DNA of 64,000 nucleotides, taken from assembly GCA_017307355.1 (NCBI GenBank), contig JAFKFG010000009.1:1-64000 (forward strand). Reading direction: 5' to 3'. A program made the position numbers and the translations under genes. Below, piece by piece: positions 1 through 64,000 of this stretch. Within the stretch, counting starts at the first letter, position 1; each line of letters begins with the position of its first letter. This DNA comes from Alphaproteobacteria bacterium. GTDB taxonomy: Bacteria; Pseudomonadota; Alphaproteobacteria; Micropepsales; Micropepsaceae. The notes beneath the pieces are model-generated. The model was not told the origin of the DNA and did not search any database. It was given only the letters and a program-made list of their open reading frames with translations.

Positions 1-125
1 CGGGCGCTTATGCCGGCATCAGCTTCAACGGCTCGGTGATCCGTCCGGACAAAGACATGAATTCCACGCCCACCGAGGGTCCGGAAGCGCAAAAACTGCG
101 CGCCAACCTGGCCTCGGTGCGCTGA
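1..125 (+). CDS. C-terminal end of a probable SYLF-domain lipid-binding protein (partial)
   Basis: Only the last 40 codons are in the window; the gene begins upstream. The readable tail contains GAYAGISFNGSVI followed by a charged stretch and ends at the TGA at 123-125. Glycine-rich 'G-Y-x-G-x-S-x-x-G-x-V-I' text is typical of the C-terminal part of SYLF/Ysc84-type exported lipid-binding proteins, which is the basis of the name. The usual tyrosine-rich continuation (YYG) is not obvious, so the family call is moderate. An exported location would be expected for the family, but the N-terminus cannot be seen. Confidence 0.5.
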   Translation, partial: GAYAGISFNGSVIRPDKDMNSTPTEGPEAQKLRANLASVR

Positions 126-193
126 ACAGGCGAACATTTGGTCTAAGCTTGAGCGCGCGGAGCTTCTCCGCGCGCTTTTTCCTGGAGGCTCTC

Positions 194-586
194 ATGAAGA
201 TCTCGTCTCTTGCCACGCTCACCGGCACATTCCTGCTGATCGCCGGTAGCGCCTTCGCCGCCGTCAGCCTGACCGCGGAAATTTCCAACGCCCGCACCCA
301 TGCCAACAACGCCGCCAATGCCCCCACCATCGATGCGGTGCATACCCATATGCATCACGCGTTGAATTGCCTGGTCGGCCCCAAGGGCGAAGGCTTCGAC
401 GCCGCGCAGATGAACCCCTGCACCAATGCCGGCAATGGCGCCATTCCCGACCAGACCGACACGGCCAAGAAGGCCAAGCTGGAAGACGCCAAAACCATTC
501 TGATGAAGGGCCTGACCGAAACCGATGTGAAGGCTGCCCAGCGCAGCGCCGAGACCGCGGTCGCCGCCATCGCGGCGGCGATGTAA
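194..586 (+). CDS. small exported His-containing protein of unknown function
   Basis: A 130-residue protein starting at ATG 194, chosen because a TGGAGG ribosome binding site lies just upstream and the N-terminus then reads as a clean signal peptide (MKISSLATLTGTFLLIAGSA, cleavage near AFA-A). The mature part has a His cluster (HTHMHHAL), two cysteines about 20 residues apart (NCLVG and NPC), and an Ala-rich helical C-terminus. The segment around NCLVGPKGEGFD resembles other small periplasmic proteobacterial proteins of unknown role. Metal binding by the histidines is possible but unproven. It stands alone between the SYLF gene and a small ORF. Confidence 0.75.
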   Translation: MKISSLATLTGTFLLIAGSAFAAVSLTAEISNARTHANNAANAPTIDAVHTHMHHALNCLVGPKGEGFDAAQMNPCTNAGNGAIPDQTDTAKKAKLEDAKTILMKGLTETDVKAAQRSAETAVAAIAAAM

Positions 587-628
587 CCACACTGCCGGAC
601 ACCGGCATGGTGCCGCTATAAGCGGACC

Positions 629-751
629 ATGCCGGTGATTCTGGAAGACAATCCTTCGGCGCGGGAACAGCGCCTCACCGCCAAGGACCTGGAAGGCGAC
701 GTCTTTCTGGACAATTCGCTGCGCGGCCTGATCCCGGCCCAGCCTCTTTAA
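629..751 (+). CDS. possible 40-codon ORF or gene remnant
   Basis: A short open frame from ATG 629 to TAA 749-751 encoding MPVILEDNPSAREQRLTAKD and a further 20 residues ending in Gln-Pro-Leu. It fills the space between the exported protein and the NIPSNAP gene, and its codon choice (GCG, CTG, GGC, ATC) looks like genuine coding sequence here. No clear ribosome binding site precedes it and I do not recognise a family. It could be a real microprotein or the N-terminal remnant of a decayed gene. Confidence 0.3.
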   Translation: MPVILEDNPSAREQRLTAKDLEGDVFLDNSLRGLIPAQPL

Positions 752-823
752 TAATTCGGCCATCACCAAAGCATCGGCGCGGCCGCCCGGCCTATCCTTG
801 CCCGGCGACAAAGGAGATCCGTG

Positions 824-1138
824 ATGGCCGCGACCGTCATCTGCCACATCCAATATCAGATCGATCCCTATCAGAGGGACGCCTTCCTGCAATATGCCAA
901 GAACTGGCAGACCGTGATTCCGGCCTGCGGCGGCAACCTGATGGGCTATTTCCTGCCCCATGAAGGCACCGACGACACCGCCCATGCCATGATCGGCTTC
1001 GAAAGCCTGGCGGCCTATGAAATCTACCGGGCGCAGCTACTGAAAAATCCGGACGGGCGGGCGAATTTCGAATTCGCCCAGCGCCAGAAATTCATCCTGC
1101 GCGAAACCCGCGAATGGCTGAAGCTGGTGACGCCATGA
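824..1138 (+). CDS. NIPSNAP family protein
   Basis: A 104-residue dimeric alpha/beta-barrel type protein. The text [20 protein letters not shown] followed by [20 protein letters not shown] matches the NIPSNAP family. ATG 824 is preferred because AAGGAG at 811-816 lies 7 bases upstream; GTG 821 is an in-frame alternative. Its stop overlaps the next gene's start as ATGA, so the two are translationally coupled. The pair of small ferredoxin-like-fold proteins could form a heteromeric unit, but no substrate is known. Confidence 0.85.
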
Positions 1139-1473
1139 TCGCGGTGATCTTCGAAGTCTGGCCGGCGGACCGGGAGCGCTATCTCGGCATCGCCGCCGAC
1201 CTCAGGCCCCTGCTGGACGGTATCGACGGCTTTCTGTCGATCGAGCGTTTCGGATCGCTCACCGAGCCGGGCAAGATCCTGTCTCTGTCCTTCTGGCGGG
1301 ACGAGGAGGCGGTGAAAGCCTGGCGCACCCAGCCCGACCATGGATTGGCGCAGCAGGCGGGCCGCCACGGCGTGTTCCGGGATTATCGCCTCCGGGTAGC
1401 GCATGTGGTTCGCGATTACGGCATGAACGAGCGTAAAGAGGTGCCAGCGGACCTTCTCAAGCCCAAGCCGTGA
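1135..1473 (+). CDS. antibiotic-biosynthesis-monooxygenase (ABM) domain protein
   Basis: A 112-residue single-domain protein with the ABM-type ferredoxin-like fold pattern: an N-terminal beta strand [10 protein letters not shown], the middle GFLSIERF and [14 protein letters not shown], and a C-terminal strand YRLRVAHVV. The Trp-containing [14 protein letters not shown] helix start is characteristic of the family, which includes heme-degrading and quinone-forming monooxygenases as well as many proteins of unknown activity. It overlaps the NIPSNAP gene by 4 bases, so coexpression is near certain. The hairpin region that follows probably ends this transcript. Confidence 0.82.
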
Positions 1474-1477
1474 CTTT

Positions 1478-1547
1478 CTTCCCCCGCATGGCGAAGCCAT
1501 TGGCGGGGGAAGATGTCTTCCGAGGGTTTACCCCGAGGAAGACAGAT
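1478..1547. repeat. two consecutive hairpins, intergenic palindromic repeat and probable terminator
   Basis: The first hairpin at 1478-1512 has a 10-bp outer stem (CTTCCCCCGC with GCGGGGGAAG) and a separate inner stem ATGGC/GCCAT around a GAA loop. The second, at about 1516-1542, pairs GTCTTCC with GGAAGAC around an inner GGG/CCC. The block fills the gap between the monooxygenase gene and uvrB. It has the same outer-stem text, with a different inner stem, as an element inserted in the PP2C gene near 40.1 kb. Confidence 0.75.
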
Positions 1548-1604
1548 GGGGGGAAACAAAGCAGCGCCACTGCAAAAGTGAGATCGAGGCGCTATATTAC
1601 GACC

Positions 1605-4001
1605 ATGGCGCACAATAACGGCATGGTTCCCCGGTCCAGAGGCAAGGGCCGGTCGGCCAAAGCATCGGAAAATTCCGCGAAATTCGCGGCGGCGGTCCAG
1701 GAAGGCCCCTCGCTGGCCGAAGCCGCGAACATGGATCCCGCTTACCTCGCCCCGCCCCTGGCGGCGATGACGGCGGGCGGCACTTTCGTGCCCCATCGCC
1801 CGGCGCGGCCGGAGAAATCCGAAGGCGGCAAGAAGTTCAAGCTGGTGAGCGAGTACAAGCCGGCGGGCGACCAGCCCGCCGCCATCGAGGAACTGGTCAA
1901 AGGCGTCAATGCGCTGGACCGCGACCAGGTGCTGCTCGGCGTCACCGGATCGGGCAAGACCTTCACCATGGCCCAGGTGATCGAGCGCACCCAGCGGCCG
2001 GCGCTGATCCTCGCCCCCAACAAGACCTTGGCGGCGCAGCTATATGCCGAGTTCAAGCAATTCTTCCCGGACAATGCGGTCGAATATTTCGTCAGCTATT
2101 ACGATTACTATCAGCCGGAAGCCTATATCCCCCGCACCGACACCTATATCGAGAAGGACAGTTCCATCAACGAAGAGATCGACCGCATGCGCCATTCGGC
2201 GACGCGGGCGATCCTGGAGCGGGACGATGTGATCATCGTCGCCTCGGTGTCGTGCATCTACGGCATCGGCTCGGTCGAAACCTATTCGGGCACCGCCGTG
2301 TCCATCGCCAAAGGCGACAAGGTGGATCGCAACGCCGCCATCGGCGGGCTGGTGGCGCTGCAATACCGGCGCAATGACGACAATTTCACTCGCGGCGCCT
2401 TTCGGGTGCGGGGCGATACGATCGACATTTTCCCAGCCCATTATGAAGACCGCGCCTGGCGCATCGAATTGTTCGGCGATGTGGTGGACAGCATCACCGA
2501 ATTCGATCCCTTGACCGGCCATCGCGCGGGCGAGCTGGAATCGATCAAGGTCTATGCCAATTCGCATTATGTGACGCCGCGTCCCACCCTGCAGCAGGCG
2601 ATGAAAGGCATCAAAGCCGAGTTGATCACCCGCCTGGCCGATTTTCGCGCCAACGGCAAATTGCTGGAAGCCCAGCGGCTGGAGCAGCGCACCACCTTCG
2701 ACTTGGAAATGATCGAAGCCACCGGCTCCTGCGCGGGTATCGAGAATTACTCCCGCTGGCTTACCGGCCGCCTGCCGGGCGAGCCGCCGCCCACCTTGTT
2801 CGAGTATCTGCCCGACAATGCCCTGGTCTTTGCCGACGAAAGCCATGTGACGGTGCCGCAGATCGGCGCCATGTACAAAGGCGACTACCGGCGGAAATTC
2901 ACTTTGTCGGAATATGGCTTCCGCTTGCCCTCCTGCATCGACAACCGCCCGCTGAAGTTCGAGGAATGGGACGCGATGCGGCCGCAATCGGTCTATGTCT
3001 CGGCCACGCCGGGGCCGTGGGAGATGGAACGCACCGACGGCGTCTTCGCCGAACAGGTGATCCGGCCCACCGGACTGATCGATCCGCCGGTCGAGATCCG
3101 GCCGGTGGAAACGCAGGTGGACGACCTGATCGCCGAATGCCGCGACGTGGCCAAGCGCGGCTATCGCTGCCTGGTCACCACCCTGACCAAGAAGATGGCG
3201 GAAGACCTCACCGAATATATGCACGAACAGGGCATCCGCGTCCGCTACATGCATTCGGATGTGGAGACTTTGGAGCGGATCGAGATCATCCGCGATCTGC
3301 GCCTGGGCGCCTTCGATGTGCTGATCGGCATCAACCTGCTCCGCGAAGGGTTGGACATTCCCGAATGCGCGTTGGTCGCCATTTTGGATGCCGACAAGGA
3401 AGGCTTTCTGCGCAGCGAAACCTCATTGATCCAGACCATCGGCCGCGCCGCCCGCAATGTGGACGGCAAGGTGATCCTTTATGCCGACAAGGTGACGGGC
3501 TCTATGGAGCGGGCGATGGCGGAAACCGCCCGCCGCCGCACCAAGCAGGAAGCTTACAACAAGGAACACGGCATCACGCCCGCCAGCGTGAAGAAGAACA
3601 TCGCCGACATCATGGGATCGATGTATGAGCGCGACCATGTGATGGTGGATGCGGGTGTGCTGGAAGCCGCCGACGGCGAGCGCGCCTTTGTCGGCCACAA
3701 TATCAAGGCGATCATCGCCGATCTGGAAAAGCAGATGCGCACCGCCGCCGCCGATCTGGAATTCGAAACCGCCGCCCGGCTGCGCGACGAACTCAAGCGG
3801 CTGCAATCGGTGGCGCTTACCATCAGCGACGATCCCTTCGCCCGCCAATCGGCCGTGGAGCGCGCCGCCTTCGACGCCGAGATTGCGCTGTCGGATGAAT
3901 CCCGGCCGTCCAAGCCCTCGAAGGCCGGCGGCGGCCGCAAGCGCCTGCAACGCGCCGGCCGCCCGAACGTGCCGAAGACCTTCGGTAGTCGCGCGCGTTA
4001 A
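1605..4001 (+). CDS. uvrB: excinuclease ABC subunit B
   Basis: UvrB is the damage-verifying helicase-like subunit of nucleotide excision repair, handed to DNA by UvrA and partnering UvrC, which is also encoded here at 14.4 kb. The 798-residue product has Walker [10 protein letters not shown] near residue 112, the beta-hairpin region [37 protein letters not shown], the helicase motif QTIGRAARN, and a C-terminal UVR domain ([16 protein letters not shown]) that binds UvrC. ATG 1605 was chosen because it follows the hairpin repeat; the frame is open back to 1470. Even so the protein has about 73 extra N-terminal residues compared with E. coli UvrB, low-complexity and charged, plus a basic C-terminal tail. 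Confidence 0.97.
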
Positions 4002-4010
4002 CACCCCTGT

Positions 4011-4147
4011 GTCATCCCCGGCGAGCGCGATGCGAAGCGTCGCGCGAGGGAAGGGGACCCAGGTGGAATGAACATGAAAGGTTTCGACGCCTGGATTCCC
4101 TTCCCCTCGCAAAGGCGCATTTGCGCCATTGCTCGGCCGGGAATGAC
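4011..4147. repeat. 137-bp intergenic palindromic repeat
   Basis: The element begins GTCATCCCCGGCGAGC and ends with the near-complement GCTCGGCCGGGAATGAC. Inner inverted segments (AGGGAAGGGGACCCAGG against CCTGGATTCCCTTCCCCTCG) pair, and each arm holds its own small hairpin (for example GGCGCATTTGCGCC). The whole block folds into one long cruciform-like structure between uvrB and the GreB-like gene. This is the style of extragenic palindromes common in alphaproteobacteria. It carries no protein-coding text. Confidence 0.85.
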
Positions 4148-4195
4148 AAAAGGAGAAAGCCCGCCTAGCTTCTCGATAAACAAAGGTCCGTCTTT

Positions 4196-4648
4196 ATGTC
4201 TCGCGCCTTCGTCAAAGAATCTTCCGAATCCGCTCGCCCTCCAGAAAGAATGGTGGACGAAGGCCCCAATCCGGTGACGCCGGAAGGTATGGCCCAGATC
4301 GATGGCCATGTGGCGCGGATCGAATCGGCGCTGAAATCCGAAGCCAATGTGCTGCTGCGCGAAACCCTGGAGCGCGACCTGCGCTACTGGACCGTGCGCA
4401 AAGCCAGCGCCGAGCTGGCACCGCCGCCCACCGGAGATGTCGTCTCCTTCGGCAGCAAAGTCACCATCGAGCGCAAGGGCCGGATCCAAAGTTTCCGCAT
4501 CGTCGGCGTGGATGAAGCCGACCCCGCCAAAAGCCTGATCAGCATCCGCGCCCCACTCGCCGCCGCCGTGATCGGCGCGCGCGTGGACGATATCATCGAG
4601 GCGACGGAACCCTTGGGTGAGATAACCATCACCGCCATCGGCCTCTGA
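4196..4648 (+). CDS. GreA/GreB-family transcription factor (GreB-like, without the acidic tip)
   Basis: A 150-residue protein. The start MSRAFVKE, followed by a PPER and PNPVTPEGMAQI stretch, is a GreB-type N-terminus. The C-terminal half (GDVVSFGSKVTIERKGRIQS through GEITITAIGL) is the FKBP-like domain that docks on RNA polymerase. The coiled coil lacks the conserved acidic tip (G-D-x-S-E-N-A-x-Y in canonical Gre factors). In its place is RETLERDLRYWTVRKA, which is seen in a set of alphaproteobacterial paralogues. It may therefore bind RNA polymerase without stimulating transcript cleavage. It ends 9 bases from a convergent gene. Confidence 0.85.
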   Translation: MSRAFVKESSESARPPERMVDEGPNPVTPEGMAQIDGHVARIESALKSEANVLLRETLERDLRYWTVRKASAELAPPPTGDVVSFGSKVTIERKGRIQSFRIVGVDEADPAKSLISIRAPLAAAVIGARVDDIIEATEPLGEITITAIGL

Positions 4649-4657
4649 TACCCCGCT

Positions 4658-4897
4658 TCAGGTCAGACGCGCCGTGGGAAATTTCTCGCGGATCATGTTC
4701 GAGAAATAAGCACCCTTGGATGGCGCGTTGCGCAATTCGGTCCAGACGCGGCGCGGCACGAAGAGATAGCGATAGACATCGCCGCTGACGAATTCGATTT
4801 CCAGCAGGGCATGATCGTCGTCATAGCCCATCGCCTGGATCACCGAGGAATCCACCGTCTCGCGGGCGATCCCGCCCGCCTGTTTCACCGCGCGCAT
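4658..4897 (-). CDS. KTSC domain-containing protein
   Basis: A 79-residue protein with the KTSC domain pattern: VDSSVIQAMGYDDDHALLEI, the strand VYRYLFVPRRVWTEL, and the C-terminal SKGAYFSNMIREKFP. KTSC domains are small and sometimes fused to RNA- or nucleotide-binding modules, but stand-alone members like this have no established role. It lies 39 bases downstream of arsC on the same strand and may be cotranscribed with it. The family call is firm; the function is unknown. Confidence 0.85.
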   Translation of the reverse strand: MRAVKQAGGIARETVDSSVIQAMGYDDDHALLEIEFVSGDVYRYLFVPRRVWTELRNAPSKGAYFSNMIREKFPTARLT

Positions 4898-4936
4898 GAT
4901 CAGAAGAACGCGCCAGCGCCGATTTCGTCCAAGGGG

Positions 4937-5275
4937 CTAGAGCAGCGCCGCCGCCTGGTCGCCGGGGCGGCAGAGCTTGGCGCCCTTTTCCGTCACCACG
5001 ATGGGCCGGTTGAGCAGCACCGGATGGGCCGCCACCGCCGCGAACAATTCCGCCTCGCCCGCATCCGCCAGCTTGAGTTCGGCAAAGAGGGGGTCCTTGT
5101 CCCGGATCAGGTCACGAAGGGGCCGGCCGGTCCGGGCCACCAGCTGGCGTAACCCCGCCTCGGACAAAGGCGTTTTCAGATATTCGACGATTTCCGGTTC
5201 GATCCCGGCGGCCCGGATCACCTCCAGGGCGCGGCGGGAGTTGGAACAATGCGGATTGTGGTAGATGGTAACCAT
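4937..5275 (-). CDS. arsC: arsenate reductase (glutaredoxin-type) or ArsC-like Spx-fold protein
   Basis: ArsC of the R773 type reduces arsenate to arsenite using a single catalytic cysteine and glutathione/glutaredoxin. The 112-residue product starts [17 protein letters not shown], placing the nucleophilic Cys10 next to a conserved arginine, and keeps the family strand [16 protein letters not shown] and the [12 protein letters not shown] helix. Length is slightly below the plasmid enzyme (about 140) and typical of chromosomal homologues. No arsR, arsB or acr3 is adjacent, so a housekeeping thiol-reductase role is also possible. Confidence 0.88.
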
Positions 5276-5333
5276 GGCACCCCCAACCTATTGCAGCTGC
5301 GAAGAAAGCGCGAGGCTTCACCTGTCGCCTTCC

Positions 5334-5536
5334 TTGCCAATAGGTCACCTTTGGGCGTATTGTCGCGCCCAAGTGGAGACCAGTCCCGTCACAGACGAAG
5401 CGCACCTGTAGAAGAAATCCTGCCCGCCTTCCGTGCGCGCCTGGACGAGACAGATAACTTCCTTCCCTGCGACCGACGAAATCTCCTCCCCGAAACGGCA
5501 TTCCGCCGTTCCGGAATCTACGCAGGAAGTACCGTT
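5334..5536 (+). promoter_or_regulatory. putative promoter and long structured leader of the cold-shock gene
   Basis: A TTGCCA box at 5334-5339 and a TATTGT box at 5358-5363, spaced 18 bases, would start a transcript about 165 nt before the csp ATG. The leader contains a hairpin (AACGGC with GCCGTT near 5491-5507) shortly before the ribosome binding site GGAAGT. Long structured leaders are known for cspA-type mRNAs, where they switch conformation with temperature. The promoter is read by eye and is tentative. Confidence 0.4.
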
Positions 5537-5740
5537 ATGACGATCGGAACCGTTAAGTTTTTCAACACCTCCAAGGGCTTCGGCTTCATCGCTCCGGAAG
5601 GCGGCGGCAAGGATGTGTTCGTGCACGCCACGGCGGTGGAAGCTGCCGGCATGCGCACCCTGACCGAAGGCCAGAAGGTCTCGTTCGACATCGTCCCCGA
5701 CGCGCGCGGCGCGAAGGCGGCGAACCTCAAGTCCGCCTAA
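5537..5740 (+). CDS. cold-shock domain protein
   Basis: A 67-residue single OB-fold nucleic-acid chaperone. RNP1 (KGFGFI, residues 13-18) and RNP2 (DVFVH, residues 26-30) are intact, with the usual opening [15 protein letters not shown]. Such proteins bind single-stranded RNA or DNA and melt RNA structure, during cold shock or constitutively. ATG 5537 gives the canonical length. The gene is monocistronic, bounded by an intrinsic terminator downstream and a long leader upstream. Confidence 0.96.
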
Positions 5741-5763
5741 TCGAGCGGTCATTTGGGTAATGG

Positions 5764-5800
5764 GAAAGCCGGCGCGGCAACGCGCCGGCTTTCTTATTTT
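5764..5800 (+). terminator. intrinsic terminator of the cold-shock gene
   Basis: A perfect 13-bp stem (GAAAGCCGGCGCG with CGCGCCGGCTTTC) around a GCAA tetraloop is followed by TTATTTT. It lies 23 bases after the csp stop codon. Confidence 0.92.
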
Positions 5801-5816
5801 CGGCCCGCCGAAAAAA

Positions 5817-6242
5817 TCAATGATCGGCGGCGATGATCACATTCACGGTCTGCTGCGGCCCACCCTTGGTGCTGAAGCTGGCCTTGCCCAGCCGAGGGCC
5901 GACGCCGCCCGTCACCGTGGCCGCGACATCATACGTTCCCGCCGGCAGCTTCATCAGCACCCAGGGCGCATCGCATTGGGTTTCCATCAAAGGCTTGCCG
6001 CCCTGCATCACCGACAGATGGACCTGGGCCAGATTTTCGCCTTCCGGATTGGCGAAGACGAGTTTCACGGGATAGGCGCTCCAGGCCGGATTGTCCTTGG
6101 CCGAGCCCACCCCCGTGCAGACGGTTTCGATCCCGCCGATCATCACCGGCTGATCCTGGACGGCCCGCGCCGCATGAGTGAAGAGGGGAAGGACAAAAGC
6201 GGGACCGATGGTGACGCAAAGCGCAATGGCAAGTCGGCGCAT
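5817..6242 (-). CDS. exported protein of unknown function, beta-sandwich-like
   Basis: A 141-residue product starting at 6242, selected because AGGAGG lies directly upstream and the N-terminus becomes a signal peptide (MRRLAIALCVTIGPAFVLPL, cleavage near ARA-VQ). The mature part contains two cysteines (TVCTG and TQCDAPW) that could form a disulfide. It also has a PAGTYDVAATVTGG strand pattern resembling carboxypeptidase-regulatory or transthyretin-like folds. I recognise no family with certainty. It is divergent from sodC, with about 113 bases between the starts. Confidence 0.7.
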   Translation of the reverse strand: MRRLAIALCVTIGPAFVLPLFTHAARAVQDQPVMIGGIETVCTGVGSAKDNPAWSAYPVKLVFANPEGENLAQVHLSVMQGGKPLMETQCDAPWVLMKLPAGTYDVAATVTGGVGPRLGKASFSTKGGPQQTVNVIIAADH

Positions 6243-6355
6243 GGATATCCTCCTGTCGCCCCGCCCCAAAAGCGGCCAAAGTCCAAACCCGGCCGCCGCG
6301 TTTGGGTTCCCGCTTCTCTTTGGCGTCGCCGCGCCGAAAGCCCTAGACTGACGCC

Positions 6356-6943
6356 ATGACCCGGTTCCTCCTGGCCCTTGCCGCGCTTGCGCTGCCGTTT
6401 CTGGCGGCGCCCGCCTCCGCCAAGCCGCGCGCCATCGCCCATGTGAAATTGCTGGACGGAAAACCGGCGGGAACCGTCAGCTTCGCCGCCGTCAATCGCG
6501 GCGTGCTGGTGGAGTTCGACTTGAGCGGCCTGCCGCCCGGACCGCACGGCATTCACCTGCATGTCTCGGGCAATTGCGATCCCAAGACCGGCTTCACCAG
6601 CGCGGGTCCGATCCTGGGCCTGGGGCCGGTGGTCCGCAAACATGGGTTTCTGGCGGAAGGCGGCCCGTTGGCGGGCGACCTGCCCAATCAGTTCGCCGGT
6701 GCCGACGGGCATCTGCATGCCGCCACGCTCACCAACGGCTTCGGGCTGGGCAACGGCAAAAATTCCATCTTCGATCGCGACGGCGTCGCCATCATCATCG
6801 ACCAGCGGGGCGACGATTATCGCAGCCAGCCCATGGGCGAATCCGGCGCCCGCGTCGCTTGCGGCGTGATCATCCGCACCCAGGGTCCGCTGCCGCGGCC
6901 CGTGCAGACCTCCGCGGCGGCGCCGGCGGCAGGAGGGCACTGA
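6356..6943 (+). CDS. sodC: periplasmic Cu/Zn superoxide dismutase
   Basis: SodC dismutates superoxide in the periplasm. The 195-residue precursor has a signal peptide (MTRFLLALAALALPFLAAPA, cleavage near SAK). It carries the copper-site text GPHGIHLHVSGNCDP, the zinc-loop region RKHGFLAEGGPLAGDLPN, and the C-terminal signature QPMGESGARVACGVI with the conserved electrostatic-loop arginine and the second disulfide cysteine. An Ala/Pro tail follows. Its TGA overlaps the glnD ATG, an unusual partner for sodC. Confidence 0.93.
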   Translation: MTRFLLALAALALPFLAAPASAKPRAIAHVKLLDGKPAGTVSFAAVNRGVLVEFDLSGLPPGPHGIHLHVSGNCDPKTGFTSAGPILGLGPVVRKHGFLAEGGPLAGDLPNQFAGADGHLHAATLTNGFGLGNGKNSIFDRDGVAIIIDQRGDDYRSQPMGESGARVACGVIIRTQGPLPRPVQTSAAAPAAGGH

Positions 6944-9696
6944 TGGGATTGCAGCAGCCCATCACCAAATTGCCGTCGCTGATCGATGCCAACGCGTTGC
7001 GCCATGCCTTGACCGCGCTGGCCAAGGAAAGTGCGGACACGGGCACCTTGCGCAAGGACGGCCTCGGCCTGATCAAGGCGGCCTTTGTCGCCGGACGCGC
7101 CACCGTGCAGCGCGCGGTGCAGCAGGACGGATTGCCGGGGCTGGAAGCGGCGCGCGCCTTGTCGGCGTTGCAGGATGCCTTGATCCAGGTGATCTACGAT
7201 TTCGCGGTCAAGCATGTCTATTACGCCCAGAATCCCACCACCGCCGAACGCCTCGCCATCGTCGCCACCGGCGGCTATGGCCGCGGCGAGCTGGCGCCGG
7301 GATCGGACATCGATCTTCTGTTCGTGCGCCCCTTCAAGCAGACCGCCTGGGGTGAAAGCGTCATCGAGTTCATTCTCTATATGTTGTGGGATCTGGGCCT
7401 GAAGGTGGGCCACGCCACCCGCAGCCTGGCCGAATGCGTGCGCCTGGCCAAGCAGGATGTCACCATCCGCACCGCGCTTCTGGAAGCGCGCTATATCTGG
7501 GGCGACAAGGCGCTGTACGACCAGCTGCGCGTGACCTTCTGGAAGGAAATCGCCGCCGGCAGCGGCCAGGATTTCGTGGAAGCCAAGCTGGCCGAGCGCG
7601 AAGCCCGTCACGCCCGCCAGGGCGAAAGCCGCTATCTGGTCGAACCCAACATCAAGGAGAGCAAGGGCGGGCTGCGCGACTTGCAGACGCTCTATTGGAT
7701 CGGCAAATATCTCTATCACGTCGAAGACGCGTCCGACCTGATCAAGCACAATGTCTTCACCGCGGACGAATACCGCACCTTCCAGAAAGCGGAAGCCTTT
7801 CTCTGGAATGTGCGCGTGCACCTGCATTACCTGTTGGACCGGGCGGAAGAGCGGCTCTCCTTCGACGTGCAGACGGGCTTGGCGGCGGCGCTGGGCTATT
7901 CCAATCCGGAAAAGCCCCGCCTGGCGGTGGAAGCCTTCATGCGCAGCTACTTCCTGGTGGCCAAGGATGTGGGCGACCTCACCCGCATCTTCATCGCGGC
8001 CCTGGAAGAGCAACATAAGAAGCCTAAAGCCGCGCTCACCCGGATGCTGCCGGGCTTTCTCAAGCCGCGCGAGCCCAGCGACGATTTCTATGTCGAGAAT
8101 GGGCGGCTGACGGCGGGCTCCCAAGCCTTTGTCCGCGATCCGGTCAATATCCTGCGCATCTTCCAGATGGCCGACGAGAAAAATGTCGACATCCACCCCC
8201 ACGCCCTGCGCACCCTGACCCGCTCGCTGGACCTGATCACTGACGAGTTGCGCAACAATCCGGACGCCAACCGGATCTTCCTGGAGACCCTCACGTCGCG
8301 CCACAATCCGGAATGGGCGCTGCGCATGATGAACGAAGCGGGCGTGTTGGGCCGCTTCGTGCCGGCCTTCGGGCATGCGGTGGGCCTGATGCAGTTCAAC
8401 ATGTACCACCATTATACCGTGGACGAGCATCTGATCCGCGCCGTGGGCGATGTCGCCTCGATCGAGCGTGGCGAGCATAAGGACGACAATCCCCTTTCCA
8501 CCGACGTGATCAAGCGTATCCAATCCCGCGCGGTGCTTTATTGCGCCATTCTCCTGCATGACATCGCCAAGGGGCTTCCCGGCGATCACAGCGTGGTGGG
8601 CGCCGAGATCGCGCGCGAGCTTTGCCCGCGACTGGGGCTCGGCGCCGCCGATACCGAAGCCGTGGCCTGGCTGGTGAAGAATCATCTGGTGATGAGCGAC
8701 ACCGCCCAGCGCCGCGACCTCACCGATCCCAAGACGGTGAAGGATTTCGTCGCCCAGGTGCAGACGCCGGAGATGCTGCGCGTACTCTTGGTGCTGACGG
8801 TGGCGGACATCCGCGCCGTGGGGCCCGGAGTGTGGAACGGCTGGAAGGGCCAGCTGTTGCGCGAACTCTATCATGCCGCCGAACAGTTGATGGCGGGCGG
8901 CGACCAGGCGCCCGCGCGCGGCGCCCGTGTCGAAGCCGCCAAGGCGGCGCTGGCCGAACGGCTGGCCGACGTGCCGGACGCCGAACGCGAGCTGTTGCTG
9001 GCGCGGCATTACGACAGTTACTGGCTGGCCTTCGATACCGACGAGCAGGAGCGCCATGCCAGGCTGATGCTGAAGGCCGATCGCGCGGGCGACCTTCTCA
9101 CTGTGGCGGCGCTGCCCAGCGCCTTCCGCGACGTGACCGAGATCGTGCTCTACACGCCCGACCATGCGGGATTGTTCTCACAATTCGCGGGCGCCATCGC
9201 CATGTCCGGCGGCTCCATCGTCGATGCCAAGGTCACCACCACATCCCATGGCTTCGCGCTGGACATTTTCTCGGTGCAGGACATGGAGGGGCTGGCCTTC
9301 GACGATCCGGATCGCCTATGGCGGCTCAAACAGACCATCGAGAAGACGGTGCGGGGCGAGATCTGGCCGCGCCGCGCCCTCACCGACCGGCGGCCGCTGC
9401 GCGCCAGGACCAGCGCCTTCACCATCACCCCCAAGGTGCATTTCGACAACGAAGCCTCGCAGATCGCCAGCGTGATCGAAGTGGAAGGGCTGGACCGGCC
9501 CGGTTTCCTCTATGACGTCACCCAAGCCCTGTTCGAATGCGGGCTGTCGATCTCCAATTCCATGATCGCCACCTATGGCGAGCGGGCGGTGGACGTTTTC
9601 TATGTCCGCGACGGTTTCGGACATAAAATCCGCCATCCCGACCGCATCGCCGCCATCACCGAGCGGGTGGAAAAGGCCCTGGCCGGCAACCCTTGA
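6943..9696 (+). CDS. glnD: bifunctional [protein-PII] uridylyltransferase/uridylyl-removing enzyme
   Basis: GlnD senses glutamine and adds or removes UMP on PII proteins, setting nitrogen metabolism. The 917-residue protein has the nucleotidyltransferase motif GGYGRGELAPGSDIDLLFV at residues 110-128, the HD-domain text LLHDIAKGLPGDHS for UMP removal, and two C-terminal ACT domains (starting near VLYTPDHAGLFSQFAGAIAM and VEGLDRPGFLYDVTQALF) for glutamine sensing. ATG 6943 overlaps the sodC stop codon and gives a standard N-terminus. In many alphaproteobacteria glnD is followed by murJ and then trpS; here trpS follows directly. Confidence 0.97.
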   Translation: MGLQQPITKLPSLIDANALRHALTALAKESADTGTLRKDGLGLIKAAFVAGRATVQRAVQQDGLPGLEAARALSALQDALIQVIYDFAVKHVYYAQNPTTAERLAIVATGGYGRGELAPGSDIDLLFVRPFKQTAWGESVIEFILYMLWDLGLKVGHATRSLAECVRLAKQDVTIRTALLEARYIWGDKALYDQLRVTFWKEIAAGSGQDFVEAKLAEREARHARQGESRYLVEPNIKESKGGLRDLQTLYWIGKYLYHVEDASDLIKHNVFTADEYRTFQKAEAFLWNVRVHLHYLLDRAEERLSFDVQTGLAAALGYSNPEKPRLAVEAFMRSYFLVAKDVGDLTRIFIAALEEQHKKPKAALTRMLPGFLKPREPSDDFYVENGRLTAGSQAFVRDPVNILRIFQMADEKNVDIHPHALRTLTRSLDLITDELRNNPDANRIFLETLTSRHNPEWALRMMNEAGVLGRFVPAFGHAVGLMQFNMYHHYTVDEHLIRAVGDVASIERGEHKDDNPLSTDVIKRIQSRAVLYCAILLHDIAKGLPGDHSVVGAEIARELCPRLGLGAADTEAVAWLVKNHLVMSDTAQRRDLTDPKTVKDFVAQVQTPEMLRVLLVLTVADIRAVGPGVWNGWKGQLLRELYHAAEQLMAGGDQAPARGARVEAAKAALAERLADVPDAERELLLARHYDSYWLAFDTDEQERHARLMLKADRAGDLLTVAALPSAFRDVTEIVLYTPDHAGLFSQFAGAIAMSGGSIVDAKVTTTSHGFALDIFSVQDMEGLAFDDPDRLWRLKQTIEKTVRGEIWPRRALTDRRPLRARTSAFTITPKVHFDNEASQIASVIEVEGLDRPGFLYDVTQALFECGLSISNSMIATYGERAVDVFYVRDGFGHKIRHPDRIAAITERVEKALAGNP

Positions 9697-9741
9697 AGGC
9701 GCATGCCGCGCAAGGCATAAACCCGCCCCAAGGACAGGACC

Positions 9742-10758
9742 ATGACACACAAACCACTCGTGCTTTCGGGCATGCAGCCCACCAATACGCTGCATCTGGG
9801 CAATTATCTGGGCGCGCTCAAGAATTGGGTGCGGATGCAGAACGAGATGCCCTGCCTGTTCTGCGTGGTGGACATGCATGCCATCACCACCGACGCCGCC
9901 TATGGCAAGCCCGAGGAACTAACCCGGGCCACCCGCGAAGTCGCGGCCGCCTATATCGCCGCCGGGGTGGATCCCGCGCGCACGCCGGTCTTCAACCAGG
10001 GCCAGGTGCCCGAGCATGCCGAACTGTCCTGGATCTTCAACTGCGTGGCGCGGCTGGGCTGGATGGATCGCATGACTCAGTTCAAGGAAAAATCCGGCAA
10101 GCACAAGGAACGCTCGTCGGTCGGCCTCTACACGTATCCCGTGCTGATGGCGGCGGACATCCTGGTCTATAAAGCCACCCATGTACCGGTGGGCGAGGAC
10201 CAGAAGCAGCATCTGGAGCTGTCGCGCGACATCGCCCAGAAATTCAACAATGATTTCGGCGTGCCGGATTTCTTCCCCCAGCCCGAGCCGGTGATCACGG
10301 GCGCGGCGACGCGGGTGATGAGCCTGCGCGACGGCACCAAGAAAATGTCCAAGTCGGAAGAAAGCGACCTGTCGCGCATCAACCTCACCGACGATGCCGA
10401 AGCCATCGCCAACAAGATCCGCCGCGCCAAGACCGATCCCCTGCCCCTGCCCGACAGCAAGGACGGATTGAAGGACCGGCCGGAAGCGGAAAACCTGCTC
10501 AATATCTATGCCGCCCTGGCCGACCAAGATCGCGACCAGGTGATCGCGGAATTCGCGGGCCAGCAATTTTCCGGCTTCAAGCAGAAGCTGGCCGACCTGA
10601 CCGTGGCCAAGATCGGCCCGGTGACGGCGGAAATGCGCCGGCTGCTGGCCGACCCGGCCGAGATCGACCGCACCCTCAAATCCGGTGCCGCCCGCGCCCG
10701 CGCCATTGCCGTTCCGGTGATGGAAGAGGTCCGGCGCCGGGTCGGCTTCATCCAGTAA
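9742..10758 (+). CDS. trpS: tryptophanyl-tRNA synthetase
   Basis: TrpRS charges tRNA-Trp. The 338-residue class I synthetase has the HIGH-equivalent [13 protein letters not shown] near the N-terminus, the KMSKS motif (KKMSKSEES), and the tryptophan-pocket region [20 protein letters not shown]. Length is normal for bacterial TrpRS. It starts 45 bases after glnD, with an AGGACAGG-like site upstream, and is probably cotranscribed with it. Confidence 0.97.
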
Positions 10759-10819
10759 CGGCGCCGGCCGGGCGGCTTTGTCGCAACCCGATGACGGTCT
10801 TTTACGTTAGGGTGCCGGC

Positions 10820-12202
10820 ATGACGCTGGACCCCGTAATCCTGTCGCGTCTTCAATTCGGCTGGGTGATCGCCTGGCATATCCTTTTGCCCGCCTTCACC
10901 GTGGGCATCGCGTCTTACATCGCCCTGATGGAAGGGCTGTATTTCTTCACCGGCAAGGAAATCTATTTCCGCATCTCCAGCTTCTGGATCCGCATCTTCT
11001 CCATCGCCTTCGGCATGGGGGTGGTGACGGGGGTGGTGATGCCGTTCCAGTTCGGCACCAATTGGAGCCGCTTTTCCGACATCACCGCCAATATCATTTC
11101 GCCGCTTCTGGCCTATGAAGGCCTCACGGCTTTCACGTTGGAAGCGGGCTTTCTGGGCGTGCTGCTGTTCGGCCGCAAGCTGGTGCCGCAATGGGCGCAT
11201 TTCTGCTCCGCGCTGCTGGTGGCGTTCGGCACTTTGCTGTCGTCCTTCTGGATTCTCTCCACCAACAGCTGGATGCAGACCCCGGCCGGCTATCGCATGG
11301 TGGACGGACGTTTCGTGCCGGTCGATTGGCTGGCGATCATCTTCAACCCATCCTTTCCTTATCGCCTGGCCCATACGGTGGACGCGTTTTACGTCACCAC
11401 CGGCTTTGTCGTGCTGGCGGTGGGCGCCTGGCTGATCCGCAAAAGGACCTTCGCCAGCGAAGGCAAGGTGATGCTGACCACCACCCTCACGCTTTTGGCG
11501 GTGCTGGTGCCGCTGCAGGTCCTGCTGGGCGACATGCATGGCCTCAACACCCTGCAATATCAGCCCGCCAAGCTGGCCGCGATCGAAGCCCATTGGAACC
11601 GGGAGGCCCGCGCGCCGCTCACGCTTTTCGCCATTCCCGACCAGAAGGCCGAGACCAATCGCGCCGCCATCGACGTACCGCTCTTGGGCAGCCTGATCCT
11701 TACCCATGACGTGAACGGCGTGGTCCCGGGTCTCAAGGATTTCCCGCCGGAGGATCGCGCGCCGGTGGCCGTGCCCTTCTTCGCGTTCCGCATCATGGTG
11801 GGCCTGGGCCTGCTGATGCTGGCGCTGGTGGCGCTGGGCTGGGCCTTGCGCTTCGGCGGCAAGCTGTTCAGCAGCGATTGGTTCCTCAAGACATTGATCT
11901 GGTCGGGCCCCATCGGCTTTCTGGCGGTGCTGGCGGGTTGGACCACCACCGAAGTGGGCCGCCAGCCCTGGACGGTGTACGGCCTGCTGCGCACGGGCGA
12001 TTCGGTGACGCCTTCGCTGACGGGTTGGGACGTGCTGATCTCGCTGGCCGGCTATGCCCTGGTCTATCTGATCGTCTATCCGGTGGGCGTCTGGTTCATG
12101 GCGCGGGCGATCCAGCGCGGGCCCGGCGACATGGTGGTGCCGGTCGGCGGCGGCCGCCCCGCCGGTCCGGTGAAAGCGCCACCCGGATTGGAGGCACCAT
12201 GA
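10820..12202 (+). CDS. cydA: cytochrome bd-type quinol oxidase subunit I (short Q-loop, cyanide-insensitive type)
   Basis: Subunit I carries hemes b558, b595 and d and oxidises quinol. The 460-residue polytopic protein starts with LSRLQFGWVIAWHILLPAFT, where the histidine is the heme b595 ligand. It includes GTNWSRFSDITANIISPLL and the quinol/heme-d region TTEVGRQPWTVYGLLRT. It is about 60 residues shorter than E. coli CydA, consistent with the short Q-loop of the CioA subfamily. It overlaps cydB by 4 bases. With petABC in this window, the organism has both bc1-dependent and quinol-oxidase branches. Confidence 0.95.
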   Translation: MTLDPVILSRLQFGWVIAWHILLPAFTVGIASYIALMEGLYFFTGKEIYFRISSFWIRIFSIAFGMGVVTGVVMPFQFGTNWSRFSDITANIISPLLAYEGLTAFTLEAGFLGVLLFGRKLVPQWAHFCSALLVAFGTLLSSFWILSTNSWMQTPAGYRMVDGRFVPVDWLAIIFNPSFPYRLAHTVDAFYVTTGFVVLAVGAWLIRKRTFASEGKVMLTTTLTLLAVLVPLQVLLGDMHGLNTLQYQPAKLAAIEAHWNREARAPLTLFAIPDQKAETNRAAIDVPLLGSLILTHDVNGVVPGLKDFPPEDRAPVAVPFFAFRIMVGLGLLMLALVALGWALRFGGKLFSSDWFLKTLIWSGPIGFLAVLAGWTTTEVGRQPWTVYGLLRTGDSVTPSLTGWDVLISLAGYALVYLIVYPVGVWFMARAIQRGPGDMVVPVGGGRPAGPVKAPPGLEAP

Positions 12203-13197
12203 GCATCGTGCCGGTCTGGACGCTGATCCTGGGTGCGGCGGTGTTCTTCTATGTCGTGCTCGACGGTTTCGATCTGGGCATCGGCATTCTCTACAATTTC
12301 GCGAGGAACCGCACCGACCGGCAGGCGATGATGAATTCCATCGCCCCGGTCTGGGACGGCAACGAAACCTGGCTGGTGCTGGGCGGCCTCGGCCTGCTTG
12401 CTGCATTCCCCGTGGCCTTCGCCATCATCCTGCCCGCCGTCTATTTCCCCATCCTGGTGATGCTGCTGGCGCTGGTGTTCCGGGGCGTGGCGTTCGAATT
12501 TCAGTTCCGCGACGCCGAGCACCGGCATTTCTGGGATCATGCCTTTTCCATCGGCTCGGCCGTGGCCACTTTCGCACAAGGCATCGTGCTGGGGGCTTTC
12601 ATCCAGGGCTTCGATGTGGAGGGCCGTCATTTCGTGGGCGGCTCGTTCGATTGCTTCACGCCCTTCTCGCTCTTCACCGGCCTGGCGCTGATGTGCGGCT
12701 ATAGCCTTCTGGGCGCCTGCTGGCTGATCCTGAAAACCGAAGGCGATCTGGCGGAGCGGGCGCGGCATTGGGCGCGGCGCGCATTCCTGGGCACTCTCGC
12801 CGCGGTGGGCATCGTCAGCCTGTGGACGCCGTTCATCGATGCCGATATCGCGCATCGCTGGTTTTCCTGGCCCAACATCCTGTTCCTGTCGCCGGTGCCC
12901 CTGGCCACCGCCATCACCGGCTTTCTGTGGTGGCGCGCGATGGCGAAGAAGCTGGACGTGGCGCCGTTCATCTACGCGATCCTGCTCTTCACCCTGGCCT
13001 ATCTGGGCATCGCCATCAGCCTGTTCCCCATGATCGTGCCGCATCATTTCTCGCTGGAGCAGGCGGCCTCCGACCCCAGCACCCAGATCTTCCTGGGCTT
13101 GGGTACCTTGTTCCTGCTGCCGGTGATCTTCGTCTATACGGGGTGGTCTTATTGGGTGTTCCGGGGCAAGGTGCGCGGCGATATCGGCTATCACTGA
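12199..13197 (+). CDS. cydB: cytochrome bd-type quinol oxidase subunit II
   Basis: Subunit II is the membrane scaffold partner of CydA. The 332-residue protein has the family landmarks YVVLDGFDLGIGILYNF, APVWDGNETWLVLGG and the C-terminal VIFVYTGWSYWVFRGKV, with about eight membrane helices. The ATG overlaps the cydA stop, so the subunits are translationally coupled. No cydX-like microprotein follows; the next gene begins 6 bases after the stop codon. Confidence 0.95.
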   Translation: MSIVPVWTLILGAAVFFYVVLDGFDLGIGILYNFARNRTDRQAMMNSIAPVWDGNETWLVLGGLGLLAAFPVAFAIILPAVYFPILVMLLALVFRGVAFEFQFRDAEHRHFWDHAFSIGSAVATFAQGIVLGAFIQGFDVEGRHFVGGSFDCFTPFSLFTGLALMCGYSLLGACWLILKTEGDLAERARHWARRAFLGTLAAVGIVSLWTPFIDADIAHRWFSWPNILFLSPVPLATAITGFLWWRAMAKKLDVAPFIYAILLFTLAYLGIAISLFPMIVPHHFSLEQAASDPSTQIFLGLGTLFLLPVIFVYTGWSYWVFRGKVRGDIGYH

Positions 13198-13203
13198 CGC
13201 ACC

Positions 13204-13956
13204 ATGACGCCCGCGAAAAATGTTCTTGTCACCGGCGCCGCCAAGCGGCTGGGGCGCGCCATCGCCCTGCATCTGGCGGGCGCGGGCTGGAATGTGGCGA
13301 TCCATTATCACGGCTCGGCGGCGGAAGCCGAAGAAGTCGCGGCCGCCGTCCGCGCACTGGGCGTCAAAGCCGCCACCTTCAAAGCCAATCTGTCGCGCGA
13401 GGAAGAAACCGCCGCACTGGTCGGCCGGGCCGCCGCCGAACTGGGGCCGCTCACCGCGCTGGTGAATTCGGCGTCGATTTTCGAGAATGACGATTGGCAG
13501 AGCGCCAGCCGCGCCTCCTGGGACGCGCATATGGAAACCAATCTGCGCGCGCCCTTCCTGTTGTCCCAAACATTCGCGCGGCAAGTCCCAGGCAAAGGCG
13601 CGATCGTCAACATCGTGGATCAGCGGGTGCTGAAGCCCACGCCGCAATTCATCTCCTACAGCCTCAGCAAGGCGGGGCTCTACTGGCTCACCACCACTCT
13701 CGCCCAGGCGCTGGGCCCCGACATCCGCGTCAATGCGATCGGCCCGGGCCCCACCATGCGCAACGCGCGCCAGTCGGAAGAGGATTTCGCCCGCCAGCGC
13801 GACGCTACGGTCCTCAAGCGCGGCGCCGAGCCGGAGGATGTGGCCAAGGCGGTGCAATATCTTCTGGAGGCCGATGCCGTCACCGGCCAGATGCTGGCGG
13901 TCGATGGCGGCCAGCACCTGATCTGGCAGACCCCGGATGTGCGGGTGGGCGAATGA
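13204..13956 (+). CDS. SDR oxidoreductase, probably a FolM/PTR1-like pteridine reductase
   Basis: A 250-residue NAD(P)-dependent short-chain dehydrogenase. The cofactor motif reads TGAAKRLGRAIA. This TGx3RxG form with Arg in the glycine loop is typical of pteridine reductases (PTR1, FolM) rather than the usual TGxxxGxG. The catalytic pattern is also PTR1-like: VDQRVLKPTPQFISYSLSKA has Asp before the YxxxK Tyr/Lys pair, where most SDRs have Ser. It overlaps folB by 4 bases, which supports a role reducing dihydropterin or dihydrofolate. Its 6-base distance from cydB suggests it may also be read from the oxidase promoter. Confidence 0.85.
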   Translation: MTPAKNVLVTGAAKRLGRAIALHLAGAGWNVAIHYHGSAAEAEEVAAAVRALGVKAATFKANLSREEETAALVGRAAAELGPLTALVNSASIFENDDWQSASRASWDAHMETNLRAPFLLSQTFARQVPGKGAIVNIVDQRVLKPTPQFISYSLSKAGLYWLTTTLAQALGPDIRVNAIGPGPTMRNARQSEEDFARQRDATVLKRGAEPEDVAKAVQYLLEADAVTGQMLAVDGGQHLIWQTPDVRVGE

Positions 13957-14345
13957 GCAAGCAGCAGCCGCATATCATCGCCGACGCCGCGCGCGGCATC
14001 CGTCATGTCTTCATCCGCAATCTGGAACTGCCCGCCCAGATCGGGGTGTGGCGCCACGAGCATGGCAAGGAACAGCCCATCCGCATCAATGTCGATCTGG
14101 CGGTGGAAGATTTGATCGATTTGGGCGACGACCTTGCCAAGGTGGTGGATTACGGGGTGATCGAAACCCGGATCCGCGAAATGATCGCCGAAGGCCATGT
14201 CCGGCTGATCGAAACCCTGGCCGAGCGCATCGCCGCCGCCTGTTTCCAGGACGGCCGCGTCAAGACCGCCCGGGTGCGGGTGGAAAAGCTCCACGCGCTG
14301 TCCAACGCCGAAAGCGCGGGCGTTGAGATCGAACGCACCCGTTAA
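13953..14345 (+). CDS. folB: dihydroneopterin aldolase
   Basis: FolB cleaves 7,8-dihydroneopterin to the hydroxymethylpterin precursor of folate. The 130-residue product contains VFIRNLELPAQIGVWRHEHG (the family N-terminal strand and turn), the VVDYGVIETRI segment, LIETLAERIA with the conserved Glu, and VRVEKLHALSNAE with the catalytic Lys. A roughly 15-residue N-terminal extension precedes the domain, which is common in alphaproteobacteria. It is coupled to the upstream pteridine-reductase-like SDR. Confidence 0.94.
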   Translation: MSKQQPHIIADAARGIRHVFIRNLELPAQIGVWRHEHGKEQPIRINVDLAVEDLIDLGDDLAKVVDYGVIETRIREMIAEGHVRLIETLAERIAAACFQDGRVKTARVRVEKLHALSNAESAGVEIERTR

Positions 14346-14357
14346 TATATTCCGCTC

Positions 14358-16229
14358 ATGGAATCCGAGACGCGCCCGCTGAAGGGCGCCGAGCGCATCG
14401 CCGCCTATCTCAAGACCCTGCCCGACCAGCCCGGCGTCTACCGCATGCTGAACGCGGCGGGCGATGTCCTGTATGTGGGCAAGGCCAAAAGCCTGAAGAA
14501 GCGGGTCAGCGCCTATGCGCGGGGCGGGGTACATAGCGACCGGCTCACCCGCATGGTGGCGGAGACGGCGGAAATGCTGTTCGTCACCACCGCCTCGGAG
14601 ACCGAGGCGCTGCTGCTAGAATCCAACCTGATCAAGCAGCTCAAGCCCCGCTACAATGTCTCGTATCGCGACGACAAAAGCTTTCCCAACATCCTGTTGC
14701 GCGAGGATCATCCCTTCCCCCAGCTGCTCAAGCATCGCGGCGCCAAATCCGCCAAGGGCATCTATTTCGGGCCTTTCGCCAGCGCCGGTGCGGTGACGCG
14801 CACCCTCAACACCTTGCAGCGCGCCTTTCTGCTGCGCTCCTGCTCGGATTCGGTGTTCGCCTCGCGCACCCGCCCCTGCCTTCTGTTCCAGATCAAGCGC
14901 TGCAGCGCGCCTTGCGTGGGACGGGTGAACGAAAGCGGCTATCGCGAATTGGTGGAGGAAGCGGAAAGTTTTCTGCACGGCAAAAGCCGCGCCGTGCAGG
15001 ACGCGCTGGTGAAGGAAATGACGGAGGCGTCCGACGCGCTGGATTTCGAACGCGCCGCCCGTTACCGCGACCGCTTGCGCGCGATGAGCCATATCCAGTC
15101 CAGCCAGGGCGTCAATCCCTCCACCTTCGATGAAGCCGATCTCTTCGCCGCCCATTCGGAAGGCGGCCAGACCTGCATCCAGGTCTTTTTCTTCCGCGCC
15201 GGACAGAATTGGGGCAACCGTCCTTATTTTCCCCGCCATGCGCCGGACATGAGCCTGGCGGAAGTCCTGGAGTCTTTTATCGGCCAATTCTACGACGAGC
15301 GTACCGCGCCCAAGCTGGTGCTGACATCGGAAGAGATTCCGGAAAAGGCGCTGCTGGCCGAAGCCCTGTCCCTGCGCGCGGAGATGAAAGTGGAAATCTC
15401 CTGCCCACAGCGGGGCGAAAAGCGCGAGATCATGGACCGCGCCCTGGCCAATGCCCGCGAACAGCTGGGCCGGCGCATGGCCGAGAACAGCGCCCAGGCG
15501 CAATTGCTGGAAGGCGTCGCCGAAGTGCTGGGCCTGGAGGCGCCGCCCCGGCGGATCGAGGTCTATGACAATTCCCACATCCAGGGGGCGCATGCCATCG
15601 GCGCCTTCATCGTGGCAGGCCCCGACGGCTTCGAGAAAAACCAGTATCGCAAATTCAACATCAAAACCGCCGACCTGGCGCCGGGCGACGATTACGCGAT
15701 GATGCGCGAAGTGCTGACCCGCCGCTTCGCCCGCCTGATCAAGGACGAATCCGAGGAGGTGGCGGACTCCAAATGGAGGCGCCCCGATCTGGTGCTGATC
15801 GATGGCGGCCCGGGCCAGCTTTCCATCGCAACCCAGGTGTTCGAGGATCTGGGGGTGGAAGACGTGGCGCTGGTGGGCATCTCCAAGGGCCCGGACCGCG
15901 ATGCCGGGCGGGAGCATTTCTACCTTCCGGGCAGGGAGCCTTTCCGCCTCGAACTCAAAAGCCCGGTTCTCTATTATCTGCAACGGCTGCGCGACGAGGC
16001 GCACCGCTTCGCCATCGGCACCCACCGCAAAAAGCGCAGCGCCGCCATCGGCGCCAACCCGCTGGACGAGATCGGAGGCGTGGGGGCGGCCCGCAAGCGC
16101 GCCCTGTTGCAGCATTTCGGCTCCGCCCGCGCCGTGGCGGCGGCGAGCCTGACCGATCTGGAGACGGTCGAGGGGGTCAGCGGCACCCTGGCCCGGAAAA
16201 TCTACGACTTTTTTCACCCCAATACGTGA
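14358..16229 (+). CDS. uvrC: excinuclease ABC subunit C
   Basis: UvrC makes both incisions in nucleotide excision repair. The 623-residue protein has an N-terminal GIY-YIG nuclease ([20 protein letters not shown]), the Cys-containing region [14 protein letters not shown], a UVR motif ([18 protein letters not shown]) that binds UvrB, the RNase-H-like nuclease beginning [18 protein letters not shown], and a C-terminal helix-hairpin-helix pair ([19 protein letters not shown]). It starts 12 bases after folB and is followed by pgsA, the common uvrC-pgsA arrangement. Confidence 0.97.
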
Positions 16230-16261
16230 CGTCGGGGGGGCTGCCCCCTACACTCCCGGCC

Positions 16262-16888
16262 ATGATTGGCCTGCCCAATGCCCTCACCCTGCTCAGGATC
16301 GTGCTGGTGCCGGTCTTTGCCGTGGCGTTCGTGATGCCGGGGGAGATTTCCCGCGTCGTCGCCTTCCTGGTGTTCGTGATCGCCGGGGTCAGCGACTGGC
16401 TGGACGGCATCGCCGCCCGCAAGCTGAATGCCGGGTCTGAATTCGGCCGCATGCTGGACCCCATCGCCGACAAGGTGCTGGTGGCGGTGGCGCTGATGAT
16501 GCTGGTGGCGGAAGGCGATATCCGCCAGTTCAACCTCACCACCGGCCTGCCCTCGCTGCTCCGGTTGGTTCCGGCCCTGATCATCCTCAGCCGGGAAATC
16601 CTGGTATCGGGCCTGCGCGAATTCCTGGCCGGCACCCGGGTCAGCGTGCCGGTCACCGCCATCGCCAAGCTCAAGACCGCAGTGCAGATGGTGGGCATCG
16701 GGGCGATGATCCTCACCCCCCTGGCGGACAAATTCGTGCCGGGTATTCCGGCCCTTACCTATGCGGCCATCGCTTATGGCCTGCTTTGGATCGCCGCCGC
16801 GCTCACGGTCTATACCGGGGTGATCTATTTCAAGAATGGCCTCACCCATCTTCGCCCCGGCCATGCGCCGGTCAGGGACCGGGCGTGA
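16262..16888 (+). CDS. pgsA: CDP-diacylglycerol-glycerol-3-phosphate 3-phosphatidyltransferase
   Basis: PgsA makes phosphatidylglycerol-phosphate, the committed step to PG and cardiolipin. The 208-residue membrane protein carries the CDP-alcohol phosphotransferase signature DGIAARKLNAGSEFGRMLDP with ADK following (D-G-x2-A-R-x8-G-x3-D-x3-D). It has several hydrophobic helices and the NALTLLRIVLVPVFAVAF start typical of PgsA. The moaD GTG overlaps its stop codon. Confidence 0.95.
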   Translation: MIGLPNALTLLRIVLVPVFAVAFVMPGEISRVVAFLVFVIAGVSDWLDGIAARKLNAGSEFGRMLDPIADKVLVAVALMMLVAEGDIRQFNLTTGLPSLLRLVPALIILSREILVSGLREFLAGTRVSVPVTAIAKLKTAVQMVGIGAMILTPLADKFVPGIPALTYAAIAYGLLWIAAALTVYTGVIYFKNGLTHLRPGHAPVRDRA

Positions 16889-17130
16889 ACCTTCTCTATT
16901 TCGCCTGGGTGCGTCAGAAGATCGGCAAAAGCGAAGAACAGCTGGCGACGCCGGTGGCGGATGTCGCCGCGCTGATCGCGCATTTGAAAACGCTGGGCCC
17001 CCATTATGCCGATGCCTTCGCCGACCTCTCCCGCATCCGGGTGGCGGTCAATCAGCGCCATGCGGGGCTCGATGCCAAACTCGGTCCCCAGGACGAAGTC
17101 GCATTCTTTCCCCCCGTGACGGGAGGCTGA
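16885..17130 (+). CDS. moaD: molybdopterin synthase sulfur carrier subunit
   Basis: MoaD is the ubiquitin-like carrier whose C-terminal Gly-Gly is thiocarboxylated and delivers sulfur to precursor Z in the MoaE active site. The 81-residue product ends FFPPVTGG, exactly as required, and begins with the beta strand NLLYFAWVRQKIG. The start is GTG 16885, overlapping the pgsA TGA. It lies 2 bases before moaE. Confidence 0.93.
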   Translation: MNLLYFAWVRQKIGKSEEQLATPVADVAALIAHLKTLGPHYADAFADLSRIRVAVNQRHAGLDAKLGPQDEVAFFPPVTGG

Positions 17131-17132
17131 CC

Positions 17133-17579
17133 ATGCAGACCCGCATCCGCATCCAGCGCGAGGATTTCGATCTCAACCGGGAAGTCGCGGACCTGACCAC
17201 GGACGGTGAAGCGGGGGCGGTTGCCAGCTTCACCGGCCATGTCCGCAAGGAGGGCGATCTTTCCACGCTTACCCTGGAACATTATCCGCACATGACCGAG
17301 GCGGAGATCGCCCGCCTGGTCGCGGAAGCGGGCACGCGCTGGCCGCTCACCGGCGTCACTGTGATCCACCGGGTGGGAAGCCTGAAGCCCGGCGACAGCA
17401 TCGTGCTGGTGGCGGTGGCCTCGCAGCACCGCCATGCCGCGTTCCAGGCCTGCGAATTCCTGATGGATTTCCTCAAGACCCATGCGCCCTTCTGGAAGGA
17501 AGAAGCGCGAGGCGCAACGCATCACTGGGTCGAGCATCGCCACAGCGATGACGATGCGGCGAAAAGGTGGGAGTCCTAA
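17133..17579 (+). CDS. moaE: molybdopterin synthase catalytic subunit
   Basis: MoaE receives sulfur from MoaD and converts cyclic pyranopterin monophosphate to molybdopterin. The 148-residue protein has AVASFTGHVRKEGDLSTL, the region LTGVTVIHRVGSLKPGDSIV, and the catalytic C-terminal FLKTHAPFWKEE with the essential lysine. The next gene is convergent, and a diverged copy of the double-hairpin repeat fills the junction. Confidence 0.95.
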   Translation: MQTRIRIQREDFDLNREVADLTTDGEAGAVASFTGHVRKEGDLSTLTLEHYPHMTEAEIARLVAEAGTRWPLTGVTVIHRVGSLKPGDSIVLVAVASQHRHAAFQACEFLMDFLKTHAPFWKEEARGATHHWVEHRHSDDDAAKRWES

Positions 17580-17596
17580 CTCCCCAACTCCTCTCA

Positions 17597-17692
17597 CCAT
17601 GGGCGGGCCCGCCGCGCATAGCGCGGCCAGGAACAAAGCCCCGCCCATCCAGCTTGCGTCGCGATGGATGGCTGGGTCGGGCCCGGCCATGG
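17597..17692. repeat. diverged copy of the convergent-junction double hairpin
   Basis: The block starts CCATGGGCGGGC and ends GGCCCGGCCATGG, the same ends as the 58-bp elements at 20915 and 29869. The loop of the first hairpin is replaced by about 25 extra bases rich in GCGC, and the spacer between hairpins is longer. It lies between moaE and ilvE, which converge. It probably acts as a bidirectional terminator. Confidence 0.7.
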
Positions 17693-17709
17693 AGGAGACG
17701 AAAGATTCG

Positions 17710-18600
17710 CTACGCGGTCACCTTCACGCCGCGCACTTCATCGGAATAAGCGTTCATCAGCAATTCCGTCAGCTTGCCCGGCTTGAAGCGATAGGGGCCG
17801 ATTTCCGACACCGGAGTCACTTCCGCCGCCGATCCGGTGAGGAAACATTCGCTGAATTCGCTCATCTCTTCCGGCTTGATATGGCGTTCGATCACCGGGA
17901 TCTGGCGCGCCTTGGCGATGGCGATCACCGACTGGCGGGTGATGCCGTTGAGGAAGCAATCCGGGATCGGCGTATGCAGGGTGCCGTCCTTGACGAAGAA
18001 GATGTTCGCGCCGGTCGCTTCGGCCACCAGGCCGCGATAATCCAGCATCATCGCATCGGCATAGCCTTTGGCTTCCGCCTCATGCTTGGAGATGGTGCAG
18101 ATCATGTAGAGGCCGGCCGCCTTGGCGTGCACCGGCTCGGTGTCCGCGGCGGGGCGGCGCCAGCGCGAAATGTCGAGACGGATGCCCTTCAGTTTTTCTT
18201 CCGGGCTGAAATAGGACGGCCAGGGCCAGCAGGCGATGGCGACATGGATTTTGGTGTTCTGGGCGGAGACCGCCATCATCTCGCTGCCGCGGAACGCGAC
18301 GGGACGGACATAGCCGTCCTTGATGCCCTGCACCTCGCAGGCGGCGATGCAGGCGGCGTTGATCTCGTCCTGGGTGAAGGGAATTTTCATGCCCAGCTGC
18401 TCGGCCGAGAAGAAAAACCGCGCGGTATGCTCCTTCAGCTTGTAGATGGTGCCGTTATAGATGCGCTCGCCTTCGAACACGGAGGAGCCGTAATGCAGCC
18501 CGTGAGTCAGCACATGGGTCTTGGCGTCCTTCCAGGGGATCAGCTTGCCGTCGTACCAAAGGCTGCCTTCACGCTGGTCGAAGGGGATCATGTCTGCCAT
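17710..18600 (-). CDS. ilvE: branched-chain amino acid aminotransferase
   Basis: IlvE catalyses the last transamination in valine, leucine and isoleucine synthesis. The 296-residue class IV PLP enzyme begins with the conserved LWYDGKLIPWKDAKTHVLTH and continues HYGSSVFEGERIY. It has the PLP lysine in VHAKAAGLYM, the cofactor-phosphate region AEATGANIFFV and the ECFLTGSAAEVTPV loop. ATG 18600 gives a full N-terminus. It is transcribed alone, divergent from the two-component genes, and ilvA lies separately at 53.5 kb. Confidence 0.95.
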   Translation of the reverse strand: MADMIPFDQREGSLWYDGKLIPWKDAKTHVLTHGLHYGSSVFEGERIYNGTIYKLKEHTARFFFSAEQLGMKIPFTQDEINAACIAACEVQGIKDGYVRPVAFRGSEMMAVSAQNTKIHVAIACWPWPSYFSPEEKLKGIRLDISRWRRPAADTEPVHAKAAGLYMICTISKHEAEAKGYADAMMLDYRGLVAEATGANIFFVKDGTLHTPIPDCFLNGITRQSVIAIAKARQIPVIERHIKPEEMSEFSECFLTGSAAEVTPVSEIGPYRFKPGKLTELLMNAYSDEVRGVKVTA

Positions 18601-18761
18601 CTTTTACCGTCCTCAACTACCGGCCGGGGAGCCGGTTTCCGGGTCCCGGGCATATCAGGCTTGCCCCGTTTCCGCCCAGGTTTTACTTATGTCAGCATGG
18701 CGGACGCGAAAACCGCAAGAGCCCAAAGAGCGCACATGACGGGCGATCGGGAATAGCAGCC

Positions 18762-19472
18762 ATGACCCCAGTCAAACCCTCGCTTTCCGACCCGCATCTG
18801 CTGGTGGTGGATGACGACGAAAGGCTGCGCGCCCTGCTCACCCGCTATTTGTCCGGAAACGGATTTCGCGTCAGCGCCGCCGCCCATGCCGGCGACGCCC
18901 GATCGCTCATGAAAAGCATCGCCTTCGATTGCCTGATCCTGGACGTGATGATGCCGGGCGAATCCGGGCTGGAATTGGCCAAGGCGATAAGGAGCCAATC
19001 GCAGGTGCCGATCCTGATGCTGACGGCGCGGGGCGACGCGGCCGACCGTATCGCGGGCCTGGAATTGGGCGCCGACGATTATCTGCCCAAGCCGTTCGAG
19101 CCGCGCGAACTTCTCTTGCGCATCAACGCCCTGCTTCGCCGCGCCACGCCGGTGCAGGAAAACGCCAGCAAGCCGGTCCAGATGGGCGATGCGGTTTACG
19201 ATCCCGCCGCCTCGCGCCTCACCCGCGGCGGCAAACCGGTCAAGCTGACCAGTTCGGAAGCGGCGTTGCTGCAATTGTTCGCCGCCAATGCCGGTCATTC
19301 CTTCTCGCGCAGCGACCTGTGCGCCCGGCTGGGTGTGGCGCTGGAGCGTTCGATCGATGTGCAGGTGACGCGCCTGCGCCGCAAGATCGAGGAGGATCCC
19401 AAGCTGCCGCTCTATCTGCAGACGGTTCGAGGTGTTGGATATGTCTTGGTGCCTGACCGCAATGGAACGTGA
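18762..19472 (+). CDS. OmpR-family response regulator with a replaced 3' end
   Basis: A 236-residue regulator: receiver domain with phosphoacceptor Asp61 in LILDVMMPGESG, acidic pocket VVDDDE and the lysine in YLPKPFEP, then a winged-helix DNA-binding domain (LTSSEAALLQLFAANAGHSF, then SIDVQVTRLRRKIEEDP). It pairs with the histidine kinase downstream. The final codons (GVGYVLVPDRNGT) use atypical A/T-rich synonyms. A second, in-family version of the same ending (GVGYVLVPNRNG) lies 88 bases further on in another frame, overlapping the kinase start. The present end therefore looks like a recombination product. Confidence 0.93.
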   Translation: MTPVKPSLSDPHLLVVDDDERLRALLTRYLSGNGFRVSAAAHAGDARSLMKSIAFDCLILDVMMPGESGLELAKAIRSQSQVPILMLTARGDAADRIAGLELGADDYLPKPFEPRELLLRINALLRRATPVQENASKPVQMGDAVYDPAASRLTRGGKPVKLTSSEAALLQLFAANAGHSFSRSDLCARLGVALERSIDVQVTRLRRKIEEDPKLPLYLQTVRGVGYVLVPDRNGT

Positions 19473-19557
19473 TCGCCATCATTTTTCAAAGCCCCAATGC
19501 GGACGCATGGGGGCGTGCGGCGTGGGTTACGTGCTGGTGCCCAACCGCAATGGCTGA
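19473..19557 (+). other. orphaned original 3' end of the response-regulator gene
   Basis: At 19519-19557 the codons for GVGYVLVPNRNG and a TGA are present, in a frame shifted relative to the current regulator gene. They overlap the kinase ATG (19550) in the close-packed way expected of an ancestral regulator/kinase junction. The preceding 46 bases (19473-19518) have no recognisable coding content. This looks like a remnant left after the functional gene acquired a new ending. Confidence 0.65.
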
Positions 19558-20905
19558 CGCTCGCTCCGAACCGCGATTCCGGCCCGGACGCTTCATCAAG
19601 CGGTTCCTGCCGCGCGGATTGTTCGGCCGCTCGCTGATCATCATCGTGGCGCCGATGGTGATCCTGCAGGGCATCGTCACCTATGTGTTCTTCGAGCGCG
19701 ACCTGGACACCACCACCCGCCGCATGGCCCGCGACGTCGCCGCCGATGTCGCGCTGCTGGCGGCGTTGGAAGACTCCACACCCACTTTGGAACGCGACGG
19801 GTTGCGGGCGCTGTCGGCGCGCGAACTGCGTTACCGCATCACCTTCCATGACGGCGACATGCTGGCGCCGCCCACCGCACCGGCCACCAGCACCATCGAC
19901 CGGGCGCTGGACGACATCCTGGCCAGCAGCATGGGACCCAAGCGCCTGTTCCAGACCAGCCGGGTGGGCAATGACTTCGACATCAAGGTCAATGTGAAGG
20001 ACGGCGTGCTGGACATTCTGGTATCGCGCGACCGCGTTACCGTTTCCCAGCCCGACATCTTCATTCTTTGGATGGTGGGATCGGCGCTGATCCTGCTCGC
20101 GGTGGCGATCCTGTTCCTGCGCAATCAGGTGCGGCCGATCGAAAGGCTGGCGCGGGCCGCCGAAATGTTCGGCAAAGGCAGGCCGGTACCGGACTTCAAG
20201 CCCTATGGCGCCACCGAAGTGCGCCGCGCCGCCCAGGCCTTCATCACCATGCGCGAGCGAATCGAGCGCCATGTCACCCAGCGCACCGAAATGCTGGCGG
20301 GCGTCAGCCACGATCTGAAGACGCCGCTCACCCGCATGAAGCTGGCGCTGGCGATGATGCCGGACGACGCCGACACCCGCGCCTTCAAGGCCGACATCGC
20401 CGAGATGGAGCATATGCTGGACGATTATCTCGCCTTCGCGCGCGGCGAAGGCGGGGAAGAGGCGGAAGAAGCCGATCTGGGCGAATTGGTGCGCGACACC
20501 GCCACGGCAGCCGCCAAGGCCCGCGCCCTGGCCGACGAACGGCTCACCATCACCGCGCCCGATAATCTTATCATGAGCGTGAAAAAAGCCGCGCTGCGCC
20601 GCTGCCTCACCAATCTGGTCGACAATGCGCTGAAGGCCGGCCGCCATGTCGCGGTGAGTCTGGTCCGGGGAGAGCGCCACGCCCTGATCGCGGTCGAGGA
20701 CGACGGCCCCGGCATTCCCGAAGATCGGCGCGAGGAAGCCTTCCGGCCGTTCCACCGCTTGGATCAGGGCCGCAATCTGCAGAAAGGCGGCTCCGGCCTG
20801 GGCCTGGCCATCGCCCGCGACATCGCCCGTGCGCATGGCGGAGATATCACGCTCGACACCAGCGCGATGGGCGGATTGAAGGCGACGATCCGCTTACCGA
20901 TCTAA
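19550..20905 (+). CDS. EnvZ-type sensor histidine kinase
   Basis: A 451-residue inner-membrane kinase: TM1 near residues 28-48, a periplasmic sensor domain of about 120 residues, TM2 near 170-190, a HAMP domain (NQVRPIERLARAAEMFGKG), the dimerisation/phosphoacceptor motif AGVSHDLKTPLTRMKLAL with His254, then the ATP-binding boxes NLVDNALKAG, VEDDGPGIPE and GGSGLGLAIARDIA. ATG 19550 (MADARSEPRF) is chosen because it overlaps the ancestral regulator ending; the frame is open upstream to 19469. It likely phosphorylates the adjacent OmpR-type regulator. The signal sensed is unknown. Confidence 0.92.
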   Translation: MADARSEPRFRPGRFIKRFLPRGLFGRSLIIIVAPMVILQGIVTYVFFERDLDTTTRRMARDVAADVALLAALEDSTPTLERDGLRALSARELRYRITFHDGDMLAPPTAPATSTIDRALDDILASSMGPKRLFQTSRVGNDFDIKVNVKDGVLDILVSRDRVTVSQPDIFILWMVGSALILLAVAILFLRNQVRPIERLARAAEMFGKGRPVPDFKPYGATEVRRAAQAFITMRERIERHVTQRTEMLAGVSHDLKTPLTRMKLALAMMPDDADTRAFKADIAEMEHMLDDYLAFARGEGGEEAEEADLGELVRDTATAAAKARALADERLTITAPDNLIMSVKKAALRRCLTNLVDNALKAGRHVAVSLVRGERHALIAVEDDGPGIPEDRREEAFRPFHRLDQGRNLQKGGSGLGLAIARDIARAHGGDITLDTSAMGGLKATIRLPI

Positions 20906-20914
20906 ACCCTTCCT

Positions 20915-20972
20915 CCATGGCCGGCCTTGAGCCGGCCATCCAGATGGATGGGCGGGTCAAGCCCGCCCATGG
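20915..20972. repeat. 58-bp double-hairpin repeat, inverted identical copy of the one at 29869
   Basis: Two adjacent perfect hairpins: ATGGCCGGC with GCCGGCCAT, and ATGGGCGGG with CCCGCCCAT, separated by a short CCAG spacer. The whole 58 bases are the exact reverse complement of 29869-29926. It lies between the convergent kinase and proC genes, 9 bases after the kinase stop, suggesting bidirectional termination. Confidence 0.92.
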
Positions 20973-20983
20973 CGAAGAGAGAA

Positions 20984-21790
20984 CTATCTTAACTCTTCGG
21001 CTCTCAGCCGCGCGGCGCGGATGGCGCGTTTCATCAGCGATTTCAGCCCGTCATCCGCCATCAGCACATTCAGCGCCGCTTGCGTGGTGCCGCCCGGGCT
21101 GGTGACGGCTTCGCGCAGCGCGGCGGCGGGGGATTTGTCCGCCGCCAGCAAGGCACCGGAGCCCGCCACGGTGGCGCGGGCCAGTTTCTCGGCCTGCTCG
21201 CGAGGCAAGCCTTCGGCAATGCCCGCTTCGGTCATGGCTTCCGCCATCAGGAACAAATAGGCGGGGCCTGATCCCGACACCGCCGTGACGCTGTCGATCA
21301 GGTTTTCCTTGGCGACCCAGATCGTCTCGCCCAATGCCGACAACAGAGCCGTGGCCTTGCGCTTGTCGGCTTGGGTGGTGCCCTTGGCCGCGAACAGGCC
21401 GGTGATGCCCTGGCCGATCGCGCCCGGCGTGTTGGGCATGGCGCGGACGATGCGGGCCTTTTTGCCCCAGGCCTGGAACAGCAATTGGGTATCGGTGCCG
21501 GCGGCGATGGAAATCATCAGTGCGCCGGAACGGGCGAATTCCGCCAGCACTGGCGCTTCATGCTTGAGGATCTGCGGCTTCAACGCCACCACGCAGGCGG
21601 ACAGCTTCTTGGCCTTCACCTGGGAGGGCGCGGCGACCAGGATGATGGCTTTTTTCTTCGCCAAGGTGCGCAGCGCCGGCGACGGCTTGGGCTCGACCAC
21701 GATGATGGGACCGGCCTTGCGCGCGATCCAGCCCTTGAGCAGGGCGCCACCCATGCGACCGGCACCGATCAATAGAAGAGGCGCACTCAC
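20984..21790 (-). CDS. proC: pyrroline-5-carboxylate reductase
   Basis: ProC performs the last step of proline synthesis, reducing pyrroline-5-carboxylate with NAD(P)H. The 268-residue product has the dinucleotide fold LLLIGAGRMGGALLKGW, the segment RIVRAMPNTPGAIGQGITG, and the C-terminal signature AVSGSGPAYLFLMAEAM and EAVTSPGGTTQAAL. The start is GTG 21790. It follows the ybjN-like gene by 10 bases and is probably cotranscribed with it. Confidence 0.95.
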   Translation of the reverse strand: MSAPLLLIGAGRMGGALLKGWIARKAGPIIVVEPKPSPALRTLAKKKAIILVAAPSQVKAKKLSACVVALKPQILKHEAPVLAEFARSGALMISIAAGTDTQLLFQAWGKKARIVRAMPNTPGAIGQGITGLFAAKGTTQADKRKATALLSALGETIWVAKENLIDSVTAVSGSGPAYLFLMAEAMTEAGIAEGLPREQAEKLARATVAGSGALLAADKSPAAALREAVTSPGGTTQAALNVLMADDGLKSLMKRAIRAARLRAEELR

Positions 21791-21800
21791 GCGCGGGCTC

Positions 21801-22307
21801 TCATGCTCTTCCGGCGCACTCCAGCACCGCGGCGGCGACGGCGTCTTCGGCGGTCTTGCCGCCCCACAGCACGAACTGGAACGCCGGATAATAATGTTCG
21901 CAGGCTTCCAGCGCGAGATTGAGCAAGGCTTCGCATTGCGAAGCGCTGGCTTCCGCGCCGGGAAAAATCATGGCGTGACGGAACACGATGGCACCGTCTT
22001 CATGCCAAAGATCGAAATGCCCGATCCACAGCCGCGCATTCACATACATCAGAAGGTCCGCGACATTCTGGCGGCGCACATCTTCGGTGACGCGCATGTC
22101 GAAGGTCGAGGTGATGTGCAGCGACTTCAAATCGTCGCGCCAGGAGAAGCTGAAATGATGGTCGCTCCATTTGCCCGCGACCGACAGGCTGAGCTCGTCG
22201 CGCCCGGAACGCTCGAACGCCCAGCCATTATCCTCGACCGTGCGCTCCAGCATATCGATGGGATGCGGTGCCAGGGCGAATTCGTCGTCCTGATGCGTAA
22301 CAGTCAT
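21801..22307 (-). CDS. YbjN domain-containing protein
   Basis: A 168-residue alpha/beta protein in the YbjN family, related in fold to type III secretion chaperones. It contains HPIDMLERTVEDNGWAFER, WRDDLKSLHITSTFDMRV and NARLWIGHFDLWHEDGAIVF, the usual YbjN strands. ATG 22307 gives the family N-terminus; the frame stays open upstream to 22484 but that text does not look like the family. YbjN proteins are linked to stress and motility phenotypes in enterobacteria; the role in alphaproteobacteria is unknown. Confidence 0.88.
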   Translation of the reverse strand: MTVTHQDDEFALAPHPIDMLERTVEDNGWAFERSGRDELSLSVAGKWSDHHFSFSWRDDLKSLHITSTFDMRVTEDVRRQNVADLLMYVNARLWIGHFDLWHEDGAIVFRHAMIFPGAEASASQCEALLNLALEACEHYYPAFQFVLWGGKTAEDAVAAAVLECAGRA

Positions 22308-22452
22308 GCCCTTGGCTCCAGCCACAAAACGAAGCAGTTGCGGACCAAACTGGCACAAGATTTTGTTAAGGCACAAGAGTCCCACACTCTTGTTCCCCAT
22401 CATGGTTAAAGATTCCACAGCTTTGGCAGCCGGATGGACTCCGAAAAGGAGT

Positions 22453-22704
22453 CTAGGACTGGATTTTCGACTCCAGGGCCGCAATCCGGGCCGCCAGGGA
22501 TTCGTTTTCGGTGCGGGCCTTGGCCGCCATGGCCTTGACCGCCTCGAATTCCTCGCGCGGCACGAAGTCCATCTCGGCCACCAGTCGCTCCAGCCGCTGC
22601 TTCACGAAAGTGTCGATCTCGGCCCGCACCCCCTGGGCCATGCCCGCGGCGTCGGTGAACATCTTGGCCATGCCGTCGAGAAAGGGATTGTCGGTCTGCG
22701 CCAT
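22453..22704 (-). CDS. ubiK: accessory factor UbiK family protein (BMFP)
   Basis: An 83-residue membrane-fusogenic, trimeric coiled-coil protein. N-terminal helix NPFLDGMAKMFTDAAGMAQG, then DFVPREEFEAVKAMAAKA and a C-terminal coiled coil ENESLAARIAALESKI fit the BMFP/UbiK pattern. In E. coli UbiK assists UbiJ and the soluble ubiquinone biosynthesis complex under aerobic conditions. It is divergent from lgt. A short hairpin (GACTCC with GGAGTC, 22437-22453) lies at its 3' end. Confidence 0.88.
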   Translation of the reverse strand: MAQTDNPFLDGMAKMFTDAAGMAQGVRAEIDTFVKQRLERLVAEMDFVPREEFEAVKAMAAKARTENESLAARIAALESKIQS

Positions 22705-22779
22705 CGGAATCTCCTTGGGCCTTATATGAAGAAGGCGCCCGCTTGACACAATGGCCCGAACCATAGCGTTTTGACGCCC

Positions 22780-23661
22780 ATGTTCCTGGCCACAATCCCC
22801 TACCCCCATATGGACCCGGTGCTGGTGCAGCTGGGGCCCTTCGCGATCCGCTGGTATGCGCTGGCCTATATCGCGGCCCTTCTGTTCGCCTGGTGGACCG
22901 TGGCGCGCGCCATGCGCAACAAGTCGCTGTGGACCGATCCGCCGTTCAACGGCCGCCCCCCCGCCACCGACGAGCAGATCGGCGATCTGGTCGTGTGGGG
23001 AACCTTCGGCGTCATCCTGGGCGGACGGCTGGGCTGGGACCTGATCTATGGCATCGGCCTGTGCAGCGTTTCGCCGGATGCCGCTTTCTGCCAGGGCCTG
23101 CCTTACGCTTTTGTCACCAATCCCCTGAAGCTGATCGCCGCCTGGGAAGGCGGCATGTCGTTTCATGGCGGTCTGCTCGGCGTGGTGATCGCGGTATGGC
23201 TGTTCTGCCGCAAGAATAAATTGCCGTTCCTCTCCGTCGCCGATCTGGTCTGCGCTTTCGCGCCGATGGGCCTGTTCTTCGGCCGCCTGGCCAATTTCGT
23301 GAATGGCGAATTGTGGGGCCGGGTCACCGATGTGCCCTGGGCGATGGTCTTTCCCCGCGGCGGGCCTTTGCCCCGCCATCCCAGCCAGCTTTATGAAGCG
23401 GCGCTGGAAGGCATTCTTCTCTTCATCATCCTGCAGGTCGCGCTCCGCGTCTTCCGCGCTCAAAACCGGCCCGGCTTGATCTCGGGCATCTTCTTCCTGG
23501 GCTATGGCACCTTCCGCTTCATCAGCGAATTTTTCCGCGAGCCGGACGCGCCCTTCCTGGGTCCGGTCAGCATGGGCATGGCATTGTCGATCCCGGTCTG
23601 GCTGGGCGCGGCGATCCTGATCGCCATCGCCTTCAAGCCGAAAAATGAACGCGCTCGGTGA
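22780..23661 (+). CDS. lgt: prolipoprotein diacylglyceryl transferase
   Basis: Lgt transfers diacylglycerol from phosphatidylglycerol to the lipobox cysteine of prolipoproteins, in the inner membrane. The 293-residue protein has the catalytic region GGMSFHGGLLGVVIAV with the conserved His, the signature FGRLANFVNGELWGR, and the C-terminal arginine region YGTFRFISEFFREPDAPF. ATG 22780 gives a standard start; TTG 22771 is in frame. It overlaps the downstream methyltransferase gene by 17 bases. Confidence 0.96.
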   Translation: MFLATIPYPHMDPVLVQLGPFAIRWYALAYIAALLFAWWTVARAMRNKSLWTDPPFNGRPPATDEQIGDLVVWGTFGVILGGRLGWDLIYGIGLCSVSPDAAFCQGLPYAFVTNPLKLIAAWEGGMSFHGGLLGVVIAVWLFCRKNKLPFLSVADLVCAFAPMGLFFGRLANFVNGELWGRVTDVPWAMVFPRGGPLPRHPSQLYEAALEGILLFIILQVALRVFRAQNRPGLISGIFFLGYGTFRFISEFFREPDAPFLGPVSMGMALSIPVWLGAAILIAIAFKPKNERAR

Positions 23662-24715
23662 GCGCATCGCGGCCCTGATCGCGGCGCAGGGCCCGATCTC
23701 GGTGGCGCAGTTCATGACCCTGGCGCTGCACGATGCCCAAGGCGGCTATTACGCCACCCGCGATCCGTTCGGCCGCGGCGGCGATTTCATCACCGCGCCG
23801 GAAATCAGCCAGATGTTCGGCGAGATGCTGGGCCTGTGGTGCGGCCAGGCCTGGGTGGATCAGGGCTGCCCGAAAAACACCCGGCTGGTCGAACTGGGGC
23901 CCGGCCGCGGGACCTTGATGGCGGATGCGCTGCGGGCCTTGAAACGCGTGCCGGGATTTCTGGACGAAGTCGAATTGGTGCTGGTCGAAGCCAGCCCCAC
24001 CTTGCGCGACATTCAGCGCGAACGCCTGAAGGATAGCGGCGCCAGGATTCGCTGGAGCGCGCATTTCGAGGTTCAGGAATCGCCGCTGCTGCTTCTGGCC
24101 AACGAATTCTTCGACGCCTTGCCGGTCCGCCAATATGTAAAGACGGCGCGCGGCTGGTGCGAGCGCATGGTGGTGGTCAAGGACGGCGAGCTGGATTTCG
24201 CATTGGCGCCGCAGATCACGCCCGCCGCCGCCATCCCCGCATCGCGCGCCGGCGCGCCGGACGGCGGCGTTTATGAAACCGCGCCCGCCGCCATCTCCTT
24301 GATGGAAGAAATTTCCCGCACGATCGCCAGCCATGGCGGCGCGGCGCTCCTGATCGATTACGGTTATGCCGATGCCGGCTTCGGCGAAACCTTGCAGGCG
24401 GTGCGCGACCATCGTTTCGCGCCCGTCCTGGCCGATCCGGGCGCCAGCGACCTGTCCGCCCATGTCGATTTCACGGCCTTGGGTGAGGCCGCGCGCCATG
24501 GTGGGGCGCAGATCTTCGGGCCAAGGCCGCAAGGCGAATTCCTGGACGGGCTGGGCATCGGCGTGCGGGCCCGGCGCCTGATCCAGTCCCATCCCCCCGA
24601 AGCGGAAAGCCTGACCAAAGCGGTGGCGCGTTTGACCGCGCCGGACCAGATGGGCAATTTGTTTCGGGCGATGGCGGTGTTGCCACCGTCCGCGCCGCCA
24701 CCGCCCGGTTTCTGA
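23645..24715 (+). CDS. class I SAM-dependent methyltransferase, MidA/NDUFAF7 family
   Basis: A 356-residue protein-arginine methyltransferase-like enzyme. It has the family start GPISVAQFMTLALHDAQGGY, the text GDFITAPEISQMFGEMLG, the SAM-binding ELGPGRGTLMADALRAL, and NEFFDALPVRQYV. The mitochondrial homologue NDUFAF7 methylates a complex I subunit during assembly, and bacterial members are presumed to do something similar. It overlaps lgt and is 4 bases before pgeF, a common alphaproteobacterial trio. Confidence 0.92.
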   Translation: MNALGERIAALIAAQGPISVAQFMTLALHDAQGGYYATRDPFGRGGDFITAPEISQMFGEMLGLWCGQAWVDQGCPKNTRLVELGPGRGTLMADALRALKRVPGFLDEVELVLVEASPTLRDIQRERLKDSGARIRWSAHFEVQESPLLLLANEFFDALPVRQYVKTARGWCERMVVVKDGELDFALAPQITPAAAIPASRAGAPDGGVYETAPAAISLMEEISRTIASHGGAALLIDYGYADAGFGETLQAVRDHRFAPVLADPGASDLSAHVDFTALGEAARHGGAQIFGPRPQGEFLDGLGIGVRARRLIQSHPPEAESLTKAVARLTAPDQMGNLFRAMAVLPPSAPPPPGF

Positions 24716-24719
24716 CCCC

Positions 24720-25481
24720 ATGCATATTCACCGCGCCGCCGACCTGCAGACGCTGCCTGGAATCGCGCACGGCTTTTTCGGCCGGGACGGCGGGCTTTCG
24801 ACCGGTGTGTATGCCAGCCTGAATTGCGGGCCAGGCTCGCGCGACGATCCCGCCGCGGTTGCGGGCAACCGGGCGCAAGTGGTTCAGGCCCTGGCGCCCG
24901 GGGCCAAGCTGGTGTCCCTGGCCCAGATCCACAGCGCCATCGTTCATGTCGTGGACAATGCCTGGAACTTCGAACTTCGGCGGGACGGCGACGGCATGGT
25001 CACGGCCCGTCCGGGCGTGATGCTGGGCATTCTCACCGCCGATTGCACGCCCGTCCTGTTTGCGGATGCGCAGGCCGGCGTGATCGGCGCCGCGCATGCC
25101 GGCTGGAAAGGCGCCCTGGCGGGCGTTCTGGAAAACACCGTTGCCGCCATGGTGACCTTGGGCGCCACGCCGGCGCGGATCAGGGCCGCCATCGGACCCA
25201 CCATTTCCCAGGCCAATTATGAAGTGGGCGCGGACATGATGGCGCGCTTTGACGCAGCGGACGGCAAATTCTTCATCGCCTCCGACCGGCCGGACCATTG
25301 CCGCTTCGATCTGCCCGGCTATGCCCGCATGCGGCTGGAACGCGCCGGCGTGGGACAGATTGCCGATCTGGGCCTTTGCACCTATCCGCCGGACAACGGC
25401 TTTTACAGTTTTCGCCGCACCACCCATCGGGGCGAGGCCGATTATGGCCGCGAAATTTCTGCGATTGTGAGAACAGAGTAA
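24720..25481 (+). CDS. pgeF: polyphenol oxidase/purine nucleoside phosphorylase, YfiH (LACC1) family
   Basis: A 253-residue CNF1/YfiH-fold enzyme. The zinc site residues are present: His in LAQIHSAIVHV, Cys in LTADCTPVLFAD and His in GAAHAGWKGALAG. The family start IAHGFFGRDGGLSTG and the C-terminal YSFRRTTHRGEA-like end (FYSFRRTTHRGEADYGRE) also fit. Members have been shown to act as purine nucleoside phosphorylases/adenosine deaminases, and YfiH removes misincorporated L-Ser from peptidoglycan precursors in E. coli. Which activity applies here is not evident. Confidence 0.9.
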   Translation: MHIHRAADLQTLPGIAHGFFGRDGGLSTGVYASLNCGPGSRDDPAAVAGNRAQVVQALAPGAKLVSLAQIHSAIVHVVDNAWNFELRRDGDGMVTARPGVMLGILTADCTPVLFADAQAGVIGAAHAGWKGALAGVLENTVAAMVTLGATPARIRAAIGPTISQANYEVGADMMARFDAADGKFFIASDRPDHCRFDLPGYARMRLERAGVGQIADLGLCTYPPDNGFYSFRRTTHRGEADYGREISAIVRTE

Positions 25482-25565
25482 CAGGTTGCGAGGGGCCCTC
25501 CGGCCCGCTAAAAGCGCGTCATCAAAACTTCATTTCGGCACGATTTTTTGGGGGCTTGGGGCGCA

Positions 25566-26525
<960 letters not shown>

Positions 26526-26608
26526 TCGCGCAAGGCGGCCGCGCATCCGATCGCCTTTGCCTTGAGAACATATGCTGTTAGCGTCCGCCCGCTTTTCGGG
26601 AGGCCCGC

Positions 26609-27259
26609 ATGCTGAAGCTGTTCTATGCGCCCAATGCCTGTTCCTTGGCGCCGCACATCGCACTCAATGAAGCCGGCGCGGAGTATGAAGCGATCCTGGT
26701 CGACACCAAAAGCGGCGAGCAGCGCGAGGCGCCTTATCTGGCGATCAATCCCAAAGGCCGCGTCCCGGCGCTGGCGACCGACCGGGGCATCCTCACCGAA
26801 GTGCCGGTGCTGCTGGCCTATATCGCACGGCTTTTCCCGGATGCGGCGCTGGCGCCGATGGCGTGGAAGACACCCGCCGATCAGTTCGATTTCTTCGAGA
26901 TGCAGTCCTTCAATACTTATCTGGCCTCGACCATCCACATTACCTACGCCCATCTCTTCCGGCCAGAGCGCTATGCCGACAGCGACACCGCCAAGGCGGA
27001 CATGAAAGCGAAAGTCGCCGGAAATCTGGCCAGTCAGCTGCGGTTGGTGGAGGACCGGTTCGCGGACGGACGCGAATGGGTGCATGGGGCGCATTACACC
27101 GTCTCCGACCCCTATCTTTATGTCTTCACCCGCTGGCTGGACCGGGAGGGCGCGGGCGGCATCGGCCGCTTCCCCAAGCTGGCCGCCCACCGCACCCGGA
27201 TGCAGGCCCGTCCGGCCGTCCAAAAGACCCTGGAGCAGGAAGGCCTGGCGCCGGCCTGA
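26609..27259 (+). CDS. glutathione S-transferase (beta-class-like)
   Basis: A 216-residue cytosolic GST. The thioredoxin-fold domain opens LKLFYAPNACSLAPHIALNE, where the cysteine occupies the beta-class catalytic position. NPKGRVPALATD and the LTEVPVLLAYIA segment form the glutathione site. The all-helical C-terminal domain includes the conserved HYTVSDPYLYVFTRWL capping motif. Its substrate is unknown. It stands between prs and rplY on the same strand. Confidence 0.92.
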   Translation: MLKLFYAPNACSLAPHIALNEAGAEYEAILVDTKSGEQREAPYLAINPKGRVPALATDRGILTEVPVLLAYIARLFPDAALAPMAWKTPADQFDFFEMQSFNTYLASTIHITYAHLFRPERYADSDTAKADMKAKVAGNLASQLRLVEDRFADGREWVHGAHYTVSDPYLYVFTRWLDREGAGGIGRFPKLAAHRTRMQARPAVQKTLEQEGLAPA

Positions 27260-27301
27260 AGGGGCGATTTGCCCCGGTTGCGCAGCGTGTCCGCATCCGC
27301 T

Positions 27302-27337
27302 AAAAGCCTCGCCTTTCCGGGGCCCATCAGGGCTTTT
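27302..27337 (+). promoter_or_regulatory. hairpin before rplY: gst terminator or L25 leader element
   Basis: AAAAGCC (27302-27308) pairs with GGCTTTT (27331-27337), and the right arm supplies a short T run. A smaller GGGGC/GCCCC hairpin sits at 27261-27275 just after the gst stop. Together they could terminate the gst transcript or act as a leader structure for rplY, 24 bases upstream of its ATG. Confidence 0.4.
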
Positions 27338-27360
27338 CCGGGTGGTGAAGGATCAGGAAA

Positions 27361-28074
27361 ATGGCGCAAGTTCAAGAACTTAAGGCGGAAGCGCGCGAAG
27401 GCCGCGGCAAGGGCCCGTCTTACCAGGCGCGCATCAAGGGCCTGATCCCCGGTATCGTGTATGGCGGCAAGGGCGAACCCGAGACCGTCAATGTCGACGC
27501 CCGCACCCTGGAACGCCATATCGAAAAGGGCGCTTTCCTCACCACGCTCTTGATGCTGGACGTCGCCGGCAAGAAGACCCGCGTGATCCCCCGCCAGCTG
27601 CAGCTGGATCCGGTCAGCGACCGTCCCGTGCATGTCGATTTCATGCGCCTGGCCGAAGGCGCCACCGTGCGCCTGGAAGTCCCCGTCCACTTCAAGGGCC
27701 AGGGCGAATCGCCGGGCCTGAAGAAGGGCGGCGTGCTGAACATCGTGCGCCACAAGATGGAATTGCTCTGCCCCGCCGACAGCATTCCCAACGAAGTGCT
27801 GGTCGACATCTCCAAGCTGGACATCAATGAGTCGATCCACATCTCGGCGCTCAACCTGCCGGAAGGCGTGAAGCCCACCATCCGTGGCCGCGACTTCACC
27901 GTCTGCTCCATCGTGGCGCCCACCAGCGTGGTCGAAGAGCAGCGCGCCGCTGCCGCCGCCGCGGGTGCCCCGGCCGCCGAAGCCGCGCCAGCCGAAGGCG
28001 CCGCCCCGGCTGCCGGTGCCGCTCCGGCCGCTGGTGCCAAGGCCGCCCCCGCGGCCGCGCCCGCCAAGAAGTAA
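27361..28074 (+). CDS. rplY: 50S ribosomal protein L25/general stress protein Ctc
   Basis: L25 binds 5S rRNA in the large subunit. The 237-residue Ctc-type form has the L25 domain (MAQVQELKAEAREGRGKGPS, GLIPGIVYGGKGEP, DPVSDRPVHVDFMRL) and a second TL5/beta domain (ESPGLKKGGVLNIVRHKMEL, ESIHISALNLPEGV). It ends in an Ala/Pro/Gly-rich tail of about 45 residues, which is low complexity and often seen in alphaproteobacterial L25. It is followed by pth, the usual order. Confidence 0.96.
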   Translation: MAQVQELKAEAREGRGKGPSYQARIKGLIPGIVYGGKGEPETVNVDARTLERHIEKGAFLTTLLMLDVAGKKTRVIPRQLQLDPVSDRPVHVDFMRLAEGATVRLEVPVHFKGQGESPGLKKGGVLNIVRHKMELLCPADSIPNEVLVDISKLDINESIHISALNLPEGVKPTIRGRDFTVCSIVAPTSVVEEQRAAAAAAGAPAAEAAPAEGAAPAAGAAPAAGAKAAPAAAPAKK

Positions 28075-28107
28075 GACGAGGCGGGTACCGCCCGCGAGGA
28101 GCGCGTC

Positions 28108-28743
28108 ATGTCGTCGGACACGCCCTTGCTCGTTGCAGGTTTGGGAAATCCCGGCACGCAATATGCGCGCAACCGGCACAATGCCGGTTTCATCGTCGCG
28201 GACGAACTTCACGCCCATTACCGCTTCGGTCCCTGGCGCGCCAAATTCGAAGGCCTGTTGTCGGAAGGCGAATTGGCGGGCCGCAAGACCTATCTGCTGA
28301 AACCCCAGACCTACATGAACAACAGCGGCGTCAGCGTGGGCGCGGCAATGCGCTTCTTCAAGCTGCCCTTGAGCGCGCTGGTCGTGCTGCATGACGAGAT
28401 CGACCTGGCTGCCGCCAAGATCAAAGTGAAGACGGGCGGCGGCGATGCGGGCCAGAACGGCCTGCGCTCCATCACCGCCACCTTGGGCCCCGACTACCGC
28501 CGGGTGCGCATCGGGGTGGGCCATCCGGGCGAGAAATCGCTGGTCAGCGCCCATGTGCTGCAGAATTTCAGCAAGGAAGACATCGACTGGCTGCGCCCCC
28601 TGGTGGGCGCGATGGTCGAGGCCGCGCCGCTTCTGGCGCGCGATGACGATACCGGCTTCATGTCGAAGGTGGCGGTGCTGACGGCACCGCCCAAGCCGGA
28701 AAAGACACCGAAAAAGCCCGAACAGAAGAAAGAAGCAGAGTAA
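28108..28743 (+). CDS. pth: peptidyl-tRNA hydrolase
   Basis: Pth recycles tRNA from prematurely released peptidyl-tRNA. The 211-residue protein has the signature GLGNPGTQYARNRHNAGF with the catalytic His, KPQTYMNNSGVSV, VLHDEIDLAAAKIK and GDAGQNGLRSI. A Lys/Pro-rich C-terminal tail of about 20 residues extends past the catalytic domain. Its TAA overlaps the ychF ATG by one base. Confidence 0.96.
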   Translation: MSSDTPLLVAGLGNPGTQYARNRHNAGFIVADELHAHYRFGPWRAKFEGLLSEGELAGRKTYLLKPQTYMNNSGVSVGAAMRFFKLPLSALVVLHDEIDLAAAKIKVKTGGGDAGQNGLRSITATLGPDYRRVRIGVGHPGEKSLVSAHVLQNFSKEDIDWLRPLVGAMVEAAPLLARDDDTGFMSKVAVLTAPPKPEKTPKKPEQKKEAE

Positions 28744-29840
28744 TGGGATTCAAATGCGGCATCGTCGGACTACCCAATGTCGGCAAGTCCACGCTTTTCA
28801 ACGCGCTCACCCAGACGGCGGCGGCGCAGGCGGCCAATTATCCCTTCTGCACCATCGAGCCCAATGTGGGTGACGTGGCGGTGCCCGATCCGCGCATGGA
28901 GACCCTGGCCAAGATCGCCGGTTCGCAGGAGATCATCCCCACCCGCATCACCTTCGTGGATATCGCGGGCCTGGTGCGCGGCGCCTCCAAGGGCGAAGGC
29001 TTGGGCAATCAATTCTTGGCCACCATCCGCGAAGTCGATGCCGTGGCCCATGTGCTGCGCTGTTTCCAGGACGACGACATCACCCATGTCGAAGGCCGGA
29101 TCGATCCCATCGGCGACGCGGAAGTGGTGGAAACCGAGCTGATGCTGGCCGATCTGGAAAGCCTGGAAAAGCGCATCAAGCCGCTGGAGAAGAAAGCCAA
29201 CTCCGGCGAGAAGGAAGCCAAGGAACAGCTCGCCCTGATGATGAAGGCCGTGACATTGCTGCGCGACGGCAAGCCCGCCCGCCAGGCCGACCTCACGCCC
29301 GAAGAACGCGCGCCCTACAGCCAGCTGGGCTTGATGACCGCCAAACCCGTCCTCTATGTCTGCAATGTCGAGGAAAGCGCGGCGGCGGAAGGCAATGAAT
29401 ATTCCCGCAAGGTGGAAGCAAAGGCCAAGGCCGAAGGCGCCCGCGCGGTGGTGATCTCCGCCAAGGTGGAAGAGGAAATCGCGCAGCTTCCCAATGACGA
29501 GCGCAAGGATTTCCTGGATTCCATCGGCCTGGAAGAGCCGGGCCTCAATCGCATGATCCGGGTGGGCTATGACCTTTTGGGCCTGCTCACCTTCTTTACC
29601 GTGGGTCCCAAGGAAACCCGCGCCTGGACCGTGACCAAAGGCTCACGCGCCCCCCAGGCCGCGGGCGTGATCCACACCGATTTCGAGCAAGGCTTCATCC
29701 GCGCCGAAACCATCGCCTATCCCGACTATGTGGCGGGCAAGGGCGAAGCCGGTGCCCGCGATGCGGGCAAGTTCCGCCTGGAAGGCAAAGATTACGTCGT
29801 CGCCGACGGCGACGTGATGCATTTTCGGTTCAATAATTGA
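28743..29840 (+). CDS. ychF: redox-regulated ATPase YchF (Obg family)
   Basis: YchF/OLA1 is a ribosome-associated Obg-family P-loop protein that prefers ATP. The 365-residue product has G1 [14 protein letters not shown], the G3 region [20 protein letters not shown], an altered G4 ([10 protein letters not shown] instead of NKxD) that explains ATP preference, a coiled coil around [19 protein letters not shown], and a C-terminal TGS domain. It is coupled to pth, a widely conserved pair. Confidence 0.96.
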
Positions 29841-29868
29841 CGCGCAAAGCGCGCCAATCCTGCCATCA

Positions 29869-29926
29869 CCATGGGCGGGCTTGACCCGCCCATCCATCTG
29901 GATGGCCGGCTCAAGGCCGGCCATGG
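29869..29926. repeat. 58-bp double-hairpin repeat, inverted identical copy of the one at 20915
   Basis: This is the exact reverse complement of 20915-20972: two perfect hairpins joined by a CCATCTGG-type spacer, bounded by CCATGG at both ends. It lies between ychF and the aldolase/dehydrogenase gene, which converge, 28 and 15 bases from their stop codons. A bidirectional terminator role is likely. Confidence 0.92.
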
Positions 29927-29941
29927 AGGCGGGGTTAGCGT

Positions 29942-31999
29942 TTAGCGCAGCGACGCCTCGATATTGCCGCCATCGACCGTGACGACCGCCGCCGTGGTTT
30001 TCGACGCCGTGGCGAGATAGACGAACGCGTCGGCCACATCCTCCGCCGTCACTTCGCGCTTGAGCAGGTTGCCCGCCATGTAATCGGCCTCGCTGAGGCC
30101 GCGGGCTTTGGACCGCGACGCCACCATTTCGTCCGTCAGCAATCCGGTGCGGATGCGGTCGGCATTCACGGCGTTGGAGCGGATGCCATCCTTGCCGTGA
30201 TCCAGCGCATATTGCTTGACCAGGAACAGGGTCGCCGCCTTGGGCAGGCCATAGGGCCCGAAATCCTTGCCCGGATTGACCGCCTGCTTGGAGGTGTTGA
30301 ACAGCAAGCTGCCGAACGTGCCCTGGGCCTGCATGATGCGCACGGCGTTCTGGGCCACATTCTGATGGGCCCAGAAATTCAACTCGAAGCTCTTGCGCAG
30401 GGTTTCGTCATCGACCGTGCCGATGGTGCCCTGCCAGGCAGCGCCCGCATTGGAGACCACGATATCGACGCCGCCGAACGTTGAGACCACCCGGTCGAAG
30501 GCCGCTTTGATGCTGGCCGGATCGGTAACGTCGCACTGCACCGCCAGCGCCTTGCCGCCGATCTTCTTGGCCGCGGCTTTGGCGGCGTCCAGGTCGCGAT
30601 CGAGAATCGCCACTTCCGCGCCCTGCCCCGCCATCGCCTTGGCCGTGGCGGCGCCGATGCCCGAACCGCCGCCGGTGATCACCGCGACCTGGCGCGACAG
30701 CGCCTTTTCATTCGACTTGCCCAGCTTGGCCTGTTCCAGCGACCAGTACTCGACTTCGAACATGTCGTATTCGCTGATGCAGCTATATTCGCCGATGGCT
30801 TCGGCATCGCTGATCACGGCGATGGCATTTTCGGCGATGTCGGCGGCGATGGCGGCATCCTTGGCGGTGGCGCCCAGGCCGAACATGCCCACGCCCGGCA
30901 CCAGGATCACGCGCGGCAAGGGGTCCAGTTCTTTCTTCTTCACCGGGCTCTTGTCGTTGTTGCGGGCGAAATAATCGTGATAGCGGGCGACAAACACATC
31001 CACGGCCGCGCGCACTTCGCCTGCCCACTCACCCAGCTTCCCCGCTTCCGGCGCCGGCACAATCATGGGCCAGTTCTTGGTGCGGATGGTGTGGTCGGGC
31101 GTCACCACGCCCTTCTGGCTATAGCGCGACAATTCCGCGCCGTTCACATAAGCCAAGATCTGTTCGTTGGTGCGGAAATCCAGGATCTGGCGCTTGGCGG
31201 TACCGGCATAGGCATTCTTTTCCAGCGCCACCGCCCCGCGCAGGATGGGCGCGATCTCGGGCACCGAGGCCAGCTTGGCCGGCAGCGCCGCTTTCGCCAG
31301 CGGTTTCCGCTGACGGGTGAGCCGCTCCTCCGCCATGGTGACGAATTCGATCATGCGGCTGTACGCCTGCTCGGCGCTGTCGCCCACGGTGAAGATGCCG
31401 TGCTGGAGCAGCACCAGGCCTTCGACCTTGGGGTTCTTGTCGAACACATCGGCCACGGACTTGGCCAGCGCGAAACCGGGAATGGTGTAGGGCACATAGG
31501 CGACGCGGTCGCCATAGACCTCTTCCACCAGCGCCTTGTTGTCCGGCTGGTCGGTCAGCGCCAGGACAGCGGTGGAATGGACATGGTCGATGAATTTGTG
31601 CGGCAGGAAGGCGTGCAGCAAGGTTTCGACCGACGGATTGGGCGACGTGGAATCGAGCAGGTTGATGCGCTGGAAATTGACCATGTCCTCGTCGGACAAT
31701 TTGTCCAGGGCGCGCAGCTTGCGCAGGGGCGCCAGCCGCACCGCGGGCAGACCCGCCGGTTCGATCACACCCATGTCCCAGCCGGAGCCCTTGATGCAGA
31801 TCACTTCCACATCTTCGCCCAGCTGGTCCTTCACGATGGTCTTGACGGAGGTGTTGCCGCCGCCATGCAGCACCATGCGCGGATCGGAACCCAAAAGGCG
31901 GGTGGTGTAGGTGCGCACCGCCAGATCCGCATTCACGCCCTTGGGCGCGTAACGGGTAACGAATTCCTGGGCTTCGGCTTCAGACCAGCGCGACTGCAT
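29942..31999 (-). CDS. bifunctional class II aldolase/short-chain dehydrogenase
   Basis: A 685-residue fusion of the RhaD/COG3347 type. Residues 1 to about 420 are a class II (adducin-fold) aldolase. MVLHGGGNTSVKT is the phosphate-binding start, and the metal-binding histidines are seen in DHVHSTA (139, 141) and LLQHGIF (200). Residues about 435-685 are an SDR: ITGGGSGIGAATAKAM, SNAGAAW, a serine in NTSKQ and YGLPK as catalytic Tyr/Lys. Such fusions split a 1-phosphoketose into DHAP and an aldehyde, then oxidise the aldehyde. Because it ends the mtnP-apt-gst-mtnA operon, 10 bases after mtnA, the substrate may be 5-methylthioribulose- or 5-deoxyribulose-1-phosphate rather than rhamnulose-1-phosphate. 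That is inference. Confidence 0.9.
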   Translation of the reverse strand: MQSRWSEAEAQEFVTRYAPKGVNADLAVRTYTTRLLGSDPRMVLHGGGNTSVKTIVKDQLGEDVEVICIKGSGWDMGVIEPAGLPAVRLAPLRKLRALDKLSDEDMVNFQRINLLDSTSPNPSVETLLHAFLPHKFIDHVHSTAVLALTDQPDNKALVEEVYGDRVAYVPYTIPGFALAKSVADVFDKNPKVEGLVLLQHGIFTVGDSAEQAYSRMIEFVTMAEERLTRQRKPLAKAALPAKLASVPEIAPILRGAVALEKNAYAGTAKRQILDFRTNEQILAYVNGAELSRYSQKGVVTPDHTIRTKNWPMIVPAPEAGKLGEWAGEVRAAVDVFVARYHDYFARNNDKSPVKKKELDPLPRVILVPGVGMFGLGATAKDAAIAADIAENAIAVISDAEAIGEYSCISEYDMFEVEYWSLEQAKLGKSNEKALSRQVAVITGGGSGIGAATAKAMAGQGAEVAILDRDLDAAKAAAKKIGGKALAVQCDVTDPASIKAAFDRVVSTFGGVDIVVSNAGAAWQGTIGTVDDETLRKSFELNFWAHQNVAQNAVRIMQAQGTFGSLLFNTSKQAVNPGKDFGPYGLPKAATLFLVKQYALDHGKDGIRSNAVNADRIRTGLLTDEMVASRSKARGLSEADYMAGNLLKREVTAEDVADAFVYLATASKTTAAVVTVDGGNIEASLR

Positions 32000-32009
32000 G
32001 GGGCACCTT

Positions 32010-33092
32010 CTAGGATTTGGGGAACAGGCCGCGAAGGCCTTCGGTGGTGGCGGCACAGGTGCCGCGTTCGGTGATCAAGCCCGTCACCAGCCGGGCGGGC
32101 GTGACGTCGAAGCCGGGATTGGCGGCGGCGGCGCCGGGCGCGGCGATCTCGATCGTGGCGACCTGCCCGTCCGGCAGGCGGCCGGTCATCTTCAGCACTT
32201 CGTCCTGGCTGCGCTCCTCGATGGGAATGGCGCGGCCGTCGGCCAGGGTCCAGTCGATGGTGGAACTGGGCAGCGCCACATAGAAAGGCACGCCATTGTC
32301 CTTGGCTGCCAGGGCTTTCAGATAGGTGCCGATCTTGTTGGCGACATCGCCATTGGCGGTGACCCGGTCGGTTCCCACGATCACCAGATCGACCTGGCCC
32401 GCCTGCATGTAATGGCCGCCGGCATTGTCGGCCAGGACGGTGTGCTTGACGCCATGGCCGCCCAGTTCGAACGCGGTGAGCGAGGCGCCCTGGCCACGCG
32501 GACGGGTCTCGTCTACCCAGACATGCAGGGGCACGCCCGCGTCATGCGCCAGATAGATCGGCGCCAGCGCGGTGCCGTAATCCACCGTCGCCAGCCAGCC
32601 GGCGTTGCAATGGGTGAGAATGTTGACGGTCTTGCCCGGCTTCCTGTCCGCGATCTCGCGGATGATCTTGAGGCCATGTTCGCCGATGGCCATGGACATG
32701 GCCACGTCTTCATCGGCGATGGCAGCGGCCTCCTTCCAGGCCAGCGCCGCGCGCTCGGCATGGGGCTGGTTCAGCAGGGCATCGCGCATGCGGCCCAGGG
32801 CCCAGCGCAGATTGATCGCGGTGGGCCGGGTTTCCGCCAGCCTGTCGTGCGTGCGGGTGAGATTCTCGTCGGAGGCATCGGCGCGCATCGCCAGCGCCAG
32901 GCCATAGGCGCCCACCGCGCCGATCAAAGGCGCGCCACGGGTCTGCATGGTGGAAATGGCATGCGCCGCTTCATCGGCGGAGCGCAAGGTCAAGGTGACG
33001 AGTTCATGCGGCAGCTTGGTCTGGTCTATGATGCCGAAAGCATCCTCGCCGATGGGCCAGACCGAGCGGTAATGGGTGCCGTTGATCTTCAT
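32010..33092 (-). CDS. mtnA: S-methyl-5-thioribose-1-phosphate isomerase
   Basis: MtnA isomerises 5-methylthioribose-1-phosphate, and in several bacteria 5-deoxyribose-1-phosphate, to the corresponding ribulose-1-phosphate. The 360-residue protein has [20 protein letters not shown], catalytic Cys162 in [12 protein letters not shown] and catalytic Asp242 in [20 protein letters not shown], matching the Cys/Asp pair of the B. subtilis enzyme. ATG 33092 gives the standard length and overlaps the gst stop by 4 bases. No mtnB, mtnC or mtnD is in the window. The next gene is an aldolase instead. Confidence 0.95.
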
Positions 33093-33670
33093 GTGGGTTT
33101 CGCCGCCGTGGCGTTCATGGCCGGATATGCGCAGAATTGCGCATACCAGGCGGCCAATCTGGGGCGGGACCGCTTCCAATCAAGCTCCGGCATGCGGAAT
33201 TCGATATAGGCCAGGGCGCAGCCCACCGCGATTTCGCCAATCAGTGGCGGATCGCTGAACTCGGTGTGCTCCAACGCATCCATCCCAGCCAGCATCGCCG
33301 CCATCTGGCGGGTGCGCGTCTTGGGCGGCGGCGCATCTTCGCGGCCCAGGATGGAATACAGCACCGCCGCTTCGCCGACCCCATCGCCCAGGGCCTGCAA
33401 CGTCAGCGCCTTCCAGCGTTCGGCGCCGGCGGGGAAGAATTTTCCCCCGCCCAGCTGGTCGAGATATTCGCAGATCACCCGGCTGTCGATCATCACCGTG
33501 CCGTCATCCAGCGCCAGGGCGGGAATCTTGCCCAGGGGATTGACCTTGCGAAAGCCTTCGTCGCTGAGCGGCAAGATGTCGATCTGCTCCAGCGCGATGC
33601 CATGGGCATGGGCAATGAAACAGGCCTTGCGGGCAAAGGGCGAAAGCGGATTTCCGTAGAGCTTCAACAT
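33089..33670 (-). CDS. glutathione S-transferase family protein within the mtn operon
   Basis: A 193-residue GST-fold protein. The N-terminal domain reads [20 protein letters not shown], with serine in the theta/zeta-like S-P-F-x-R-K position, then [14 protein letters not shown] and [12 protein letters not shown] for glutathione binding. The C-terminal helical domain includes [18 protein letters not shown]. It is translationally coupled to mtnA (ATGA overlap), so it very likely acts in the same pathway or protects against one of its products, such as the aldehyde released by the aldolase. The substrate is unknown. Confidence 0.88.
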
Positions 33671-33746
33671 TTTTTCCCTGTCGCAATGCCGGACGGAGTT
33701 GCGAGCAACAGCGTAGCAACGGTTTCCACTTTTCCTGGCATTACTC

Positions 33747-34274
33747 CTAGTGGCCCTCGAAAGACACCAAAGTATTCACCGGCTTGCCCAAGGCGCGCAG
33801 CTTGTCGGCGCCGCCCAGTTCGGGAAGATCGATGACAAAAGAGCAGCCGATCACGTCGGCGCCCGCCCGTTCCATCAGGCGGATACCCGCGCTGGCGGTG
33901 CCGCCGGTGGCGATCAGATCGTCGACCAGAAGCACATGGTCGCCTTTCTGGAAGGCATCGATATGCACTTCCACCCGGTCCTGGCCATATTCCAGGGCAT
34001 AGCTTTCGCCGATCACCGTGTAGGGCAGCTTGCCTTTCTTGCGGATGGGAACGAAGCCGCAGGACAATTGATGCGCCACCGCGCCGCCCAGGATGAAGCC
34101 GCGCGCTTCCAGCGCCGCCACCTTGTCCACGCGGATGCCGGCATAGGGCTGCACCAGCTCGTCCACCGCGCGGCGGAAAGCCCGCGCATTGCCCAGCAAG
34201 GTGGTGATGTCGCGGAACATGATGCCCGGCTGGGGATAGTCGGGAATGGTGCGGATGGTTTCGCGGAAGTCCAT
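33747..34274 (-). CDS. apt: adenine phosphoribosyltransferase
   Basis: Apt converts adenine and PRPP to AMP. The 175-residue protein has the PRPP-binding motif [17 protein letters not shown], the family start [20 protein letters not shown], and [14 protein letters not shown]. It lies 4 bases downstream of mtnP on the same strand, so the adenine released by MtnP would be recaptured immediately. Confidence 0.96.
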
Positions 34275-34278
34275 CGGT

Positions 34279-35157
34279 TTATCCTTTTTTCAAAATGCGG
34301 CCGGCCACGGCATCGAGCTTGGCGGTCAATTGCGGATCGCGGCGGTCCGGCGGCGTCACCACGGCGGTATCCAACGTGGTTTCCACATGCAGCGGACAAG
34401 GCTGGCGGTCCGGCCCCAGCTTGGGCGCGACCGCCATGATCAGGCGGCGGGCATTTTCCGCATTCTGATGCATCACCTTCATCACCGCATCGACGGTCAC
34501 ATGCTCGTGATCTTCGTGCCAGCAATCATAATCCGTCACCATCGCCACGATGGCGTAAGGCAGCTCAGCCTCGCGGGCGAGCTTGGCCTCGGGCATCGCG
34601 GTCATGCCGATCACACTGCAATCCCAGGAGCGGTAGAGAAAGCTTTCCGCCCGGGTGGAGAATTGCGGTCCTTCCATGCAGATATAGGTGCCGCCTTCGG
34701 AATGATCGATCCGTTCTTCCCGCGCCGCCAGAGTGAGCGCGCCGGCCAGGTGCGGACAGACCGGATGGGCCATCGACACATGGGCGACGAAGCCGGGGCC
34801 GAAAAAGCTCTTGTCCCGCGCGAAGGTGCGGTCGATGAACTGGTCCGCCATCACGAAGGTGCCCGGCGGCAATTCCGCGCGCAGCGAGCCGCAGGCCGAG
34901 ACCGAGATCACATCGGTGACGCCGATACGCTTCAGGGCATCGATATTGGCGCGATAATTGATGCTGCTGGGGGTTTGAACATGGCCGCGGCCATGACGCG
35001 GCAGGAACACCATGTCCACGCCGTGAAAAGTGCCGGTGAGAAGCTGATCCGAGGGCTGCCCCCAGGGGCTTTTGACGGTCTGCCAGCGGGCATTTTCCAG
35101 GCCGGGGATTTCATAAACACCGGAGCCGCCGATGACGCCAAGAACCGTTTTAGCCAT
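34279..35157 (-). CDS. mtnP: S-methyl-5'-thioadenosine phosphorylase
   Basis: MtnP phosphorolyses methylthioadenosine (and often 5'-deoxyadenosine) to adenine and the ribose-1-phosphate derivative. The 292-residue PNP-fold protein has [47 protein letters not shown], and the purine/ribose-site text [16 protein letters not shown] and [22 protein letters not shown] 35157 is preferred because GGGAG lies about 12 bases upstream; TTG 35166 is in frame. First gene of the mtnP-apt-gst-mtnA-aldolase/SDR operon, which sits downstream of the petABC terminator. Confidence 0.95.
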
Positions 35158-35194
35158 ATTTATCAAGCACTCCCGCGCGCGCAGAGGCGCAGCA

Positions 35195-35226
35195 AAAAGG
35201 GCGCTCCCGCGAAGAAGCGCCCTTTT
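35195..35226 (-). terminator. intrinsic terminator of the petABC operon
   Basis: Read on the minus strand, AAAAGGGCGC pairs with GCGCCCTTTT and a further T follows. The stem lies about 48 bases after the cytochrome c1 stop codon and just upstream of mtnP. A smaller ACCGGGC/GCCCGGT hairpin at 35241-35257 precedes it. Confidence 0.85.
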
Positions 35227-35273
35227 ATCATGGTCAGGTCACCGGGCAATGCCCGGTTCTGTGACAGCCAAAG

Positions 35274-36083
35274 TCAGTGCATATCGGCCCAGACTTTGCG
35301 GTAGGCCGCAAACAGAACGCCCGACAGAACCACCAGGAAGACCAGCACGCCGAAGCCGGTGCGCTTGCGCTCTTCCATCTTGGGGTCCGACGCCCAGGCC
35401 AGGAAGGTCGCCACGTCATGGGCTTCCTGCTCGATGGTGGCCTTGGTGCCGTCCGAATAAGTCACCGCATCGGCGACCAGCGGCGGCGGCATGGAGATGT
35501 TCCAGCCTTCGAAATAGGGGTTGTAGTACTTGCCCTCGGTCACCTTGAACCCCTTGGGCGGGGTCATGTGGAAGCCGGTGAGGATCGAATAGATGTAATC
35601 GGAACCGCCTTCGCGGGCCTTTTCGATCATCGACAGGTCGGGCGGGAGCGAGCCGCTATTGTTGGCGCGGGCCGCTTCCTCGTTGGGATAGGGCGACGGG
35701 AACTTGTCGGCCAGGATGCCCGGACGGGTCAGGCGATTGCCCTTGTCGTCCGTGATCTCGCCCTTGTCGTTGGGGTCGGCGGGGATCTTGTAGCCGGCCG
35801 CGATCGCCTTGGCCTGGGCCTCGGTGAAGCCCGGACCGCCTTCCTCGTCCAGATTGTGGAAGGCGATGTGGTTCAGGCCGTGGCAGGCGGCGCAGACTTC
35901 CTTATAGACCTGGAAGCCGCGCTGCAGGGCGCCGCGATCATAGGTGCCGAACGGGCCTTCGAACTCGAAATGGCCGTCCTTCACCGGCAGCCGCTTGGTG
36001 TCGAAGGTCGCTTCCTGGGCCAGCGCCGGCAGAGCCACCGCCGTCAACCCCACCGCCAAAGCGAAACGAAGTGCAAAGCGCAT
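35274..36083 (-). CDS. petC: cytochrome c1 of the bc1 complex
   Basis: Cytochrome c1 passes electrons from the Rieske protein to soluble or membrane cytochrome c. The 269-residue precursor has a cleaved signal peptide (ending LPALAQE), the heme c motif CAACH at residues 64-68, the distal region ISMPPPLVADAVTYSDGT containing the Met ligand, and one C-terminal anchor helix (GVLVFLVVLSGVLFAAYRKV). It is separate from cytochrome b, not fused as in some relatives. Last gene of the operon, 8 bases after petB. Confidence 0.95.
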   Translation of the reverse strand: MRFALRFALAVGLTAVALPALAQEATFDTKRLPVKDGHFEFEGPFGTYDRGALQRGFQVYKEVCAACHGLNHIAFHNLDEEGGPGFTEAQAKAIAAGYKIPADPNDKGEITDDKGNRLTRPGILADKFPSPYPNEEAARANNSGSLPPDLSMIEKAREGGSDYIYSILTGFHMTPPKGFKVTEGKYYNPYFEGWNISMPPPLVADAVTYSDGTKATIEQEAHDVATFLAWASDPKMEERKRTGFGVLVFLVVLSGVLFAAYRKVWADMH

Positions 36084-36091
36084 GTTGGTTC

Positions 36092-37348
36092 TCACTCGGC
36101 AGCGGCCGCGGCGGTGTCGCCGAGCACGGATTGGGCAATGGAGGCGGGAAGCTTCTTCGGGGTCTCGATCAGACCGATGATCGGCATCAGGATCCAGAAG
36201 AAGAGGAAGTAGTAGAGCGTCGCCAGACGCGCCACCCACAGAAGCGGAATGCCCGCCACCGTGGCGTCGACGCTCTGGGCGCCGCAATAGCCCAGGATCA
36301 CGCAAGCCACCGCGAAGGCCCAGAAGAATTGCTTCATCAGGGGACGGAAGCGGCAGGAGCGCACGCGGCTGGTGTCCAGCCAGGGCAGGAAGAACAGGGT
36401 GACGATGGCGCCGCCCATCACGATCACGCCCATCAGCTTGTTCGGGATCGAGCGGAGCATCGCGTAGAAGGGCAAGAGGTACCATTCCGGCACGATGTCC
36501 GGCGGGGTCACCAGCGGGTTGGCCTGCTGGTAATTGTCCGGATTGCCGAAGAAGTTGGGCGCATAGAAGACGAACGTCGCGAACACCACCACGAACAGGC
36601 ACAGATAGAAGGCGTCCTTCACCGTGTAATAGGGGTGGAAGGGCACCGTGTCCTGCGGGCTCTTCACGTCGATGCCCAGCGGGTTGTTGTTGCCCGGAAC
36701 ATGCAGCGCCCAGATGTGCAGACCGACCACGCCCGCGATGATGAAGGGCAAGAGGTAGTGCAGCGAGAAGAAGCGGTTGAGCGTCGCATCGCCGACCGCG
36801 AAGTCGCCCCACAGCCAGGTGGCGATGTGAGAGCCGACCACGGGGATGGCGCTGAACAGGTTGGTGATGACGGTGGCGCCCCAGAAGGACATTTGGCCCC
36901 AGGGCAGCACATAGCCGAAGAAGGCCGTGGCCATCATCAGGAGATAGATCAGGACGCCGATGATCCAGATCAGTTCGCGCGGGGCCTTGTACGAGCCATA
37001 ATAGAGGCCGCGGAACATATGGATATAGACGGCGAGGAAGAACATCGACGCGCCGTTGGAGTGGATATAGCGGATCAGCCAACCGTAATTGACGTCGCGC
37101 ATGATCGCTTCGACCGAGTCGAAGGCCAGGCCCGCATTCGCCACATAATGCATGGCGAGCACGATGCCGGTGAGGATCTGCACGCCGAGGCAGAAAGTGA
37201 GGATGCCGCCGAAGGTGTACCAGATGTTCAGGTTCCGGGGCGTGGGGAAGGTCTGCATGGTGTCATGCATCAACCGCGGCAGCGGCAGACGCTGATCAAT
37301 CCACTTTTCGAAACCAGACTTGGGCGTATAGGTCGATGGACCGGACAT
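36092..37348 (-). CDS. petB: cytochrome b of the bc1 complex
   Basis: The 418-residue membrane subunit carries hemes bL and bH and both quinone sites. It has [20 protein letters not shown] and [20 protein letters not shown] with the four heme histidines, the Qo motif [20 protein letters not shown] (PEWY), and [17 protein letters not shown]. It lies 12 bases downstream of the Rieske gene. Eight membrane helices are expected. Confidence 0.97.
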
Positions 37349-37360
37349 TCTTTATGCTCC

Positions 37361-37897
37361 TCAACCGACCTTGACGCGGGTGTCTGTCAGAAATGCGTAG
37401 GGGGGAACTGCCAGATTCTCCGGCGCGGGCCCTTTGCGGATACGGCCGGAGGTATCGTACTGCGAACCGTGGCAGTGGCAGAGCCAGCCGCCGTAATCGC
37501 CTTCGAAACCGGTGGGGGTGCAGCCCAGATGGGTGCAGACGCCGATCAGGACCAGCCATTCCGGCTTGATCACGCGATCTTCGTCGGCGGCCGAGGCGCT
37601 GTCGGGCTTGTTGGCGTTGCGCGCCAAAGGATCGGGAAGGGTCGCCACATCGACTTTCTTCGCCGAGTCGATTTCAGCGGGGGTGCGGTGACGGATGAAG
37701 AGCGGATGGCCGCGCCATTTCACCACGATCTGCTGACCGGCCGCGACCGGGGCCAGATCGACTTCCACGGTGGAAAGCGCCAGCGCGGCGGCGGAAGGGT
37801 TCATCTGATCGATGAAGGGCCAGGCGGCGGCGGCGGCGCCGACGGCAGCCATGGCGCCCGATGCCACGTAGAGAAAATCTCGGCGTGTTCCATCCAT
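37361..37897 (-). CDS. petA: ubiquinol-cytochrome c reductase Rieske iron-sulfur subunit
   Basis: The Rieske subunit moves electrons from ubiquinol to cytochrome c1. The 178-residue protein has a twin-arginine start (TRRDFLYVASGAMAAVGAAA) that also serves as its anchor, cluster box 1 CTHLGC (Cys121, His123) and box 2 CHCHGS (Cys140, His143), plus the FEGDYGGWL and GPAPENLAVPPY segments. Box 2 has His where many bc1 Rieske proteins have Pro (CPCHG); the cluster ligands and disulfide cysteines are intact. ATG 37897 is used; in-frame GTG codons lie up to 37921. Confidence 0.95.
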   Translation of the reverse strand: MDGTRRDFLYVASGAMAAVGAAAAAWPFIDQMNPSAAALALSTVEVDLAPVAAGQQIVVKWRGHPLFIRHRTPAEIDSAKKVDVATLPDPLARNANKPDSASAADEDRVIKPEWLVLIGVCTHLGCTPTGFEGDYGGWLCHCHGSQYDTSGRIRKGPAPENLAVPPYAFLTDTRVKVG

Positions 37898-38116
37898 TGT
37901 CGTTGCTGTCACCGGGATCACCTTCTTTAAAAGCAGTCAGAGACTGGCGTAAGGAAAACTGTCGTGGCGGGAATGCAAGCCCCGGCCCACGGAATAGCCC
38001 GAAACTCGTCCGTTGGCGCGGTAAAATAGAGAGTCGAATTTCGAGGGTCTTGCGGCACGATGCCGCAGAAAATGCCTTATCCGCCCGTATCTTGGGCCCT
38101 TCTCGGGGAGACAATT

Positions 38117-38575
38117 TTGCGCCTGGCGCTCTACCAGCCTGACATTCCACAGAATGCCGGTTCGCTGATGCGGCTCTGCGCCTGTCTGGGAGTGGCGATG
38201 GACGTTATCGAGCCCTGTGGATTTCTGCTCACGGACCGCAATTTCCGGCGGGCGGGCATGGATTACCGGGCCGGAACCGACCTCACCCGGCACGAATCCT
38301 GGGAGGCCTTCCGGGCCAGGGCCCCCGGCCGGCTCCTGCTCCTCACCACCCGGGCGGCCCGGCCCTATGCCGATTTCGCCTTCCGGCCGTCCGATACCCT
38401 GATTCTGGGCCGGGAAAGCGCCGGGGTGCCCGAAAGCGTCCATCAGGCCGCCGACGAGCGCCTCCTGATCCCCATGCGGCCGGGGATGCGCTCGATCAAT
38501 GTGGCGCAGGCGGCGGCCATGGTCTTGGGCGAAGGCTTACGTCAGACTGGCGCCTTTCCAGGGGCAAGCACGTGA
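38117..38575 (+). CDS. trmL: tRNA (cytidine(34)-2'-O)-methyltransferase
   Basis: TrmL 2'-O-methylates the wobble base of tRNA-Leu isoacceptors. The 152-residue SPOUT (trefoil knot) protein has LALYQPDIPQNAGSLMRLCA, LTDRNFRRAGMDY, DTLILGRESAGVPESVH and the knot MRSINVAQAAAMVLGEGLRQ. The start is TTG 38117, favoured by GGGGAG 6 bases upstream and by length (E. coli TrmL is 157 residues); no ATG lies nearby. It is divergent from petABC and overlaps the TerC-family gene. Confidence 0.94.
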   Translation: MRLALYQPDIPQNAGSLMRLCACLGVAMDVIEPCGFLLTDRNFRRAGMDYRAGTDLTRHESWEAFRARAPGRLLLLTTRAARPYADFAFRPSDTLILGRESAGVPESVHQAADERLLIPMRPGMRSINVAQAAAMVLGEGLRQTGAFPGAST

Positions 38576-39177
38576 TTCATTTCACCTTATTCGACCAGGG
38601 CGGCCTTTTCGCACTCGCCCAGGTGCTGATGATCGACGTGGTGCTGGCCGGCGACAATGCCGTGGTGATCGGCCTGGCCGCCGCCCGGGTGCCGCCCCAG
38701 CTGCGGCGCAAGGTGATTCTGTTCGGCCTGGCCGCCGCCGTGCTCCTCCGGGTGGCGATGGCCTTGGTCGCCGTGCGGCTGATGCAGATCATCGGCCTGA
38801 CCCTGGCGGGCGGCATTCTTCTTTTATGGGTGAGCTGGCGCTTCTGGCGCGACATTTCCGGCAGCCATGCCAAGGACCATGCCGAAATCGACCCCAACGC
38901 CTCGCTGCGCCGCGCCATCATGCAGATCACGCTGGCCGACGTCTCGATGTCGCTGGACAATGTGCTGGCGGTGGCGGGGGCGGCCCGCGACCATCTGGAT
39001 GTGTTGGTGATCGGATTGCTGATGTCGGTGGCGCTGATGGGCGCGGCCGCCAATCTGATCGCCCGCCTGCTCGAGCGCTATCGCTGGATCAGCTATGTGG
39101 GCCTGGCGATCGTGATCTATGTCGCCATCTCGATGATCTGGTCGGGCAGCCAGGACGTGCTCAAAGTCATGACCTGA
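38572..39177 (+). CDS. TerC family (YjbE-like) integral membrane protein
   Basis: A 201-residue protein with about six or seven membrane helices. It has the two acidic intramembrane motifs of the TerC/LysE-related superfamily: VVLAGDNAVVIGLAAA and VSMSLDNVLAVAGAA. Family members are implicated in metal (Mn2+ or Ca2+) export and in metalation of secreted enzymes. The start is GTG 38572, overlapping the trmL TGA. A symmetric hairpin follows directly after its stop codon. Confidence 0.9.
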   Translation: MIHFTLFDQGGLFALAQVLMIDVVLAGDNAVVIGLAAARVPPQLRRKVILFGLAAAVLLRVAMALVAVRLMQIIGLTLAGGILLLWVSWRFWRDISGSHAKDHAEIDPNASLRRAIMQITLADVSMSLDNVLAVAGAARDHLDVLVIGLLMSVALMGAAANLIARLLERYRWISYVGLAIVIYVAISMIWSGSQDVLKVMT

Positions 39178-39207
39178 CGATCTCAGGGCTTTTACGCCCT
39201 GAGATCG
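39178..39207. terminator. bidirectional hairpin terminator between terC-like and flp genes
   Basis: CGATCTCAGGGC (39178-39189) pairs perfectly with GCCCTGAGATCG (39196-39207) around a TTTTAC loop. It starts at the last base of the gap-free junction with the TerC stop codon and lies 26 bases beyond the flp stop codon on the other strand. Confidence 0.8.
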
Positions 39208-39232
39208 CAACCTATCCGTAAATGCGCCCGCC

Positions 39233-39397
39233 TCAGTTCAGCGAGCCCGCAACCGATCCGAATTTGGTGTTGAGGCTGGTCCCCACGGTCGTCAGCACCG
39301 TGATGAGGACAACGGCGATCAGGGCGGCGATCAGACCATATTCGATGGCGGTCGCGCCCGAATCGTCCAGGATGAATTTCTTGAAATAAGCAGTCAT
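39233..39397 (-). CDS. Flp/Fap-type pilin
   Basis: A 54-residue type IVb prepilin. The N-terminus MTAYFKKFILDDSGATAIEY shows the short charged leader, the prepilin peptidase site Gly14-Ala15, and the Glu-Tyr pair at mature positions 5-6. A single hydrophobic helix follows (GLIAALIAVVLITVL), then a short polar tail. Such pilins form Tad-system pili for surface attachment. No tad or cpa assembly genes are adjacent, so it is an orphan copy. ATG 39397 has GGGAAGG about 5 bases upstream. Confidence 0.9.
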   Translation of the reverse strand: MTAYFKKFILDDSGATAIEYGLIAALIAVVLITVLTTVGTSLNTKFGSVAGSLN

Positions 39398-39413
39398 GAA
39401 GCCTTCCCCAGTA

Positions 39414-39441
39414 AAAATAATGCCGATCTTTTAGCAGCCAA
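39414..39441 (-). promoter_or_regulatory. putative promoter of the Flp pilin gene
   Basis: On the minus strand TTGGCT (39436-39441) and TATTTT (39414-39419) are spaced 16 bases and lie about 17 bases from the pilin ATG, with the ribosome binding site between. The region 39398-39585 is conspicuously A/T-rich for this genome. Read by eye only. Confidence 0.4.
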
Positions 39442-39585
39442 GCCCTAAGGAAGACCGAAAGGCCGGCGGTATTTTTAATCAATTCCTTGGAAGGAAGCGC
39501 CCCCGCTTTGTTTGCGATGATTTCGCAAAAGAGAAAAAACCCAACCGCAAGCGCAGGATATGGATGGCGGCGTGGAAAAACGAAT

Positions 39586-40536
39586 TTAAGCGATACGCAA
39601 CAGCAATGCCGTGGCGTCGTCGCTTTTCTTAAACCGCGGAAAGGTTTCACCCAGCGGGTCCGCGTCTTCGATCTCGCGCAATTGCCTGCCCAATGCAGCA
39701 AGCCCTTTGTCTTTCGCCCCCGCGATCAGTCCTTGCATGTCATATGCGCCATAGTCGCTGACCAGGGCGAGGAAGCCATCGCTCGCGATCAGCACGGTTG
39801 CGCCGGCCTGCAAGGACATCATGTGCCGCGAGGCATGCCCGGCGGCGCGCGCATCCGGCGAGAACAGCCAATTGCGGCCGCTGTTGATGCGATTGCGCGC
39901 GGCGCGCAGCAAAGGCTCGATCTGAGGCCGGTTGATGCCGGAGGCCGCGGACATGCCCGCCATCTGCGCCACCATCCTTGCCCGCGCCGCTTCGGCCTCG
40001 CGCTTCTCCAACGTCTCGCCGACCGCTTCGATCTTTCCATTCTGTTCGACGATCGCGGCGCAATCCCCAAACCATAAAAACTGAACTTCTTGCCCCCTCT
40101 GCCCTTCGCTGGCTCGAGAGCCAGCTACGGGGCTCGGTTCGCTTGGGCGCGAACCTCGATCCCCCGCCAGCGTGCTGCGCACGCGCGGGGGCGAAAGGTC
40201 ACGACCAAGGCTCACCAACATCATTGACGCACAAGGCGTCTGCCACTTCTCGCGGATCGGTTCGCGGGTCAGGCCGGCAAAACTTTTCTCCGCATCGGCC
40301 AGGGCATGCCTCAACGCGTCTTGCGGCGCATCGCCATCCGTCAGATGCGCGGCGAGCCGGCGGGCGCCGAACTGGGCGATCCAGGCAGCATCGCTGGTAC
40401 CAGGCAGCAGCGACGGGCCCAGCGGCGTCGCGCCATCCAGCACCAGGGCGGCACGATCCAGATGCGCCAAGGCATCCTCGTTCGGCTTGGCGGGATCGCC
40501 CGGCAAGGACAGCTGATCCAGCAATGTCAGGCTCAT
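39586..40536 (-). CDS. PP2C-type protein phosphatase with an in-frame palindromic insertion
   Basis: A 316-residue PPM/PP2C-fold phosphatase. Metal-site text is visible: KPNEDALAHL, ALVLDGATPLG, the ASMMLVSL strand, FLWFGDCAA, TVLIASDGFLALVSDYGAYD and the final KSDDATALLLRIA. Between strands MMLVSLG and FLWFGDC are about 41 extra residues rich in Arg, Ser, Gly and Pro (residues 112-152), encoded by a palindromic repeat. In a normal PP2C fold this is a short hairpin turn, so the insert may loop out harmlessly. Last gene of the DUF1285-nudL-cca-PP2C operon, overlapping cca by 4 bases. Substrates unknown. Confidence 0.82.
   Translation of the reverse strand: MSLTLLDQLSLPGDPAKPNEDALAHLDRAALVLDGATPLGPSLLPGTSDAAWIAQFGARRLAAHLTDGDAPQDALRHALADAEKSFAGLTREPIREKWQTPCASMMLVSLGRDLSPPRVRSTLAGDRGSRPSEPSPVAGSRASEGQRGQEVQFLWFGDCAAIVEQNGKIEAVGETLEKREAEAARARMVAQMAGMSAASGINRPQIEPLLRAARNRINSGRNWLFSPDARAAGHASRHMMSLQAGATVLIASDGFLALVSDYGAYDMQGLIAGAKDKGLAALGRQLREIEDADPLGETFPRFKKSDDATALLLRIA
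40081..40203. repeat. palindromic element inserted in frame within the PP2C gene
   Basis: The block contains a hairpin CCCCCGCCA-GCGTGC-TGC-GCACGC-GCGGGGG (40162-40192 region), a TGGCTCGAGAGCCA palindrome near 40109 and a TTCGCTTGGGCGCGAA inverted pair. The outer stem text matches the intergenic hairpin at 1478-1512, while the inner stem differs but remains paired. Length is a multiple of three and no stop codon arises in the gene's frame. Confidence 0.75.
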
Positions 40537-41753
40537 GGGGCGATCACGCTTTTCAACTTTTCCATCAGCGCCGCTTCGTCGGGCAGGAAATCCTCGTCCA
40601 TCCACCAGGCTTCCACGGCCGCCAGCACCCGTCCCACGTCAGGGCCTTCCGGCACGCCCGCCGCCATCGCTTCGCGCCCGGTCAAGGGAAAACGCGGGCG
40701 TTCCCAGCTTGCGGCGATGGACAGCAGCATCCGCCATTGGATCGCGCCCGCACCGCGCGGGCTTGCCGCCCAGCGGAGCAGCACCAGATCGCGAAACCGC
40801 GCGGCACCGATGCGATAAAGCAGCCGGTGCACGTCCGCCGCCGACAGATGGGCGGCAATCTTTTCCCGCGACGCGGCCAGCCCTTCCAGCCGCGCCCGCT
40901 CGGCACCGGACAGTTTCAAGCGCTCGCCCACCGCCTTCGCCACATCCGCATCGTCCGGCAGCAGCGCCGCCAGACGCAGGATCGCGTCCGGCGCGAATTG
41001 ATTTTCCGCTTCGATCAGCACCAGATTTTCCAGGCGCGGCAATTGCAGCGCATGGGGCAGCAATTCCGGCAACACGCCGGATGCCGCCATCAGCCGGAGC
41101 GCGCGCACCGGATTGGGGCATTCCAGAAGCCGCAGCATTTCCTTGGCGACGCGTTCGCCCGACAAGTGCGCCAGCCCGGACTTGGCGGCGGCGGCGGCAT
41201 GCAATGCGTCCGCGTCCAGATCGCCCTTGCCGTACCAGGCGTAAAAGCGGAACAGGCGCAGGATGCGCAAATAATCTTCCCGGATGCGCGTGGCCGCATC
41301 GCCGACAAAGCGGACCCGGCCCGCGATCAGGTCTTCCACCCCGCCATGGTAATCGAAGATCTCGCCATCGATGCTGGCGTAGAGCGCGTTCATGGTGAAA
41401 TCCCGGCGCGCGGAATCCTCCAGCCAGTCGTCGGTATATTCCACCACGGCATGACGGCCGTCGGTTTCCACATCGTGCCTGAGACTGGTGACTTCGAACG
41501 GCCGTCCGTTCAGGATCGCGGTGATCGTTCCGTGCGCCAATCCGGTCGGCAGCGCCTTGATCCCCGCATTCTGCAGCCGCTGCAAAATTTCCTCCGGCGG
41601 CATGGGCACGGCGATATCGATATCGCTCACCGGCCAGCCCGCCAGCGCGTTGCGCACCGCGCCGCCGACAAAACGCCCATCCCCCAACGCGGCCAGAAGC
41701 TTTCGCGCTTCCGGCATTACCATCCAGGCATGCTTGGCGGGATCCAGCCTCAT
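40533..41753 (-). CDS. cca: CCA tRNA nucleotidyltransferase/poly(A) polymerase family protein
   Basis: A 406-residue class II nucleotidyltransferase that adds or repairs the tRNA 3' CCA end. Visible motifs are FVGGAVRNALAG, the metal-binding VSDIDIAVPM, EYTDDWLEDSARRDFTMNAL, and the R-E-D helix region RIREDYLRILRLFRFYAWYG. The C-terminal half is the helical tRNA-binding body. It overlaps nudL upstream and the PP2C gene downstream by 4 bases each. The tRNA-Met gene in this window already encodes its CCA. Confidence 0.94.
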   Translation of the reverse strand: MRLDPAKHAWMVMPEARKLLAALGDGRFVGGAVRNALAGWPVSDIDIAVPMPPEEILQRLQNAGIKALPTGLAHGTITAILNGRPFEVTSLRHDVETDGRHAVVEYTDDWLEDSARRDFTMNALYASIDGEIFDYHGGVEDLIAGRVRFVGDAATRIREDYLRILRLFRFYAWYGKGDLDADALHAAAAAKSGLAHLSGERVAKEMLRLLECPNPVRALRLMAASGVLPELLPHALQLPRLENLVLIEAENQFAPDAILRLAALLPDDADVAKAVGERLKLSGAERARLEGLAASREKIAAHLSAADVHRLLYRIGAARFRDLVLLRWAASPRGAGAIQWRMLLSIAASWERPRFPLTGREAMAAGVPEGPDVGRVLAAVEAWWMDEDFLPDEAALMEKLKSVIAP

Positions 41754-42391
41754 CGCGCCCCGCCTTCGCCCGTCAGGCGGGCGGCGAAATCCACCAGGAT
41801 CGCCGCGGTCGCGCCCCAGATGGTGCGGCCCTCCGGCGAGAAGACGTAAAAGCTGCGCTCGCGCCCGCCCCAGATGCGCGTTTCCAGCCGCCGGTTGGCC
41901 GGATCAAGAAAATAAGCCAGCGGCGCTTCGAAGGCTTCGGCGACTTCGTCGGGATTGGGCGTCAAAGTAAAACCATCCCCCAACACGCCCACCACCGGCG
42001 AGATGTCATAGCCGGTGCCGGTGCGATAGCGGGGCAGATACCCCGCGACACTGACAAAGGCGGGTTCGATGCCCGTTTCTTCCATGGTTTCGCGCAGCGC
42101 GGTCTCGACCGGCGACAGATCGGACGCTTCGCTGCGGCCGCCGGGAAAACTCACCTGCCCGCTATGGCGCGCCAGATGCGCGGTGCGCTGGGTGAAGAGA
42201 ATGCTGGGCTCGGGCCGCATGATCACCGGCAACAGCACCGCGGCCTCGGTCGCGGCGGTCTGGGTGGGCGGGCGCAATTCGGGATGCAGGTCGTAATCGT
42301 CATGGCCGATATGATCGGGCGGCGCGGCCAGCAGCACGCCGCGCAACGCGGCGAGCGGATCGTCCCTCAGGCGCGCCAGCACATCCCTCAC
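41750..42391 (-). CDS. nudL: CoA pyrophosphatase, NUDIX family
   Basis: A 213-residue NUDIX hydrolase of the CoA diphosphatase (YeaB/NudL) subfamily, cleaving CoA and its derivatives to 4'-phosphopantetheine and ADP. The subfamily signature ILFTQRTAHLARHSGQVSFP-G-G precedes a complete NUDIX box (PVETALRETMEETGIEP). It is fourfold-overlapped with its neighbours in the operon, indicating tight translational coupling. Confidence 0.93.
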   Translation of the reverse strand: MRDVLARLRDDPLAALRGVLLAAPPDHIGHDDYDLHPELRPPTQTAATEAAVLLPVIMRPEPSILFTQRTAHLARHSGQVSFPGGRSEASDLSPVETALRETMEETGIEPAFVSVAGYLPRYRTGTGYDISPVVGVLGDGFTLTPNPDEVAEAFEAPLAYFLDPANRRLETRIWGGRERSFYVFSPEGRTIWGATAAILVDFAARLTGEGGAR

Positions 42392-42960
42392 GGCGCCGCG
42401 CCCATCACGAAGAAACTCCTATCGCTCCACACGCCCAGATCCTTGCCCCGCATGACGGCGCGCTCGACCAGCTGATAATAGACCGGCCGCGCCACTTTTG
42501 CTTCCAGCCCGCGGCGCACATGCAGATAAGGCACGGGCGCGCCGCTGCGCAGGTCGGGCGCGAATCGCAATCCGTGATTCGGGCCCGCCGTCACATCGTC
42601 ACCCACATTGGTGGTGAATGTCAGGCACTGGGTTTCGCCTTCGCCCGATGGGGTCATCGCCACCGCCACGAAGGGCGCATCCTCGACCGTGATCGAGAGT
42701 TTCTCCGCCGGTGTCACCAGCATGAAACCCTCGTCATCTTTGCGCAGGATGGTCGAGAACAGCCGCACCAGGGCCGGACGCCGGATCGGCTCGCCCTGAT
42801 GAAACCAACTTCCGTCCCGGGTGATCCTGATCCCGCTGTCGCCGCAATAGTCGGGATTCCAGCGCTCCACCGGCGGCAACCCGGCATGGCTCCGGGCAGC
42901 CGTCTCCAGTCCGGCAAGGCCCGGGCCCGGGACAGGGCCGGAAGATGGGTCGCGCGTCAT
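42388..42960 (-). CDS. DUF1285 domain-containing protein
   Basis: A 190-residue protein of the DUF1285 family, beta-rich and of unknown function. Diagnostic segments are VERWNPDYCGDSGIRITRDG, SWFHQGEPIRRPALVRLFST, ILRKDDEGFMLVTPAEK and the C-terminal ARPVYYQLVERAV. ATG 42960 is used; ATG 42984 is in frame but coincides with a TATAAT sequence that may be the operon's -10 box. First gene of the four-gene minus-strand operon and divergent from moxR. Confidence 0.9.
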   Translation of the reverse strand: MTRDPSSGPVPGPGLAGLETAARSHAGLPPVERWNPDYCGDSGIRITRDGSWFHQGEPIRRPALVRLFSTILRKDDEGFMLVTPAEKLSITVEDAPFVAVAMTPSGEGETQCLTFTTNVGDDVTAGPNHGLRFAPDLRSGAPVPYLHVRRGLEAKVARPVYYQLVERAVMRGKDLGVWSDRSFFVMGAAP

Positions 42961-43089
42961 GGCCGATTTATGCCGCTTCCGCATTATAAGTGAAGTGCGC
43001 AGGGGGTTTTGGCAGTTGCCACGGCTGGCTGAGGGTGCAGAATGCCAGTTCCCCGGCAGCTGACGGCAAGAAAACGTGAGAAAGCCCGC

Positions 43090-44091
43090 ATGATCCAGGA
43101 CGCCGAGACCCTAAGCGGACACGATGCCCCGGCCCGGCTGGACGCCGCGGCCCAGACATTCGCGGCAGCGAAAAAGCGTCTCGGACAAGTGATCTTCGGT
43201 CAGGACGATGTGATCGAGCAATCGCTGGTCACGCTCCTGGCGGGCGGCCATGGGCTCCTGATCGGCGTGCCGGGCCTGGCCAAGACCAAATTGGTGGAAA
43301 CCCTGGCCATCGTGCTGGGACTGGACACCAGCCGCATCCAGTTCACCCCCGACCTGATGCCCACCGACATCACCGGTTCCGAAGTGATGGAGGAAAGCGC
43401 CTCCGGCAGCCGCGCCTTCCGCTTCATCCAGGGTCCCGTCTTCACCCAGCTTTTGATGGCGGACGAGATCAACCGCGCCTCGCCCCGTACCCAATCGGCC
43501 CTGCTCCAGGCGATGCAGGAAAAGCATGTCACCGTGGCGGGCGCGCGCTACGACCTGCCTCGCCTGTTTCATGTGCTGGCGACCCAGAATCCCCTGGAGC
43601 AGGAAGGCACTTATGCCCTGCCCGAAGCCCAGCTCGACCGTTTCCTGCTGCAGATCGATGTCGGCTATCCCGATCTGGAATCCGAGCGCCGCATGCTGCT
43701 CGCCACCACCATGGGCGAGGAAGCGCGTGCCAGCCGGGTCTGCGGGCCCGACGATCTGATCGCGGCCCAGGCGCTGGTGCGGCGCATGCCGGTGGGCGAG
43801 AAAGTGATGGAGTCGATCCTCAAGCTGGTGCGCGCGGCGCGCCCCGATTCCGATCATGACGAGACGCGCGGCCTGATCGCCTGGGGCCCCGGCCCGCGCG
43901 CCAGTCAGGCTTTCATGCTGGCGGCGCGCGCGCGCGCGTTGCTGGACGGCCGGCTGACGCCTTCCACCGACGATATCGTGGCGTTGGCGGGACCGGTCTT
44001 GCGTCATCGCATGGCACTCAGCTTCTCCGCGCGCGCGGAAGGCGCCACCACGGCGCAGGTGATCGAAAAGCTTTGCAACGCACTGCTTTGA
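43090..44091 (+). CDS. MoxR-family AAA+ ATPase
   Basis: A 333-residue AAA+ chaperone-like ATPase. It has Walker A GVPGLAKTKLVET, Walker B LLMADEINRASPRTQSALLQ, sensor text VLATQNPLEQEGTYALPEAQ, and LDRFLLQIDVGYP. MoxR proteins act with vWA-domain proteins in assembling or activating enzyme complexes and envelope functions. It leads a four-gene operon with DUF58, DUF4159 and vWA-like membrane proteins, which is its likely working context. Confidence 0.94.
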   Translation: MIQDAETLSGHDAPARLDAAAQTFAAAKKRLGQVIFGQDDVIEQSLVTLLAGGHGLLIGVPGLAKTKLVETLAIVLGLDTSRIQFTPDLMPTDITGSEVMEESASGSRAFRFIQGPVFTQLLMADEINRASPRTQSALLQAMQEKHVTVAGARYDLPRLFHVLATQNPLEQEGTYALPEAQLDRFLLQIDVGYPDLESERRMLLATTMGEEARASRVCGPDDLIAAQALVRRMPVGEKVMESILKLVRAARPDSDHDETRGLIAWGPGPRASQAFMLAARARALLDGRLTPSTDDIVALAGPVLRHRMALSFSARAEGATTAQVIEKLCNALL

Positions 44092-44101
44092 GGATTCTTG
44101 A

Positions 44102-44983
44102 TTGACGGGATTTTCGCCGCTCCAGCATGAAGCGGACGCTTTGGGCGCGGGCCTGCCGCCGCTCATGGTGGCGGCGGACCGGCTTGCCGCCTCGATCAGC
44201 CTGGGCGCGCATGGCCGCCGCAAGGCCGGCATCGGCGAGAATTTCTGGCAGTTCCGCCGCTACGGCTCGGCGGATTCGGTGGGCCGCATCGACTGGCGGC
44301 AATCGGCCAAGTCCCAGCACCTGTTCGTGCGCGAGCGCGAATGGGAAGCGGCCCAGACCGTTTGGTTCTGGCGGGACAGCGATCCGGGCATGCGGTTCGG
44401 TTCGGGCGAAACCACCAAGCTGCAGCGCGCCAATCTTCTGCTTCTGGCGCTGGCTTCGCTTCTGGTGCGGGGCGGCGAGCGCGTGGGATTGATGGGCGCG
44501 GATTATCTTCCCGCCGCGTCGCGCTTCACCCTGTCGCGCATCGGTCATTCCCTGCTCGATCCTGTCCTGCAGGAAAAAGAACGGGCGCGGACCGAGCGTC
44601 ATGACGGCCCGCCCGCAACCCCGGTCACGCGCGGATCGCGCATCGTCTGGCTCAGCGATTTTCTGGCGCCCGATGCGGAAGCGCGCATGACCGGTTTCGC
44701 CCGGGTGGGCGCGGTGGGCCATCTGGTGCGGATCGTCGATCCGGCGGAAGAAGATTTTCCCTATAGCGGCCGGGCCCGTTTCGAAGCTCCGCGCGGACAG
44801 GGCAGCGCCCTGTTCGGCCGCGCCGAAAGCATCGCTTCGGATTATCGCGCCCGCTTCGCCGCCCATGGCGAGAAAATCGCGCGCACCGCCACGCGGTTGG
44901 GCTGGACCGTCACCACCCACCGCACCGATCATGCGCCGCAGAACGCGTTGATCGCCCTGCATGCCGCCATCGGGCCAAGCTGA
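44102..44983 (+). CDS. DUF58 domain-containing protein
   Basis: A 293-residue protein whose core GRRKAGIGENFWQFRRYGSA and DSVGRIDWRQSAKSQHLFVR is the DUF58 signature (R-x-Y-x3-D-x3-R-I-D-W). The following WFWRDSDPGMRF and IVWLSDFLAPDAEAR resemble a degenerate von Willebrand A fold. DUF58 proteins are regular partners of MoxR. The start is TTG 44102, 10 bases after moxR. No signal peptide or membrane helix, so probably cytoplasmic. Confidence 0.9.
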   Translation: MTGFSPLQHEADALGAGLPPLMVAADRLAASISLGAHGRRKAGIGENFWQFRRYGSADSVGRIDWRQSAKSQHLFVREREWEAAQTVWFWRDSDPGMRFGSGETTKLQRANLLLLALASLLVRGGERVGLMGADYLPAASRFTLSRIGHSLLDPVLQEKERARTERHDGPPATPVTRGSRIVWLSDFLAPDAEARMTGFARVGAVGHLVRIVDPAEEDFPYSGRARFEAPRGQGSALFGRAESIASDYRARFAAHGEKIARTATRLGWTVTTHRTDHAPQNALIALHAAIGPS

Positions 44984-44986
44984 GCG

Positions 44987-47692
44987 ATGGGATTGTTTTC
45001 GGCATTGAGTTTCGGCGCGCCCTGGGTCCTGGCGGCATTGGCCGCGCTTCCGGTCCTGTGGTGGCTGCTGAAAGTCACGCCGCCTCAGCCGCGCCGCATC
45101 CTGTTTCCGCCGATGCGGCTTTTGCTGGGCCTGAAAGACGAAGAACAGACGCCCGCGCACACGCCCTGGTGGCTGCTGCTGTTGCGCCTGCTGGCGGCGG
45201 GGTTGCTGATCCTGGCATTGGCCGATCCCTTGCTGGGACGGGTGGTGAAAATCCTGGGCGACGGTCCTTTGATCCTGGTGGTGGACAATGGCTGGACCGC
45301 CGCCAAGCATTGGGATCAGCGCCAGACTTTGATGACCGACCTGCTGCGGGCGGCGGGTGATCGTCCCGTCGCCATCGTGCCCACCGCGACATCGGGCCCG
45401 GTGACGTTGATGGATGCGGGCGCGGCGGAAAAAGCCGTGCGCGAATTAAAGCCCATGTCCTGGCCCGGCGACCGGGCGGCGGCGGCCAGTGCCATCGCCC
45501 GCGCGCACCTGGCAGGCCAGCCGCAGATTTCCTGGCTCAGCGACGGCATCGAAGACGGCCAGGGCCAGACCTTGCATCGCGCCCTCACGGCGCTGGGGCC
45601 GTTGCGCATCTTCGCGCCGGATCAGCCGGCGTTCGGATTGCTGCCGCCCCGTCATGACGGCACCGGCTTTGCCGTCACCGCCATTCGCGCCCATGCGGGG
45701 CCTTCGGCGCGGGTGCAAGTCGCCGCCATCGGGCCGCGGGGCGAGATGCTGTCCGACGCACCCCTGGATTTCAAAGCCGGCAACCGGCGCGCGGACGCGC
45801 ACATCACGCTTCCCCTGGAAGTGCGCAACCAGACCGCGCGCCTGGAAATACGCGGCGAGGACAGTGCCGGCGCGGCGCAGCTTCTGGACACCGGCGGCGC
45901 GGAGCGGCGGGTGGGTCTGGTTTCGGCGGCGGCGACGGAAAACGAGCAACCGCTGCTGTCGGACATTTATTATCTCGAACGCGCGCTCACGCCTTTCGCC
46001 CAGGTGGAAAAAGGCACCATCAGCGAATTGATCGCCCATCATGCCTCGGTGCTGTTCCTGGCCGATGTCGGCAAGATCAGCGGCAGCGACGCCGAGGCGG
46101 TGACGAAATTCCTCAAAGGCGGCGGCGTGCTGATCCGCTTCGCCGGTCCGCGCATGGCGGGCGGCACCGACGAACTGGTGCCGGTGGCCTTGCGCACCGG
46201 CGGCCGCTATCTGGGCAGCGCCATGGCCTGGAACCAGCCGCAGCATCTGGCCGGCTTTCCCGCGGCCTCGCCCTTCAACGGCCTCAGCATTCCGGCCGAA
46301 GTGACGGTATCGCGGCAGATATTGGCAGAGCCCAGCGCCGAATTGGCGGATCGCGCCTGGGCGCGCCTGACGGACGGCACGCCCCTGGTCACGGCCAAGC
46401 AAAGCGATGGCGGTTGGATCGTGCTGTTCCACATCACCGCCAGCCCCGCCTGGTCGACCCTGCCTTTGTCGGGGCTTTACGTGGACATGCTCAAGCGGCT
46501 GTTGGCGCTTTCGGCGGGCACGCCGGCCGCGTCGCTGGCGCGGCTGACCAGCCTGACGCCGCTCTCCATCCTGGACGGGTTCGGGCATTTGCAGCCGCCC
46601 ACGCCCGACATCACGCCCATCGCGGCGCGCGAATTCGAGCGCATGACGGTGTCGGCGAAACATCCGCCCGGCCTTTACGGCGCCAAAGGCATGGCCAGCG
46701 CGCTCAACGAATTGGGCGCGGATGCCGTTCTGTCGCCGCTCAGTCTGCCCGGCGTGCAAAGTTATGGCGAAGCGCGCACTCTCGCGCTGCAGCCTTATCT
46801 TCTGGCGCTGGGCGCCTTGCTTCTGTTCCTGGATGCCCTGGTGTCGCTGTGGCTGCGCGGATATCTCCCGCAACGGATGCTGGGTTCGGCCGCCGCCATG
46901 CTGGTCTTCCTGGCAATGGCCGCCCCCCATGCCCGCGCCGACGAGGCGACCAATTTCAAAGGCGCGCTGGACACCCGCCTCGCCTATGTGGTCACGGGCC
47001 TGCCCGAGCTGGACGAAATCAGCAAAGCCGGATTGATGGGCGTGAACCGGGCGCTCAGGGCACGCACGTCTTACGAGCCGCAGGATCCCGTCGGCGTCGA
47101 TATCGCGCGCGACGATCTGGCGTTCTATCCCCTGCTCTATTGGCCGATGGATCCGCGCGAGAAAAATCTCACCCCGGAAATGGTCTCCAAGCTCAACGAT
47201 TACATGCGCCTGGGCGGCACCATCCTGTTCGACACCCGCGATCTTACGCTTGGCGCGGTGCGCGGCGCCAATTCGCCCGGCCAGCAGACCTTGCGCCGCC
47301 TCACCCAGGGCCTGGACCTGCCGCCGTTGGAGCCGGTGCCGCCCGATCATGTGCTGACCAAGGCGTTCTATATCCTCAAGGACTTTCCCGGCCGCTGGAC
47401 AGGCGGCCAGGTCTGGGTGGAACGGTTGCCGCCCGCCGAGAAGAATGGCGAGCGCCTGCCCGCGCGCGGCGGCGACGGGGTTTCGCCGGTGATCATCGGC
47501 GGCAATGACTGGGCCGCCGCCTGGGCGATCGATCCCTCGGGCCATCCTTTGAGCGAGCCGGTGCCGGGCGGCGAGATGCAGCGCGAGATGGCGCTGCGCT
47601 TCGGCATCAATCTGGTGATGTATGCGCTGACGGGCAATTACAAGACCGACCAGGTGCATGCGCCCGCGCTGCTGGAGCGCCTCGGCAAATGA
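44987..47692 (+). CDS. DUF4159 domain membrane protein with BatA-like N-terminus
   Basis: A 901-residue protein. The N-terminus (FGAPWVLAALAALPVLWWLL, then PRRILFPPMRLLLGL) is the BatA/aerotolerance-type membrane start, with a second helix at LLLLRLLAAGLLILALADPL. A vWA-like segment beginning LILVVDNGWTAAKHW follows, then a long periplasmic region. Further helices lie near residues 600-640, and the DUF4159 domain starts at TNFKGALDTRLAYVVTGLPE and includes DYMRLGGTILFDTRDLTLG, a glutamine-amidotransferase-like fold. It lies 3 bases after DUF58. Role unknown, but it is a conserved MoxR partner in alphaproteobacteria. Confidence 0.88.
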   Translation: MGLFSALSFGAPWVLAALAALPVLWWLLKVTPPQPRRILFPPMRLLLGLKDEEQTPAHTPWWLLLLRLLAAGLLILALADPLLGRVVKILGDGPLILVVDNGWTAAKHWDQRQTLMTDLLRAAGDRPVAIVPTATSGPVTLMDAGAAEKAVRELKPMSWPGDRAAAASAIARAHLAGQPQISWLSDGIEDGQGQTLHRALTALGPLRIFAPDQPAFGLLPPRHDGTGFAVTAIRAHAGPSARVQVAAIGPRGEMLSDAPLDFKAGNRRADAHITLPLEVRNQTARLEIRGEDSAGAAQLLDTGGAERRVGLVSAAATENEQPLLSDIYYLERALTPFAQVEKGTISELIAHHASVLFLADVGKISGSDAEAVTKFLKGGGVLIRFAGPRMAGGTDELVPVALRTGGRYLGSAMAWNQPQHLAGFPAASPFNGLSIPAEVTVSRQILAEPSAELADRAWARLTDGTPLVTAKQSDGGWIVLFHITASPAWSTLPLSGLYVDMLKRLLALSAGTPAASLARLTSLTPLSILDGFGHLQPPTPDITPIAAREFERMTVSAKHPPGLYGAKGMASALNELGADAVLSPLSLPGVQSYGEARTLALQPYLLALGALLLFLDALVSLWLRGYLPQRMLGSAAAMLVFLAMAAPHARADEATNFKGALDTRLAYVVTGLPELDEISKAGLMGVNRALRARTSYEPQDPVGVDIARDDLAFYPLLYWPMDPREKNLTPEMVSKLNDYMRLGGTILFDTRDLTLGAVRGANSPGQQTLRRLTQGLDLPPLEPVPPDHVLTKAFYILKDFPGRWTGGQVWVERLPPAEKNGERLPARGGDGVSPVIIGGNDWAAAWAIDPSGHPLSEPVPGGEMQREMALRFGINLVMYALTGNYKTDQVHAPALLERLGK

Positions 47693-47705
47693 TCGAGACG
47701 CGAAA

Positions 47706-49763
47706 ATGACCCGGCTGGCTTTCGATCCGCACATCCCTGTGGCGCTTCTGGTGGCCTTGGCGGTCATCGCGCTGGCGATCACCGTCTTCAGCATCTGGCG
47801 CGGGGCGCGCGGCGCCCTGATGCGCGGCGTTGCTTTCACCGTTCTTCTCTTCGCACTGGCAGGCCCCATCCTGGTGAAGGAAACCCATGCGCCTCTGCCC
47901 GATGTGGTGGCGGTGGTGGTGGACCGTTCGCAAAGCATGGGCGTGGGCCAGCGCACCGCCCAGGCCGACGCCGCGCTGGCCGCGCTGCGCCGTCAGATCG
48001 CGGGCCAGCCCAATCTCACTTTGCGCGAGACCAGCATCACCACCACCACGACCGGCGAAAATAACGGCACCCAGGCCTTCGCCGCACTGAACAGCGCCCT
48101 GGCCGATGTGCCGCCCGGCCGCATCGCCGGGGCGGTGATGATCACGGACGGGCAGGTGCATGACACGCCGGAAGCGCTCAATTTCAAGGCGCCGCTGCAA
48201 GTCCTGATCGCGGGCCGGCATGGCGAGCGCGACCGCAAGCTCACCGTGCTCAACGCCGAGCGCTTCGCCATTGTCGGCCAGAGCGCGCAGATGGTGCTCA
48301 GGGTGGATGATTTCGGCGGCCCGCCCGGCGGCAGCGCCGAAGTCAGCCTGTCGGTGGACGGCAAGCCCCTGGGCAATCGCGTGGTGACGGTGGGCCAGGA
48401 AACCACCCTCAAAGTCCCCGTCACCCATGAAGGCGAGAACATCCTGGAATTGTCGGCGGCGCCGGGACCATCCGAACTCACTTTGCAGAATAACCGCGCG
48501 GTGGTGTCGATCTCGGGCGTGCGCGACCGCTTGCGGGTGCTGCTGATTTCGGGCGAGCCGCATGCGGGCGAGCGGGTGTGGCGCAATCTCTTGAAGGCCG
48601 ATCCGTCGGTGGACCTGGTGCATTTCACCATCCTTCGGCCGCCGGACAAGCAGGACGCCACGCCCATCGAAGAGCTGTCCCTGATCACGTTTCCCACGCG
48701 GGAATTGTTTTTGGAAAAGCTCAAATCCTTCGATCTGGTGATTTTCGATCGCTATGGCGAGGCGGGCATCCTGCCCATGGCCTATTTCGAGAACATCGCC
48801 AATTATGTCGATGAAGGCGGCGCCTTGCTGGTGTCGTCGGGCACCGAATTCGCCAAGGACCAAAGCCTTTATCGCACGCCCCTGGCCAGCGTGCTGCCGG
48901 CGCAGCCTTCGACCGAGATTTTCACCCAACCCTTCCGTCCCCGCGTCACCCCCACCGGCCTTGCCCATCCGGTGACGCGCGATCTTCCCGGCAGCAACAA
49001 TGAAATCCAGTCCGAGCCCACCTGGGGCCGCTGGTTCCGCCAGATCGGCGCCACCAGCATCGGCGGCCAGACGGTGATGAGCGGTCCCAACAATCAGCCC
49101 CTGCTGGTGCTGGACCAGGTGAAGAAGGGCCGGGTCGCTGAATTGATGTCCGACCAGATCTGGCTGTGGGCGCGCGGCTTCGAAGGCGGCGGCCCGCAGG
49201 CCGAGCTGCTGCGCCGCCTCGCCCATTGGCTGATGAAGGAGCCCGAACTGGAAGCGGAAAATCTGTCCGCCGCCGTGGTGGACGGCGAGATGGTGGTGAC
49301 GCGGCGGACCATGGCGGCCGGTGCCAAGCCCGTCGACATGACCATGCCGTCCGGCGCGCATGTCACCATTCCCCTGACCCGCATCGAAGCGGGCACTTGG
49401 CGCGGCACGGCCAAGGTGCGGGAGCTGGGTCTTTATCGTCTCACCGACGGCACCCTGTCGGCGGTAACCGCGGCCGGTCCGCTCAACCCGAAGGAAGTCG
49501 CGGACATGCGGGCCACGTCGGACGTTCTGGAGCCGCTGGCGAAACAAAGCGGCGGCTCGGTGCATTGGCTGACCGACGGCGCGGTGGGCCTGCGCCGCGT
49601 GGCGCCCGCGCAGACCGCGTTCGGCTCCGACTGGATCGGCCTTCGCCGCAACAATGCCTATCGCGTCACGGCCCTGGAGCAGGAACCGCTGTTGCCCGCC
49701 TGGGCCGCGCTGCTGCTAGTGGTGGGATCGTTGTTCTTGGCCTGGAGAATCGAAGGTCGATAG
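47706..49763 (+). CDS. vWA/glutamine-amidotransferase-like membrane protein
   Basis: A 685-residue protein with two N-terminal helices (PVALLVALAVIALAITVFSI and GVAFTVLLFALAGPIL), a vWA-like start VVAVVVDRSQSMGVGQRTAQ that retains the D-x-S-x-S MIDAS text, an Ig-like middle, and a class I glutamine-amidotransferase-like domain (LRVLLISGEPHAGERVWRNL, then YFENIANYVDEGGALLVSSG). A C-terminal helix (LPAWAALLLVVGSLFLAW) ends the protein. It is the last gene of the MoxR operon. Its final codons lie inside the first copy of a 65-bp tandem repeat. Confidence 0.85.
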   Translation: MTRLAFDPHIPVALLVALAVIALAITVFSIWRGARGALMRGVAFTVLLFALAGPILVKETHAPLPDVVAVVVDRSQSMGVGQRTAQADAALAALRRQIAGQPNLTLRETSITTTTTGENNGTQAFAALNSALADVPPGRIAGAVMITDGQVHDTPEALNFKAPLQVLIAGRHGERDRKLTVLNAERFAIVGQSAQMVLRVDDFGGPPGGSAEVSLSVDGKPLGNRVVTVGQETTLKVPVTHEGENILELSAAPGPSELTLQNNRAVVSISGVRDRLRVLLISGEPHAGERVWRNLLKADPSVDLVHFTILRPPDKQDATPIEELSLITFPTRELFLEKLKSFDLVIFDRYGEAGILPMAYFENIANYVDEGGALLVSSGTEFAKDQSLYRTPLASVLPAQPSTEIFTQPFRPRVTPTGLAHPVTRDLPGSNNEIQSEPTWGRWFRQIGATSIGGQTVMSGPNNQPLLVLDQVKKGRVAELMSDQIWLWARGFEGGGPQAELLRRLAHWLMKEPELEAENLSAAVVDGEMVVTRRTMAAGAKPVDMTMPSGAHVTIPLTRIEAGTWRGTAKVRELGLYRLTDGTLSAVTAAGPLNPKEVADMRATSDVLEPLAKQSGGSVHWLTDGAVGLRRVAPAQTAFGSDWIGLRRNNAYRVTALEQEPLLPAWAALLLVVGSLFLAWRIEGR

Positions 49764-49888
49764 ACCGTTCGCGTTTCCCGGCGTCCATACGCTGACGCTA
49801 TGGACCCTGGAGAATCGAAGGTCGATAGACCGTCCGTGTTGCCCGGCGTCCATACGCTGACGCTATGGACCCTGGAGAATCGAGGGCC
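49741..49888. repeat. 65-bp tandem repeat, about 2.3 copies, at a convergent junction
   Basis: CCTGGAGAATCGA recurs at 49741, 49806 and 49871, a strict 65-base period; the first two units differ at a few positions. Each full unit contains the inverted pair GTCCATA/TATGGAC. The first unit encodes the last residues and stop codon of the vWA-like gene; the partial third abuts the stop of the convergent GNAT gene. Confidence 0.92.
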
Positions 49889-49889
49889 G

Positions 49890-50441
49890 TTAGCCCAACG
49901 GCGCGCTGTCGGCGCAGACCGCATCGTCGATGCGCGCGCGGCGGATAAGGCCGGCGAGATTTTCCAGCGCGCCGTCGGCCAGCGCCAGTCCCAGCAAGCG
50001 GCTCGAATCCACCGGACCGGGAAATTGCATGCGGCCGGGCGGCACTTTCGCAAAGCCCGCGCGCGCATAATAAGGCTCGTCGCCCACCAGCAGAATGGCC
50101 CGCCAGCCGCCGGCGCGCGCCGCCGCGATGCCCGCCTGCATCAGGGTAATGCCGATACCGCGGCCACGCTGGGCGCTGTCGACAGCCAAGGGGCCCAGCA
50201 GCAGCACAGTGTCATCGCCCACCTTGATCGGCCAGAAGCGCACCGATCCGCGCAAGGTCCCGTTTTCGATGGCGACAAAACCCAGCTCCGCCACCGCGTG
50301 CACGCCTTCACGCAACCGATACGCGGTCTTGGCATAACGCCCGGGCCCGAACCCTGCCTCATTCAACGCGGCGATGGCGGATTCATCTTCGGCGCGTTCC
50401 TGCCGGATCTCCCAGTCGCGGATTTCAGCGCGTGCGTGCAT
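49890..50441 (-). CDS. GNAT family N-acetyltransferase
   Basis: A 183-residue acetyltransferase of the YhbS-like GNAT type. It has the acetyl-CoA motif LAVDSAQRGRGIGITLMQAG, preceded by TVLLLGPLAV and followed by AILLVGDEPYYARAGFAKVP, which is typical of YhbS relatives. ATG 50441 is used; the open frame upstream runs through a palindromic repeat and is not credible coding sequence. The substrate is unknown. Confidence 0.88.
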   Translation of the reverse strand: MHARAEIRDWEIRQERAEDESAIAALNEAGFGPGRYAKTAYRLREGVHAVAELGFVAIENGTLRGSVRFWPIKVGDDTVLLLGPLAVDSAQRGRGIGITLMQAGIAAARAGGWRAILLVGDEPYYARAGFAKVPPGRMQFPGPVDSSRLLGLALADGALENLAGLIRRARIDDAVCADSAPLG

Positions 50442-50463
50442 GGAGCGGTTCCAGGAAAAGTGT

Positions 50464-50543
50464 GTCGCGGTTTTCCGTCCGGAACCGCGACAAAGCAAAA
50501 AAGCAGAGCGTTCTCGCGATTCCATGAAACGCGGAAACGCTCT
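50464..50543. repeat. paired palindromic repeat upstream of the GNAT gene
   Basis: Two hairpins: GTCGCGGTT with AACCGCGAC (50464-50491), and AGAGCGTT with AACGCTCT (50505-50543) enclosing a CGCG/CGCG inner stem. The flanking A-rich linker and GGTTTTCCGTCCGGAA text are reminiscent of dispersed palindromes in other alphaproteobacterial genomes. It fills the gap between the NUDIX and GNAT genes. Confidence 0.8.
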
Positions 50544-50581
50544 AGCGTTCGACTACGCGCGCGGGTCCGCAAAGGCAAGAC

Positions 50582-51034
50582 TTACCAATGCGGTGAGGGC
50601 CCTGCGCCCGACGCAAGCTCGGCCAGCCGGCGCAAGGTGCCGGGCGCGGTGTCCGGCGGCGGCGTTTCAGGGCGGGCCCAAGTGATGGCCCGCACTTCCA
50701 TGTTGGGACGGAAATTCACGCCGGCGCCTTCGACGATATAAAGCGCGGTGATGTGGGTGACCCACCAGACCCTGCGACTATAGAGTCCGTAGAGCCGCGC
50801 GGTGCCGCCGGAAAGACCCACTTCCTCTTCCAGCTCCCGGCGCATCCCTGTTTGCGCCGGCTCGCCCCGGCCGATCCCGCCGCCCGGCAGTCGCCATCCC
50901 GTCATATAGGTCTGGCGGACCAGCAGAACCCGGCCCTCGGCGTCCAAAATCGCCCCGGCGACGCCAAAGGCCACCGGATTGAGAATGGATTTCGCCGTCA
51001 GCAGCAGGCCGGTCAGGATGCGGGACGCGTCCAA
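50582..51034 (-). CDS. NUDIX hydrolase
   Basis: A 150-residue NUDIX protein with a complete box: GGGIGRGEPAQTGMRRELEE followed by EVG. An N-terminal hydrophobic stretch (ILTGLLLTAKSILNPVAFGV) precedes the fold, and VLLVRQTYMTGWRLPGGG marks the substrate strand. The substrate cannot be told from sequence. It reads away from the receiver/HPt/motA group. Confidence 0.9.
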   Translation of the reverse strand: MDASRILTGLLLTAKSILNPVAFGVAGAILDAEGRVLLVRQTYMTGWRLPGGGIGRGEPAQTGMRRELEEEVGLSGGTARLYGLYSRRVWWVTHITALYIVEGAGVNFRPNMEVRAITWARPETPPPDTAPGTLRRLAELASGAGPSPHW

Positions 51035-51200
51035 GAACTACCCTTTCCGTCGTAAATTCGTAAACTGCTTGATAACCAAAATTTCGTAACCTGCAGTAGC
51101 AATCTCGGCTTGTTGCGTCCATTTCGGCGGCTTTGCGGCCAAATGGACGGCTCTTTTATGCGGTGCCGCGATTGGCGTGAAGCCGGGGATCGTAACGCGT

Positions 51201-51713
51201 ATGTCGGGGTCTGCCTTCGAGGTGCTGCAGGTACTGGTTGTCGAGGACAACCAGCATATGCGATCGCTCCTGCGTTCGCTGCTGAATTCCATTGGCATCC
51301 GCGAAATTCACGAGGCGGCGAACGGCGCCGCGGCCCTGGAAATCCTGCGCGAGAAAAGCTGCGATCTGGTCCTGTCCGACCTGGCGATGAAGCCGATGGA
51401 CGGGATCGATTTCACCCGCGATGTGCGGCAGTCCCCGCGCAGCGCCAATCCCTTCGTGCCGGTGATCATGGTCACCGGGCATACCGAGCGGCACAAGGTC
51501 GAAGCGGCGCGCGATGCCGGCGTCACCGAATTCATCGCCAAGCCCGTCACCGCCCAGAGCCTGTTCGCGCGCATCGCCGAAATTCTGGAACGGCCCCGCG
51601 CCTTTGTCCGCTGCGACAGTTATTTCGGCCCGGACCGGCGGCGCAAGGCCCAGGACGATTATGCCGGACCCTGGCGCCGGCACGGCGATCATCACGACCA
51701 TCAGGTGCCGTGA
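51201..51713 (+). CDS. CheY-like single-domain response regulator
   Basis: A 170-residue receiver protein. The acidic pair is in VLVVEDNQHMRSLL, the phosphoacceptor is Asp60 in LVLSDLAMKPMDG, the Thr is in VIMVTGHTE and the Lys in FIAKPVTAQ. After the receiver domain comes a basic, His-rich tail of about 40 residues (ending HGDHHDHQVP). There is no DNA-binding output domain, so it should act by protein contact. It abuts an HPt-like gene and precedes motA, suggesting motility control. ATG 51201 is preferred; GTG 51177 is in frame. Confidence 0.88.
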   Translation: MSGSAFEVLQVLVVEDNQHMRSLLRSLLNSIGIREIHEAANGAAALEILREKSCDLVLSDLAMKPMDGIDFTRDVRQSPRSANPFVPVIMVTGHTERHKVEAARDAGVTEFIAKPVTAQSLFARIAEILERPRAFVRCDSYFGPDRRRKAQDDYAGPWRRHGDHHDHQVP

Positions 51714-52181
51714 ATGACGAAAGGCCAGCTCATCCCGCCGGATGATTATCCTCAGATGGTGAGCAAAAGCGATGCGGCGAAGATGGCCCGCGCCCTGCGT
51801 TCGCCCGAAACCGCCGCGCGCGCCGCCAAGGTGATTCAGCAGCAAAGCCAGAAGCTGCAATCGGCCGTGCACGACTATGTGCGCGAGCTGGAGAATGCGG
51901 CGGGCAATCTTTCTCTTGTGTTCGAAAAGGCCCATGAATTGCGCGGCTTTGCCGAAACCGCGGGATTGCGCGCCACCGGACGCATCGCCAGCGGGCTCTG
52001 CCGCTATTTCGACGAGATGGAGAAGCTGGGCACCGTCCCGGACAAGGCCGTGGTCGCGCTGCATGTTTCGGCGATCGGGCGCGCGGCCCGCGCCAAGGAC
52101 GAAGCCGGCCGCATGAGCGATGCCGTGGTCAAAGAGTTGGCGGCGTTGGTGGCGCACAAGCTGGCCGAGGCCGCGCCGTAA
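51714..52181 (+). CDS. putative histidine-phosphotransfer (HPt)-like protein
   Basis: A 155-residue all-helical protein starting directly after the receiver gene's stop codon (TGAATG). The segment VFEKAHELRGFAETAGLRAT has the H-x-L-(K/R)-G pattern of HPt domains with His74 as candidate phosphoacceptor, followed by a second helix RIASGLCRYFDEMEKL. The N-terminal 60 residues are predicted helical and charged. The adjacent receiver would be a natural partner. The match is by motif and context only. Confidence 0.7.
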   Translation: MTKGQLIPPDDYPQMVSKSDAAKMARALRSPETAARAAKVIQQQSQKLQSAVHDYVRELENAAGNLSLVFEKAHELRGFAETAGLRATGRIASGLCRYFDEMEKLGTVPDKAVVALHVSAIGRAARAKDEAGRMSDAVVKELAALVAHKLAEAAP

Positions 52182-52328
52182 CGCGAATTGAGGAAGCGTT
52201 AACACTTTGCGCCGCCGAAATGCGCCGCAATTCACCCCTCCTTAAGCCCTGCCGTTAATAATAAGGCCTTAAGCGCATTTCACCACGAAATGCCGTCTTG
52301 GGTTCGGTCGCGGGCAGGTTTTCTTTTC

Positions 52329-53201
52329 ATGCTTCAGTTAGGCGGCATTGTCGTTCTGTTTGCGTGCGTGTTCGGCGGCTATCTGATGACCGGCGGCTCG
52401 CTGGAAGTCGTGATCGAAGCCGCGCCGCACGAAATGCTCACCATCTTCGGCGCCGCCATCGCCGCGATGCTGATCGCAGGGTCCGTCTTCAATCTGAAGA
52501 AGATCGGTGGCAGCCTCGGCAAAATCGTCAAGGGTCCGCATTGGAAGCCGGGCGACTATCGCGACCTTCTCTGCCTTCTGTTCCTTCTGACCAAGACCAT
52601 GAAGTCCAAGGGCCTGATCGCCCTGGAAGCGCATATCGAAAGGCCGGAAGAATCCTCGATCTTCAAGCGCTATCCCAAGATCATGAAGGACCATTTCGCG
52701 CTGGATTTCATCTGCGACACGCTCCGGATGATGACCATGAGCCTGGAAGATCCGCACCAGGTCGAAACCGCGATGGAAAAGCAGCTGGAAAAGCACCATC
52801 ACGAAGCCTTGATCGGCGCCAACGCGCTGCAATCCATGGCCGACGGTTTGCCCGCGCTGGGCATCGTCGCCGCGGTCTTGGGCGTGATCAAGACCATGGG
52901 CGCCATCACCGAACCGCCCGCGGTTCTGGGCGGCATGATCGGCTCGGCGCTGGTCGGTACCTTTCTGGGCGTGTTTCTCGCCTACGGCATCGTCGGCCCG
53001 CTAGGCGCACGGCTCAAAGCGATCGCCGACGAGGATTCCCTCTTCTATCACGTGATCCGCGACATCCTGGTCGCGCATCTGCACGGCAATGCGGCGCAGG
53101 TGTCGGTGGAGATCGGCCGTGGCAGCGTGCCGGGCGAATATCAGCCCAGCTTCCAGGAATTAGAGACGGCGCTGAATTCCATTCCGCCGGAAGGCGCTTA
53201 G
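52329..53201 (+). CDS. motA: flagellar motor stator protein MotA
   Basis: MotA forms the proton-conducting stator with MotB. The 290-residue protein opens with a helix LGGIVVLFACVFGGYLMTGG, has the large cytoplasmic domain with the charged RYPKIMKDHFALDFICDTLR, and the conserved pore region ADGLPALGIVAAVLGVIKTM and IGSALVGTFLGVFLAYGIVG (prolines present). ATG 52329 gives the usual length. MotB is not in the window. The 147-base upstream gap is unusually rich in TTAA tetranucleotides. Confidence 0.95.
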   Translation: MLQLGGIVVLFACVFGGYLMTGGSLEVVIEAAPHEMLTIFGAAIAAMLIAGSVFNLKKIGGSLGKIVKGPHWKPGDYRDLLCLLFLLTKTMKSKGLIALEAHIERPEESSIFKRYPKIMKDHFALDFICDTLRMMTMSLEDPHQVETAMEKQLEKHHHEALIGANALQSMADGLPALGIVAAVLGVIKTMGAITEPPAVLGGMIGSALVGTFLGVFLAYGIVGPLGARLKAIADEDSLFYHVIRDILVAHLHGNAAQVSVEIGRGSVPGEYQPSFQELETALNSIPPEGA

Positions 53202-53360
53202 TTTCAGCCGTTCGCGGCCTTCGGCCAGCGCAACAAAGAAAACCGCCAGCGCGCCGGACAGGATGCCCAGCGGCATCGCATAGGTGACGTCCATATCCGA
53301 GCCGAAAACGACAATGCTGCAGACGATGACGCCCGTCAGTTGCGCAACGCTTTTCGGCAT
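53160..53360 (-). CDS. possible small membrane protein
   Basis: A 66-residue frame with two hydrophobic segments (VAQLTGVIVCSIVVFG and MPLGILSGALAVFFVALAEG) joined by a short acidic turn and a basic C-terminus. An AGGTGGGTG site precedes ATG 53360. It overlaps the last 42 bases of motA on the opposite strand and fills an otherwise empty gap. No family recognised. Confidence 0.45.
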   Translation of the reverse strand: MPKSVAQLTGVIVCSIVVFGSDMDVTYAMPLGILSGALAVFFVALAEGRERLKLSAFRRNGIQRRL

Positions 53361-53451
53361 GTCCGGCACCCACCTGTTTTGTCCCAATTCAGGACACAAA
53401 GTGGGCAACCGGAAAAGGCCGCTTTGGCTCAATAGTTAACGGCGGCGGGGT

Positions 53452-54684
53452 CTAGACCGGCTTACGGGCGGTCAGGACGGGAAAGCCGCCTTTTTCCAGC
53501 CCGGCGCGGATCTCGGCGGCGTGCTCGGCGTCGCGGGCCTCGATCACCATGCCCAGGGTGGCCGACTTGGCGGACAGGCCGCTCAACATGCGGTTGTGCG
53601 AGACTTCCAGAATATTGCCGCCCGCATCGCCCACCAGCGCCGCCACCCGCGACAGCGCGCCGGGCTGATCGGCGATCGCCACGTCCAATGTGAGGATGCG
53701 GCCTTCGCGCGACAGCTCGCGCAGAATCACATTCGACAGCATCCGCATGTCGATATTGCCGCCGGACATCACGATGCCGACCTTGCGGCCCTGAAACAGC
53801 TCCCGGTTCTTCAGCACGGCGGCAAAGCCGGCCGCCGCCGCGCCTTCGATCACGGTCTTTTCGATTTCCAGGATCATGGCCAGCGCATGTTCCATCGCCG
53901 ATTCGCCCACCAGCAGAATATCCGTCACCAGCGCCTTGACGATCTCCGTGGTGAGCACGCCCGGATGCTTGACCGCGATGCCTTCGGCGATGGTCTGGGC
54001 CGGCGCGCCCTGGGTCAGGGGCTCGCCCCGCATCGCCTGGCGCATCACCGGATAAAGCTCGGCCTGGGCGCCATAGATGGAGATGCCGGGCTTCAGCGCC
54101 TTGGCCGCCACCGCGATGCCGGAGATCAACCCACCGCCGCCCACCGGCACCATCAACGTATCCAGTTCGGGCGCGTCCTCCAGCATCTCCAGGCCCACCG
54201 TGCCCTGGCCCGCGATCACTTTCACATCGTCATAGGGATGGATGAAGGTGAGGCCATCGCGGTCGGCGATGGCGCGGGCCGCGACATTGGCCTCTTTGAG
54301 GTCGTTGCCTTCCAATATCACCGTCGCGCCGAAATCGCGGGTGTGCTTGACCTTGGTGAAAGGCGCGGTCACCGGCATCACGATGGTGGCGGGAATGCCC
54401 AGGCGCCCGGCATGATAGGCGACGCCCTGGGCATGATTGCCCGCGCTCATGGCGGCGACGCCGCGCTTGCGCTCTTCCGGCGTCAGCGCCGTCAAGCGGT
54501 TATAGGCGCCGCGCTCCTTGAAGGAGGCGGTGAATTGCCGGTTCTCGAACTTCAAATAAATGTCACAGCCCGCGATCAGGGACAGGGTCTGGGAATGACG
54601 CGTCGGCGTGCGCACCACCTGGCCTTCGATGGTCCGGGCCGCGGCGCGAATGTCATCCAGCGTTACAGGCAGCGGCTTGGTCAT
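53452..54684 (-). CDS. ilvA: threonine ammonia-lyase (biosynthetic-type with one ACT domain)
   Basis: Threonine deaminase forms 2-oxobutyrate for isoleucine synthesis. The 410-residue fold-type II PLP enzyme has the PLP lysine in [32 protein letters not shown], the phosphate loop [17 protein letters not shown], and a C-terminal ACT domain ([20 protein letters not shown]). The single ACT domain and length fit the shorter TdcB/IlvA-like group common in alphaproteobacteria. ATG 54684 is preferred over the upstream in-frame start at 54714. Confidence 0.92.
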
Positions 54685-54710
54685 GATTGCAATTCCACCG
54701 GAGCGAACGG

Positions 54711-54780
54711 CCAAGTCCTAGCATGCGCGGAGGGTCTTGCTAAGCGCCCGGCGGCAGGATCAGGGTTGCGAAGAACGCGC
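54711..54780 (-). repeat. 70-bp repeat, copy A, downstream side of the S10 peptidase gene
   Basis: This block aligns without gaps to 56701-56770. The best-kept parts are CTTGCTAAGCGCC and CAGGGTTGCG. It lies between the S10 peptidase stop and the ilvA start. Confidence 0.7.
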
Positions 54781-54848
54781 CCCAGCCTTCCCGTGAGGCC
54801 GTTTGATCCGCCCCCGGCCCGCGGCAGGCCCGGCGAGAAGAGCCGGGA

Positions 54849-56567
54849 TTATTTTTCCTTCACGGCCGTTTGGTTCTGGCGAATGAAGCGCGCGACATCG
54901 TCATGCAGCAGCTTCAGCGATTCCTCATTCGCATAGACCATGTGGCCCGATGGGTAATAGTGATACTCGATATTGCCTTGCAGCTTGTCCGGAATGGGAA
55001 GGTGCTGCATTTCATACCGGCCTTCGAAATAGGGCGTGGCGAGATCGAAATACCCTCCTGCCAACAATATCTTCAAATTGGGGTTGGTCTTCATCGCCGA
55101 TGCAAGATCGGGCATCAGGTTGAGGATGCCCGGCTGCGGATCGGTGGCCCCTGGGGGCTGATGATTTGACTGCCAGTATTTGCCGACATCAACCTCCGGC
55201 CGGTAGGCACGGCCTTCGCCATAATGCAGGTCCTTGCGCACATAATCATTGAACGAAGACACATAGGCCGAAGCGATGGATGCCGATTGCGGATCATAAC
55301 CGGCCTCGCGGCTCAAAGGATCGAGGTCGGGCCCGGAAAAGCGCGAATCCAATCGCCCGATACTCATTTCATCGGTGTCTTGGAGCATCTTCTGAAATTG
55401 CCCCACATTCACGCGCAGATCCGATTTCAAGATATAGGCGGCCGGCAGTCCGGTATAATGGGCGAGCTGATCGGCAATCGCTCGTTTGCGTGCCGGATCG
55501 AGCGCCGCGCCTTCCTGCAACGCCAGCGCATAGTCGGTGGTGGCGAAATGCTCGACCTCCTTCAGGAAAGCCTCGAGCGAAGCAGGCCGCGTGGCGCCCA
55601 GGCGATTATGATACCAGGCGGTGGCGGCATAGGTGGGCAGCGCCACAATGTAGGACTGGTCGGTGCCGGGATTATATTGCGGGGAATCCGCGCTGAGGTC
55701 GAAATTCAGAATCTGCGACAGCTGGATCACGCCATTGAAATCGACACTGTTGCCGGTTTCCATGATGTTGATCAGGTTTGCATTGCGCGGCGTGCCGTAG
55801 CTTTCGCCGAAAAGATATTTGGGTGAATTCCAGCGGCCATGCTTCGACAGAAATCCCAGCACGAACTGGCTGAAGGCGTAGGCGTCGGGATCGACGCCAT
55901 AGAATGCTTTTTCCTTGTCCTTGCCGGCGATCCGCGAAAAACCCGTTCCCGGCGCGTCGATGAATACCAGGTCCGAGACATCCAGAAGGCTATAGGCATT
56001 GTCGACCAGCCTGTAGGGCGCGGCCGGAAGATGGGTATCGCCGGGGGTTAAAACACGGCGCGGGCCGAAAGCGCCCATGTGCAGCCATACGGTGGAAGAG
56101 CCCGGCCCGCCATTGAACAGGAAAGTGATCGGCCGGTCCTTGGCCGGCGCGCCCTTCTTGAAATAGGCGACGTAGAATATCGACGCTTCCGCCGAGGTGG
56201 GATTGCGGTCGCCCAGATCCTGTTCGTTCTTCTTGTCCTTGTCGTTCTTGTCTTCCTTCTCTTCGCCGCCGAGCTTGCCCGGATGTTCGCGCCAGGCCGC
56301 GTCATCCCAATCCTTGGGATGGACGATGATGGTACCCGCCACGGCGCGATAATCGATGCGCGCGCCTTCCACCGTGACGCTGCCTTCGCTCTCCACGCTT
56401 TCGGGATGAAACAAGACCCCTTGATCCGGGGCGGCGCTGGAGAGCGCATCGGGCGTGATGCTTTGGTTGGCGCTTTGCGGCCTGAGCGGGGTGGTGGCGG
56501 CCCACCCAACCGATGTCAACGCGATCAACACGGAAAGGCTGAGTGTCACTCTGCTGCGTTTCATCAT
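54849..56567 (-). CDS. secreted S10 family serine carboxypeptidase
   Basis: A 572-residue exported peptidase. A signal peptide (VTLSLSVLIALTSVGWAATT) is followed by a linker with a striking Glu/Lys/Asp-rich run near residues 100-118. The carboxypeptidase-Y-like alpha/beta-hydrolase contains FLFNGGPGSSTVWLHMGAFG (oxyanion region), FIDAPGTGFSRIAG, the nucleophile Ser256 in YLFGESYGTPRN, the acid in AGGYFDLATPYFEG and the His in YYPSGHMVYANE. It removes C-terminal residues from peptides, presumably in the periplasm or outside. Flanked by 70-bp direct repeats. Confidence 0.92.
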   Translation of the reverse strand: MMKRSRVTLSLSVLIALTSVGWAATTPLRPQSANQSITPDALSSAAPDQGVLFHPESVESEGSVTVEGARIDYRAVAGTIIVHPKDWDDAAWREHPGKLGGEEKEDKNDKDKKNEQDLGDRNPTSAEASIFYVAYFKKGAPAKDRPITFLFNGGPGSSTVWLHMGAFGPRRVLTPGDTHLPAAPYRLVDNAYSLLDVSDLVFIDAPGTGFSRIAGKDKEKAFYGVDPDAYAFSQFVLGFLSKHGRWNSPKYLFGESYGTPRNANLINIMETGNSVDFNGVIQLSQILNFDLSADSPQYNPGTDQSYIVALPTYAATAWYHNRLGATRPASLEAFLKEVEHFATTDYALALQEGAALDPARKRAIADQLAHYTGLPAAYILKSDLRVNVGQFQKMLQDTDEMSIGRLDSRFSGPDLDPLSREAGYDPQSASIASAYVSSFNDYVRKDLHYGEGRAYRPEVDVGKYWQSNHQPPGATDPQPGILNLMPDLASAMKTNPNLKILLAGGYFDLATPYFEGRYEMQHLPIPDKLQGNIEYHYYPSGHMVYANEESLKLLHDDVARFIRQNQTAVKEK

Positions 56568-56700
56568 TGCTGCCCTGTCATCTTGGGTGTGATGCGGCCT
56601 CTACTCTGCACAGGATTGCACGCAACAGGCCCCGCAACGGTGGGGGCAGCGCCCGGATATCGCACGAGCGCGGTTCCATTCGAGATCGCGAATGGCTGCG

Positions 56701-56770
56701 CCAAGATCTAGCACGCGCATCGGGCCTTGCTAAGCGCCGCCCTGGCGATCCAGGGTTGCGCCGAACGCCA
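56701..56770 (-). repeat. 70-bp repeat, copy B, upstream side of the S10 peptidase gene
   Basis: Ungapped match to 54711-54780 in the same orientation, roughly 70 percent identical by eye, with the CAGGGTTGCG core unchanged. It lies between the transporter stop and the S10 peptidase start. Confidence 0.7.
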
Positions 56771-56790
56771 ACCTTAAAGTCGGGTAATCT

Positions 56791-58137
56791 TCACGCGCGC
56801 GGAATGTGCCGCCGGATGAATGCCAGGCAGGTCGCGGTTCCGATCAGCGCGACGGTCAAGGCCGCGAAATAGCGGGAACCGCCCGCATCGACCAGCGCCG
56901 CGCCGCCATAGGATCCCACGATCGCACCGATGCGGCCTATCGCCAGGGCCGTGCCCGCACCTGTGGTCCTGACATCGGCTTTATAGATATGGGCCGACAG
57001 CGAATAGAGCGTGGTCTGGGCGCCATTGGTGAAGAGCCCATGCAGGGCCATCCATATGGTCAGGTCCTGGACGTTGGGATGACCTTGCGACAGCACCGAA
57101 AGCACCGCCGCGCAGCCCGCCGCCAACAGCGTCATCAGAACCATGGATATGCGCGAGCCGAACTTGCCGATCAGCCAGGCGCAAGCGATGGCGCCGATCA
57201 CCGCGCCGAAATTATAGGCGGCCACGGTGCGGCTGGCATTGGCGAGGTCCAGGCCCATGCTCGTCATCAGCGCCGGCGCCCAGTTGAAGACGCTGTACAC
57301 GGCGAACAGATTGAAGAAAAAGGCGCCCCACAGAATCAACGTGTCGCGCAGATAGAAGGGCGAGAAGATCGCCAGCAATGCGGGCTTGCCGGAATCGCTG
57401 ACCTCGGTGCGATCGATGAAACGCGTATGCGGAGGAAGCGGATGTCCGAAGCGGCTCAACAGCTTGATCAGGTCTGCGAAGCGTTCGGGCCTGCGCGCCA
57501 TGAAGCGGGGCGATTCCGGCAAGGTCCAGAGCAAGACAGCGGCCAGCGCCAGCGGCGCGGTGCCGCCCAGGACGAACAAGGCGCGCCAACCCAGGGCCGG
57601 CAACACCATCGCCGCGATCAGCCCGCCGATCATGCCGCCCAATGGAACGCACACGATGGTGAGCGCCACCGCCATGGGCCGGTTCCTTTGCGGCGAGAAT
57701 TCCGCGGCCAGCGCCGCCGCATTGGGAAACACACCGCCGATGCCGATGCCCGCCAGCAGCCGCAAAATCAGCAGGGGCGAAATATCATGGACCCAGGCGA
57801 CGGCGCCGGTGGCCAGCGCGAACAGGACGGCGCTGCCGATCAATGCCGCCTTGCGGCCGATGCGATCGCCGACCAGGCCGCCCAAACCCGCCCCCACGCC
57901 AACCCCCACCAGGCCGATCGCCAGCACCGGCGAAAACAGGCTGCGCGCGGCGTGCCATTCGGCGATCATGGCCGGCAACGCGAAGCCGAGAACCTGGTTG
58001 TCGTATCCGTCCAGCAAAACCGCCAGCGCCGCCATGAACACATAGATCTTGGCCCAGACCGGCCAGGGGCCTTGATCGATCAGCGATCCGACATCGACGA
58101 CCGGGGCGGCATCCGTGCCGGACGCTCTGGCTTCCAT
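56791..58137 (-). CDS. MFS transporter, aromatic acid:H+ symporter (AAHS)-like
   Basis: A 448-residue, 12-helix transporter. LLDGYDNQVLGFALPAMIAE in helix 1 carries the D-G-x-D motif of AAHS porters. GLVGDRIGRKAALIGSAVLF is the MFS loop 2-3 motif, and RLLAGIGIGGVFPNAAALAA is the helix 4 signature. Family members take up benzoate-like or other organic acids. Its ATG overlaps the stop codon of the ThDP enzyme gene, so uptake and catabolism of one carboxylate substrate are likely linked. The substrate is unknown. Confidence 0.9.
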   Translation of the reverse strand: MEARASGTDAAPVVDVGSLIDQGPWPVWAKIYVFMAALAVLLDGYDNQVLGFALPAMIAEWHAARSLFSPVLAIGLVGVGVGAGLGGLVGDRIGRKAALIGSAVLFALATGAVAWVHDISPLLILRLLAGIGIGGVFPNAAALAAEFSPQRNRPMAVALTIVCVPLGGMIGGLIAAMVLPALGWRALFVLGGTAPLALAAVLLWTLPESPRFMARRPERFADLIKLLSRFGHPLPPHTRFIDRTEVSDSGKPALLAIFSPFYLRDTLILWGAFFFNLFAVYSVFNWAPALMTSMGLDLANASRTVAAYNFGAVIGAIACAWLIGKFGSRISMVLMTLLAAGCAAVLSVLSQGHPNVQDLTIWMALHGLFTNGAQTTLYSLSAHIYKADVRTTGAGTALAIGRIGAIVGSYGGAALVDAGGSRYFAALTVALIGTATCLAFIRRHIPRA

Positions 58138-59777
58138 CAGGGCACGCCCGCCGGCTTGGGCGGGTGGATGAACCGCCAGGGACTGACTTCCGGCGCGCCC
58201 TCATTACGGATTTCGATCACCTGCGGACCGCCTTCGCGCAACGCCCGCTCCAGCGCGCGGCGAAAATCGTCCGGTGTGTTCACGCGGGCGCCGCGCAGGC
58301 CGAAGGATTCGGTGAATTTGACGAAGTCCGGATTCCTGAGGTCGGCGGCGATTATGCGCCCGTCGAATTGTTCCAGCTGATCGCGGCGCACATTGCCGAA
58401 GGCATTGTTGTTGAAAATCAGAGTGACGACATCCAGGCCATATTGCGCGGCGGTCGCAAGCTCCGGCGCCGCGAACATGAAACCGCCATCGCCCGTGATC
58501 GCCACAACGGCTTTGTCCGGATGGGCCGCCTTGATTCCCAGCGCGGTGGGAAAGCCCGAGCCCAGCGTCCCCATATAACCGGACGTGACATAGGTGCGCG
58601 GCGCGAAGACGGGAAAGCCGTACCAGGATGCGAACCCGACTTGCGAAAGTTCATCCGTGACGAAGCCGTCGCGCGGCAGAACCTGGCGCAGCACATCCAG
58701 ATACGCCATTTGCGGTTGAACGGTGCGGATCTGGATTTCCGCAAGCGCCGCGGCGTCCCGGATCGCCTGGCGCCGTCCCGCCTCTCGGCGATAGCCCGTG
58801 CGGCGGACGGCCTCGACCAGCGCGCCGGTCGCGGGAGCGGCATCGCCGAGGATCGCGGCATCGGGCACAAGCCGTTCCATTTCGCTGGGATCGATATCGA
58901 CGCGGATGGTCTTCAATCCCGGCGGCTGCCACGGCCAGCGCCAGGATGGCGCTTCGAGGCGGGTGCCGATGCCGATCATCAGGTCGGTCTGGGGCCACAA
59001 ATTATAAGCCGCCGCGATGGTCAGTCCCAATTCGTGATCGTTGCCCACGATCCCCCGGCCGCTGCGAAAGCCCACCACCGGCGCGTCGATCTCCTCGGCG
59101 AGCGCCAGGATGGCCTCGGCGGCACCGAACGCGCCGGCGCCCACGAAAATCACCGGATGCCGGCTGGCACCGATCAGCTTGGCGGCGGCGCGAATCTGGT
59201 CGGGATCGACGGGCGGCGGCGCCAGACGGGGTAAGGGCGCGCCCGCACCCACCTCACCTTTCTGGGTGAAGATATCCCATGGCATCTCCAGCGCGGCCGG
59301 CCCCTGGCGCCCGGACAGCATCTGCTGGAACGCGCGGGCCACGCCCGCGCGCGCTTCGGCGGGAGCGTTCACGCGATCCGCCCATTTCACGAATCCCCGC
59401 ATGGTCGCCAATTGATCGGGCATTTCGTGCAGATGCCCCCGGCCCTTTCCCAGAAAGTCATTCGGCACTTGGCCGGTGAGCATCAGCACGGGCTCGTTGC
59501 AGCCGAAGGCGGTGAGAAGCCCGGCGCCGGCATTGAGCATGCCCGGCCCCGGAACGACGGAGAAGACCGACGGACGCCCCGTGGATCGCGTATAGCCGAA
59601 GGCCATATAGGCGCAGGCCTGCTCATGCCGCGCGCCGATCACCCTTATGTCTTTTTGCGCCCGATGCAGCGCGTCGAACAGACCGTAAGTCTGAGCCCCG
59701 GGAAGCCCGAAAACCGTGTCGATCCGGTGGTCCCTCAGGCCGGCCACCAGCGCTTCGCCGCCGGTCATCTCAGTCAC
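58137..59777 (-). CDS. thiamine-diphosphate-dependent enzyme, acetolactate synthase-like
   Basis: A 546-residue three-domain ThDP enzyme. The catalytic Glu52 is in IGARHEQACAYMAFGYTRST and the N-domain opens VFGLPGAQTYGLFDAL. The middle domain begins near LIGASRHPVIFVGAGAFG, and the ThDP/Mg motif is GDGGFMFAAPELATAAQYGL running to NNN at 456-458. It resembles acetolactate synthase large-subunit paralogues and 2-oxoacid decarboxylases; no regulatory IlvN gene is adjacent. Start is GTG 59777, favoured by a G-rich Shine-Dalgarno. Coupled to an AAHS-type transporter, so a decarboxylase of an imported 2-oxo or aromatic acid is plausible. Confidence 0.88.
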   Translation of the reverse strand: MTEMTGGEALVAGLRDHRIDTVFGLPGAQTYGLFDALHRAQKDIRVIGARHEQACAYMAFGYTRSTGRPSVFSVVPGPGMLNAGAGLLTAFGCNEPVLMLTGQVPNDFLGKGRGHLHEMPDQLATMRGFVKWADRVNAPAEARAGVARAFQQMLSGRQGPAALEMPWDIFTQKGEVGAGAPLPRLAPPPVDPDQIRAAAKLIGASRHPVIFVGAGAFGAAEAILALAEEIDAPVVGFRSGRGIVGNDHELGLTIAAAYNLWPQTDLMIGIGTRLEAPSWRWPWQPPGLKTIRVDIDPSEMERLVPDAAILGDAAPATGALVEAVRRTGYRREAGRRQAIRDAAALAEIQIRTVQPQMAYLDVLRQVLPRDGFVTDELSQVGFASWYGFPVFAPRTYVTSGYMGTLGSGFPTALGIKAAHPDKAVVAITGDGGFMFAAPELATAAQYGLDVVTLIFNNNAFGNVRRDQLEQFDGRIIAADLRNPDFVKFTESFGLRGARVNTPDDFRRALERALREGGPQVIEIRNEGAPEVSPWRFIHPPKPAGVP

Positions 59778-59789
59778 AGGACCCCCCTT

Positions 59790-59803
59790 GGAATTCGAAT
59801 TCC
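59790..59803. promoter_or_regulatory. perfect 14-bp palindrome upstream of the ThDP enzyme gene
   Basis: GGAATTCGAATTCC is fully self-complementary and lies 12 bases upstream of the GTG start, next to the ribosome binding site. It could be an operator for a dimeric repressor. No regulator gene is adjacent, so the link is speculative. Confidence 0.4.
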
Positions 59804-59958
59804 GGCCGCGCCTTGATGGAATTCATGTGATCCGCGAAAGCGCAAAATTTCAATAGCCGGCGTTCAACCCGGATGGGCGGTGGGCAGATGCTTGAGGGTA
59901 AGAGGCAGGACGCCGCGCCGATGGCCGCGCGTATCGCATTCTCCAGGGTGGAAAAGGC

Positions 59959-60312
59959 ATGGGCTGGGTCACCGCCATGCGCCGGCGGTTCAACACCCAT
60001 CGCATCTGGATGCGCTTCAGCTACGCCATGACGTTCGGCGCGGTGACGCTGCGCCTGCAAATTCCTCTGGGGCTTCTCGCGGGCTATCACAGCTATGGCG
60101 CCAAGTCGGTTTGGCTGGCCTACACATCCTGGATTTCCAATGTGATCGCAGTGGCGATCTCCACCTTGTGGATGCACCAGAAATCCCCGGCTCATGCGGT
60201 TCGCGATCCCTCGCGCGTGAGATCGCAGGACACGCGCACGCCCTTTCCGGCGGACTCAACGCGGGAGAGGTTTGCGGGCGGAGAGACCGGCATGACTACC
60301 CATAACGGGTAA
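59959..60312 (+). pseudogene. C-terminal fragment of a DUF2306 membrane protein
   Basis: The first 70 or so residues (FNTHRIWMRFSYAMTFGAVT, then LRLQIPLGLLAGYHSYG and VWLAYTSWISNVIAVAISTL) match the last two or three helices of DUF2306 proteins, including the H-R-x-W-M motif. Complete members have additional N-terminal helices that are absent here, and the roughly 40-residue tail is not family-like. A truncated remnant is the best reading; a shortened functional protein cannot be excluded. Confidence 0.5.
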
Positions 60313-60427
60313 TACATTGTCCGTTTTGCCGCAGCCCGCCTGCAAGCGGACGATCATTTGGCCCTTGCGCGCTCGCGATTTCCGATGATGTCGTAGTATC
60401 GGGCAAGACTCTCGCATCGAAAGAGCA

Positions 60428-60688
60428 ATGGGCGACGAAATCACATCCGAAAAGTCGAAAGCCGTCATGCAGCTGATGGCGCTGGCGAAGATCGAGCTGG
60501 ACGCGGGACGCACCGCGAAAGGAACACGGCTTCTGCAGGAAGCCACCGAACGGGCCGCGGACCTGGAAGGATTCGCGCCGGTGGCGGAGACGCAATCGGC
60601 GATCCACCATTCCACCATGGTGGGCGATCTGAGAGCGATCTACGGATTGGGCGGCATCCCCAGGACCGGCAAAATCGCGCGACGGTGA
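60428..60688 (+). CDS. small protein of unknown function
   Basis: An 86-residue, mainly helical, charged protein (KAVMQLMALAKIELDAGRTA, then TRLLQEATERAADLEGF) with no signal peptide or membrane segment. AAAGAG lies just before ATG 60428, and codon use matches the genome. The Ala/Leu/Glu helices could form a tetratricopeptide-like hairpin. No family is recognised. It ends about 40 bases before the tRNA on the other strand. Confidence 0.6.
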   Translation: MGDEITSEKSKAVMQLMALAKIELDAGRTAKGTRLLQEATERAADLEGFAPVAETQSAIHHSTMVGDLRAIYGLGGIPRTGKIARR

Positions 60689-60728
60689 TGAAGGCGGGCG
60701 CGGCGCCACAAGCTTGCGCCAATGGGGC

Positions 60729-60803
60729 TGGTAGCACCGGACGGATTTGAACCGCCGACCAAGGGATTATGATTCCCCTGCTCTACCGCTGAGCTACGGT
60801 GCC
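60729..60803 (-). tRNA. tRNA-Met (anticodon CAT)
   Basis: A 75-nt cloverleaf read on the minus strand. The acceptor pairs GGCACCG with CGGTGCT (first pair G-U), the D-arm is GCTCAGCGGTAGAGC, the anticodon stem GGGGA/TCCCT encloses loop ATCATAA with anticodon CAT, and the T-arm is GGCGGTTCAAATCCGTC. The CCA end is encoded. Elongator Met is favoured by the AATCATAATC loop; an Ile2 (lysidine) tRNA cannot be fully excluded without comparison. Confidence 0.93.
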
Positions 60804-60895
60804 AAGCCAGGATGACGGTCCAAAGACCGTGGGGCGGGGATGTAGGAGGCCCCGGCCTTGCCTGTCAAGATTGCAGGAAAAATACGGGAAAAGGA

Positions 60896-61987
60896 CTATT
60901 CCGCCGCGGTCTGAAGGGGCTCGGCCGGCCTGATCCAGCCACCGCCCAACACCCTGCCCTCTTTATAAAAGACGCAAGCCTGGCCGGGGGCGATGGCCTC
61001 TTCGGCGGAAGCCAGTTCCACCCGCGCGCCCTTGCCGGCCAAGGGCGTCACCCGGGCCGCTACCGGCGGGCGCATGGAACGGACTTTGACGGCACAGTCG
61101 AAGGGCGCATCGGCGGCGGTCAGCCAGTTCACGCTGTGCAGGTCGATCACCCGCGAGGCCAGGGCGGAGCGGGGCCCCACCACCACGCGCGCCCGCGCCG
61201 CGTCCAGCTTCAGCACGAAAAGCGGCTCGTCATTGCCCGACAGGCCCAGACCTTTGCGCTGGCCCACCGTGAAATTGAAGATGCCGTCATGGCGGCCCAA
61301 GACCGCGCCCGCCTGATCCACGATCTCGCCCGGGCGGGCGGCATCGGGGCGCAGCTTCTCCACGATATTGGTGTAACGGCCTTCCGGCACGAAACAGATG
61401 TCCTGGCTGTCCGGCTTGGCGGCGGTGATGAGATTGAGCTCTGCGGCCAGCGCCCGGACCGCGCTCTTTTCCATATCGCCCAGGGGAAAGCGCAGATAAT
61501 CCAGCTGCGCCTGAGTGGTGGCGAAGAGGAAATAACTCTGGTCGCGGGTGGCATCCTGGGCGGCGTGCAATTCGGCGCCGCTCGGGCCTTCGACCCGGCG
61601 GACATAATGGCCCGTCGCCAACGCCTCGGCACCCAGCTCCCGCGCCGTATCCATCAGATCGGCGAATTTCACTTTTTCGTTGCAGCGGACGCAGGGGATC
61701 GGGGTTTCGCCCCGCGCATAGGCGTCCGCGAAATCCTCGATCACGTTCTTGCGGAAGCGGCTTTCGTAATCCAGCACATAATGGGGAATGCCGATGGCTT
61801 CGGCCACACGCTTGGCGTCATAGATGTCCTGCCCCGCGCAGCAGGCGCCTTTCTTCTTCTGCACCGTGTCGGGATAAAGCTGCAGAGTGATGCCCACCAC
61901 ATCGTAACCCTGGCGCTTGAGCAGCGCCGCGGTGACGGAGGAATCCACGCCACCCGACATGGCGGCCACGATCCTGGTTTTTTTCAT
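60896..61987 (-). CDS. mnmA: tRNA-specific 2-thiouridylase
   Basis: MnmA 2-thiolates U34 of Glu, Gln and Lys tRNAs. The 363-residue protein has the PP-loop [20 protein letters not shown], the catalytic cysteine in [12 protein letters not shown] (Cys102), the second cysteine in [12 protein letters not shown], and the family text [23 protein letters not shown] 61987 is the family start. Confidence 0.96.
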
Positions 61988-62178
61988 GGTCGCACGGCCC
62001 GGGCGCGGACGCGCCCATTCGTTAATTGGCGCGCGAAGCGCGCATGGGGAAAACCGCGGCCCCTTCCGTGCTTGAACAGCATGCTGGGGGCCGCACTTTT
62101 CCTGGCCGATGCTCCGGGGTGCATGCGCATGGGCGGCATATAAGACCGGCTGCCCGGAACCGCAACCAAAAGCCGGGA

Positions 62179-63132
62179 TCAGTTGCCGTTCACCGGCAAA
62201 TAATTGAGCAAAGTCAACTTGTTGAGGCTGGACGTGACCTGGAGCACGGCCTGCAGCGCGGTCTGGTTCAAGGACAACTGGGTCGCCGCCTCGGCCATGT
62301 CGGTCTTCTGGATCTTATTGATGAAGCCCGCATACAGCGTGGACATCGAATCCTGCTCGGTGCTGGCGCTCTCGAGCTGGTTATAGGCATAGCCATTCTG
62401 CGCGGTCGTGGTGTTCAGATTGACGGCGACGGTTCCCACCGACGTGATCTGATTGGTGAGGAAATCATTCTGTGCCTGGCTGAGGCTGCTGCTGCCGTTG
62501 AAATTGCCACCGGCGCCGGCATCGAAACCGGCGATATCCTTCAGCGCCTGCATCAGGCCGGTGCCGATATCCGACGCGGTGAGCCCGAACGTCACGGTCT
62601 GGCCGTCGGCGACCTGCACTGACTTCTTGTCGGTGCCGTTGTTGAACGCGCCGGAAACCGACGGCAGCGCCACCAGCGCGGACAAGGACGACACCGTCAC
62701 CGGCGGCACATCGGTCTTGCCGCCGCTGTACAGATAGTCGCCATTGGCATCCTTGGAATTGAGGATCGCGGTGGCCTGGTCGAAGATATTCTGCACCTGC
62801 CCCATCAAGGTGGTGGGATCGTTGTTCGCCACCGCGTCGGACACTGCTTTTTTCAACTGCGTCACCAGACCGCTAAGATTGGTGAGCTGGGTATCCTGCA
62901 TGTCGGCCTGGGTGGTGGCCAGATTCGTGGCCGCCTTATAGGCGTCGTTGCGGGCATTGGCGGAAATCGAGGCGGTGAGAACCTGTGCCTGGTTGCCGAA
63001 TCCGGAATAAGTGGTGGCGACGACCTGCGAAGCGATCTGCTGGTTGGTGGTGTTCAGCGCCGCGCTGGCCTTGTTGATCTGGCTGAGAAAATAGGCGCTC
63101 TGCTGGGCGGTGGGGATGCGATCAACGCTCAT
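62179..63132 (-). CDS. flgL: flagellar hook-associated protein FlgL (HAP3)
   Basis: FlgL joins the hook to the filament. The 317-residue, lysine-poor, Ala/Thr/Asn/Gln-rich protein has flagellin-like N-terminal helices ([20 protein letters not shown]) and C-terminal helices ([20 protein letters not shown]). The central [15 protein letters not shown] corresponds to the F-x-G-x-x-T text of FlgL. It starts 10 bases after flgK on the same strand, the standard order. It has no cysteine, as usual for exported flagellar proteins. Confidence 0.93.
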
Positions 63133-63142
63133 CGGTCATGTC

Positions 63143-64000
63143 CTACTGGATCTGCAGCAAGGTCTGATAAAGCTGGTCCACCACGGTCAGCATGCGCGCG
63201 CCGGCAGTATAGGCCTGCTGATAGGTGGTGAGATTGGTCAATTCCTCGTCCAGGCTGACGCCGGAGTTGGATGCCATGCGCGACTGGGCTTCCTGAAGCC
63301 TGCCGTCCTGGGTGGTCTGGTTCTGGGTCACCGCGTTCGAAAGCGTGGAAACCTGCTGATAGAAAGACGCCGCATAATCCGACAAGGATGCGCGCTGGAC
63401 CGAGATGCCGCCCGCGGCCGGAAAGGTGCGGTTGGCATTCATCACATTCTGTAGCGCGATGGCGCCGGAATTGTCGCCCCCGGAAATGATGGAATCGCCG
63501 GCCACGGTGGTGGCCGTGATTTTGGGCGTACCGAAGCCGATGCGCTGCGGCACCTTGGCGACCTGGTCGGTCACCGCGAAATTCACTGCCTGGTTGGCCA
63601 GATTGTTGCTGCCGATGCCGAGCAGCTTGGTGAAGCTGACACCGGTTGCGCCGCGCTGGGTGGTGTCGCCCGTGACGTTGAGCTGATAGTCGGAATAAAG
63701 CGCCGATTTTGCCGTCGAAACCGAGCCGTCGCTGTTCAAGGTGAAGGTCGCCGCGCCGCCCAGGGCGCTGTTCAAGGCGGTCAGAACATCGCCGATGGTC
63801 TGACCGGCCGTGGTGGTGACGCTCACCTGCTTGACGATGTCGCCGGAGGGACCTTTAAGCGACAGCGCGATCACGCCGCCCGCGGCCAGGCCGCTTGAAT
63901 CCGAAGCCGAAAGCCCTGTGGCCAAAATGGAAGGAGCCTGGGCGGTGAAAACATCGTTGAGGCCGAAAAATTGCGAGAACCCCGCGCCGCCGCGCGAGCT
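63143..64000 (-). CDS. flgK: flagellar hook-associated protein FlgK (HAP1), 3' part only
   Basis: The last 285 codons of flgK, the rest lying beyond the window. The visible part begins GGAGFSQFFGLNDVFTAQAP, contains the D2-type region LSLKGPSGDIVKQVSVTTTA, and ends with the conserved helix LTNLTTYQQAYTAGARMLTV then VDQLYQTLLQIQ, diagnostic of FlgK. The frame is continuous to the window edge. Together with flgL and motA it shows the organism is built for flagellar motility. Confidence 0.94.
   Translation of the reverse strand, partial: SSRGGAGFSQFFGLNDVFTAQAPSILATGLSASDSSGLAAGGVIALSLKGPSGDIVKQVSVTTTAGQTIGDVLTALNSALGGAATFTLNSDGSVSTAKSALYSDYQLNVTGDTTQRGATGVSFTKLLGIGSNNLANQAVNFAVTDQVAKVPQRIGFGTPKITATTVAGDSIISGGDNSGAIALQNVMNANRTFPAAGGISVQRASLSDYAASFYQQVSTLSNAVTQNQTTQDGRLQEAQSRMASNSGVSLDEELTNLTTYQQAYTAGARMLTVVDQLYQTLLQIQ

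Follow-up and report, generated by a model that had tools for sequence, protein, structure and literature searches.

A genus-restricted, REP-like palindromic element in frame in a loop of a predicted PP2C-fold phosphatase in Micropepsaceae

How does a run of DNA hairpins come to lie, in frame, within the coding sequence of an enzyme? The question is raised by a gene on the minus strand (39586..40536; ATG at 40536; 316 amino acids) in the window, i.e., the whole 64,000-nt stretch of DNA analysed here. An earlier note, made from the sequence alone, had proposed that a palindromic element interrupts this gene, read as one for a PP2C phosphatase. The open reading frame is uninterrupted across the insert, whose translation, LSPPRVRSTLAGDRGSRPSEPSPVAGSRASEGQRG, is flanked by SMMLV and FLWFGDC. 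The AlphaFold model of the protein (pTM 0.82, mean pLDDT 83) has the predicted fold of PP2C phosphatases in the PDB, with PstP, tPphA and PPM1K as the top Foldseek matches (probability 1.00), and the host protein can be taken, on the model, for a PP2C-fold phosphatase. The proposal that both halves keep PP2C features holds for the modelled fold but not for Pfam, where SpoIIE scored under the cut-off (E 0.05) and PP2C was not called; a sequence-based PDB profile search gave no clear phosphatase match either.

In the model, the insert lies between beta strands 101–109 and 148–155, in agreement with the placement between core strands first proposed; its size, put at some 41 residues, is rather an excess of about 36 codons (57 residues versus 21 in empty orthologues, for an insert of about 115 bases). 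Residues 113–144, which correspond to the insert, have pLDDT values below 50, and the insert is predicted to form a disordered surface loop in an otherwise well-modelled fold (the disorder prediction was built on 14 sequences). The start codon of the phosphatase gene shares ATGA (40533–40536) with the stop codon of an upstream tRNA nucleotidyltransferase-like gene, and because of this overlap, the two genes are suggested to form an operon.

The inserted element (40092..40206, minus strand) is recognised by a covariance model of the repeat family described below (R1, E 1.9e-5) and by BLASTN. It consists of a first hairpin, CCCCCGCGCGTGCGCAGCACGCTGGCGGGGG (40161..40191), seen in the RNA fold and conserved family-wide with paired changes; an optional middle hairpin, GGTTCGC-GCCCAA-GCGAACC (40136..40155), recognised by sequence comparison; a hairpin with the GTAG tag, GCCC-GTAG-CTGGCTC..GAGCCAG-CGAA-GGGC (40101..40132), which folds and whose outer pair covaries; and a G-rich 3′ tail, AGAGGGGG (40093..40100), identified in the family alignment and adjoining gene 3′ ends in intergenic copies (all minus strand). 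The basic layout is hairpin, GTAG hairpin and GGAGGGGG. The nearest occupied orthologue (L086) lacks the middle hairpin, which some intergenic copies possess. The RNA fold of 40075–40210 (minus strand) has a free energy of −69.2 kcal/mol versus −55.8 ± 3.7 for 200 dinucleotide shuffles (z = −3.66), none of which was as stable. Together with the open frame and the R1 match, this confirms both the hairpin-rich nature of the insert and its reading as a palindromic element in frame. In the orientation and phase in which it is inserted, the element encodes a hydrophilic peptide (AGE-VAGSRxSEGxRG).

A BLASTN search with the insert in the 3.49 Mb host genome yielded 46 matches at E ≤ 1, and the exact pattern GTAGC..GCGAAGG..GAGGGG occurs there 26 times, versus none for the reversed control. 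Model R1, trained on 56 copies, gave 100 matches in this genome at E ≤ 0.01, about 50 of them strong. The family consensus reads CACAGGCCCG-CCTCCCCC(hairpin)GGGGGAGG-TGGCC-GTAGC(stem)GCGAA-GGCC-GGAGGGGG. GTAGC is almost invariant in the alignment while the paired stem varies, and the stem base pairs covary: the outer pair of the GTAG hairpin is GC in 35 of the 56 copies and CG in 19. The strict pattern was found in 14 of the 23 genomes of the genus that were searched, the host included. Across 289 genomes sampled from the whole class, the pattern occurred in all four members of the genus, with single matches in two of the 285 others; in other genera of that sample, matches to the reversed control were at least as frequent as those to the strict pattern. 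The genomes of four further relatives with the PP2C gene contain 26–59 matches each at E ≤ 1e-4. A search of Rfam returned nothing at E ≤ 1. The family is thus a genus-restricted set of interspersed, palindromic, REP-like elements of about 85–120 bp, with two or three hairpins and a GTAG tag. A second repeat type in the host genome (loci L007 and L023–L030) has hairpin 1 in common with it and carries a 3′ hairpin AGATGTCTTC...GAAGACAGATGGGGG and no GTAG. An extra module near GATCTAGCGCYTGTTGCAGC is located upstream of the element in L100, L103, L107, L117 and L120; such a module precedes many copies, and the repeats are therefore mosaics.

Most copies are intergenic; copies inside genes are rare. 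Using a simple codon-based gene caller, we placed 129 intergenic copies: 76 between co-directional genes, 43 between convergent and 10 between divergent ones. The G-rich end faces the 3′ end of a gene in 91 cases, at a median distance of 4 nt from the stop codon (within 10 nt in 70 of the 91). One copy (L002:1497–1596; host contig C39:2889–2986) directly precedes a lumazine synthase-like gene, and because it ends with GGAGGGGGTAATG right where that gene starts, its G-rich tail may serve as the ribosome binding site. Another copy (L153:2703–2792; contig C103 of genome G008) overlaps a gene at its N-terminal coding end; this gene has a Tat-like signal (MGRRAFIGGA).

The earlier note had called for a genome search for the same palindrome in other coding sequences. 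Screens based on open reading frames only produced long, domain-free spurious frames, and we therefore adopted a codon-score test (codon model trained on the window), calling a copy in frame when both flanks carry a coding signal in one frame. The initial view that PP2C holds the sole coding copy in the host genome was dropped once further loci had been examined, and two antisense frames (L137 and L254) were set aside as spurious for their weak scores. In all, the element is in frame in ten genes of the genus, PP2C and at least nine others, in six genomes. The host genome adds genes for TspO and a putative Smr protein; relatives add seven more: an N-formylglutamate amidohydrolase (FGase) and a ROK kinase (both in G006), an aldo/keto reductase (AKR) and an MBL-fold protein (both in G016), an AnmK-like protein (G031), CcmA (G015) and a 2OG-Fe oxygenase (G017). 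All nine have coding signal on both sides. The names derive from Pfam or PDB matches, except for Smr and AnmK, which are readings of the sequence.

In several of these proteins, the insert shows as a gap against a solved structure: in TspO (query 153→186, chain 69→79), CcmA (107→136 versus chain 102→107), the oxygenase (256→295 versus chain 259→263) and AKR, where the alignment gap coincides with the insert. The Pfam domain of FGase is broken in two by the element. The TspO orthologues found in the same genus, as well as the nearest Smr orthologue (in G014), carry no insert. Where the complete element lies in the sense orientation (PP2C, TspO, FGase, AKR and AnmK), a single frame is used in five out of five genes, giving a peptide ...AGEVxVAGxRxSEGRRG that ends in VAGxRxSEGRRG or a close variant; in the antisense orientation, the frame PLRPS..A is used in three of four. 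All in-gene copies that were folded keep their hairpins (z from −2.4 to −4.7).

We then compared the PP2C loop across 42 orthologue sequences, which include some from one genome represented twice. The segment from ASMML to GDC is exactly 21 residues long in 32 of them; that is, the interrupting segment is missing from most orthologues, as the earlier note had expected of a lineage-specific insertion. It measures 57 residues in the window, 49 in L086 as well as in L088 and L032 (the last two identical at the loop), 46 in L093, 42 in L033, 26 in L087, and 23 in L089 and in L038 and L090 (the latter two identical at the loop). Among the carriers whose DNA was folded, none had the segment encoded by non-palindromic DNA, which would have marked it as an ancient part of the protein: L086, L032 and L093 still fold hairpins. 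In one more carrier, L033, the insert is degraded and element-derived. L086 has the element of the window minus the middle hairpin, and L088 has another subtype; subtypes of the element differ by 5′ CTTGGTCGTG with GATGCCC/GGGCAG versus CACAGGCC with GTGGCC/GGCCGG. In L087 and L089, the short loops resemble the leftovers of an element whose hairpins have been lost. In a protein tree computed without the loop segment, the window, L086, L087, L032 and L089 are grouped, while L093 and L033 stand elsewhere, with empty neighbours.

Could the insert be an old, integral part of a PP2C subfamily, its palindromes a by-product of G+C-rich coding? Its presence in several orthologues would fit, and it is ancestral at least to the clade of the window, L086 and L087. 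This reading is nevertheless contradicted by the empty orthologues, 32 of 42 with exactly 21 residues, and by the intergenic copies; the same DNA also recurs in unrelated genes, and its stem pairs covary, so that we regard it as extremely improbable. A single ancient insertion in the ancestor of a clade of about 20 rows, followed by many losses, is a more serious alternative, if still an unlikely one. The window clade has the loop, orientation and phase in common with L093 and L033, and there are apparent remnants in L089 (GACCGGAGGGGG), L087 and perhaps L038; yet many losses would be required, each back to exactly 21 residues, and the element subtypes differ. Moreover, the inserts of L093 and L088 are 78% alike while their flanks are 68–74% alike, a pattern that would favour separate arrivals or copy exchange over one old insertion. 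Because several lineages hold different subtypes and apparent remnants, the loop was probably entered more than once, and we infer independent entry in at least two lineages.

The inserts of the window and L086 are likewise closer (91%) than their flanks (79–86%), which is unexpected for a purely neutral loop unless palindrome constraint or conversion acts. This conservation, and the hairpins kept in every in-gene copy tested, could speak for recruitment, in which the peptide of the loop or hairpins in the mRNA would regulate the phosphatase or its translation. Such a role is rather improbable: the same peptide occurs in unrelated proteins, L087 and L089 seem to be without hairpins, and the orthologues vary in length and modules.

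We are, therefore, left with good confidence in a genus-specific, REP-like palindromic element that inserted in frame in the PP2C loop and is tolerated as a disordered surface loop. A member of the family would have entered the beta-hairpin loop ahead of the GDC motif, preserving the frame, in an orientation and phase that give a hydrophilic peptide; the effect on the protein was probably near-neutral. The usual site of the family is just past gene ends; copies would have spread by transposition-like dispersal, and strong selection against disruption would let only in-frame copies in exposed loops persist, the loop copies being survivors. The host genome (G000) contains no Y1_Tnp/RAYT gene (PF01797), and the RAYT-type genes of relatives G014 and G016 have no element copy within 1.5 kb; RAYT was accordingly ruled out as the mobiliser in the host. 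No target-site duplication could be defined.

GTAG REPs consist of GTAG and a short palindromic stem. They occur in tens of copies near the 3′ ends of genes, chiefly where the neighbouring genes converge or run in the same direction, and occasionally within genes (Di Nocera et al. 2013, PMC3733652). The family described here has GTAG beside a short palindromic stem, numerous dispersed copies near the 3′ ends of genes in the same gene-orientation pattern, and occasional intragenic copies; the re-use of the PP2C loop resembles the recB gene of two Xanthomonas species, where different REPs occupy about the same site (PMC3733652). Unlike GTAG REPs, an upstream hairpin and the GGAGGGGG tail are fused to the GTAG hairpin, GTAG occupies a GGCC/GGCC-closed internal loop, and the host has no RAYT; the GTAG hairpin alone fits the 20–40 bp REP unit, whereas the repeated unit here is about 85–120 bp. 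MITEs (ERIC, NEMIS) are also short non-coding repeats with complementary ends (here CCTCCCC...GGAGGGG) near gene ends, but we found no terminal inverted repeats of 15–30 bp, target-site duplication or parent IS.

Rickettsia palindromic elements (RPEs; Ogata et al.) are inserted in frame in numerous genes that are unrelated to one another, where they encode a recurrent peptide (PMC10969869); the present element, too, lies in frame in ten genes and encodes a recurrent peptide. It works like an RPE but differs from the RPEs in its tag: R. conorii RPE sequences have a CGTC end (PMC3733652), whereas the present family has a GTAG hairpin and, by eye, no CGTC in its consensus, a distinction drawn from the tag only. 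The genomes are also larger and most copies intergenic. The accompanying statement that in-frame palindromes are rarely noted in alphaproteobacteria beyond Rickettsia was overstated: intragenic, in-frame REPs have been reported in many bacteria, including the alphaproteobacteria E. lithoralis and S. alaskensis (PMC3733652). In-frame REPs, alphaproteobacterial ones included, have thus been known since 2000–2013; what is new is this element family, together with the bias in its frame and the probable re-occupation of the PP2C loop. In a limited search of the open literature, we found no description of the family, of its single-frame use, or of the set of PP2C alleles in which the element is present, absent or partly deleted.

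More tentatively, the element may have a preference for site and frame and repeatedly re-enter the PP2C loop, as well as loops in other enzymes; its mover would then be a factor other than a RAYT encoded by the host. If that were true, disordered loops bearing a standard peptide would arise from it naturally and repeatedly. For protein-coding palindromic repeats beyond Rickettsia, the phosphatase gene adds a clear example that is open to comparison: its alleles are occupied, empty or partially deleted, and this allele set lets the tolerance, the surviving frame and the reversibility of such insertions be tested.
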